From positions 1-27,554 of IMG/VR virus record IMGVR_UViG_3300032213_000662: a DNA stretch of 27,554 bases; one strand, given 5' to 3'. A program made the translations under genes and the position numbers. This DNA is from a virus. The notes beneath the pieces are model-generated. The model made no database searches. It had not been told where the DNA came from and worked only from the letters and a program-made list of their open reading frames with translations. Shown here piece after piece: positions 1 through 27,554 of the stretch. Position 1 is the first letter of the stretch; each line of letters begins with the position of its first letter.

Positions 1-120
1 AAGTATTGGGAGGATAAAGGCTGGCGTGACGAAGCTAAGGACGTTCGCGCCGGATATAATGACGACACACCGTCTGTCAAAGTCGCCTACGCCGCTCTTA
101 AATCACGGGAGGCGAAGTGA
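1..120 (+). CDS. 3' end of an unknown plus-strand gene (partial)
   Basis: Frame 1 is open from the window edge to TGA at 118-120, giving the last 39 residues, ending in AYAALKSREAK. The piece is hydrophilic and charged, and I do not recognise a family from it. An SD-like GGGAGG lies inside its last codons and an ATG overlaps its stop (TGATG, 118-122), so it was evidently followed by a coupled gene. A diverged copy of this gene-end-plus-start junction recurs at 346-383 in front of the HNH gene. Lying upstream of the ninB/ssb genes, it is probably part of the same replication/recombination operon, which is inference from position only. Confidence 0.65.
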   Translation, partial: KYWEDKGWRDEAKDVRAGYNDDTPSVKVAYAALKSREAK

Positions 121-163
121 TGATTAACTTGAAAAAGAAAATAACATTGATATGAAGGCGCTG
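120..163 (+). pseudogene. decayed remnant of a duplicated HNH gene
   Basis: An ATG at 120 follows a good ribosome site, but the frame runs only 11 codons to TGA at 153-155. Bases 129-163 are identical (35 of 35) to bases 625-659 inside the HNH nuclease gene, where they encode the FEKENNIDMKAL stretch. Here they are read in another frame. The simplest reading is a second copy of the HNH gene that has lost everything except its start and this piece of its 3' part. An assembly artefact or repeat-mediated rearrangement is the alternative. Confidence 0.5.
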
Positions 164-345
164 TTGCTCTTACCCCTTGTGGAAGGGGGCGGGTTGCTTG
201 GCAGGTCTAAGGCCTGTTTTCCGGTATAGTCCGGGCCATGTTCCACATGGAGCACCTCCGTCCTTTCATCGCCGTGGATTGGCGGGTTGAGTGAATAGAT
301 CGGAATTGCCGTTCCGGTCAGTGGCTGGAGCGCTGACGGCAAAAC
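164..345. other. gap with no convincing gene; two small dyads
   Basis: No frame here has a start, ribosome site and plausible protein. Two perfect dyads are visible: CCCCTT/AAGGGG with a 4-nt loop at 173-188, and CCATGT/ACATGG with a 3-nt spacer at 236-250. Neither has a T-run, so they are not obvious terminators. The stretch lies between the HNH remnant and the diverged repeat of the gene junction, so it looks like filler or a small insertion brought in by the rearrangement. Confidence 0.4.
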
Positions 346-383
346 CGCCTACACCGCTCTTAAAAACAGGAAGGCAAATAATG
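346..383 (+). repeat. diverged repeat of the gene junction at 84-122
   Basis: This segment matches 84-122 imperfectly (offset about 262 bp, one gap). Both encode the tail of an AYxALKxR peptide, then a GGAAGG- or GGGAGG-type ribosome site and an ATG. At 346-383 the upstream reading frame has no body left, so this is only the end of a lost gene, kept because it carries the ribosome site of the HNH gene. Confidence 0.5.
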
Positions 384-710
384 CCTCTACCCAAGCGGAT
401 TAAGACAAAATCCGAAAAAGCGGATCAGCGGAAAAGGTCGCCAGCTCATCGGGCTTGGATACGCGGCTTTGCTTGTTCGGCCTGCGGATCGACTGAGGCA
501 ATAGAATGCGCTCACGTAAGATGCGGGACGGACGGCGGCATAGGCATGAAGCCATCCGATAGATGGACGATTAGCCTTTGTAAGGAGTGCCATCAGGTGC
601 AGCATCTTGTTGGCGAAAAAACATTTGAAAAAGAAAATAACATTGATATGAAGGCGCTGGCGGAGGAGTTTTTCAGGAAAAGCCCCCATCGCCACAAATT
701 AGAAACGTAA
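381..710 (+). CDS. HNH endonuclease, DUF968-like
   Basis: 109 aa. Start chosen at ATG 381 because AGGAAGG lies seven bases upstream; an in-frame start further upstream would run through the repeated junction. A treble-clef/HNH pattern is visible: CSACG near residue 33, AHVRCGTDG near 46-54, the conserved MKPSDRWTISLC block, then CKECHQVQH, supplying zinc-binding cysteines and catalytic histidines. This arrangement is typical of DUF968-type phage HNH proteins, which are placed near ninB/ninG-type recombination genes. The likely role is a structure-specific or recombination-linked DNase, by analogy with lambda Rap/NinG-type proteins. It is the first intact gene before ninB and ends 12 bases before it. 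Bases 625-659 recur exactly at 129-163. Confidence 0.75.
   Translation: MPLPKRIKTKSEKADQRKRSPAHRAWIRGFACSACGSTEAIECAHVRCGTDGGIGMKPSDRWTISLCKECHQVQHLVGEKTFEKENNIDMKALAEEFFRKSPHRHKLET
625..659 (+). repeat. 35-bp exact direct repeat, second copy at 129-163
   Basis: Identical over 35 bases to 129-163, offset 496. It lies within the intact HNH gene, so this is the parental copy. Confidence 0.85.
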
Positions 711-722
711 AGGAGAATAGAA

Positions 723-1106
723 ATGTCACAGACCGTTCACTTGCGAGGCCCGTATCAGCGCGATCTGGCCAAGACGCTAATCGACAAAGCCCCGACAAAT
801 GCGGTGGTTAAGATTAGCCCTGAAAAGCGAAGTGACGATCAAAACGCGAAACTATGGGCGATGCTGTCCGATATAAGCCGTGCAAAGCCTGAGGGCAGGG
901 TTCATATCCCAGAAACGTGGAAGTGTATTTTTATGGCCGCATGTGGCCATGAAGTCGCATTTGAGCATGGAATTGACGGAAGACCCTTCCCTTTAGGATT
1001 TAGCTCGTCTAGGCTTACAAAGGCTCAAATGACGGACCTTATCGAATTTATTTACAGCTATGGTGCAAAGCACAATATAAAGTGGAGTGATTATTATGAC
1101 GGGTAA
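723..1106 (+). CDS. ninB: NinB-like recombination protein
   Basis: 127 aa. AGGAG at 711-715 gives ideal spacing to ATG 723. The sequence matches the NinB (lambda Orf) pattern: a beta-rich N-terminus (VHLRGPYQRD), then KRSDDQNAKLWAMLSDIS, then a central KCIFMAACGHE block and a C-terminal LTKAQMTDLIEFIYSYGA. Lambda Orf/NinB is a DNA-binding recombination mediator that cooperates with SSB and can replace RecFOR in phage recombination. An SSB gene lies two genes downstream, which fits that role. Length is close to the family norm (about 140 aa). Its last 11 bases overlap the GapR-like gene, suggesting translational coupling. Confidence 0.88.
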   Translation: MSQTVHLRGPYQRDLAKTLIDKAPTNAVVKISPEKRSDDQNAKLWAMLSDISRAKPEGRVHIPETWKCIFMAACGHEVAFEHGIDGRPFPLGFSSSRLTKAQMTDLIEFIYSYGAKHNIKWSDYYDG

Positions 1107-1332
1107 TGTAGCAGCAGACGAACTACGCCTCCTGATTGAGCGGATTGAGCGTTTAGAGGAGGACAAGAAAGCCAGATCGGATGACATTCGGGATGTTTAT
1201 ACCGAAGCCAAGTCGCGTGGGTATGACGCTAAGATCATGCGGCAGATTATCAAGTTGCGGGCGATGGAAAAGCACGAACGTCAGGAATGGGAAGCCGTGC
1301 TCGATACATATATCGCAGCTCTAGGGATGTAA
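1096..1332 (+). CDS. GapR-like nucleoid protein (DUF2312/UPF0335)
   Basis: 78 aa. ATG 1096 is preferred over the in-frame GTG 1087 because GGAG at 1084-1087 then has an 8-base spacing. The protein is one long amphipathic, coiled-coil-like helix set: LRLLIERIERLEEDKK, then a DIRDVYTEAKSRGYDAKIMRQII core, and a KLRAMEKHERQEWEAVLDTY end. This is the DUF2312 signature. Family knowledge: Caulobacter GapR is a tetrameric clamp on overtwisted DNA ahead of replication forks and stimulates topoisomerases. The family is essentially alphaproteobacterial and often carried by their phages, so this gene is the best host clue in the window. Here it probably assists phage DNA replication or controls host chromatin. 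Confidence 0.88.
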   Translation: MTGNVAADELRLLIERIERLEEDKKARSDDIRDVYTEAKSRGYDAKIMRQIIKLRAMEKHERQEWEAVLDTYIAALGM

Positions 1333-1336
1333 CCAG

Positions 1337-1365
1337 TTAGCCAAGCCAGTTTAGAGGCATATAAT
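1337..1365 (+). promoter_or_regulatory. candidate promoter for ssb
   Basis: A perfect TATAAT lies at 1360-1365 with a weak -35 (TTAGCC, 1337-1342) at a 17-base spacing, immediately after the GapR-like gene. It lies in the largest gap of this operon and would give ssb a transcript of its own with a leader of about 110 nt. The weak -35 leaves this tentative. Confidence 0.35.
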
Positions 1366-1371
1366 ATCGCT

Positions 1372-1480
1372 GGCAATTAACGGTGGGTCTTTCTTATCTC
1401 CTCAGACCTCATGCGTTAATCGTCGATCTGGGAGCGTTGCGCTGACGTTAAATAACCCAGAATTTTAAGAAAGGATTATC
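1372..1480 (+). promoter_or_regulatory. structured leader upstream of ssb
   Basis: This non-coding stretch contains two dyads: GGTCT/AGACC at 1386-1408, and CTGGG/CCCAG at 1428-1460, which encloses a small AGCG-TTG-CGCT hairpin at 1433-1443. The outer stem is followed by AATTTTAAG, a poor T-run, so attenuation is possible but not shown. The ssb ribosome site follows directly. It could be a binding site for translational autocontrol, but that is inference. Confidence 0.3.
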
Positions 1481-1855
1481 ATGCAGGAAATGTTTATTAC
1501 AGGCGGATTGGGCCGCGATTCGGAACTAAAGCAAACCAAATCAGGTGATGAGGTGCTGACATTCCCGGTGGGTGTAAGTCAGGTATCTGGCGAAAGCAAG
1601 ACGACCACCTGGTATCGGTGCTCCGTCTGGGGCAAACGAGCGCGGTCATTGCATCAATATTTACTTAAGGGCGTAAAGGTGACGGTCGCGGGATCGTTCG
1701 TTGTTGGCGAATATGAAGGCAAGGCTCAATTCAACATCATTGTTAATAAGGTTGAATTTATGTCCCGCGCCGATAATGCCGCCAGCGGACGCCATACGCC
1801 GCAGCCAAACAACTCTGGTTATGATGAAGACCTTAACGACGATGTCCCATTTTAG
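1481..1855 (+). CDS. ssb: single-stranded DNA-binding protein
   Basis: 124 aa. Start at ATG 1481 with AAAGGA upstream. An OB-fold runs over about residues 1-105: GGLGRDSELK, a FPVGVSQ strand, the TTWYRCSVWGKRA block typical of SSB, and LLKGVKVTVAGSFVVGEYEGKAQFNIIVNKVEF. A short flexible tail follows, ending in the acidic tip DDVPF, the standard SSB protein-interaction motif. It is shorter than host SSBs (about 170 aa), as phage SSBs often are. It protects single-stranded DNA during replication and recombination; NinB is a probable partner. It has its own candidate promoter and structured leader. Confidence 0.93.
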   Translation: MQEMFITGGLGRDSELKQTKSGDEVLTFPVGVSQVSGESKTTTWYRCSVWGKRARSLHQYLLKGVKVTVAGSFVVGEYEGKAQFNIIVNKVEFMSRADNAASGRHTPQPNNSGYDEDLNDDVPF

Positions 1856-1864
1856 GTAGATGAA

Positions 1865-1898
1865 ATATCATGCTTAATTCACATTTTTAACATGATAT
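1865..1898. promoter_or_regulatory. 8-bp inverted repeat upstream of the RNA ligase gene
   Basis: ATATCATG at 1865-1872 is mirrored by CATGATAT at 1891-1898 across an 18-base A/T-rich loop, between ssb and the RNA ligase gene. There is no T-run after it. It could be an operator or an mRNA stem. No clear -10/-35 pair could be tied to it. Confidence 0.3.
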
Positions 1899-1975
1899 GG
1901 AATGTTGATAGTGAATAATAATGTCCAGTGTTTCTGTTCATATTAATCACATTCATGTCCTTAGGAGGTTTTCTG

Positions 1976-2836
1976 ATGTTTAAGCGTTTCGAATCCCTTA
2001 CTCGGTTCAGCCACGACTGGACCATCACCGAAAAGATAGACGGCACTAACGCCTGCGTCATTGTGATGCCTCTGTCAGAAATTGACGATCCGTCTATTCG
2101 GGAACAGGCCATCGACCGCATTGAGACCGAAAATGGTCTAATGAATGTCTATGCTCAGAGCCGCAACAACCTCATTACTCCGGCCAAAGACAATGCCGGG
2201 TTTGCTAATTGGGTTGCCAAGAATGCAGCCGAACTGGTCAAGGTTCTCGGCACCGGCTATCATTTCGGTGAGTGGTGTGGGGCTGGTATTCAGCGACGCT
2301 ACGGCCTGACTACCAAGAAGTTTGCGCTATTCAATACTAAGCGTTGGGCGGCACTGGCGAATCACCCTGAGGGAGGGTTGCTGGGCGGCGCTCTGGCGGT
2401 GGTTCCGGTCTTGGATGAGGGCTATATGGACAACCCCGGCGCAACGGCTCTGGAGTGTATGCTGGCCCTCCATATGGATGGGTCACGCTTCGCTCCCGGC
2501 TTTATGAACCCAGAAGGTGTGGTCATGCGGCACAATCCGAGCGGCACTGTGTTCAAAAAGACGTTCGACTACGACGAGCAAGGTAAGTGGGCAGAAAATC
2601 AGGCCCGTAAAACGGAGGGTGACATGGACGCACTTTTACTTCGTGCCCGGCAAATTGCCGCCAGAGGTGTTTACAAAGACTCTAGCCTTTACCAAGGCAT
2701 AATGAGCGGGCAATTAGATGACACTAGGACGATTAAAAACATTTTGAGGGATCTTGTGAACGCCGAAAGGCCATACGTAAAGCTGCCAGAGGAATTGCCG
2801 CCAGAAACGCCGAGAAATATTATTGACGATGAGTGA
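1976..2836 (+). CDS. RNA ligase, Rnl2-type nucleotidyltransferase
   Basis: 286 aa. ATG 1976 has a textbook AGGAGG at 1963-1968; the in-frame start 48 bases upstream would add a hydrophobic stretch and has no ribosome site. Motifs of the covalent nucleotidyltransferase superfamily are in order: motif I EKIDGTN with the nucleophilic Lys at residue 20, motif III/IIIa YHFGEWCG (Glu 99) and KKFALFN, motif IV EGVVMR (Glu 180), motif V FKKTF (193-197). This matches the RNA-ligase/Rnl2 family (PF09414-type), which seals 3'-OH/5'-phosphate RNA ends using ATP and a lysyl-AMP intermediate. T4 Rnl1 repairs tRNA cleaved by host anticodon nucleases, and a similar counter-defence role is plausible here. The last gene of this plus-strand unit. 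Confidence 0.85.
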   Translation: MFKRFESLTRFSHDWTITEKIDGTNACVIVMPLSEIDDPSIREQAIDRIETENGLMNVYAQSRNNLITPAKDNAGFANWVAKNAAELVKVLGTGYHFGEWCGAGIQRRYGLTTKKFALFNTKRWAALANHPEGGLLGGALAVVPVLDEGYMDNPGATALECMLALHMDGSRFAPGFMNPEGVVMRHNPSGTVFKKTFDYDEQGKWAENQARKTEGDMDALLLRARQIAARGVYKDSSLYQGIMSGQLDDTRTIKNILRDLVNAERPYVKLPEELPPETPRNIIDDE

Positions 2837-2845
2837 GAATAATGC

Positions 2846-2873
2846 TTGACATGGCGTTGGGATGGGTTATTTA
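2846..2873 (+). promoter_or_regulatory. promoter-like sequence after the RNA ligase gene
   Basis: A perfect TTGACA lies at 2846-2851, ten bases after the RNA ligase stop. A weaker TATTTA follows at 2868-2873, 16-base spacing. Transcription would start near 2880 and stop at the terminator 2915-2948, so the product would be a small RNA of about 65-70 nt. The motif could be chance. Confidence 0.3.
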
Positions 2874-2914
2874 GGAATTGCATTGGCTCGCAAGTTAATG
2901 CCCTCTCCCTCGGC

Positions 2915-2948
2915 ACCCCGGGCGGCTCCGGCCCCCGGGGTATTTTTT
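2915..2948 (+). terminator. intrinsic terminator of the left plus-strand operon
   Basis: Stem ACCCCGGG (2915-2922) pairs with CCCGGGGT (2934-2941) around an 11-base GC-rich loop, followed by ATTTTTT. The T-run lies on the plus-strand side only, so it terminates the replication operon before it reads into the converging late operon, whose last stop codon overlaps the T-run. Confidence 0.85.
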
Positions 2949-3066
2949 ATCTCAAATGTGAACGCGGGCCTAGCTTCTTTCTGTGACGCAATCCCGGTTT
3001 AGCGTGACGGCGCTTCTTACGCTGCTGTGGCGTCCAAGGCGACTCCTTTGGTGCATTCTTAGCCAT
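2947..3066 (-). CDS. 39-aa basic protein at the end of the late operon
   Basis: Its ATG (3066-3064) overlaps the stop of the transglycosylase gene in a TAATG arrangement, with GGA eight bases upstream, so translation is probably coupled. The product is very basic: WTPQQRKKRRHAKPG and a RHRKKLGPRSHLR end. No family recognised. Its stop codon lies in the plus-strand terminator's T-run. Basic mini-proteins at the end of structural operons can bind DNA in the head, but nothing in the sequence proves this. Confidence 0.5.
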   Translation of the reverse strand: MAKNAPKESPWTPQQRKKRRHAKPGLRHRKKLGPRSHLR

Positions 3067-3644
3067 TAGATTAATCCGTCCAAGATACCCATTATTTTAT
3101 TATTTTTGCCGCGCTTCTTTTTGCCGACGCCAGCTAGAAGTGAAGTGAAATTCTCCTCTGTGGCGGATGCAACGTCAACTTGCTTTGGAGTGTAGGGAGT
3201 GGCTGGCCTCAAATTAACGCTTGCCGACTTTGCGGCTTTTGGCATCTCCGCTTGAGCCATAAGAGATTGCGGGCCGACGATGCTTACAAACTTGCGAACA
3301 TAATCCCGCGTTTCTTTAAATGGAGGAATCCCGCCGTATTTGCGCACGTTACCGGGGCCAGCGTTATACGCAGCAACGGCCACTGTCGGGTCTTTAAATC
3401 TATTTAGTTGCTGCTTGAGGTATCGGACGCCACCTTCTATGTTCTGGAATGGGTCGTCAATGTCCACGCCAAGGTCTTTAGCGGTCCCCGGCATAAGCTG
3501 CATCTGACCGCGAGCGCCAGCAGTAGACGTTCCGGCGCTTTTGCCTCTGTTGCTTTCGATCTCATAGACGGCAAGTGCTATGTCGGACGGCACACCATGT
3601 TTTTTGGCCATTTTAACGACATAGGAGGAATAATCTTTAGCCAT
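3066..3644 (-). CDS. lytic transglycosylase (SLT domain), virion-associated
   Basis: 192 aa. ATG 3644 is chosen because GGAGGG lies just upstream and the gene then overlaps its upstream neighbour by 8 bases; a longer in-frame start would lie deep in that neighbour. The soluble-lytic-transglycosylase (PF01464) signature is complete: the catalytic Glu 30 in YEIESN, then GARGQMQLMPGTA, then AVAAYNAGPGNVRKYGG, then TRDYVRKF. The C-terminal 70 residues are low-complexity and end in a lysine-rich run. It cleaves peptidoglycan glycan strands. Its position among putative ejection genes and away from the endolysin suggests a particle-borne enzyme that opens the wall during DNA entry, as in T7 gp16. 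No signal peptide. Confidence 0.88.
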   Translation of the reverse strand: MAKDYSSYVVKMAKKHGVPSDIALAVYEIESNRGKSAGTSTAGARGQMQLMPGTAKDLGVDIDDPFQNIEGGVRYLKQQLNRFKDPTVAVAAYNAGPGNVRKYGGIPPFKETRDYVRKFVSIVGPQSLMAQAEMPKAAKSASVNLRPATPYTPKQVDVASATEENFTSLLAGVGKKKRGKNNKIMGILDGLI

Positions 3645-5661
3645 TATTGCCCTCCATTTCCGCCACGATTGCCTCAATCTCTGCGGAGATGGCCGGAGTT
3701 TTAGATGCAACGTCAAGCAGACCGGCGCGGAACTGATCTGCGTTCTTGACCGCCTTTGGTGCATTTGCAAGATAACGAACAAGGCGCTGCGATGTTAGTG
3801 CGCTTGCGCTCAATTTCGTCAAAACAAGCGGTAAGACTACGGACGTTAGCGCAATCCCAAAGTTGCCAGCGCTAGCCGCGCCCGCTCCGCCGACAACGCC
3901 AGCGCCAGCCATCACATTAAACAGGTTCGCGTAGTTTTGCGCACCTGCTGTTTGCGATTGGTTTACAAACCTCTGAGCCTGCTTTGTGCTATCGGCCAGA
4001 ACTGCAATGTCATTGAGTGACTGCGTTAGCTTTTTGTCACGGCCAAATAGAGCAACCCTTGCTTCTGGGGACATCTTATTCCAGTTTGTCAGAAACTCAG
4101 CGGGGGAGAATACCTCTCCTCCAACATCTTGCACACCAGCCTTCGCGCGGCCAAGACGATCCACGATTGTTGCGCGAACGCTCCCGCGATCAGCTTCTGG
4201 GAGTGAGTTAATCACACGGACAAGGCGTTGCACTCCACCCTTGCCGCCACGAGCCATTGCATTGACGCTATCCAGAATGCGCTCTGGAGTTGCATCTGGG
4301 CCAAGGATCGGCTGCAAGGCATCATCAAGCGTCTCAACGCGCTGCCGCCAATATGCGTTGGCAGTCTTAAATGCGTTTGCCGCACCTTCCTTGCCGTTTT
4401 TAATCATCGTGCCAGTGACATCTTCTTCCATAGCACGAGCAACACGGCCAAGAGTTTCCTTTGCCGACGTAACACGCAACAGATCGTCTTTGACGCGGTG
4501 ATCCGCCTTCAGGTCGCTAAGGATTTGCTTTGCACCTTGGTAATCAAATCCACTTGTCGAACTGAGTTGAGTGCGCTTATCTTCAAGATAGCGAAGCAGC
4601 GGATCAGTCGGATCATTCTTCTTACGCAAGAAGTCAATTTCGCGGTCAAGCGTTTTGGCAGCATTAAGGGGACGGAACAGAAGCCCTTCAGCCTGATCCT
4701 GCACTCGATCATAAAGCTGTCCACCGCGCCGCGATGTCGCAGTTGAAAATGCAGCGGCGGCATCCTTGAGGCGCAAACCAATTTCAAATGGGCTTTTAAC
4801 TTCTCCAGTTGCATCAGCGGCGCGTTGCGCTGCAAGTTGCAAGCCCTCTGTGGTTGCTTCTGCTGCGCGAGTAATCGGCCCACGGCCCATGATCGACTGA
4901 CCGGCACCAGCGGTGAAGCCCTGCACTCCGGGGCCACCAACATCGGCAGCGATGAGAGGCACGTTCTGGCGCTCAGATGCCGCAAGCAGGCGCTGGGCTG
5001 GCGTTAGGCGATCAAGATTAGGGACGTTCACAGCAGCCTGTCGCGTGGTTTGCAATGCGTTCCGAATAGAAGGCAAGACAAACTCAGTTGTTGCAGCTTC
5101 GGCGCGAAGCGGTCCTAAAGGGGTTTTCAAGCTCCCCACTCGTGTGAACTCACCAATGTCAGCAGCAATGCGCTGAGGGGTGTATCCTTGCCCAAGGCCC
5201 AAGTTGTAGATCGCCTGCCCGCCAGCCTCCGCAAGGCCTGAGCCAAGGCTCTCCACGCCTTCACGAGCATAGTTAAGCAACTGAATCAATGGCAGAGCCC
5301 GCGTCTCACCGGGCGTCAATCCTTGAAGGCCAAACGGGTCTTTCCGGCGCGGCTCCATGAATCCTTGGCCAAAAGCCTCAAGGACACCACGCTCTTCATA
5401 AGCCTTTTTCTTTGTAGCAGTTTGTGCGGATGTGGCAGCAATTTGTTTTGCCGCCTCTTCCTCTGTTGGGATCGGAATAGGGGCCGCACTTTTGACAATG
5501 GCAGCGGGAAATGCAGTTTGGGGCCGCGCGGTTGCAAGATATTGCGCAGCAGCGGCTTGCAAGTCAACCGTAGATGCATCGGCGGGCGCTTCAATCTGCG
5601 CGTCGTAAACTTTTCCGCTTTCGTCTTGAAACGTAAGGTCAAATACCTTCAATTCTGCCAT
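3637..5661 (-). CDS. large putative internal virion / ejection protein
   Basis: 674 aa. ATG 5661 has AAGGGG seven bases upstream. The N-terminus (about 1-50) reads like a small beta domain; residues 60-100 are rich in Ala, Lys and Glu; the middle is helical and charged (YLEDKRTQLS, SDLKADHRVKDDLL). Near residues 590-630 lies an Ala/Gly-rich hydrophobic stretch (NVMAGAGVVGGAGAAS, then ALTSVVLPLVLTKLSASAL) that could insert into a membrane. No enzyme motif was found. Size, helical make-up, hydrophobic segment and overlap with the transglycosylase gene fit a podoviral ejection protein (compare T7 gp15/gp16 or P22 gp16/gp20 in role). Function is inferred from context. Confidence 0.65.
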   Translation of the reverse strand: MAELKVFDLTFQDESGKVYDAQIEAPADASTVDLQAAAAQYLATARPQTAFPAAIVKSAAPIPIPTEEEAAKQIAATSAQTATKKKAYEERGVLEAFGQGFMEPRRKDPFGLQGLTPGETRALPLIQLLNYAREGVESLGSGLAEAGGQAIYNLGLGQGYTPQRIAADIGEFTRVGSLKTPLGPLRAEAATTEFVLPSIRNALQTTRQAAVNVPNLDRLTPAQRLLAASERQNVPLIAADVGGPGVQGFTAGAGQSIMGRGPITRAAEATTEGLQLAAQRAADATGEVKSPFEIGLRLKDAAAAFSTATSRRGGQLYDRVQDQAEGLLFRPLNAAKTLDREIDFLRKKNDPTDPLLRYLEDKRTQLSSTSGFDYQGAKQILSDLKADHRVKDDLLRVTSAKETLGRVARAMEEDVTGTMIKNGKEGAANAFKTANAYWRQRVETLDDALQPILGPDATPERILDSVNAMARGGKGGVQRLVRVINSLPEADRGSVRATIVDRLGRAKAGVQDVGGEVFSPAEFLTNWNKMSPEARVALFGRDKKLTQSLNDIAVLADSTKQAQRFVNQSQTAGAQNYANLFNVMAGAGVVGGAGAASAGNFGIALTSVVLPLVLTKLSASALTSQRLVRYLANAPKAVKNADQFRAGLLDVASKTPAISAEIEAIVAEMEGNNG

Positions 5662-5663
5662 GC

Positions 5664-6707
5664 CTAGCCCCTTGGCTTAACGCTTAGGATTTTAATTTTA
5701 GATGTTGACGGCTTCTGAACACTAGATGGCTTAGGAGCGGCGCGGCCAGCCTTGATGGTCGCAGAGTTAAACAGAACCTCCCTACGACGCGCCTTGTCGG
5801 CGACTGTTGCATCGCTATCCCCGACCTGCGGAAAATATGACTTTCTGTAACCCTCAAGCTGCTCACGAGTATATGCAGCGCCCGTTCCGAGTGTAAGCGC
5901 CGCATCAAGCGCATCAAGTTGAGCGGCCTCGACTTGCTGTCTATCAGGCGAACTCATAACATTAGCAGCAGTTTCGCCAAGGATGCCACGGATTGCCTCA
6001 GTGCTTGCAGATGGACGCAGGGCGTCAGGATTTCGCTTTCCGATTTGATCAATCGTTGAAAGCGCATCCCTAAGTCGGGTTGTTAAAAATCCAGCCGTCC
6101 TCTCCCCCTCTGTTGGCTCAACTGGCTTTGGCCTTGGTGCGGTTAATTCAGTAACGCCACCACGGGCAGGAACGCTAACAGGACCGCCCTCCATTGGAGG
6201 TTCTGGGGCATTGTATTCTTGAAGGCCGCTTTCAATGGAGCCAACAACCTGCGTCGGATTAATGAGACGCCAATATGCACTTGCTCGCGCTGGGTCTTCC
6301 GCTCGCATCTGAAAATACGTTGCAAGTTGTTTCTGTTTGGCTTCCATGTCTGGAGCCTTTTGCTCAAGGCGCTGTAATGCAAATTTATCAAGGCTATCGT
6401 CGCTCAAAATCCTAATCTGAGCACGCTCTTCATCAGTGCGAGCATTTGTGATCAAGTTTTCACGCAAGGCATCGCGCTGCGCTTTACGCTCCGCTTGCTT
6501 GCGAAACTCTTGAATTTGAATCCGGCCTTGCACATCCTGCATTTTTTGTTGGCGGAATTTATTAATTGCGTCTTGTGGCGTTGTTTGACTTCCGCGGGCA
6601 ACCGAGCGCAAAAGCGCGCTCAAAGCGGCAAGCTTATCCGCCCCGCTCAATTGCCCGGCCATATTGCCTTGCATTAATTGCAAAAGTTGCTCAGTATCGT
6701 TCATCAT
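5664..6707 (-). CDS. putative virion / ejection protein, unknown family
   Basis: About 347 aa. The frame opens at TTG 6722, but ATG 6707 or 6704 (MMNDTEQLL) is the more likely start. The N-terminal 140 residues are helical and Gln/Lys/Glu-rich (ISRE-like coiled-coil pattern, with MQDVQGRIQIQEFRKQAERK). The centre has Pro-rich runs (EPPMEGGPVSVPARGG). The C-terminal half is helical, with YTREQLEGYRKSYFPQVGDS and a basic tail. No catalytic motif. Its place between two other putative structural genes, in the same order as podoviral ejection genes, suggests an internal virion protein. Confidence 0.6.
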   Translation of the reverse strand: MMNDTEQLLQLMQGNMAGQLSGADKLAALSALLRSVARGSQTTPQDAINKFRQQKMQDVQGRIQIQEFRKQAERKAQRDALRENLITNARTDEERAQIRILSDDSLDKFALQRLEQKAPDMEAKQKQLATYFQMRAEDPARASAYWRLINPTQVVGSIESGLQEYNAPEPPMEGGPVSVPARGGVTELTAPRPKPVEPTEGERTAGFLTTRLRDALSTIDQIGKRNPDALRPSASTEAIRGILGETAANVMSSPDRQQVEAAQLDALDAALTLGTGAAYTREQLEGYRKSYFPQVGDSDATVADKARRREVLFNSATIKAGRAAPKPSSVQKPSTSKIKILSVKPRG

Positions 6708-6711
6708 ATGG

Positions 6712-7590
6712 TTAGCGTCCAAATCTTGGCAGAATGCCGATTTGCGATAGGCCCGACAAAAACCCGGTTATATCCGAAGCCGTGTTCAAAAATCCTTGCC
6801 CCGGTCCTGTCGTTGTTTCAGTTGTGGACATTGGGGCGGGCACTCCGCTAATTCCCGATTGAAGGATTTTAAGCTGTTGAAGGGGATAATCACGCTGCGC
6901 AAGGAAATCGTCATAAGCCATTTGAAGGTTCTGTTGCGCCATGCCGCGCTGCGCTTGCCCTACGCCGGAAAGCATCTGTTGACGCATTTGCTCTTGCTGG
7001 AGGGCTTGATTGCCAAATCCCGCCAATGCGCCAGCGCCAGCAAGTTGGGTTGTTGGAACCTGTGAAGCTAATCCGGCGGCTTGGCCATAGCCCTGACTAT
7101 ATAGGCCCGCCAAGGTCTGGGCAGTGTTTAAGTCTTGCTCCCCGGCAATCTGGGCCTCATATACGCCGCGACGATCATTGCCAAATGCCCTAGAGGATGC
7201 AAGCCGAGCACGTGTTTCCGCGTCACGCTCTGCGCGGGATTGTGCAAGGCGGCGCATGGTTGCATCGACAACATTCTCCTGATAGGGATTCATAAAGCCT
7301 TGCACATTTTCCTGAAATTGGGCAGGAGAGTAACCAGCGGCCCTTTGTGCGGCTTGTGTAGCATAATCAAGTTGAGGCGCTCCTACGCGGCCCATAGCGG
7401 CTTGCTCGGCCATCTGGAAAGCCTGTTGCTCTTGCGGACGGAATCCTGCAATGCGCGGCCCCTGATATGGCTGATATGGCGTGGAGGCGACTTGCTGCGC
7501 GGCATTAAATCCACGGGTCATTAAATCTTGCACAAACGGATTTAGTTGCTGTGTCGTTTGCTGCGTCGCAGTCTGACCGCCTTTAGACAT
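6712..7590 (-). CDS. putative virion structural protein, Gln/Ala-rich
   Basis: 292 aa from ATG 7590, chosen over TTG 7596 because AAGGAG lies eight bases upstream. Composition is rich in Gln, Ala and Gly throughout. Recognisable blocks are QLNPFVQDLMTRGFNAAQQ, FMNPYQENVVDATMRRLAQ, a helical RAERDAETRARLASSRAFG and AQRDYPLQQLKILQSGI, with a Gly/Ser/Thr-rich C-terminus (TTETTTGPGQGFLNTASD). I recall proteins like this beside ejection-type genes of marine and freshwater podoviruses, without a proven role. Probably a minor or internal virion protein. Its start follows the preceding stop by a few bases. Confidence 0.6.
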   Translation of the reverse strand: MSKGGQTATQQTTQQLNPFVQDLMTRGFNAAQQVASTPYQPYQGPRIAGFRPQEQQAFQMAEQAAMGRVGAPQLDYATQAAQRAAGYSPAQFQENVQGFMNPYQENVVDATMRRLAQSRAERDAETRARLASSRAFGNDRRGVYEAQIAGEQDLNTAQTLAGLYSQGYGQAAGLASQVPTTQLAGAGALAGFGNQALQQEQMRQQMLSGVGQAQRGMAQQNLQMAYDDFLAQRDYPLQQLKILQSGISGVPAPMSTTETTTGPGQGFLNTASDITGFLSGLSQIGILPRFGR

Positions 7591-7592
7591 AC

Positions 7593-7952
7593 TCAAAGCT
7601 CCTTAGCGATTGTCGTGCAAACCTCTTGCCACCCATCGCCGTTAAAAATCTTTACCCATCCCCTTCTACCAGAAATTGTAACAGAATGACAGTTTAAGGC
7701 TTTAGCATAAATGGAAATAGCCTTTTCAATTTTAATCAATTCTTCCAAATCGCCACCAGCTAGAAAAATGTTCATAATTTTTGCGCGGGGATATATTTGA
7801 ACTTCCGTCACAACCGCGCTTTTTTCGCCGGGCCATAATTGAAAATTCCCTGTTACGATGCCATCCCAGATGTCTTGGATGGTATGCGTTCCTTTTGTAT
7901 ATTCCAACGCCGCTTCGATATATTCTCGGCAGCGGATAAACTCTTCGACCAT
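7593..7952 (-). CDS. small phage protein, possible acetyltransferase-like fold
   Basis: 119 aa if started at ATG 7952, three codons' worth downstream of the preceding stop; a TTG at 7985 is the only longer option and would overlap the fibre gene. No strong ribosome site is visible. The protein has an acidic N-terminal helix (MVEEFIRCREYIEAALEY), a LWPGEKSAVVTEVQIYP strand block, FLAGGDLEELIKIEKAISIYAKALNC and a C-terminal GRRGWVKIF with WQEVCT. The order strand, GG-helix, then GRRGW resembles small GNAT-like proteins seen in phage structural operons, but acetyl-CoA binding residues are not certain. Role unknown. Confidence 0.55.
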   Translation of the reverse strand: MVEEFIRCREYIEAALEYTKGTHTIQDIWDGIVTGNFQLWPGEKSAVVTEVQIYPRAKIMNIFLAGGDLEELIKIEKAISIYAKALNCHSVTISGRRGWVKIFNGDGWQEVCTTIAKEL

Positions 7953-7954
7953 TG

Positions 7955-8548
7955 TTATTGCACTTGCATCACTGACAGAAGGCAAGATGGCGCAGATGGC
8001 GAAAATGCCGTCGCAGCAGACGCATGAAGTTCAAGGTTCGTGCTATCAGCAGCCCACATCAATTCAATGTAATCGCCAGCAACTAGGGAAAAGAAGTCTT
8101 CCCGGCCTGATGCCATGTGACCGCCATTGATGTCGCTTGTTGTCAAGAACGCACTTAAAGGAACATCGGTTCCATTTTTCCTGAACCAAAAATATGTAGT
8201 TTTTGCGCTGCTGTTATTAGATAGAATTGTGTAGTGGGCTGAGAAATTATAGATGCCAGCTTCCGTTACGACGATCCGAGATGCAGGCGATCCGATTGAA
8301 ACGCCATTGCTTTCTTCTGTTGTGTCAAATGTAATCGCATACGCGGTATTGGCAGCAGTAGGAGACACGCTAGTAGCCTTTTTAAACTGGCCGTAAAATC
8401 CGTTGTAGATCAGCTTGGCTGGTGCATAGATGGCGACATCTTCGCCTTTGACGTATACGTTCTTCGCAAAAGCCTCAATGAGACGATTGCGCTGGTCGTC
8501 ATAGCTAGGACTATATGCGCCCGGTGCTGGCGGTAGTTTCAGCCTCAT
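7955..8548 (-). CDS. putative fibre/decoration protein with C1q-like beta domain
   Basis: 197 aa from ATG 8548, which has AGGAGGG six bases upstream and overlaps the preceding stop (ATGA). The N-terminal 50 residues contain a linker (PPAPGAYSPSYDDQRNRL). From about residue 60 there is a beta-rich domain with hydrophobic alternation: AYAITFDTTEESNGVSIG, then RIVVTEAGIYNFSAHYTI, then TTYFWFRKNGTDVPLSAF, then VAGDYIELMWAADSTNLEL. This strand pattern, with the AGIYNFSAHY strand and the GDYIELMW strand, is like trimeric C1q/TNF-type jelly-roll domains found in phage fibres. Likely a receptor-binding or surface fibre head. It is coupled to the tail gene upstream. Confidence 0.6.
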   Translation of the reverse strand: MRLKLPPAPGAYSPSYDDQRNRLIEAFAKNVYVKGEDVAIYAPAKLIYNGFYGQFKKATSVSPTAANTAYAITFDTTEESNGVSIGSPASRIVVTEAGIYNFSAHYTILSNNSSAKTTYFWFRKNGTDVPLSAFLTTSDINGGHMASGREDFFSLVAGDYIELMWAADSTNLELHASAATAFSPSAPSCLLSVMQVQ

Positions 8549-10029
8549 CTGCGCCCTCCTAATTTCACGTTTAGTCTTTGAACGCCAACGCGCCAATCTG
8601 TCGGTGTTGCGGTGGTCGTCACGCGCATCTTAACCTGCCTTCCGCTAAACCTTACGTTTGTTGGATTTGATAGGCTATAAGGCCCATAGGTGGACTCCGG
8701 GCCATTGGGATAGAATTTCGTCTTAAACGTCGCTGTAACGCTTCCCTGATTGGCCTCGTCTGGAATAAGCTCATTAGCATACATGACGTTATCGCCGTTA
8801 CCCAACTGAATCGGCCCGGTTTCTGCATAGGGCAGTGCGCCGGAATAGTTTAAGCCGACTTCATGGTCATAAATAAAGCCGTCAGTGCCAATCATTATCG
8901 GGTTTCTAAAGACGTTTCTATCCGTGCCAGCCGTCCGGGCAATGACCCCAAAGGACCAATGATTTTCGACATAGTTATAGGTCACATATCGGTCATTCTC
9001 ATTGGAGCCGGATGACGGATAAAACCATTGCACTTCATTAAATTGGCTATTGTTGACCGCGTAAATCTTTGACGATTGATTGACGTTTAGATTGCCGAAC
9101 ACATAATCAAAAACATCACATCTGAGCGGCCTTACATATCCGTCAAAAACGTGGAATCCTTTATTCCCCATCCAAATGGCCATATTGTCAAGAACGGCAA
9201 TCGCATTTGCGGAGGCAATGCCGCAAGCCCTTCCCGCCACCTCAAATGAGTAGACAAAGGGCTGGCCAACATAAGAGGCTACGTGTGCGTCAATGTCTGT
9301 TAGAATAAGAGTCTGGCCTCGCACACGCTTCCCGCAAACAATCTTGCCCGAAGTCTGTAGAATTTGGCTTCCCGCAAGATTTGTAGAGGCTCGCGTCCAA
9401 ATCGTGTTGTTTTCCAAATCGCACCATTGAACCTTGCGACCGTCACCGCCAGCGCCCAGTGCAAAAATTGACCGCTCCTCAGTAACCACGAGACCTTGGC
9501 AATTTGTCGGGGCGCTTGCAATGACTGCGGCCTTTGTGGGTGTTGCCGCATCCAATTGCCATTCATATAGCTTGCCATCGGTTGTCGAGCAGCCGACAAG
9601 ATACTCGCCCCAAGTATCTAGGCTCCAAGTTGTGGCGGCGGTAACGGTCCCCGCGTCCGGTCGTGGCGTTCCATAAAAACCAGCCCCATAAAGACCTAAG
9701 CCATATCCCGCACCTGTAGAGGCATCATCACTGCCAGACGTGAAGCTGACTGGCGTAATGTCCACAAGCGCACTGGATTGCGTCATAACATAAAGCTTTG
9801 ACGGTGTGCCGATTGCCGCAAATCTTACATTGGTGTTTGTTTTCCACGTAAGAAGGCCGCGGCACTTGCCGACAACAACTCCAGTCCCTCGGCGCTCCCA
9901 TCCCCCAATAGGAGACATGTAACCCTCTTGCCAACGCACAAGATTAGCGTCATACCATCTGCCAGATGATTGAAGCTCCGTCCCGTTGCGGTATATGCCG
10001 GGCTGAATATCAAGGGATAGAAGCGCCAT
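8545..10029 (-). CDS. putative tail hub/stabilisation protein (P22 gp10-like architecture)
   Basis: 494 aa. ATG 10029 follows a short GAG ribosome site. The protein is beta-rich throughout with recurring short strands and Trp/Tyr turns: the N-terminal GRWYDANLVRWQEG then IGGWERR, then repeated blocks such as KLYVMTQSSALVDITP, KLYEWQLDAATPTKAAV and VQWFYPSSG, then a C-terminal FSGRQVKMRVTTTATP. The overall plan, a propeller-like N-terminal body and a beta C-terminus, is like the packaged-DNA stabilisation protein gp10 of P22 and similar podoviral tail proteins. The comparison rests on architecture, not a proven homology. Likely part of the short tail or head-tail seal. Confidence 0.55.
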   Translation of the reverse strand: MALLSLDIQPGIYRNGTELQSSGRWYDANLVRWQEGYMSPIGGWERRGTGVVVGKCRGLLTWKTNTNVRFAAIGTPSKLYVMTQSSALVDITPVSFTSGSDDASTGAGYGLGLYGAGFYGTPRPDAGTVTAATTWSLDTWGEYLVGCSTTDGKLYEWQLDAATPTKAAVIASAPTNCQGLVVTEERSIFALGAGGDGRKVQWCDLENNTIWTRASTNLAGSQILQTSGKIVCGKRVRGQTLILTDIDAHVASYVGQPFVYSFEVAGRACGIASANAIAVLDNMAIWMGNKGFHVFDGYVRPLRCDVFDYVFGNLNVNQSSKIYAVNNSQFNEVQWFYPSSGSNENDRYVTYNYVENHWSFGVIARTAGTDRNVFRNPIMIGTDGFIYDHEVGLNYSGALPYAETGPIQLGNGDNVMYANELIPDEANQGSVTATFKTKFYPNGPESTYGPYSLSNPTNVRFSGRQVKMRVTTTATPTDWRVGVQRLNVKLGGRR

Positions 10030-10031
10030 CT

Positions 10032-10361
10032 TTACTCGTCAGGTTCAAACTTAAAAATTACCTCAAAGTCTTTAACATCTTTTTCGTGATTTTGCCATGA
10101 TTCCGCCATTAGAGCCGCATAGGCGATTGCGTCCTCAGAGCTATCCTTGTGCCATTCGTCCGATTGGGATTGCCGCGCAAGTTTCAAGAGCAGCATAAAC
10201 ATCCAACCCTCTTGCTCGGAAAGAATATTACCCGTCAGGACATTGAACGATGCAACTGCCCGCGCCATGCTCCGCTCACCTTCCGGGTTATCATATTGCT
10301 TTGCCCGCTCCAACATAAGGTCGGCGGCACGTTCTAAAAACTCAATTGCTGAAATTGTCAT
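10032..10361 (-). CDS. DUF6378-like protein
   Basis: 109 aa. ATG 10361 (MTISAIEFLERAADL) is chosen over longer in-frame starts because the family begins here and AGGT lies upstream; it overlaps the phosphoesterase gene by 20 bases. The conserved pattern is visible: LMLERAKQYDNPEGERSM, AVASFNVLTG, SEQEGWMFMLLLKLARQ, and the SSEDAIAYAALMAES end. This helical family is widespread in phages and has no established function; the layout of acidic and basic residues suggests a MazG-like or nucleotide-related helical bundle, which is inference. Being inside a late operon next to a phosphoesterase is unusual. Confidence 0.7.
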   Translation of the reverse strand: MTISAIEFLERAADLMLERAKQYDNPEGERSMARAVASFNVLTGNILSEQEGWMFMLLLKLARQSQSDEWHKDSSEDAIAYAALMAESWQNHEKDVKDFEVIFKFEPDE

Positions 10362-11337
10362 CTTGACCTGCCCCGTTGTAAACACATTCACCCCGGAAAT
10401 ACGCCTTCTCATTAAGAACCTCGCACAATTCAGGCGGAAGTAACATCCCATCCTTAAACGTCAAAACTGCAAAGCCGGACGTATGCGGGGAGGGGTTGTT
10501 TTCGGCATAGTCAAATTGCGGGCCATGCGGATTGGCGAGAGTCCCCGTATCGACGCCCCAACGGCGTCCGTTATAGTCCGCCCAAGGGGTGACTGCCAAG
10601 CGGTGAAGGTGGCCAGTGATAAGCGTCTTTCCAGACTTTAGCGCGTTGTTATAGGCCGCATGGATGCCATTGTGATAGCGATGCTTAATCATAACGTCAT
10701 TATTAACGGCAAGGGACCACGCAAAATCCCAACGGCTGAATTTATCCTCTAGCCGCTCGACAACGCCATCATATTCAGGGGCATTACTCACAAGGGCGCG
10801 GTCAAATCGTGAGTCGTGATTGCCAACATTCCAAAACTTAGCGCACCCCTTTGGTAAGAGCATTTCAATATCTGCCATGCGCTCTTGGCATATCTCCAAT
10901 TCACCCTTAACCGAAGGCAATTGCGCCCAACCCAATGGCGCATGGCGTGAAACTTTAGCACCATCGAATAAATCGCCGTTTGCAACAATCGCAACAGGTT
11001 TTAGGTCTTTAATAAGCTCGTGTAGGGCTTCATTTGCGGTCGTGCGCTCGTGATCTGGCCACCAATGCGCGTCAGAAAAAACAATAACGGTCCCGGTATC
11101 TACGCTAAGGCTGTTTTGGCTTTTATATGCCCGGCCTATATTATCGCCTGACCATTTGCCTTGCGAAGGCCCAGCGGGCTTTGTTTGCAAGACGATCCCG
11201 CGATTAGCCAAAACGCTCCGCCGCCTATAAACCCATCTTTCGTCAATATTCAAAAGCTCAGCAACCCGGCGCGGACTCCCATTGCCCTCCTGCCAAGCCC
11301 GGATAAATTCGTCATCGGTCATTATTGAAGCAACCAT
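10342..11337 (-). CDS. metallophosphoesterase with N-terminal helix-turn-helix
   Basis: 331 aa. ATG 11337 has GGAG seven bases upstream. All calcineurin-type metal-binding motifs are present: FSDAH (Asp 89, His 91), GDLFD (Asp 122, Asp 125), GNHDSR (Asn 173, His 174, Asp 175), a later HRYHNG block and GHLHR. Residues 1-45 form a helix-turn-helix-like region (RVAELLNIDERWVYRRR), as in DNA-handling phage phosphoesterases. The enzyme would hydrolyse phosphodiesters or phosphomonoesters with two metal ions; substrate unknown (DNA ends, nucleotides or cyclic nucleotides are candidates). It follows the spanin genes by about 14 bases and overlaps the DUF6378-like gene, so it is expressed late. Confidence 0.85.
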   Translation of the reverse strand: MVASIMTDDEFIRAWQEGNGSPRRVAELLNIDERWVYRRRSVLANRGIVLQTKPAGPSQGKWSGDNIGRAYKSQNSLSVDTGTVIVFSDAHWWPDHERTTANEALHELIKDLKPVAIVANGDLFDGAKVSRHAPLGWAQLPSVKGELEICQERMADIEMLLPKGCAKFWNVGNHDSRFDRALVSNAPEYDGVVERLEDKFSRWDFAWSLAVNNDVMIKHRYHNGIHAAYNNALKSGKTLITGHLHRLAVTPWADYNGRRWGVDTGTLANPHGPQFDYAENNPSPHTSGFAVLTFKDGMLLPPELCEVLNEKAYFRGECVYNGAGQDDNFSN

Positions 11338-11351
11338 AAGAAGACTCCCGT

Positions 11352-11657
11352 TTAGTTAGGCCGTGACGATTTTTTCCATGCGTCAACGGTTAACTTATGC
11401 CTTAGAGCACAGTCGCCATACTTTGCAACTATTTCTAATTCCCAAATAGCGCGGTCTGGATCGACAAGCGTTTTGGGCGGCGATGGGAGCGGCGGGCAAT
11501 CACTTGCCAGATTGGCCGGAAGCGGCTGCATTGGCGCGATTGACACCGCTTTCGAGCATCCCGATAACGCGAGCATCAGGAGCACAATCAGCAGGAACAT
11601 TAGGAATTGTTTTGTAAATCTCCCGGATTGTTTCCCGCTCTTTGGTTTCCACGACAT
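11352..11657 (-). CDS. outer-membrane spanin lipoprotein (Rz1-like)
   Basis: 101 aa from ATG 11657. A longer start at ATG 11699 has a better ribosome site (GAGGGG) but gives an unusually long n-region, so the start is uncertain. A lipoprotein signal is clear: a basic n-region (KQSGRFTK), a hydrophobic core (FLMFLLIVLLMLAL), then the lipobox SGC. The mature part is proline-rich (PMQPLPANL, PPLPSPPK). It overlaps the i-spanin gene in another frame, the classic Rz/Rz1 layout. The protein is lipid-anchored in the outer membrane and joins the inner spanin to fuse the membranes at lysis, which indicates a Gram-negative host. Confidence 0.88.
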   Translation of the reverse strand: MSWKPKSGKQSGRFTKQFLMFLLIVLLMLALSGCSKAVSIAPMQPLPANLASDCPPLPSPPKTLVDPDRAIWELEIVAKYGDCALRHKLTVDAWKKSSRPN

Positions 11658-11838
11658 CGGCTTTATCTCGCTCGGCTTCGTAAAGCGTAGACACCTCATT
11701 TATTTGCCCCTCAATCTGTTTGCGTTGCTTTTCAGCCTTTTCCAAAGCCTTTGAGTAAGCGGCGTCGCATTGCCAGTCGCGGACCTTCCACCCGGCGGCT
11801 GTGCCAATAACAAGAGCGCCTGCCGCCACATATGCCAT
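11500..11838 (-). CDS. inner-membrane spanin (Rz-like)
   Basis: 112 aa from ATG 11838 (MAYVAAGALVIG); no strong ribosome site is seen, and the start may depend on re-initiation after the holin stop (TAATGG) eight bases upstream. GTG 11856 is an alternative. A single N-terminal membrane segment (about residues 2-17) is followed by a charged coiled coil (KALEKAEKQRKQIEGQ, then YEAERDKADVVETKE), which is the i-spanin plan. The C-terminal half overlaps the Rz1-like gene. It spans the periplasm and works with the o-spanin to disrupt the outer membrane. Confidence 0.85.
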   Translation of the reverse strand: MAYVAAGALVIGTAAGWKVRDWQCDAAYSKALEKAEKQRKQIEGQINEVSTLYEAERDKADVVETKERETIREIYKTIPNVPADCAPDARVIGMLESGVNRANAAASGQSGK

Positions 11839-11845
11839 GATCCCA

Positions 11846-12067
11846 TTATTCAGCACCTTTAATTTTTCCCCATTCACGAACCGCAAAGATTGTCGCACAA
11901 GATGCGATTGTTGCCGCCAAATCCGTTAACGAAATAGGCGCGCTGTTGACAAATGGCAACACTATCGCATTAACAATGACAGCGCCCGCAATCCCAACGC
12001 AAGTCACCGGACGCCACCAAATGCGGACGCGATTTAAGATTGCTTTTTCAATTTCTGCCATCGTCAT
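11846..12067 (-). CDS. holin, GTA-holin (3TM) like
   Basis: 73 aa. ATG 12067 overlaps the endolysin stop (ATGA). After a charged N-terminus with a WWRP motif (residues 17-20) there are hydrophobic segments at about 20-40 (TCVGIAGAVIVNAIVLPF) and 46-64 (LTDLAATIASCATIFAV), ending with REWGKIKG. The WWRP-then-helix pattern is like the GTA-type holins (PF11351). It would form lethal holes in the inner membrane and release or activate the endolysin. It sits between endolysin and spanins, completing the cassette. Confidence 0.78.
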   Translation of the reverse strand: MTMAEIEKAILNRVRIWWRPVTCVGIAGAVIVNAIVLPFVNSAPISLTDLAATIASCATIFAVREWGKIKGAE

Positions 12068-12591
12068 TTGGCCATCGCCTTTGCTTCCGCTTCAACTTCA
12101 TCAACCCTGCGCAGCCAACCCTTCCCAAATGTCGAGAATGTTGACAGCTTGCGATAATATACCCGGCGGCTTTCCTGAAAAGCGTCAATGAGATTTAGCG
12201 CATTATCCTTAGCTAACTTATTAGCTAACAGGTTAAGCGTTGCCGGGCCGATAACGCCATCCTCAGTTGCACCGACAAGTCTTTGCAAGTATCGCGCCGA
12301 ACGACTTACGCCAGCGTTTACGGCAAAGTCAAAGACGCAAAGATCAAGCCCCTTAAAGATGCCTTCACACTTAGCGGAATCCCAATAGTTTTTCCTGTAA
12401 AGGGGAGCGACAAGGTTGGGAGTCAGCTTACGCATGATGGCTTCGGATACATTATGCCCGATCCATGTCTCATAGACTTTTTTTGTGACGCCAAGGTTGG
12501 TCATCCCGCCCGGATCGCGGGGATGATTAACAAACCCGCCTTCATGGTGAAGGATAACCTTTAAGCAGTTGGAAAAGTTACCCGCTGCCAT
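12064..12591 (-). CDS. endolysin, glycoside hydrolase family 108
   Basis: 175 aa. ATG 12591 overlaps the preceding stop (TAATG). The GH108 signature lies near the N-terminus: HHEGGFVNHPRDPGGMTNLG, with the catalytic Glu at 17, followed by a KNYWDSAKCEGIFKGLDLCV block and FDFAVNAGVSRSARYLQ. The C-terminal third (ATEDGVIGPATLNLL, and YYRKLSTF) is the peptidoglycan-binding part typical of this family. Length fits (about 170-180 aa). No signal peptide or SAR helix, so it should depend on the holin for access to the wall. Confidence 0.92.
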   Translation of the reverse strand: MAAGNFSNCLKVILHHEGGFVNHPRDPGGMTNLGVTKKVYETWIGHNVSEAIMRKLTPNLVAPLYRKNYWDSAKCEGIFKGLDLCVFDFAVNAGVSRSARYLQRLVGATEDGVIGPATLNLLANKLAKDNALNLIDAFQESRRVYYRKLSTFSTFGKGWLRRVDEVEAEAKAMAK

Positions 12592-12809
12592 TATCTGTCT
12601 GCCTTATTGTCCAATTTGTCCTCAATTCTGCGAAGGTGATTCATAACCTCGGCAAATTTCTTATCAATGGCGTTAAATTTCTCGTCGCCGTAATCCAGCT
12701 TGGTTTCCAGAATTGCGAGACGATTGCTTAACTGCGTCCACACACCGATCAGGCCAAAAAGGCCAGCGATGATTGTGAGAAGCGTGTCAATGCCGAAGTC
12801 CATGTCCAT
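12591..12809 (-). CDS. small membrane protein with coiled coil, lysis-related
   Basis: 72 aa. Starts at ATG 12809 or 12803. A hydrophobic segment (residues about 7-26: IDTLLTIIAGLFGLIGVWTQL) precedes a charged coiled coil (AILETKLDYGDEKF, VMNHLRRIEDKLDNK). Its stop overlaps the endolysin start (TAATG). The layout resembles XhlA-like or antiholin-like proteins in lysis cassettes, so it may tune the holin; this is inference from architecture and position. Confidence 0.65.
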   Translation of the reverse strand: MDMDFGIDTLLTIIAGLFGLIGVWTQLSNRLAILETKLDYGDEKFNAIDKKFAEVMNHLRRIEDKLDNKADR

Positions 12810-12821
12810 CGACGTAAAGCC

Positions 12822-12941
12822 TTACCAAGAAAGAGCGGGTTGAACGACGGGCGGGTTGATCTGGTCGGCGATCCGCTGCGCGACGTTGGCTTCAGGGTAG
12901 CAATCCATTTGCTGAACAGCCCATACATTGGGAATAGCCAT
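12822..12941 (-). CDS. 39-aa protein with MDCYPE motif
   Basis: ATG 12941 has GGAG with an 8-base spacing, and the frame is TAA-terminated at 12822. The peptide begins with AIPNVWAVQQMDCYPEANVA and ends in PVVQPALSW. The W...MDCYPE pattern recalls a family of small phage proteins that lie next to fibre genes. Here it is short and lacks the C-terminal half I would expect, so it may be truncated or a minimal member. It sits between the fibre gene and the lysis genes. Confidence 0.6.
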   Translation of the reverse strand: MAIPNVWAVQQMDCYPEANVAQRIADQINPPVVQPALSW

Positions 12942-12954
12942 TTTATTACTCCGA

Positions 12955-13686
12955 TTAGAAAGTTTGAAGAATAGTGACACTTAATACGCTATTGTTCCGG
13001 TCACCAGATGCCAGCGCGGCGACACCAAGGTTTCCAGAGCGATTGGTCAATTGTATTTGGCCGCTCCCAGAAGGAGTTGTTGTCTGGAACGTCGTGCTTC
13101 CAGACGTTGAAATAATAACTGGCGTCTGCGCGTTTTCATAAGAAACGACCGCTGTCCCACCGTTGGTGGTATTACGGACAAGGAGTAACAGCCCTGCCCC
13201 CTCAGCAATCGTCGTTGCCGTGCTGCTGTTAATTGTGACCGTCCCCACACCGGAGATTCCGCCATTAACAACCAACCTTGGTGTTCCAGCTGATGGAGTT
13301 GCGGTCGTGTTAACATGCACAATCCCCGTGCTACCGATGCGCGCAGTCTCGACGCCACCTTTGGTAAATGCAATGGTGTCAGCGGCGGGAGAGAATATAC
13401 CCGTATTGGTATCGCCGATAAACGTAAACTTGGGGAGCGCCGCCGTTCCGCCGCCAATGGCAAGAGTGCCTGTAACATTGGCGGTCCCCGAAAGTGCTAG
13501 CGTTCCGGTAAGAAGTAAAGTCTTCCCAGTGCCCACGTTAAGGCCAACGCTCGTCCCCGTGCCATCTGCTTTGAACAGGGCGTCCAACGTGTCCAAATCG
13601 GCATTAATCTTAGTCCCCCATGTGTCAGCGGATGCGCCAATTTCGGGCTTAGTTAAACTAAGATTTGTGGTCACTGTATCAGGCAT
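12955..13686 (-). CDS. tail fibre-like protein
   Basis: 243 aa. ATG 13686 overlaps the adaptor stop (TAATG). The N-terminus ([31 protein letters not shown]) is a widespread phage fibre N-terminal motif that anchors to the virion. It is followed by Thr/Gly/Ala-rich beta repeats ([20 protein letters not shown]), a [17 protein letters not shown] block and [14 protein letters not shown], both common in fibre shafts. No C-terminal S74 chaperone is seen. It likely forms a trimeric fibre; the receptor-binding tip could be another protein, such as the one at 7955-8548. Confidence 0.75.
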
Positions 13687-14306
13687 TATCCAAACGTCCT
13701 TATTTTTGCCGCCAGCCGACTAGAACCCGTCTTTGCGCGCTGATCTCGAACCTCTTGCTCCGCCATGAGGCGGTCGTAAATCCCGACCCAAGTGTTTAGC
13801 CGCTCATCTTCTTTTAGGAACGGTGCGGAGTGCGCCAGCGTTGCGTATAGATAAAGATCAGGGCTTGTTTTCAAGAGCCAATTTGTTCCCCACAAGTTAA
13901 GCGGCGGGAGGCTAGAGTAATAAAGTAATTCCCCTGCGCGTGATACGTCGGGCGCGGGAACGTGTTGAAATTGAATCCCCACCATTGAATAAAACTTAGG
14001 AATCCCGGATGCCGAATATTTTGTTTTTTGAATAATCGCTTCTTCTGGCGTTACAAATTCCATTACGGTTATCGGATTTGTATCCACCTGATAGCGGATT
14101 GTTTCAAGCCAATCCAATGGCCTGTCCACATATTCATCAAAAATGTCTACGGAAGCTCGCTTGACCATTTCAGGCGACCGCAAACGGCGATTCATTGCCG
14201 CCTCAGCAAGGACAACAAATGCCCCAATGTCGCCTGTAATGTCCGTTCGGTTTAGCGTGGACTCGACCGCCTCGACCAAACCAGTATATCCGGCAATAAG
14301 GGGCAT
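13686..14306 (-). CDS. head-tail adaptor protein
   Basis: 206 aa. ATG 14306 overlaps the preceding stop (TAATG). The helical N-terminus ([36 protein letters not shown]) is the typical start of phage adaptor proteins (SU10/P22 gp4-like). A beta-rich middle ([23 protein letters not shown]) and a helical end ([20 protein letters not shown]) follow. It sits between capsid and fibre genes, where podoviral adaptors are found. It would bind the portal ring and connect the tail to it. Confidence 0.75.
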
Positions 14307-14614
14307 TAGATAGTTCCCGGCCTTGTGCGGAATGCACGGTTGTCAGGGTCGTTAAGCCATTTAGCCAAGGCTTTCTGGTCCTGCAAAATACCTTTTTTTT
14401 GCAAGTCAAAATAAATCGTCAAAGGGATGCTCCCAACCTTTGTCCACTCGCCCCAGCGGGTGGGTGCGTCGTTAAATTCAACCTTATTAGCTTCAATGAT
14501 TCCAGCAACGTCCTGCTCTTTTTGAATGACAAAGCTGTCATCGGCTTGATCATAGTGGAAAGAAGTCAGAATGCCCGACGAGTCTCGATCATCTGAGATA
14601 ACTCTTTTTCTCAT
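14306..14614 (-). CDS. conserved 102-aa phage protein next to capsid gene
   Basis: ATG 14614 has GGAGG with good spacing. Recognisable blocks are MRKRVISDD at the N-terminus, ANKVEFNDAPTRWGEW, VGSIPLTIYFDLQKKGIL and a C-terminal WLNDPDNRAFRTRPG. I know this as a conserved protein of podoviruses next to the major capsid gene; its role is not established. It may be a minor head component or assembly factor. Confidence 0.75.
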   Translation of the reverse strand: MRKRVISDDRDSSGILTSFHYDQADDSFVIQKEQDVAGIIEANKVEFNDAPTRWGEWTKVGSIPLTIYFDLQKKGILQDQKALAKWLNDPDNRAFRTRPGTI

Positions 14615-14632
14615 TTTTCCTCCAAAGGGTTA

Positions 14633-14656
14633 GGGGAGAGGCCGAAGCCCCTCCCC
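14633..14656 (-). terminator. UUCG-capped hairpin after the capsid gene
   Basis: A 10-bp stem with one G-U pair (GGGGAGGGGC / GCCTCTCCCC on the minus strand) closes a TTCG tetraloop, seven bases after the capsid stop codon. Only a weak TAACCCTTT follows, so termination would be partial. It may protect the capsid mRNA's 3' end or damp downstream expression. Confidence 0.6.
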
Positions 14657-14663
14657 ATTATCC

Positions 14664-15626
14664 TTACGTGGCGGTAAGGTCGGCAATGATGCCGTGCGCG
14701 GCCTGTGAGTTGACCTGTAGGCCATATTCCACAAGCATGAGGCGCTTTTCGGCGTCACCAGTCTTGGCGAGTTCGATCTGCTGAATCGGACGCAAAATCT
14801 GCAACTTTGCGTATTCAGGATCGAGCACAAAAGCGTCACGTTCACGCTGGAAGCGATTGGGAACGATATTCACCGCGCCAAAGTCGCTCACGTAAACATC
14901 GGCTGCACCAATGATCTGCGCTTGCTTGCCAGCGGGCACATCGCGGAAGCGCGTTGCGATACCAGTAAAGCCGGAAACGACCGTTTTATTGAACGGACCA
15001 ACCATAAGAACCTTGGGCGATCCGCCCTGAGTCCACACGCCACGAATGACGGTTTTAAGGAAGGCTTCGGTAAAGGCGCGGGCGGTGCCGTCCGTTCGAG
15101 CCGCAGTCGGGACCGCGCCAACAGTTGGGTTAGCGCCACCCGTTCCCTGCGAAACGTTTGACGTAAGCCATGCGGGCAGACCAGCCGTGCGTCGTGCTGC
15201 TGCGGACGTGCCGACAACCGCCGCTTGGTTCGCCAGAAGGGAAGATTCCATGTCACGCTTGAGCGCAGCGCCCATCTTAGCAGTCTGATACGACAATTCT
15301 TCCTTGCGCCCGGCCCGATCAGTGGCCTCAAGTGTGCCAGAAATAATCACGTTCTTTGTGCTGATCTGAGTATAGTTACCAACGCGAGAAGTCGGCGTTA
15401 CGGCGGTAAACGACGAGATGTCATCACCTTCAACCGCAGCGTTAGCAGAGGAGGCGGCATCAAGACTGTCAACCTGCCATTCAAAAAACGTATTCTTGAC
15501 AGTCCCGCGACCAATGTTGGAAATAAAAGGAGTTTCCTCCGGCGAAATATTGTAGATGATATTCGAGAGGTCTTCCCGAATACCTACCGCTTCATAGCGG
15601 GTAAAGGTATTAGCAATAATAGCCAT
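14664..15626 (-). CDS. major capsid protein, DUF5309 / SU10-like
   Basis: 320 aa. ATG 15626 has AAGGAC upstream. The N-terminus FTRYEAVGIREDLSNIIYNI, then SPEETPFISNIGRG, is the DUF5309 hallmark, followed by FFEWQVDSL, RVGNYTQISTKNVIISGTLEA and a C-terminal IQQIELAKTGDAEKRLMLVEYGL. The family has the HK97 fold and forms the icosahedral shell in SU10-like podoviruses. The length fits (about 320-330). It follows the scaffold gene by 11 bases and precedes a stable hairpin. No separate decoration domain is seen in it. Confidence 0.92.
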   Translation of the reverse strand: MAIIANTFTRYEAVGIREDLSNIIYNISPEETPFISNIGRGTVKNTFFEWQVDSLDAASSANAAVEGDDISSFTAVTPTSRVGNYTQISTKNVIISGTLEATDRAGRKEELSYQTAKMGAALKRDMESSLLANQAAVVGTSAAARRTAGLPAWLTSNVSQGTGGANPTVGAVPTAARTDGTARAFTEAFLKTVIRGVWTQGGSPKVLMVGPFNKTVVSGFTGIATRFRDVPAGKQAQIIGAADVYVSDFGAVNIVPNRFQRERDAFVLDPEYAKLQILRPIQQIELAKTGDAEKRLMLVEYGLQVNSQAAHGIIADLTAT

Positions 15627-15637
15627 TTAATTCGTCC

Positions 15638-16636
15638 TTAAAGAAGTTGACTTAAGAGATTAGCCGCGTCTTGAACGCGACCACTTTGCGCAAGGCGCTG
15701 TGAAGCTCTCTTTACTTCGGTTGAACGAACATTAACCTGTGTGCCACTTGATCCGGGTCGAATAACCTTGGCCACCTTCTTAGGGGCGGCTTTTGATTGT
15801 TCTACTTTTGTTCGACCTTTATCATACAGCATGGCTTTGCGGATGAGTGCAACGTGATTTGCTTGACGCAGGCTTTCGACCTCTTGTTCTGTCAAGCCTT
15901 GGGCAACAGCCCAATCGCGCAACTCTTTGGCTTCGCGCGCCATAACCCCTTGATCTTTCCATTCAGGAATCACATCGGGCAATTTGGCTCGTTCTGCCTC
16001 CACAAAAGCCTGCATGGCTTTCATTTGGTCGCTGGCAGCCTCCTGTGCTAAACGCTGCTGCTCTGCCTGAATGGCTTGGAGCCGTTGCGTCTGTTCTTCA
16101 CGGGACTTGCGCCAGTGTCGTTCTAACCGCGCAGCCTCAATGGGGTCTTCATCATAAAGATTATCCCAATCAGGCTCGGCACTGACCTGTTGCATCAATT
16201 GCTGTTGGAGCAATGGCAAAAGTTCAGCGTATTGAGCGCGCTCCTGACGGATGGTGTCGGCTTCGCTTTGAAACGCCTTGCGTTCATCTGCTAATGCCTG
16301 TGCCTTCCGCGTATAATCTGAGGTCCGACTATAGCCATTCCGAAGTTCTGCTAAGGTGACTTCCAATTCTTCGCCGTCAACTTTAACCTTGACAGTTACA
16401 TCGTCGGGAAGTTCCTGCGCGACTTCTTCTTCGCTATCTTCTTCATCCAGTTCGGCTTCGTCGTCATACTCAGCTTCATCACTGTCGCCTTCGTAATCCT
16501 CTTCTGCCACGCCCGTTTCCGGGTCTAGCGCCTCAGTCTCTTGGTTATCCTCTTCAGGGCCGAGAAGTGCACTGATGGCTGATGTTGCTTCTTGGAGGCC
16601 GATCCCGTCTGTGGGGTTGCCGACTTGTTCCGTCAT
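15638..16636 (-). CDS. scaffolding protein
   Basis: 332 aa. ATG 16636 with AAGGTG upstream. The N-terminal 90 residues are extremely acidic (EAEYDDEAELDEEDSEEEV), followed by a DDVTVKVKVDGEELEV strand block, and a long charged, Gln-rich helix (RKAQALADERKAFQSEAD, LLPLLQQQLMQQ, QRLAQEAAS). The C-terminus is basic (KKVAKVIRPG; STEVKRASQRLAQS), which in scaffolds contacts the coat protein. The gene sits immediately upstream of the capsid gene, the usual order. It is expected in procapsids but absent from mature heads. Confidence 0.85.
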   Translation of the reverse strand: MTEQVGNPTDGIGLQEATSAISALLGPEEDNQETEALDPETGVAEEDYEGDSDEAEYDDEAELDEEDSEEEVAQELPDDVTVKVKVDGEELEVTLAELRNGYSRTSDYTRKAQALADERKAFQSEADTIRQERAQYAELLPLLQQQLMQQVSAEPDWDNLYDEDPIEAARLERHWRKSREEQTQRLQAIQAEQQRLAQEAASDQMKAMQAFVEAERAKLPDVIPEWKDQGVMAREAKELRDWAVAQGLTEQEVESLRQANHVALIRKAMLYDKGRTKVEQSKAAPKKVAKVIRPGSSGTQVNVRSTEVKRASQRLAQSGRVQDAANLLSQLL

Positions 16637-16658
16637 ATAGCACCTTTTTTGTTAAATG

Positions 16659-16895
16659 TTAATTCCTTGATGCAAGGACTCCTGAATCAAGGGTTGCCTG
16701 TAGGCGGGCTTTCAATCGCTCTAATCCTTTGAGCGTGTGAAAAAGTTGCTCCCGTGAATCGTGATTGCCGGAAAACGAGTCCTTCCACTCCCGGAAAATC
16801 TCGGCTTCGACTTGCTCAAACGCTTCTATAAGCACCGGGTCTTCTAATAGGCGCTTGGCGTGACTGCCCTTTGTGATGGCTTGCGAGTTATTCAT
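16659..16895 (-). CDS. small conserved helical head-module protein
   Basis: 78 aa. ATG 16895 overlaps the preceding stop (TAATG). It is predicted helical and charged: AKRLLEDPVLIEAFEQVEAE, FREWKDSFSGNHDS, then EQLFHTLKGLERLKARLQ. This pattern recurs in short podoviral proteins between portal and scaffold genes. Function unknown. Confidence 0.68.
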   Translation of the reverse strand: MNNSQAITKGSHAKRLLEDPVLIEAFEQVEAEIFREWKDSFSGNHDSREQLFHTLKGLERLKARLQATLDSGVLASRN

Positions 16896-18109
16896 TAGAT
16901 CAGCGGCACATATTGTGGGTTAAGCATACTGGCAGGTGGCCCCATCGTTGTTTGCCTTAAGGGCGCTCCGCCAGAAACAAGTTGGCTATAGCCCGGCTGA
17001 AAAAACGTCGCTTCCGGCCCAAAGCCGTAACGCTCATAATCGGCGATATTGGGATTGACGCGCATATCCTGACCAGTGCCAAGGCCAACGCCAGCACCAA
17101 ACGGAGAAGTATACGGCATTGCCGTAGTTCTACCACCGCCGCCGCCGCTAACGGCACTGCCCAAAAGAGAGGCCGCTGTCAGATAATCAGATACGCCCAC
17201 TTTTGACGCGACACCCTTTAGAACGCCACCAATGCCGCCAGCACCGCCCGCAGCGCCAGCCGTTGTAGCCTGAATCGCTGATAGATTGCTCGGAAGCGAC
17301 GATAGCGCCTGTGGGGCAAGCGATGCGCCCTGTGGTATTGCCGCACCAGCCGCCCCTAGAAGGCCACCAGTGCCGGATAAAGCGCCGCCGTAGACTGGAG
17401 CCAATGACGCGGCAGTCCCCGCCTGAGCGCCCGCCGCCGCTGCATTAATAGTGTTGGCAACGCTGCCAGAAATAGCCGCATTTGATGCACCCGCCGCCCC
17501 TCCAGCGCCGGACGCACCTGCTGCGCCGCCAAGTCCACCGGGCTGCAATAAACCAGCGCCAGTTGCGGCTAACATGCCAGCGGCAAGAAGCTTCATTGGC
17601 GTATCCATTAGGATATTCTTTTCGTCACGAAAAATAGGCGAATAATTGCCCGTCACCTCGTTCATTTTTTCAAATGACAAATCGGCTTTTTTGCCGAGTT
17701 GCTTGGATAGGGCATTGGATTTCGCTACAAGTGACGAAATCGCTTCCGGCGTTCCTGCCTCCCCCACAACTTCGCCAGTTGCATTATTAACCAATCGGTA
17801 AGAATTGCCGGGAGCCGCCGCAAACGTCATACGCTCATTTGCGTTTGTTCCGCCTTTGTTCTCACTGCCCAAAAGTTCGAATACTGGGATGTTTGGATTC
17901 TCTAAACCAAGCCGCGAAAAGATATTTGCGGTTGTTCCGGGCGCAATATCGCCGCCGCCATATTGCGGAACATAGTCATAAGCCCCAGCAACCGTATTCG
18001 TTACGGGATTTGGGGCTGAATTGAACGCAAAGCCGCCAGATTCCATACTGGCAAGCTGCGCGATCTCTTCATCGCTTAGGCCAAGTTCCCTCAGGGCTTG
18101 AATATCCAT
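16895..18109 (-). CDS. Gly/Ala-rich putative virion protein
   Basis: 404 aa. ATG 18109 overlaps the portal stop (TAATG). Three parts: an N-terminus (1-170) of mixed composition with IQALRELGLSDEEIAQL; a Gly/Ala/Ser-rich middle (about 173-310) that begins with a hydrophobic run (LLAAGMLAATGAGLLQPG) and includes GGAAGASGAGGAAGAS; and a C-terminus rich in Tyr, Pro and Gly (YERYGFGPEATFFQPGY). No enzyme motif. Sitting between portal and scaffold genes, it is likely packed in the head or bound to the portal. The hydrophobic low-complexity middle could insert in a membrane during DNA entry. Confidence 0.6.
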   Translation of the reverse strand: MDIQALRELGLSDEEIAQLASMESGGFAFNSAPNPVTNTVAGAYDYVPQYGGGDIAPGTTANIFSRLGLENPNIPVFELLGSENKGGTNANERMTFAAAPGNSYRLVNNATGEVVGEAGTPEAISSLVAKSNALSKQLGKKADLSFEKMNEVTGNYSPIFRDEKNILMDTPMKLLAAGMLAATGAGLLQPGGLGGAAGASGAGGAAGASNAAISGSVANTINAAAAGAQAGTAASLAPVYGGALSGTGGLLGAAGAAIPQGASLAPQALSSLPSNLSAIQATTAGAAGGAGGIGGVLKGVASKVGVSDYLTAASLLGSAVSGGGGGRTTAMPYTSPFGAGVGLGTGQDMRVNPNIADYERYGFGPEATFFQPGYSQLVSGGAPLRQTTMGPPASMLNPQYVPLI

Positions 18110-20304
18110 TAAATCAACCCCTGCTCTTGTGGCATTGATTGCTCTTGCGCCACCTGTTGCGCCGCGCTAACCGCTCTTTCGGTCTCGCCTTGCTGCTTAA
18201 GGTATTCACGGTCACGCTGCATTAATGCTTGGATGTTTGCCGTGTTCACCTGTGAGCCGTATTTTGCCTCAATTTCGGCTGATTTAAGCATAACTTCGGC
18301 GTCAAGCTTATCACGCTCCCGATCATCCTTAAGAAGCATCTCTTCACGCTGCAATTCAAGCTCAGCGGCCTTCTTTTGAATGTCCGCCTGAATGCTTTGC
18401 GCTTGGACCTGAGCCAAGATTTGCTCTGGGCTTGGCGGTGGCGGCGTCGGGGCAGGCGGCTGGAAGTTAGCGGGGTTCTGGAAAAACTGCGATACGTCCT
18501 TAAACCCGGCAACGGCCAGCATTTGCTCAAGCGTATTGTAGTAACCCTCAAGATTAACCAGCGGATTGTTCATCGGGCCGAGTTGCTGCAATAGCATTTC
18601 CTGCTTTTGAGCAATCACGTTAAGGAACGCCATTTTTTGTTGGTCTGATCCTGTGCCAAGCGCAACATTGACCACAACGTCCATATCAGCATCCCATGCG
18701 CGGGGATCAATCGGCGCAAATTCATTGCGCAAACGGACAAGACGCGGCTTATCCTGATTCTTGACCAAAAGCTTAAGCGCCTTGGCCATAAGCGTTTTGA
18801 AGCCAGTTTCGGCAAAGATACGGCAAATCAGTTCGATATGCTGCTGGGAAGCGGTGACAGCCGCATTTACAGCCGTTGCCGTGCCACTATTCAATGCGTT
18901 AGGGTCTAGGCCAGCCGACGCCTTGGTGATACCAGTGCGGCTTTCCTTAATCTCGTCCATATATTGGAGCATCGGGAACGCGGATTGTGATACATCTGGC
19001 GTGGCAAGGTGCTGAACAGCGCCCGGCGACTTTACGCGGATGATTCCACCAACTTCCGTATTAAGAACGTCCTCAATGGACGCTTGACCTTCGACAACAG
19101 CCGTGCGGGGGTGAATAGTCTGCGCCAAGCTATCAAGCGCGTTACGCATGATGGATGACTTAATAAGCTGAATATCCATAACCACATCGGCAACCGACAT
19201 ACCAAAAAAGGTATGCGGCTCCGGGTCTGGGCAAAAGTCAAAGAACGGATGATCGTCCACCGCCTCTTGATGTAGAAGCTTTAGCGCGTTGCCGCCGACA
19301 CACACCTTGCGAAGCTCGGCAATGCCGTCACCATCCATATCAACGTAGATATAGGCTTCAACGTAGAGAACCTTGCGGCTGGCAGGGTCTGTCCGGCCCG
19401 CGCCCAAAATCGTCGCGTCGGGATTGCGGAAGAAAGCCTCAGGGTTGCCCTCAAAGTCACCCTCTTCCTCAAAGCCAAGCTGCTCAATCTCATCCTGCTC
19501 ATAGCCCATTGCCACAAGCTCGGATACCGTCATATATCGGCGATGGCCAATGAAGCTAAAGTCATTCAGAGACTTTGCGCGGCGGTCAATCAGAAACTCC
19601 TCAGGCGGAACGGCGGCAACATTCATGCGCCCTTCTTTATTCTTGCGGACAACCGTTGCGCTGTAAGTCGGCATTTGCACGGTTGACGCAATTCCCTCCG
19701 GCGTCATAACTTCGGTTGCGGATTGCTCGACTTCAACCTCCCGAAGCTCAACGCTTGGGTCGGACATAAGCACCGAATAGGCATTCTCATCCATGCCCTC
19801 AATTTCATAAGTCTTGACGGTTTCGGCCTCATCCCACCAGACCTTGCCAAAGCCATTCTTACGCACCAGCGCGTCCTTAAATATCGCGTGGGCAACTTGA
19901 AAAAAGTTGTTGTCCCTTGTCAGGCAGTAGTTGACGTAATCCGTCGCCTGATCCGCAACGTCAATATCCTCTGCGCGATTGGGAGCGTATTCAACAACCC
20001 GCGACGATCCGAAAAACACCCGCATGATTGACGGCATGATAAGCTGAACGGTATCGCGCACATCCCTAGAGACAATCTGGGAGCGCCCCGCCTCTTCATT
20101 GCCGAAGGGTTCACCGTTGTAATATTTACCCGCCTCAGCACGAACAGGGCTGATAACGTCATCAATAAACGACGCGGCGTCTTCAATCTCGCCACCGACA
20201 ATACCCTCAAGCTCTTCATCGGACATCTTTAGGGATTCAGGCTTCTCCGCGCTTACCTCAAGCCCGTTATCCTCTTCAACCGTTACATCTTTACTATATG
20301 CCAT
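18109..20304 (-). CDS. portal protein (SU10/P22-like)
   Basis: 731 aa. ATG 20304 with AAGGTGAG upstream. The acidic N-terminus (SDEELEGIVGGEIEDAASFI) leads to YYNGEPFGNEEAGRSQIVS, then RDVRDTVQLIMPSIMRVFFG, the recognisable core of large portal proteins. Further on are FGMSVADVVMDIQLIKSSI and TAVNAAVTASQQHIELICR. The C-terminus has a Pro-rich break (FQPPAPTPPPPSPEQ) then a coiled coil (KKAAELELQREEMLL). Twelve copies would form the ring for DNA entry and exit and bind terminase and adaptor. The length fits large podoviral portals (about 700-725 aa), and the coiled coil may be a barrel-like extension. Confidence 0.9.
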   Translation of the reverse strand: MAYSKDVTVEEDNGLEVSAEKPESLKMSDEELEGIVGGEIEDAASFIDDVISPVRAEAGKYYNGEPFGNEEAGRSQIVSRDVRDTVQLIMPSIMRVFFGSSRVVEYAPNRAEDIDVADQATDYVNYCLTRDNNFFQVAHAIFKDALVRKNGFGKVWWDEAETVKTYEIEGMDENAYSVLMSDPSVELREVEVEQSATEVMTPEGIASTVQMPTYSATVVRKNKEGRMNVAAVPPEEFLIDRRAKSLNDFSFIGHRRYMTVSELVAMGYEQDEIEQLGFEEEGDFEGNPEAFFRNPDATILGAGRTDPASRKVLYVEAYIYVDMDGDGIAELRKVCVGGNALKLLHQEAVDDHPFFDFCPDPEPHTFFGMSVADVVMDIQLIKSSIMRNALDSLAQTIHPRTAVVEGQASIEDVLNTEVGGIIRVKSPGAVQHLATPDVSQSAFPMLQYMDEIKESRTGITKASAGLDPNALNSGTATAVNAAVTASQQHIELICRIFAETGFKTLMAKALKLLVKNQDKPRLVRLRNEFAPIDPRAWDADMDVVVNVALGTGSDQQKMAFLNVIAQKQEMLLQQLGPMNNPLVNLEGYYNTLEQMLAVAGFKDVSQFFQNPANFQPPAPTPPPPSPEQILAQVQAQSIQADIQKKAAELELQREEMLLKDDRERDKLDAEVMLKSAEIEAKYGSQVNTANIQALMQRDREYLKQQGETERAVSAAQQVAQEQSMPQEQGLI

Positions 20305-20312
20305 ATCTCACC

Positions 20313-20729
20313 TTACGGTTGAAGCCCGTGAACAGCCGCCAAGCTGCACGGATCAAAGCGCCACGGGTCGTTAATCTTTAGAGCGCCCGCGATAATTTCA
20401 GAGCAAAACTCACGCTTTTTGTCGCCACGGAACGGCCTCAGGATAAAACCGAATAACCCCCAATAGTCATAGCCCCATCCAACACGGCCCTCGACATACT
20501 GGCGGGCAAATGCCTCATCCGCGTTAACTTTCACAATATCCCACCGCGACGGGTTATAGTCGATCTGCTTAAGTCTCACGCCACCGTCAATGCCGGACGA
20601 TGAACCTGATAGACCATCGCTAAAGATAAGCTCTACGTGGCTGTATTTACCGCGACACCATAAGCGCACCGCGATATTGAATAGCCCCTGAATCCCCGGC
20701 CTTGTTCCTTTGTAATAGGCAAGACGCAT
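20313..20729 (-). CDS. permuted papain-like (YiiX/C92-type) protein
   Basis: 138 aa. ATG 20729 overlaps the preceding stop (TAATG). The key residues of circularly permuted NlpC/P60-papain folds are in the right order: a His in KYSHVELIFSDG, then a Cys in KREFCSEIIAGAL. Strand and helix spacing (VGWGYDYWGLFGFI between them) also fits YaeF/YiiX-like families. The family cleaves amide or thioester bonds, with poorly known substrates. Placed next to the portal gene, it could process a virion protein or act on the cell envelope. Catalysis is inferred from the motifs only. Confidence 0.68.
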   Translation of the reverse strand: MRLAYYKGTRPGIQGLFNIAVRLWCRGKYSHVELIFSDGLSGSSSGIDGGVRLKQIDYNPSRWDIVKVNADEAFARQYVEGRVGWGYDYWGLFGFILRPFRGDKKREFCSEIIAGALKINDPWRFDPCSLAAVHGLQP

Positions 20730-21052
20730 TAAGCGGCGTCTCTTTCCAATTGATGACAGCGAATAACCGCCAGCAGTGACAGATAGACAATCTCCGGCGT
20801 GGTTGTTGCGTCGCTAATCTTTTCTCCGCTCGTCGGGTCATACATCTGAAAGTGTTTCTTGAAATCAGAAAGAGGCACAACAATCTCGTGAGTCGTTTCT
20901 CGCCCCTCAAGAAAGTAAACTTGATTATCGTTTAATTCGACTGCCATCTTTTCAGTGTAGTAGCCTTGGATATTGTTGTCCCCATCGACGCTGATCCGAA
21001 TATCCGTCACGCGGGGATAGGGCTTGAGGTTTTTAGTGTTGTAGTTTCTCAT
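20729..21052 (-). CDS. unknown small protein in the head module
   Basis: 107 aa from ATG 21052 (MRNYNTKNL), chosen because GGGGTG lies upstream. A beta-rich N-terminus (YPRVTDIRISVDGDNNIQGY) leads to NQVYFLEGRETTHEIVVPL, then helical residues ending in EIVYLSLLAVIRCHQLERD. I do not recognise it. Lying between the putative decoration gene and the papain-like gene, and overlapping the latter, it is probably a late structural or assembly protein. Confidence 0.55.
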   Translation of the reverse strand: MRNYNTKNLKPYPRVTDIRISVDGDNNIQGYYTEKMAVELNDNQVYFLEGRETTHEIVVPLSDFKKHFQMYDPTSGEKISDATTTPEIVYLSLLAVIRCHQLERDAA

Positions 21053-21063
21053 CTTACACCCCG

Positions 21064-21528
21064 TTATGCCCAAAATAATGTTCCAACAACGTCGCCACCC
21101 GTAGCGGCGGTCGCGCCAGCCGCGTCAGTTGTGATTGCCCACGCAATTCCGGTGGTGAAAGCAACGCCAGCGTCGGGGGACCATTCAATTGAGTTATTCG
21201 GTGAAATTGGAATCATTACCAATGGTGTGTCGGTGCCCGGAACCCCGGCTGTTGCCTTGTTGTAAAGCTGCATATATCGCAAAGCGGCGGTCGTGTTGGC
21301 AAATGTGGAACTGTAGACGCGGCCCGCTGTAGCCTTGGCCACGCCCGAAGTGGCAGTAACGATGCGAGTCGGCGTTAGAGCGCCCGTGCTCGTCGTGATA
21401 CCCCCCGAACTGACCTGACCGATGACAGCGGTGCCAGCAACCAAACCTACCTGTAGCACCCCGGTTGTCGAGCAGAGAAGCGGAATCCTATCGGTTGTTG
21501 CTGAAACCTGACCATGCACTAGCGCCAT
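21064..21528 (-). CDS. putative head decoration / structural protein
   Basis: 154 aa. ATG 21528 with AAAGGAA upstream. Composition is rich in Thr, Ala, Gly and Val; short strands alternate (VGLVAGTAVIGQVSSGGI; RIVTATSGVAKATAGRV). The middle block RYMQLYNKATAGVPGTD, followed by PLVMIPISPNNSIEWSP, is one I recall from phage structural proteins. No enzyme motif. It could decorate the capsid. A weak -10-like TATATAAG lies 35 bases upstream on the minus strand, but no matching -35 was found. Confidence 0.6.
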   Translation of the reverse strand: MALVHGQVSATTDRIPLLCSTTGVLQVGLVAGTAVIGQVSSGGITTSTGALTPTRIVTATSGVAKATAGRVYSSTFANTTAALRYMQLYNKATAGVPGTDTPLVMIPISPNNSIEWSPDAGVAFTTGIAWAITTDAAGATAATGGDVVGTLFWA

Positions 21529-21593
21529 TTGCGTTCCTTTGTAATGCGTTTGCCCTTATATACCAGTTTTGTTCTCATTGCGCTAGTTTAAGG

Positions 21594-21767
21594 CTATTTG
21601 CCCTTTTTAGCCCTGCCAGCCTCAGATAAAGCAATCGCAATGGCTTGCTTACGCGACTTCGCAAGAGGCGCTTTCTTCGGACCTTTGGGGTCGACGCCAG
21701 CGTGAAGTGCTCCCCTTTTGAACTCGCCCATGACCTTGGCGACTTTGTTTGACTTGGCCTTTTTCAT
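21594..21767 (-). CDS. DUF6496-like small basic protein
   Basis: 57 aa. ATG 21767 overlaps the terminase stop (ATGA) and has AAGGA five bases upstream. The family core is visible: KVMGEFKRGALHAG, then SRKQAIAIALSEAGRAKKGK at the C-terminus, with Lys/Arg-rich flanks. DUF6496 proteins are small, basic and common in phages of Proteobacteria. Their role is unknown; DNA binding is a reasonable guess from the charge. It is the first gene after the terminase genes. Confidence 0.8.
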   Translation of the reverse strand: MKKAKSNKVAKVMGEFKRGALHAGVDPKGPKKAPLAKSRKQAIAIALSEAGRAKKGK

Positions 21768-23029
21768 ACGATTCCTTTGATGTTGCGCTTTAACGGAGCG
21801 TATCCCATTTGTTCTCTGTGCGCTATAGCGAAAGTTCTAGCGGCGTCCGCGTAGTGCGAGGTCCAGTCATGGAACGGATGCGACTGATACTCTTGTCGCT
21901 TTTCGTCATACTTCCGACGATACATCCGCAAAGCCTCAATGCCCGTCTTGCATGATTCCTTATTAAACCACGATCTCGTGAGCATCATGCGCAGGGCTTG
22001 AATACCATCCATTAAATCCATGCGGGGAGCGACTTCAATGTTACTCAGTCCCAACTCGCCAAGCACTTCAATGCGGCTCTTGCCTGTGCCTAGCTCCCGG
22101 ACCTTAACGTCATGGGGGAGATAATGATTGCCCCATACCCAAGGCCGCGATTGCAAGTCCTTTACATACCAGTCAAGGCTAACTCCATCGCCCTTGAGGC
22201 AGTCGATGAACCTTATCTCTCCGCCGTGAGCCTGAATAAACCAGATAACAGTCGAGTCGGCCATACCCAAGTCCCAAGCGGTGTGAACTGGTAAGGCAGG
22301 ATCATACGGAACGGACGTGATGCGATTAGCTTCCTCAAGCGTTGTCATCTCCTTGCCGAAGTAAGCGCCGCGAATAGCCGCCTCAAAGCTGCATTCATAT
22401 TCCTGCGCAAATTCATCCTCAGACATTGTGCGCCGGGCGTCTTCTAACTCCTTATCGTCCAGAAGCCCGGTTGCTGTGGCCTTGAGCATAAGGCGGGACC
22501 AATCGCCATCATCCTCAGCGTTCTGCCATAAGTCATAGAATACGTTTTTGCCTTTAGGCGTCCCAATGAAGATAGCCCAGCCCTTGCGGTCAGACAAAGC
22601 CGGGCGGATAACGCGGGTCCAAACAGTCGGGTCCATGTCGCCAAATTCATCCATGACGCAACCGTCAAGATAAATGCCGCGCAGGCGATCAGGATTATCA
22701 GCGCCGTAAATCCGAATGCGAGCATTATTAGGCAACTCTACCCATAGCTCAGACTCATTAACCTTCACGCTTGGAACAAATGCAACGGCCTCTTTAATGT
22801 AGGACCACGCAATATCCTTAGCCTGATTTAACTGCGGGGCGATATAAGCAAAGCGCGGATTATCAAGCTTACAAGCCAAGGCCCGGCGGACAAGCTCATT
22901 GATGCAAGCGACAGTCTTACCAGCGCGGCGATGAGCAACCGTGATCATCCATCGCGTCTTACGCTTGTGAAGAGGCAGGAACTGTTCTCGCGGCCTATAT
23001 GCGCTGACCAGCTCAATCTGCTTCATCAT
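21764..23029 (-). CDS. terL: terminase large subunit
   Basis: 421 aa. ATG 23029 (MMKQIE) lies inside the terS 3' end (17-base overlap). ATPase motifs: Walker A-like AHRRAGKT (residues 32-39), Walker B with Asp/Glu at 127-128 in CVMDEFGDM, and the coupling motif IGTPKG (about 155-160). The RNase H-like nuclease has AWDLGMADST (Asp 253, Asp 258) and a C-terminal HDWTSHYADAAR with aspartates near 388 and 395. It packages DNA into the procapsid through the portal and cuts concatemers. The length is slightly short but no motif is missing. Confidence 0.93.
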   Translation of the reverse strand: MMKQIELVSAYRPREQFLPLHKRKTRWMITVAHRRAGKTVACINELVRRALACKLDNPRFAYIAPQLNQAKDIAWSYIKEAVAFVPSVKVNESELWVELPNNARIRIYGADNPDRLRGIYLDGCVMDEFGDMDPTVWTRVIRPALSDRKGWAIFIGTPKGKNVFYDLWQNAEDDGDWSRLMLKATATGLLDDKELEDARRTMSEDEFAQEYECSFEAAIRGAYFGKEMTTLEEANRITSVPYDPALPVHTAWDLGMADSTVIWFIQAHGGEIRFIDCLKGDGVSLDWYVKDLQSRPWVWGNHYLPHDVKVRELGTGKSRIEVLGELGLSNIEVAPRMDLMDGIQALRMMLTRSWFNKESCKTGIEALRMYRRKYDEKRQEYQSHPFHDWTSHYADAARTFAIAHREQMGYAPLKRNIKGIV

Positions 23030-23396
23030 CTAGGCCCGGATAACGGATAATTCCAATGTTAGCGTCAATGTGAAGCTTAGAGGGTTCGTTATAGCCATGC
23101 ATTGCGTTAAGCTCTTTAACGGCAGCAACCTTTACGCTTCCAGAACTATCTTGAAACGTCTGCACAAGGGCTTTGACTGACATTTCCCTAGTCCATAATA
23201 CGCGGTTTGCTAGAGTGTCCTTAAGCTCTTTAACCCTTTGTGCGACGTTAGGGTTATCGATTAGCTTTGAGGCTTCAACATAAACAGATGTCGGGACCAT
23301 GTTCTCAGCGTCGTAAGCTGCACGATATGCGTCAGCTTGCGTCATGCCATCAGCGATAGCCTGAGCGAATGCTTCCTGTTTAGGTGTTAGCGCCAT
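23013..23396 (-). CDS. terS: terminase small subunit
   Basis: 127 aa from ATG 23396 (the preceding GTG is weaker). The N-terminal helix-turn-helix reads TPKQEAFAQAIADGMTQADA, then YRAAYDAENM, then SVYVEASKLIDNPNVAQRV, the standard Terminase_2 small-subunit pattern. A central coiled helix (EMSVKALVQTF, SVKVAAVKELNAMHG) follows. It recognises phage DNA and regulates TerL. First gene of the late operon; its ribosome site is weak (AAAAGTG), which may limit its amount relative to structural proteins. Confidence 0.88.
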   Translation of the reverse strand: MALTPKQEAFAQAIADGMTQADAYRAAYDAENMVPTSVYVEASKLIDNPNVAQRVKELKDTLANRVLWTREMSVKALVQTFQDSSGSVKVAAVKELNAMHGYNEPSKLHIDANIGIIRYPGLDDEAD

Positions 23397-23488
23397 CACT
23401 TTTGACTTTTTGGTAAACCATTAGCCTCCCATAGCATATTTGAGGCGAAAAGCCAATTTCTCGCGGGGATCGTAAGGTTGAAAAATAA

Positions 23489-23505
23489 ATGCAAAAAAAT
23501 TGCAT
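23489..23505. promoter_or_regulatory. 17-bp dyad, candidate operator
   Basis: ATGCAA and TTGCAT flank a 5-base A-run, so the site reads ATGCAA-N5-TTGCAT. It lies seven bases upstream of the -35 of the plus-strand promoter, in the divergent region. The position suits a repressor or activator acting on one or both transcription units. No regulator gene is visible in the window. Confidence 0.4.
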
Positions 23506-23512
23506 CCGGGTA

Positions 23513-23540
23513 TTGACGGCAACGATAAAGCCTTTATAGC
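23513..23540 (+). promoter_or_regulatory. promoter of the right plus-strand operon
   Basis: TTGACG at 23513-23518 and TATAGC at 23535-23540, with a 16-base spacing, give a near-consensus sigma70-type promoter. Transcription would begin near 23547, just ahead of the ribosome site at 23562-23566. For the divergent late operon only weak minus-strand matches were seen (such as TTGGCT then TATGGG), so the late promoter may use a phage-specific activator. Confidence 0.6.
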
Positions 23541-23572
23541 GAACCTATCAGAAACGAAAGGGAGTTTAGAAA

Positions 23573-23767
23573 ATGGCATGTGAATATATAAGCATCGGCG
23601 ACGTGATAACCTTTAAGGCTGCCACTCGCTCGCACTTCAAAACAGCAACGCGCAAGGTTGTTTCGATTGATCCATTTAATCGCCCTTGTGTTAGGTATAA
23701 TGGTTGGTCTGATTTTGCTGTGCAGCGGTCAGAAATATCTGCAATCGCTAAAGCAAAAGGATCATAA
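23573..23767 (+). CDS. small early protein, unknown
   Basis: 64 aa. ATG 23573 with GGGAG upstream and the candidate promoter about 35 bases away; it is the first gene of this unit. It is beta-rich: ISIGDVITFKAATRSHFKTA and RKVVSIDPFNRPCVRYNGWS, like a small SH3-type barrel, ending in AIAKAKGS. The last seven residues and the DNA just after (ATAAGACAAT) recur at the ends of two further genes of this operon. No family assigned. Confidence 0.6.
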   Translation: MACEYISIGDVITFKAATRSHFKTATRKVVSIDPFNRPCVRYNGWSDFAVQRSEISAIAKAKGS

Positions 23768-23777
23768 GACAATCGAA

Positions 23778-23817
23778 ACGGGCGCAGGCCCGTCTGGCAG
23801 GGGCTGGCTTCCCGCCA
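23778..23817 (+). promoter_or_regulatory. two hairpins between early genes
   Basis: ACGGGC/GCCCGT with a GCAG loop (23778-23793) is followed by TGGC-A-GGG / CCC-GCCA (23795-23817) with one bulge. They follow a repeat that in other copies carries a start codon, but here has ATC in place of ATG (23771-23773). There is no T-run, so these may modulate mRNA stability or partial termination rather than end transcription. Confidence 0.35.
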
Positions 23818-23850
23818 CTGATGAGATAGGCTAGAAGGGAGTTTAGATAA

Positions 23851-24006
23851 ATGACTGATACACAAAGCCAATTGCGCGAACATTGCGAAATGATTGCAAA
23901 GCAAATTGTCGAGAGCCATTGGTGGAATGATAGCGCCAAGGTCTCTTATTCACTCGACGGCATGGGTCTCGATGAGGCTTTGTCCGAATTATGGATGCAC
24001 AATTGA
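23851..24006 (+). CDS. 51-aa early protein, unknown
   Basis: ATG 23851 follows GAAGGGAG with good spacing; the ribosome-site stretch GGGAGTTTAGA is shared with the preceding gene's start, so it too looks duplicated. The peptide is acidic, with helix-like parts (DTQSQLREHCEMIAKQIVES) and a Trp-rich centre (HWWNDSAKVSYSL), ending in EALSELWMHN. No family recognised. Next gene starts 14 bases later. Confidence 0.6.
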   Translation: MTDTQSQLREHCEMIAKQIVESHWWNDSAKVSYSLDGMGLDEALSELWMHN

Positions 24007-24020
24007 GGGAGCATAAGACA

Positions 24021-24329
24021 ATGACACACACACCCGGCCCGTGGCGGCGGCAAGTCATCGCGCCGCACTTTGAAATGACTGCAATTCAAACCGCAGACGG
24101 CAAAAAATCCATTGGCAGAGTTAACGCGGGGGTGGAAGGTAAAGCCAACGCCCACCTAATCGCCGCCGCGCCTGACCTTCTGGCGGCGCTGACGGCTGTG
24201 ATTGGCGATTTTGACCATGCGGGACTGCGCGGATTAATTCATAAGCATTGGGGCGCGGAAAAAGAAATTTCCATGCGTCAATCTATCGCACAAGCCAAAG
24301 CCGCAATTGCCAAGGCAAAAGGAGCATAA
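24021..24329 (+). CDS. early protein with HTPGPW and NAHLIAAAPDLL motifs
   Basis: 102 aa. ATG 24021 with GGGAG at 24007-24011. The N-terminal THTPGPWRRQV, the mid-protein KANAHLIAAAPDLLAAL and the C-terminal KAAIAKAKGA are the shared modules of a phage family often found in early or delayed-early regions, with no established role. The gene downstream carries all three modules again, so the two are paralogues. A DNA or protein interaction role is a guess. Confidence 0.68.
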   Translation: MTHTPGPWRRQVIAPHFEMTAIQTADGKKSIGRVNAGVEGKANAHLIAAAPDLLAALTAVIGDFDHAGLRGLIHKHWGAEKEISMRQSIAQAKAAIAKAKGA

Positions 24330-24333
24330 GACA

Positions 24334-24717
24334 ATGACTGATAGGATAATTACCGCGATGGAAGATGTGTTAATTCCGCTTTCGCCGACAGGTGAGATTG
24401 AGACACTGGGCAGATGGGAGCACACGCCTGGGCCTTGGGAGTTGGCCGACATTGGCGACTACAGCGACTTTGACGGAAACAGCCGGGTCGTTCTGGGCGA
24501 CGATAGACGGATTGCCGTGGTGAAAGTTACGCCGGGCAGCGCATTGTTTGCTGAGAGCGACGCCAACGCCCGCCTAATCGCCGCTGCGCCTGATCTGCTG
24601 GCGGCGCTTGAGGCAATGGTTCGCGATGCAGACCGTAATCAGCGTCCCGGCGGCGGCAGCGATGTTCCAGATAGCGCCCGCGCCGCAATCGCCAAAGCGA
24701 AAGGCGGTGCAGCGTGA
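24334..24717 (+). CDS. paralogue with HTPGPW and NARLIAAAPDLL motifs
   Basis: 127 aa. ATG 24334 (MTDRIITAMEDV) has the ribosome site AAAGGAG inside the 3' end of the preceding gene. The protein has an N-terminal extension, then EHTPGPWELAD near residue 30, a beta-rich DDRRIAVVKVTPG, ANARLIAAAPDLLAALEAM, and a C-terminal RAAIAKAKGGAA. The stop overlaps the next gene's GTG start (GTGA). Duplication of the 24021 gene followed by divergence is likely. Confidence 0.68.
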   Translation: MTDRIITAMEDVLIPLSPTGEIETLGRWEHTPGPWELADIGDYSDFDGNSRVVLGDDRRIAVVKVTPGSALFAESDANARLIAAAPDLLAALEAMVRDADRNQRPGGGSDVPDSARAAIAKAKGGAA

Positions 24718-25028
24718 GACGCCCGACCCTTTCTCAAATTTTAGAGGCGACCAAAGATGTCTCCCCGTGCGGCTGTGTCGGTTGGGAGCCTTACTCCCAT
24801 AATGCGGGGCACGAATACGCGGGCGTTATATTTCCGTATTCTCTCTGCCCTGCACACAGGGCGGCGCAGGATGTGGAAACGCAACGGGTGACAGCCATTA
24901 GGGCGGCGCATTTTGCGCGACTAGAAGCGCGCACCGCTTGGATAAACGAGCGACTTGATCCGAGGTTAAAAGGTTCTGAGCGCCGGTCTGCGCGCGACCG
25001 CCTTAAAGACGAATATCGACTTGCATAA
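24714..25028 (+). CDS. small Cys-containing protein, GTG start
   Basis: 104 aa. The start GTG 24714 overlaps the preceding stop in a GTGA arrangement, a translational-coupling layout. Residues 18-20 are CGC and residue 44 starts CPAH, which might hold a metal, but the spacing is not a standard zinc finger. The rest is a basic helix (RLEARTAWINERLDPRLK, RRSARDRLKDEYRLA). No family recognised. Confidence 0.6.
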   Translation: MRRPTLSQILEATKDVSPCGCVGWEPYSHNAGHEYAGVIFPYSLCPAHRAAQDVETQRVTAIRAAHFARLEARTAWINERLDPRLKGSERRSARDRLKDEYRLA

Positions 25029-25039
25029 GGAGAATGATA

Positions 25040-25237
25040 ATGAAAAGCTATCGTGACTATCTGGACCTTAAGGGGTTGAAGCCAATCGTCATTGAGCGAT
25101 CCGAAAAGAGGGCAGGCGACAAGGTTATTGTGTCAAGTTGTCTCCCCGCTATAACGGTCAAAGAGGAGGATTTAGACCTCTGGCGTCAATATCCCAAGAT
25201 CAATGTCATTGCGGCCTTGCGGGATCGAAATTCTTGA
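25040..25237 (+). CDS. small protein, last gene of right plus-strand operon
   Basis: 65 aa. AAGGAG at 25027-25032 gives correct spacing only to ATG 25040; ATG 25034 would be too close. It is mixed alpha/beta: SYRDYLDLKGLKPIVIERSE, then GDKVIVSSCLPAITVKEEDL, ending in IAALRDRNS. Not recognised. Its stop codon TGA lies in a TTGACA hexamer (25234-25239). Confidence 0.55.
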   Translation: MKSYRDYLDLKGLKPIVIERSEKRAGDKVIVSSCLPAITVKEEDLDLWRQYPKINVIAALRDRNS

Positions 25238-25259
25238 CAGCCTGAACGATTGCTATAAG
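25234..25259 (+). promoter_or_regulatory. promoter-like sequence before a structured RNA region
   Basis: TTGACA at 25234-25239, overlapping the last stop codon, and TATAAG at 25254-25259. The spacing of 14 bases is short for sigma70, so activity is doubtful. If used, the transcript would run through the G/C-tract hairpins and stop at the terminator, giving an RNA of about 115 nt. The same layout exists after the other plus-strand operon (2846-2948). Confidence 0.3.
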
Positions 25260-25296
25260 AAGATCACATAGTCAGGAACGGTCACTGCCTTGCATA

Positions 25297-25328
25297 CCCC
25301 CTGACGGCGGGGGGATTGATCACCCCCC
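25297..25328 (+). promoter_or_regulatory. alternative C/G/C-tract hairpins
   Basis: CCCCC (25297-25301), GGGGGG (25309-25314) and CCCCCC (25323-25328) lie in a row. The G-tract can pair with either C-tract (loops of 7 or 8 bases), so the two hairpins exclude each other. This is the pattern of a small RNA switch or of a pause element before the terminator. Seen directly; function inferred. Confidence 0.45.
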
Positions 25329-25329
25329 G

Positions 25330-25380
25330 AAGGCCAGTGGATAGGATTGGGACTTACCCGGTCGCCACTGGCCTTATTTT
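25330..25380 (+). terminator. intrinsic terminator of the right plus-strand operon
   Basis: AAGGCCAGTGG (25330-25340) pairs perfectly with CCACTGGCCTT (25365-25375) across a 24-base loop, followed by ATTTTT. The T-run is on the plus side only. It ends the early operon before the converging accessory operon, whose last stop codon falls inside the stem's right arm. Confidence 0.85.
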
Positions 25381-25559
25381 TGGCCTCTCTCATAGGCTTG
25401 AACGGCATCCAAGCCCTTGCTTGATAAAATGGGCACACCGCCAGCCGTAAGGCCGACGAACCATCCCATCCCCCTACAATGCTCATGGCAAGCATTATAT
25501 GCAGCTCCCTTTGGTCCTTCCCATTTGCCGGTTAAGAAATCATATTCAAATTTATTCAT
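25374..25559 (-). CDS. 61-aa protein, end of accessory operon
   Basis: ATG 25559 overlaps the stop of an 11-codon ORF (ATGA). The protein starts MNKFEYDFLTGKWEGPKGAA, has a HEHCRG stretch and continues GMGWFVGLTAGGVPILSSKG, then LDAVQAYERGQK. The GMGWFVG and the end of the protein resemble short phage proteins with a winged-helix-like C-terminus. No function assigned. Its TAA overlaps the opposing terminator. Confidence 0.6.
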   Translation of the reverse strand: MNKFEYDFLTGKWEGPKGAAYNACHEHCRGMGWFVGLTAGGVPILSSKGLDAVQAYERGQK

Positions 25560-25591
25560 CCGCCAATTCCCTCACAAAAATTATGCATCAT
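25556..25591 (-). CDS. 11-codon micro-ORF, possible leader
   Basis: ATG 25591 has AAAGGAG with a 9-base spacing and the frame (MMHNFCEGIGG) ends in TGA inside the start codon of the 61-aa gene. Either it is a true micropeptide, or its ribosomes re-initiate on the next gene. Too short to judge by composition. Confidence 0.3.
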   Translation of the reverse strand: MMHNFCEGIGG

Positions 25592-25608
25592 GTGCGCTTG
25601 CTCCTTTC

Positions 25609-25920
25609 TTATATTCCGTCATAATCCTGTTCTCCAGCCTGTTTTGCAAAGTCCTCTTGGCAGTTAAATTCGCCGGATGGCTTGGCTATAAACACGGGTG
25701 CTATCCTAAATTCAGACGTCATTCTCACATGTGTTGCGTCAACCCAACTCAAGGCGTCTTTCGGTAGATATTCTGCCCTGGCCTCGATTGGTAAATCCCA
25801 ATACGCCTCCCACATAAACAGCCTCACCGGCCCGACCGAATCCGAGCCTCGTCTAGCCTGCCAGTTCAAGCCCATTGAATATCTGTAAATAGGCCTAGTG
25901 CAGATAAAGATTTCTGTCAT
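25609..25920 (-). CDS. 103-aa protein next to synthetase-like gene, unknown
   Basis: ATG 25920 follows the preceding stop directly (TAA ATG) with GGAG upstream. The N-terminal half is aromatic (FICTRPIYRYSMGLNWQARR; RLFMWEAYWDLP), the C-terminal half contains WVDATHVRMTSEF and FIAKPSGEFNCQEDFAK. Mixed alpha/beta is likely. I do not recognise it. Its immediate coupling to the synthetase-like gene suggests a shared function or complex. Confidence 0.6.
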   Translation of the reverse strand: MTEIFICTRPIYRYSMGLNWQARRGSDSVGPVRLFMWEAYWDLPIEARAEYLPKDALSWVDATHVRMTSEFRIAPVFIAKPSGEFNCQEDFAKQAGEQDYDGI

Positions 25921-26607
25921 TTATTCTCCAGCCAATGTCGCAACCCGGTCAAGCCCGATTGCAATCTCACAGACGCGGGTGTCCGGCGCATAGTCCGTTC
26001 GTATTGAACAGGACGCCATTTCACGCCAGCTACTCCCATGAAGAGCCTCAATGTCGAACGTGCTTTCGCTATAGCTTGGCAGTCGGTCGCTTTCAACTAT
26101 TCGAGCATCCTTCATTGTAAAGCGTTCAATCTCGCGCCGCACAACAGAGATCAGCGCGGAACGATAATCGGCCTTGGTGTCAGCGCCATAGATGCACTGA
26201 AATTCCAGTTGCCAGAAACTGTTAAACCTCAATTTGCTGGCACTTGCCCCGTCATTTGTCTCACGCCTAGAGCTGATACCGGACTGCCACACACAGAGCG
26301 GAAGCTTGCCCCCCAGCCATCGCGCATAGGCATAGCTTGATGGCGTTGTTTCTGCGCGTAGACACAGCGGCTCTCCGCCACGAATGTCATTCGTGACGAA
26401 TATGTCGTTTTCATCATAGGCCGCGCTGATCTCGGAGCGCGGATGCAAAATCGGCCCTTCGCACCGGGCGAATCGCCATGCCGGATTTAGGTTCAAAAGA
26501 GTCCTTCTGACGACATTGACAACCCGTGATTGAAAAGCCTCACGCAATTCAATTTCCGATTCGTGCCAAAACCGTAGGCCACCAAGATTGAATAAAGCTT
26601 CACTCAT
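25921..26607 (-). CDS. stand-alone class II aminoacyl-tRNA-synthetase-like domain (GlyRS-like)
   Basis: 228 aa. ATG 26607 overlaps the zinc-ribbon stop (ATGA). The class II catalytic core is visible from end to end: a helix then the motif 1 region (AFQSRVVNVV, WRFARCEGPIL, Pro 52); LRAETTPSSYAYARWL at 83-98, like the LRPETAQ block of glycyl-tRNA synthetase; KLPLCVWQSG followed by motif 2 SRRE (Glu 116) and LRFNSFWQLEFQ; SSWREMASCSIRTDYA at 192-207, like the WxELEGIxxRTDY block of GlyRS; and motif 3 CEIAIGLDRVATL with Arg 221. It stops there: no anticodon-binding domain (full GlyRS is over 400 aa). Adenylate formation is likely; tRNA or another acceptor is unknown. HisZ, EpmA and amino acid:carrier ligases are known precedents for truncated paralogues. 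Confidence 0.75.
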   Translation of the reverse strand: MSEALFNLGGLRFWHESEIELREAFQSRVVNVVRRTLLNLNPAWRFARCEGPILHPRSEISAAYDENDIFVTNDIRGGEPLCLRAETTPSSYAYARWLGGKLPLCVWQSGISSRRETNDGASASKLRFNSFWQLEFQCIYGADTKADYRSALISVVRREIERFTMKDARIVESDRLPSYSESTFDIEALHGSSWREMASCSIRTDYAPDTRVCEIAIGLDRVATLAGE

Positions 26608-26825
26608 TTTCGTTCCCTTTCTTTTTGCCAGCCGTCTTTAAGGTGGCCATAATCTCTTGGCTCAGTAACTAGAGAGTGCGCGCCGCAAACGCAACATTCA
26701 TCTACATGCCACGTCGCAACGCCACATTGTTTGCGTCCGTATTTTTCTCCGCAGTCGGAGCATATCCAGGCGGGGTAAGGTGTCATTCCAAGTGTTCTCC
26801 GGTTCTGATGGCGTCAATTAGCTGG
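26600..26825. repeat. 226-bp direct repeat, copy 1 (derived)
   Basis: This matches 27307-27532 with six mismatches in 226 bases, offset 707. It contains a whole zinc-ribbon gene, its ribosome site and the last codons of an upstream gene. Here those codons follow an unrelated gene and are out of frame, so this is the derived copy. Confidence 0.9.
26604..26786 (-). CDS. 60-aa zinc-ribbon protein, copy 1
   Basis: ATG 26786 with GGAG ten bases upstream. The protein has C9-x2-C12, Cys 21, then C31/C32 and C34 in ECCVCGAH, a plausible four-Cys zinc ribbon; the rest is LVTEPRDYGHLKDGWQ and a charged tail. It differs from copy 2 at two residues (Ala6 and Glu14 here). I recall near relatives in enterobacterial phages, of unknown role. 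Its last codon overlaps the synthetase-like gene's start (ATGA), so it couples to that gene. A nucleic acid or protein adaptor role is possible. Confidence 0.75.
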   Translation of the reverse strand: MTPYPAWICSDCGEKYGRKQCGVATWHVDECCVCGAHSLVTEPRDYGHLKDGWQKERERK

Positions 26826-26828
26826 GCA

Positions 26829-27314
26829 CTACCCCTTCTCCCTTATCTCCAACCCACGGGCTTCCAGTGCGGCGCGGATTAATTTAGCGTAATCTTTCTC
26901 CTCATCCCAACCAACGCCAATGTCTATTTCCTCCAACACCTCCACCAGCGGGTCAGGCTTGAGGATGATGAAGCGGTCCAGTCGGTTGCTAAACAGCACA
27001 TCCATCTTCGGCTCAGTCCAGTGCGTTTTAATCATAAATTTGGCATCCATCACCGCATCGCTCACATCTTGCTTAAAGGCTTCGTTCTGTTCGATGGCGC
27101 GGCATAAGGCTTTGAACACGTCCCGTCGCTCGGCCTCAAAGGCGTCAAGTTCATAATACACCCCTTCGGCTACCTCATTCACCAGCGCCAGTGCTTTTTG
27201 TTCAATCGGATTCATTAGTGCTTTTTGTTCACTTGTGGGCTTATGAAACCCGCGCGCGGTGATCTTGCCGCCGGTGATTTGCTTGACCACACTCCCATTC
27301 CAAACATCACTCAT
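26829..27314 (-). CDS. 161-aa protein between the two repeats, unknown
   Basis: ATG 27314 overlaps the second zinc-ribbon stop (ATGA), with AAAGGGAA upstream. It begins MSDVWNGSVVKQITGGKITA, then is strongly helical: LMNPIEQKALALVNEVAEGV, then AFEAERRDVFKALCRAIEQN, ending IRAALEARGLEIREKG. The middle has THWTEPKMDVLFSNRLDRF. The acidic/basic helix pattern is common in phage early proteins. No family is assigned. It is the insert or flanked gene between the duplicated cassettes. Confidence 0.65.
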   Translation of the reverse strand: MSDVWNGSVVKQITGGKITARGFHKPTSEQKALMNPIEQKALALVNEVAEGVYYELDAFEAERRDVFKALCRAIEQNEAFKQDVSDAVMDAKFMIKTHWTEPKMDVLFSNRLDRFIILKPDPLVEVLEEIDIGVGWDEEKDYAKLIRAALEARGLEIREKG

Positions 27315-27532
27315 TTTCGTTCCCTTTCTTTTTGCCAGCCGTCTTTAAGGTGGCCATAATCCCTTGGCTCAGTAACTAGAGAGTGCGCGCCGCAGACGCA
27401 ACATTCATCTACATGCCACGTCGCAACGCCACATTGTTTGCGTCCGTATTTTTTTCCGCAGTCGGAGCATATCCAATCCGGGTAAGGTGTCATTCCAAGT
27501 GTTCTCCGGTTCTGATGGCGTCAATTAGCTGG
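27307..27532. repeat. 226-bp direct repeat, copy 2 (parental)
   Basis: About 97% identical to 26600-26825. In this copy the segment before the zinc-ribbon gene is the in-frame 3' end of another gene (27490-27552), so this is the original context. Confidence 0.9.
27311..27493 (-). CDS. 60-aa zinc-ribbon protein, copy 2
   Basis: ATG 27493 overlaps the stop of the upstream partial gene (ATGA). It is identical to the copy at 26604-26786 except for Asp6 and Lys14. The Cys pattern (C9, C12, C21, C31, C32, C34) is unchanged, so both copies should fold. Of the six repeat mismatches, the ones in codons 6 and 14 change residues and the others I checked are silent, suggesting that both copies are kept by selection. 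Its stop overlaps the start of the 161-aa gene. Confidence 0.75.
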   Translation of the reverse strand: MTPYPDWICSDCGKKYGRKQCGVATWHVDECCVCGAHSLVTEPRDYGHLKDGWQKERERK

Positions 27533-27554
27533 CCACGCCATAGCTGGTCAAAAT
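27490..27554 (-). CDS. 3' end of an upstream minus-strand gene (partial)
   Basis: The minus-strand frame is open from the window edge to TGA 27492-27490 and reads FDQLWRGQLIDAIRTGEHLE. No start is in the window. The ending overlaps the zinc-ribbon start (ATGA). The last 13-14 codons are copied, out of frame, at 26783-26825. Confidence 0.6.
   Translation of the reverse strand, partial: FDQLWRGQLIDAIRTGEHLE

Follow-up and report, generated by a model that had tools for sequence, protein, structure and literature searches.

A stand-alone class II synthetase core, nearest to dimeric glycyl-tRNA synthetase, carried as portable cargo by phages

The minus-strand gene at 25921-26607 of the window, by which we mean the whole 27,554-nucleotide stretch of viral DNA analyzed (IMG/VR record IMGVR_UViG_3300032213_000662), encodes a complete class II aminoacyl-tRNA synthetase catalytic core of 228 residues and nothing more. 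Its nearest relative in both sequence and fold is the dimeric glycyl-tRNA synthetase (GlyRS), as judged by profile, fold and model evidence, and the gene is a portable piece of phage cargo that recurs in otherwise unrelated genomes.

A catalytic core related to dimeric GlyRS

The reading frame runs from an ATG at 26607 to a stop at 25921-25923, and a GAAAGGGA ribosome-site-like stretch can be read directly in the sequence upstream of the ATG. The class II motifs follow one another in order within the 228 residues, as had been proposed from the letters alone. By alignment, and all on the minus strand, motif 1 spans residues 45-60 (26428-26475, with Glu-50 and Pro-52), motif 2 residues 110-141 (26185-26280, with Arg-114, Glu-116, Arg-127 and Phe-131 and the pocket residue Glu-135) and motif 3, CEIAIGLDR, residues 213-221 (25945-25971, with Glu-214 and Arg-221). 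The LRAETT block (residues 83-88, 26344-26361) provides Glu-86 as the glutamate of the GlyRS RPET, and in the WREMASCSIRTDY block (residues 194-206, 25990-26028) Glu-196, Arg-203 and Asp-205 match the GlyRS "GELEGIANRTDF." Only 7 residues lie beyond the motif 3 arginine, compared with a median of 11 and a maximum of 40 among 93 family members. An anticodon-binding domain is absent from every family member examined, as judged by the length past motif 3 and by Pfam search, which upholds the suggestion that this core is without tRNA-binding domains.

Pfam PF00587 matches the window protein with an E-value of 1.5e-4 and its relatives with values down to 2.3e-14, and the NCBIfam GlyRS model PRK04173 matches all 21 members tested (best 8.5e-17), with scores of 27 to 66 bits that do not reach the equivalog cut-off of 312. 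No PHROGs family covers the synthetase. When a single sequence was searched against the PDB, pyrrolysyl-tRNA synthetase (PylRS) was the best match, whereas a profile built from 60 relatives placed GlyRS first (2.9e-17), with SerRS and PylRS behind. The AlphaFold2 model of the window protein is of high confidence (mean pLDDT 94.2, pTM 0.91), and a VIA-align ranking of folds puts GlyRS structures at the top (Z of 22.5 over 220 of the 228 residues, rmsd 2.6), followed by ProRS, HisRS, ThrRS and the glycine:[carrier protein] ligase of Bradyrhizobium; the gap in Z between GlyRS and the other folds is small (under 2), so the assignment to GlyRS rests on the sequence evidence. The sequence-only reading of this DNA had called the product a GlyRS-like class II core, and had named the absence of a class II fold, or the loss of the motif 2 and motif 3 arginines, as what would speak against it; the antiparallel class II fold is present at a pLDDT of 94, Arg-114 and Arg-221 are kept in 93 of 93 members, and a top match to GlyRS with intact ATP-contacting arginines is what the searches returned.

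With dimeric (α2) enzymes such as those of Mycobacterium (8slg, 8u2p) and Thermus (1ati, 1b76), the phage core has in common the core fold, motifs 1-3, the residues of the glycine pocket and the RxDF and ExxxGxxR signatures. It differs in being 228 residues long rather than about 450-500, in having neither the C-terminal anticodon-binding domain nor the insertions, and in a sequence identity of 17-21%. PylRS is also a small class II core, but the family profile matches it much more weakly than it matches GlyRS.

Four 185-217-residue viral proteins in BFVD (A0A141HRQ2, A0A292GIB7, A0A2I7SAH4 and K7QJG2, the last from Escherichia phage phAPEC8) have class II synthetase-like predicted folds and little sequence identity, and further minimal synthetase cores may therefore exist.

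Conservation of the active site

The residues expected to contact ATP are retained almost without exception, with Arg-114, Glu-116, Phe-131 and Arg-221 present in all 93 aligned members and Arg-127 in 92. The same holds for the positions that align to the glycine pocket of GlyRS, with Glu-135, Glu-196, Arg-203 and Glu-214 in 93 of 93 and Glu-86 in 92 of 93; we take these five to be the positions lining the glycine site of the Thermus and human enzymes. Ala-216 is the same residue as in mycobacterial GlyRS, an enzyme with a solved glycyl-adenylate complex. As far as an alignment can tell, the conserved residues argue strongly that the enzyme works and forms adenylates, and the conserved pocket is good evidence for glycine as its probable substrate.

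The subclade of the window protein departs from this pattern in motif 2, which reads GISSRRE there and GKSFRRE, or a form with tyrosine replacing the phenylalanine, in nearly all other members. The changes are K111I, F113S and E130S, and the three positions are altered in a few other members as well. Lys/Arg-111 and Glu-130 are missing in the identical 11 of the 93 sequences and both retained in the other 82, a perfect covariation that suggests a coupled salt bridge rather than decay; an aromatic residue at position 113 is missing only in the window protein and its three nearest relatives. When the window copy is compared with its 79-84% identical relatives, silent sites are saturated (pS 0.78-0.84) while pN is 0.12-0.14, and dN/dS is 0.05-0.26 in the pairs where it is measurable. 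Given that proteins remain 79-84% identical while silent sites are saturated, the synthetase gene is under strong purifying selection.

Carriers and genomic neighborhood

The window contig carries genes for terminase, portal, scaffold, major head and ejection proteins (PHROGs), in agreement with the earlier description of the synthetase as a phage gene. Its portal shares 47% and 45% identity with the portals of genomes of 40-44 kb, that of Sinorhizobium phage phiM5 included, a kinship from which the window probably covers some two thirds of the genome of a small LUZ24/phiM5-like podophage. A type II hammerhead ribozyme (Rfam RF02276, 43 bits against a gathering threshold of 37) lies at 23771-23835 on the plus strand, antisense to the packaging operon and about 2 kb from the synthetase.

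Relatives of the synthetase occur in jumbo phages of Caulobacter (Bertelyvirus), Brevundimonas, Sinorhizobium and Xanthomonas, where they are annotated as hypothetical proteins or as various synthetases, in more than 90 IMG/VR contigs and at 73 loci of genome assemblies, mostly of Rhizobium. The carriers thus range from jumbo phages with tRNA arrays through siphophages to small tRNA-less podophages, together with one phage-derived clade on alphaproteobacterial chromosomes. DOMOVOI_03110, CcrBL9_gp230c, Phosso XYS97415.1 and XbC2_371 belong to the same family at 35-52% identity over nearly their full length, as does the BFVD entry A0A6J5M2P2; all are annotated and uncharacterized. The four named relatives come from phages with genomes larger than 300 kb, the majority of them rich in tRNAs, whereas the window, probably from a small podophage, has no detected tRNA.

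Phages with synthetase copies that are 67-84% identical have almost nothing else in common. With its nearest large relative (176 kb) the window shares only the synthetase (79% identity) and one 81-residue ORF, and a portal or major head gene in common with the window was found in only 2 of 20 relative-bearing contigs, one of them near-identical and the other podophage-like. This other podophage-like contig (39 kb) carries a divergent copy, from which it follows that small podophages have probably gained the gene at least twice. We conclude that the synthetase is portable phage cargo. The bacterial copies fall mainly into one clade within the phage part of a quick tree (support 88, and 99 with three phage neighbors), and because they nest inside the phage tree we read this clade as capture from a phage followed by descent in Rhizobium. 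A match was found in 75 of 148 Rhizobium genomes, with several of the copies broken, and in 1 of 288 sampled genomes of other alphaproteobacteria.

No neighboring gene is conserved across unrelated loci, or across genera among the bacterial genomes. The top cluster among the phage loci was rejected as an antisense frame of the synthetase itself, an artefact of simple ORF picking, and two apparent bacterial clusters were discarded since they overlap the synthetase gene. Directly downstream in the window, a minus-strand 103-residue ORF (25609-25920) has no family match, and no homologue of it adjoins other synthetase copies. Genes for NAD salvage (NMN adenylyltransferase, nicotinamide phosphoribosyltransferase, NadR and PnuC) stand 1-5 kb upstream of the synthetase in phages of Caulobacter and Xanthomonas (loci L022, 2192-4710, and L021, 2605-4450). 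PADLOC gave no match, and membership of the synthetase in a defense system was rejected.

The idea that the synthetase is coupled to a zinc-ribbon gene did not survive. The 60-residue zinc-ribbon ORF (26604-26786, minus strand), which overlaps the synthetase start by ATGA, encodes a common phage protein and was found near none of 71 other phage synthetase copies tested, and we attribute the adjacency to a local duplication. It sits in one copy of a 235-nucleotide direct repeat (26595-26829), the second copy of which (27302-27536, 96%), also found by repeat comparison, lies upstream of a different 161-residue gene (26829-27314). The zinc-ribbon ORF is present in both copies and in each overlaps the start of the gene that follows, which is not the same gene in the two cases; it looks as though cargo had been inserted behind the ORF.

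The acceptor of the activated glycine

Across the phage loci, the synthetase keeps company with tRNA genes, and in large phages it is often found inside or next to a tRNA array. A tRNA gene lies within 1 kb in 31 of 71 loci, tRNA density falls from 0.82 per kb within 250 bp of the synthetase to 0.23 per kb at 3-4 kb, the synthetase shares its strand with 223 of 224 tRNAs, some of them only 6-62 bp away, and five larger genomes or long contigs with the gene have 7 to 62 tRNA genes or calls. This clustering points to a translation-related role, although tRNA proximity may reflect only the layout of gene modules. The nearest tRNAs are of mixed type. A pairing with tRNA-Gly by proximity was rejected, since its enrichment within 300 bp is not significant (8 of 31 against 26 of 193, p = 0.07), as were unusual discriminators of the phage tRNA-Gly (U73 in 42 of 43). 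No tRNA was found in the examined stretches of the window, the 39-kb podophage contig and several other small contigs, most viral contigs being fragments; that tRNA-less small phages carry the gene indicates that a phage tRNA partner is not essential. In phage Phosso, CysRS, peptidyl-tRNA hydrolase, RNA ligase and an ATP-grasp protein are annotated near the synthetase. In the huge phages that have a CUA-anticodon (amber) tRNA gene near the synthetase, a cysteinyl-tRNA synthetase-like protein of about 456 residues is encoded ∼1.2 kb upstream (L020, 5579-6949, with relatives in L054-L072). A tmRNA and its tag peptide were called by ARAGORN in Caulobacter phage CcrBL9 (L222, 9018-9450, or about 149018-149450 of the genome).

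The account that we prefer, tentatively and at a little under an even chance, is that of a free-standing core, derived from dimeric (α2-type) GlyRS and catalytically competent, which would bind ATP and glycine, form glycyl-AMP and pass the glycine to the 3' end of a tRNA. Because the core is without an anticodon-binding domain, this tRNA would be chosen through its acceptor stem only (G1-C72, U73); it would be a host tRNA in tRNA-less phages like that of the window and, in jumbo phages, phage tRNAs as well, and the portable cargo would maintain the supply of Gly-tRNA when charging by the host falls short or comes under attack. The parts of this account differ in strength. Formation of glycyl-AMP from glycine and ATP is likely, as far as conservation can indicate; transfer to the 3' end of a tRNA recognized by its acceptor arm has weaker support, with chances that are about even; and a portable aid to Gly-tRNA supply during infection is speculative. 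In bacteria, U73 and G1-C72 are glycine identity elements (PMC9976931), so recognition without the anticodon is thinkable, but C35 and C36 are major identity elements too (PMC9976931), and these a core free of the anticodon domain could not read, which argues against charging by the acceptor arm. The unusual motif 2 residues of the window subclade (K111I, F113S and E130S) also weigh against our account. A narrower version, in which an anticodon-domain-free minimal GlyRS moves between unrelated phages to counter defenses or toxins that deplete Gly-tRNA and was retained by Rhizobium after its capture, seems to us unlikely; GNAT toxins such as AtaT2 acetylate Gly-tRNA (PMC7470980), and we put forward the link to toxins of this kind purely as a hypothesis.

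The strongest rival to tRNA charging is that glycine is activated and then moved to a non-tRNA acceptor, which might be a protein, a carrier-bound phosphopantetheine, a lipid or a small molecule, and we regard this as rather improbable while giving it more weight than any other rival. Amino acid:[carrier protein] ligases are a known offshoot related to GlyRS and SerRS (PMC9437257), and the absence of a tRNA-binding domain, as well as the retention of the gene without linked tRNA in tRNA-less phages and on Rhizobium chromosomes, would be in keeping with such a role. The glycine:[carrier protein] ligase Bll0957 of Bradyrhizobium (4h2s, 3mf2) is likewise a stand-alone class II core of similar, comparably small size without a tRNA-binding domain, is a known case of glycine as the substrate, and is among the top folds (Z 20.8). 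Bll0957 resembles SerRS, is a zinc enzyme and has a carrier protein gene linked to its own, and the active-site zinc of an amino acid:[carrier protein] ligase is held by a conserved Cys/Glu/Cys. The phage family, only 16% identical to it, has a profile closer to GlyRS than to SerRS-like enzymes, and judged by column invariance over the 93 members no column is invariant for Cys or His (the best Cys columns reach 71 and 73 of 93), which makes a conserved zinc site unlikely. Nor is there a conserved neighbor that could be the carrier protein, a family search having matched none among the window neighbors and no neighbor family being conserved across unrelated loci.

Less probable again is a special RNA partner, either a phage tRNA with a CUA anticodon, forming an orthogonal suppressor pair as with PylRS, or a modified tRNA position as with GluQ-RS. 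PylRS was the best single-sequence match, and in nine loci of one huge-phage clade that includes Phosso (L020, 7591-7666, and L054, L055, L057, L060, L062, L063, L069 and L072) a same-strand CUA tRNA precedes the synthetase by 53-1,875 bp; in L045 such a tRNA lies 1.7 kb from the synthetase, and most of these tRNAs have G73. With nine of the ten loci in a single clade, and with no CUA tRNA in the window, its 176-kb nearest relative, CcrBL9 or Domovoi, or indeed in most of the phages, such a partnership was rejected as a general rule, and we keep the CUA tRNA of this clade as a lead only. TAG recoding in Phosso was rejected as well, the excess of long readthrough frames being antisense-looking artefacts, and in phage XacN1, another carrier of CUA tRNAs, no readthrough target was found (PMC5852040). 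GluQ-RS (YadB) offers the precedent of a synthetase core without an anticodon-binding domain that aminoacylates RNA at an odd site, but it is a class I enzyme that transfers glutamate to queuosine 34 and has no homology to the phage core. Small stand-alone cores are often recruited as non-catalytic or regulatory relatives, HisZ among them, and the gene behaves as host-interaction cargo, such that it might serve as a decoy for a host synthetase, a tRNA or a defense protein; a role in binding only would not need the ATP and glycine-pocket residues that are invariant across very diverse members, and we consider it very unlikely. We give least credence to a nucleotide enzyme that would make Ap4A or a related signal, or act on aminoacyl-AMP analogues, instead of charging, for although GlyRS makes Ap4A and one of the top fold matches is the structure of human GlyRS with Ap4A (2zt5), the conserved glycine pocket would be unneeded and nothing supports this role directly.

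Shortened relatives of synthetases that have taken on new functions are already known (PMC9437257). The sequence-only reading knew of no described phage system of this shape, and this stands insofar as we found no experimental or functional description, in the searchable literature, of a widespread, phage-mobile GlyRS core free of the anticodon domain; it does not stand for the proteins themselves, as homologues in Brevundimonas, Sinorhizobium and Xanthomonas jumbo phages are annotated as synthetases and family members are already in databases under generic names such as "aminoacyl-tRNA synthetase." Should the core charge tRNA, it would be a synthetase that naturally ignores the anticodon. Such an enzyme would put to a living test the proposal that acceptor stems alone sufficed for early class II synthetases, and would give the engineering of charging systems a compact starting point. 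Should it not charge tRNA, the core would be a new phage amino-acid transferase. That the gene has reached unrelated phages, and was captured by Rhizobium, suggests an advantage in many hosts, which would make tRNA charging a likely front in the conflict between phages and their hosts.
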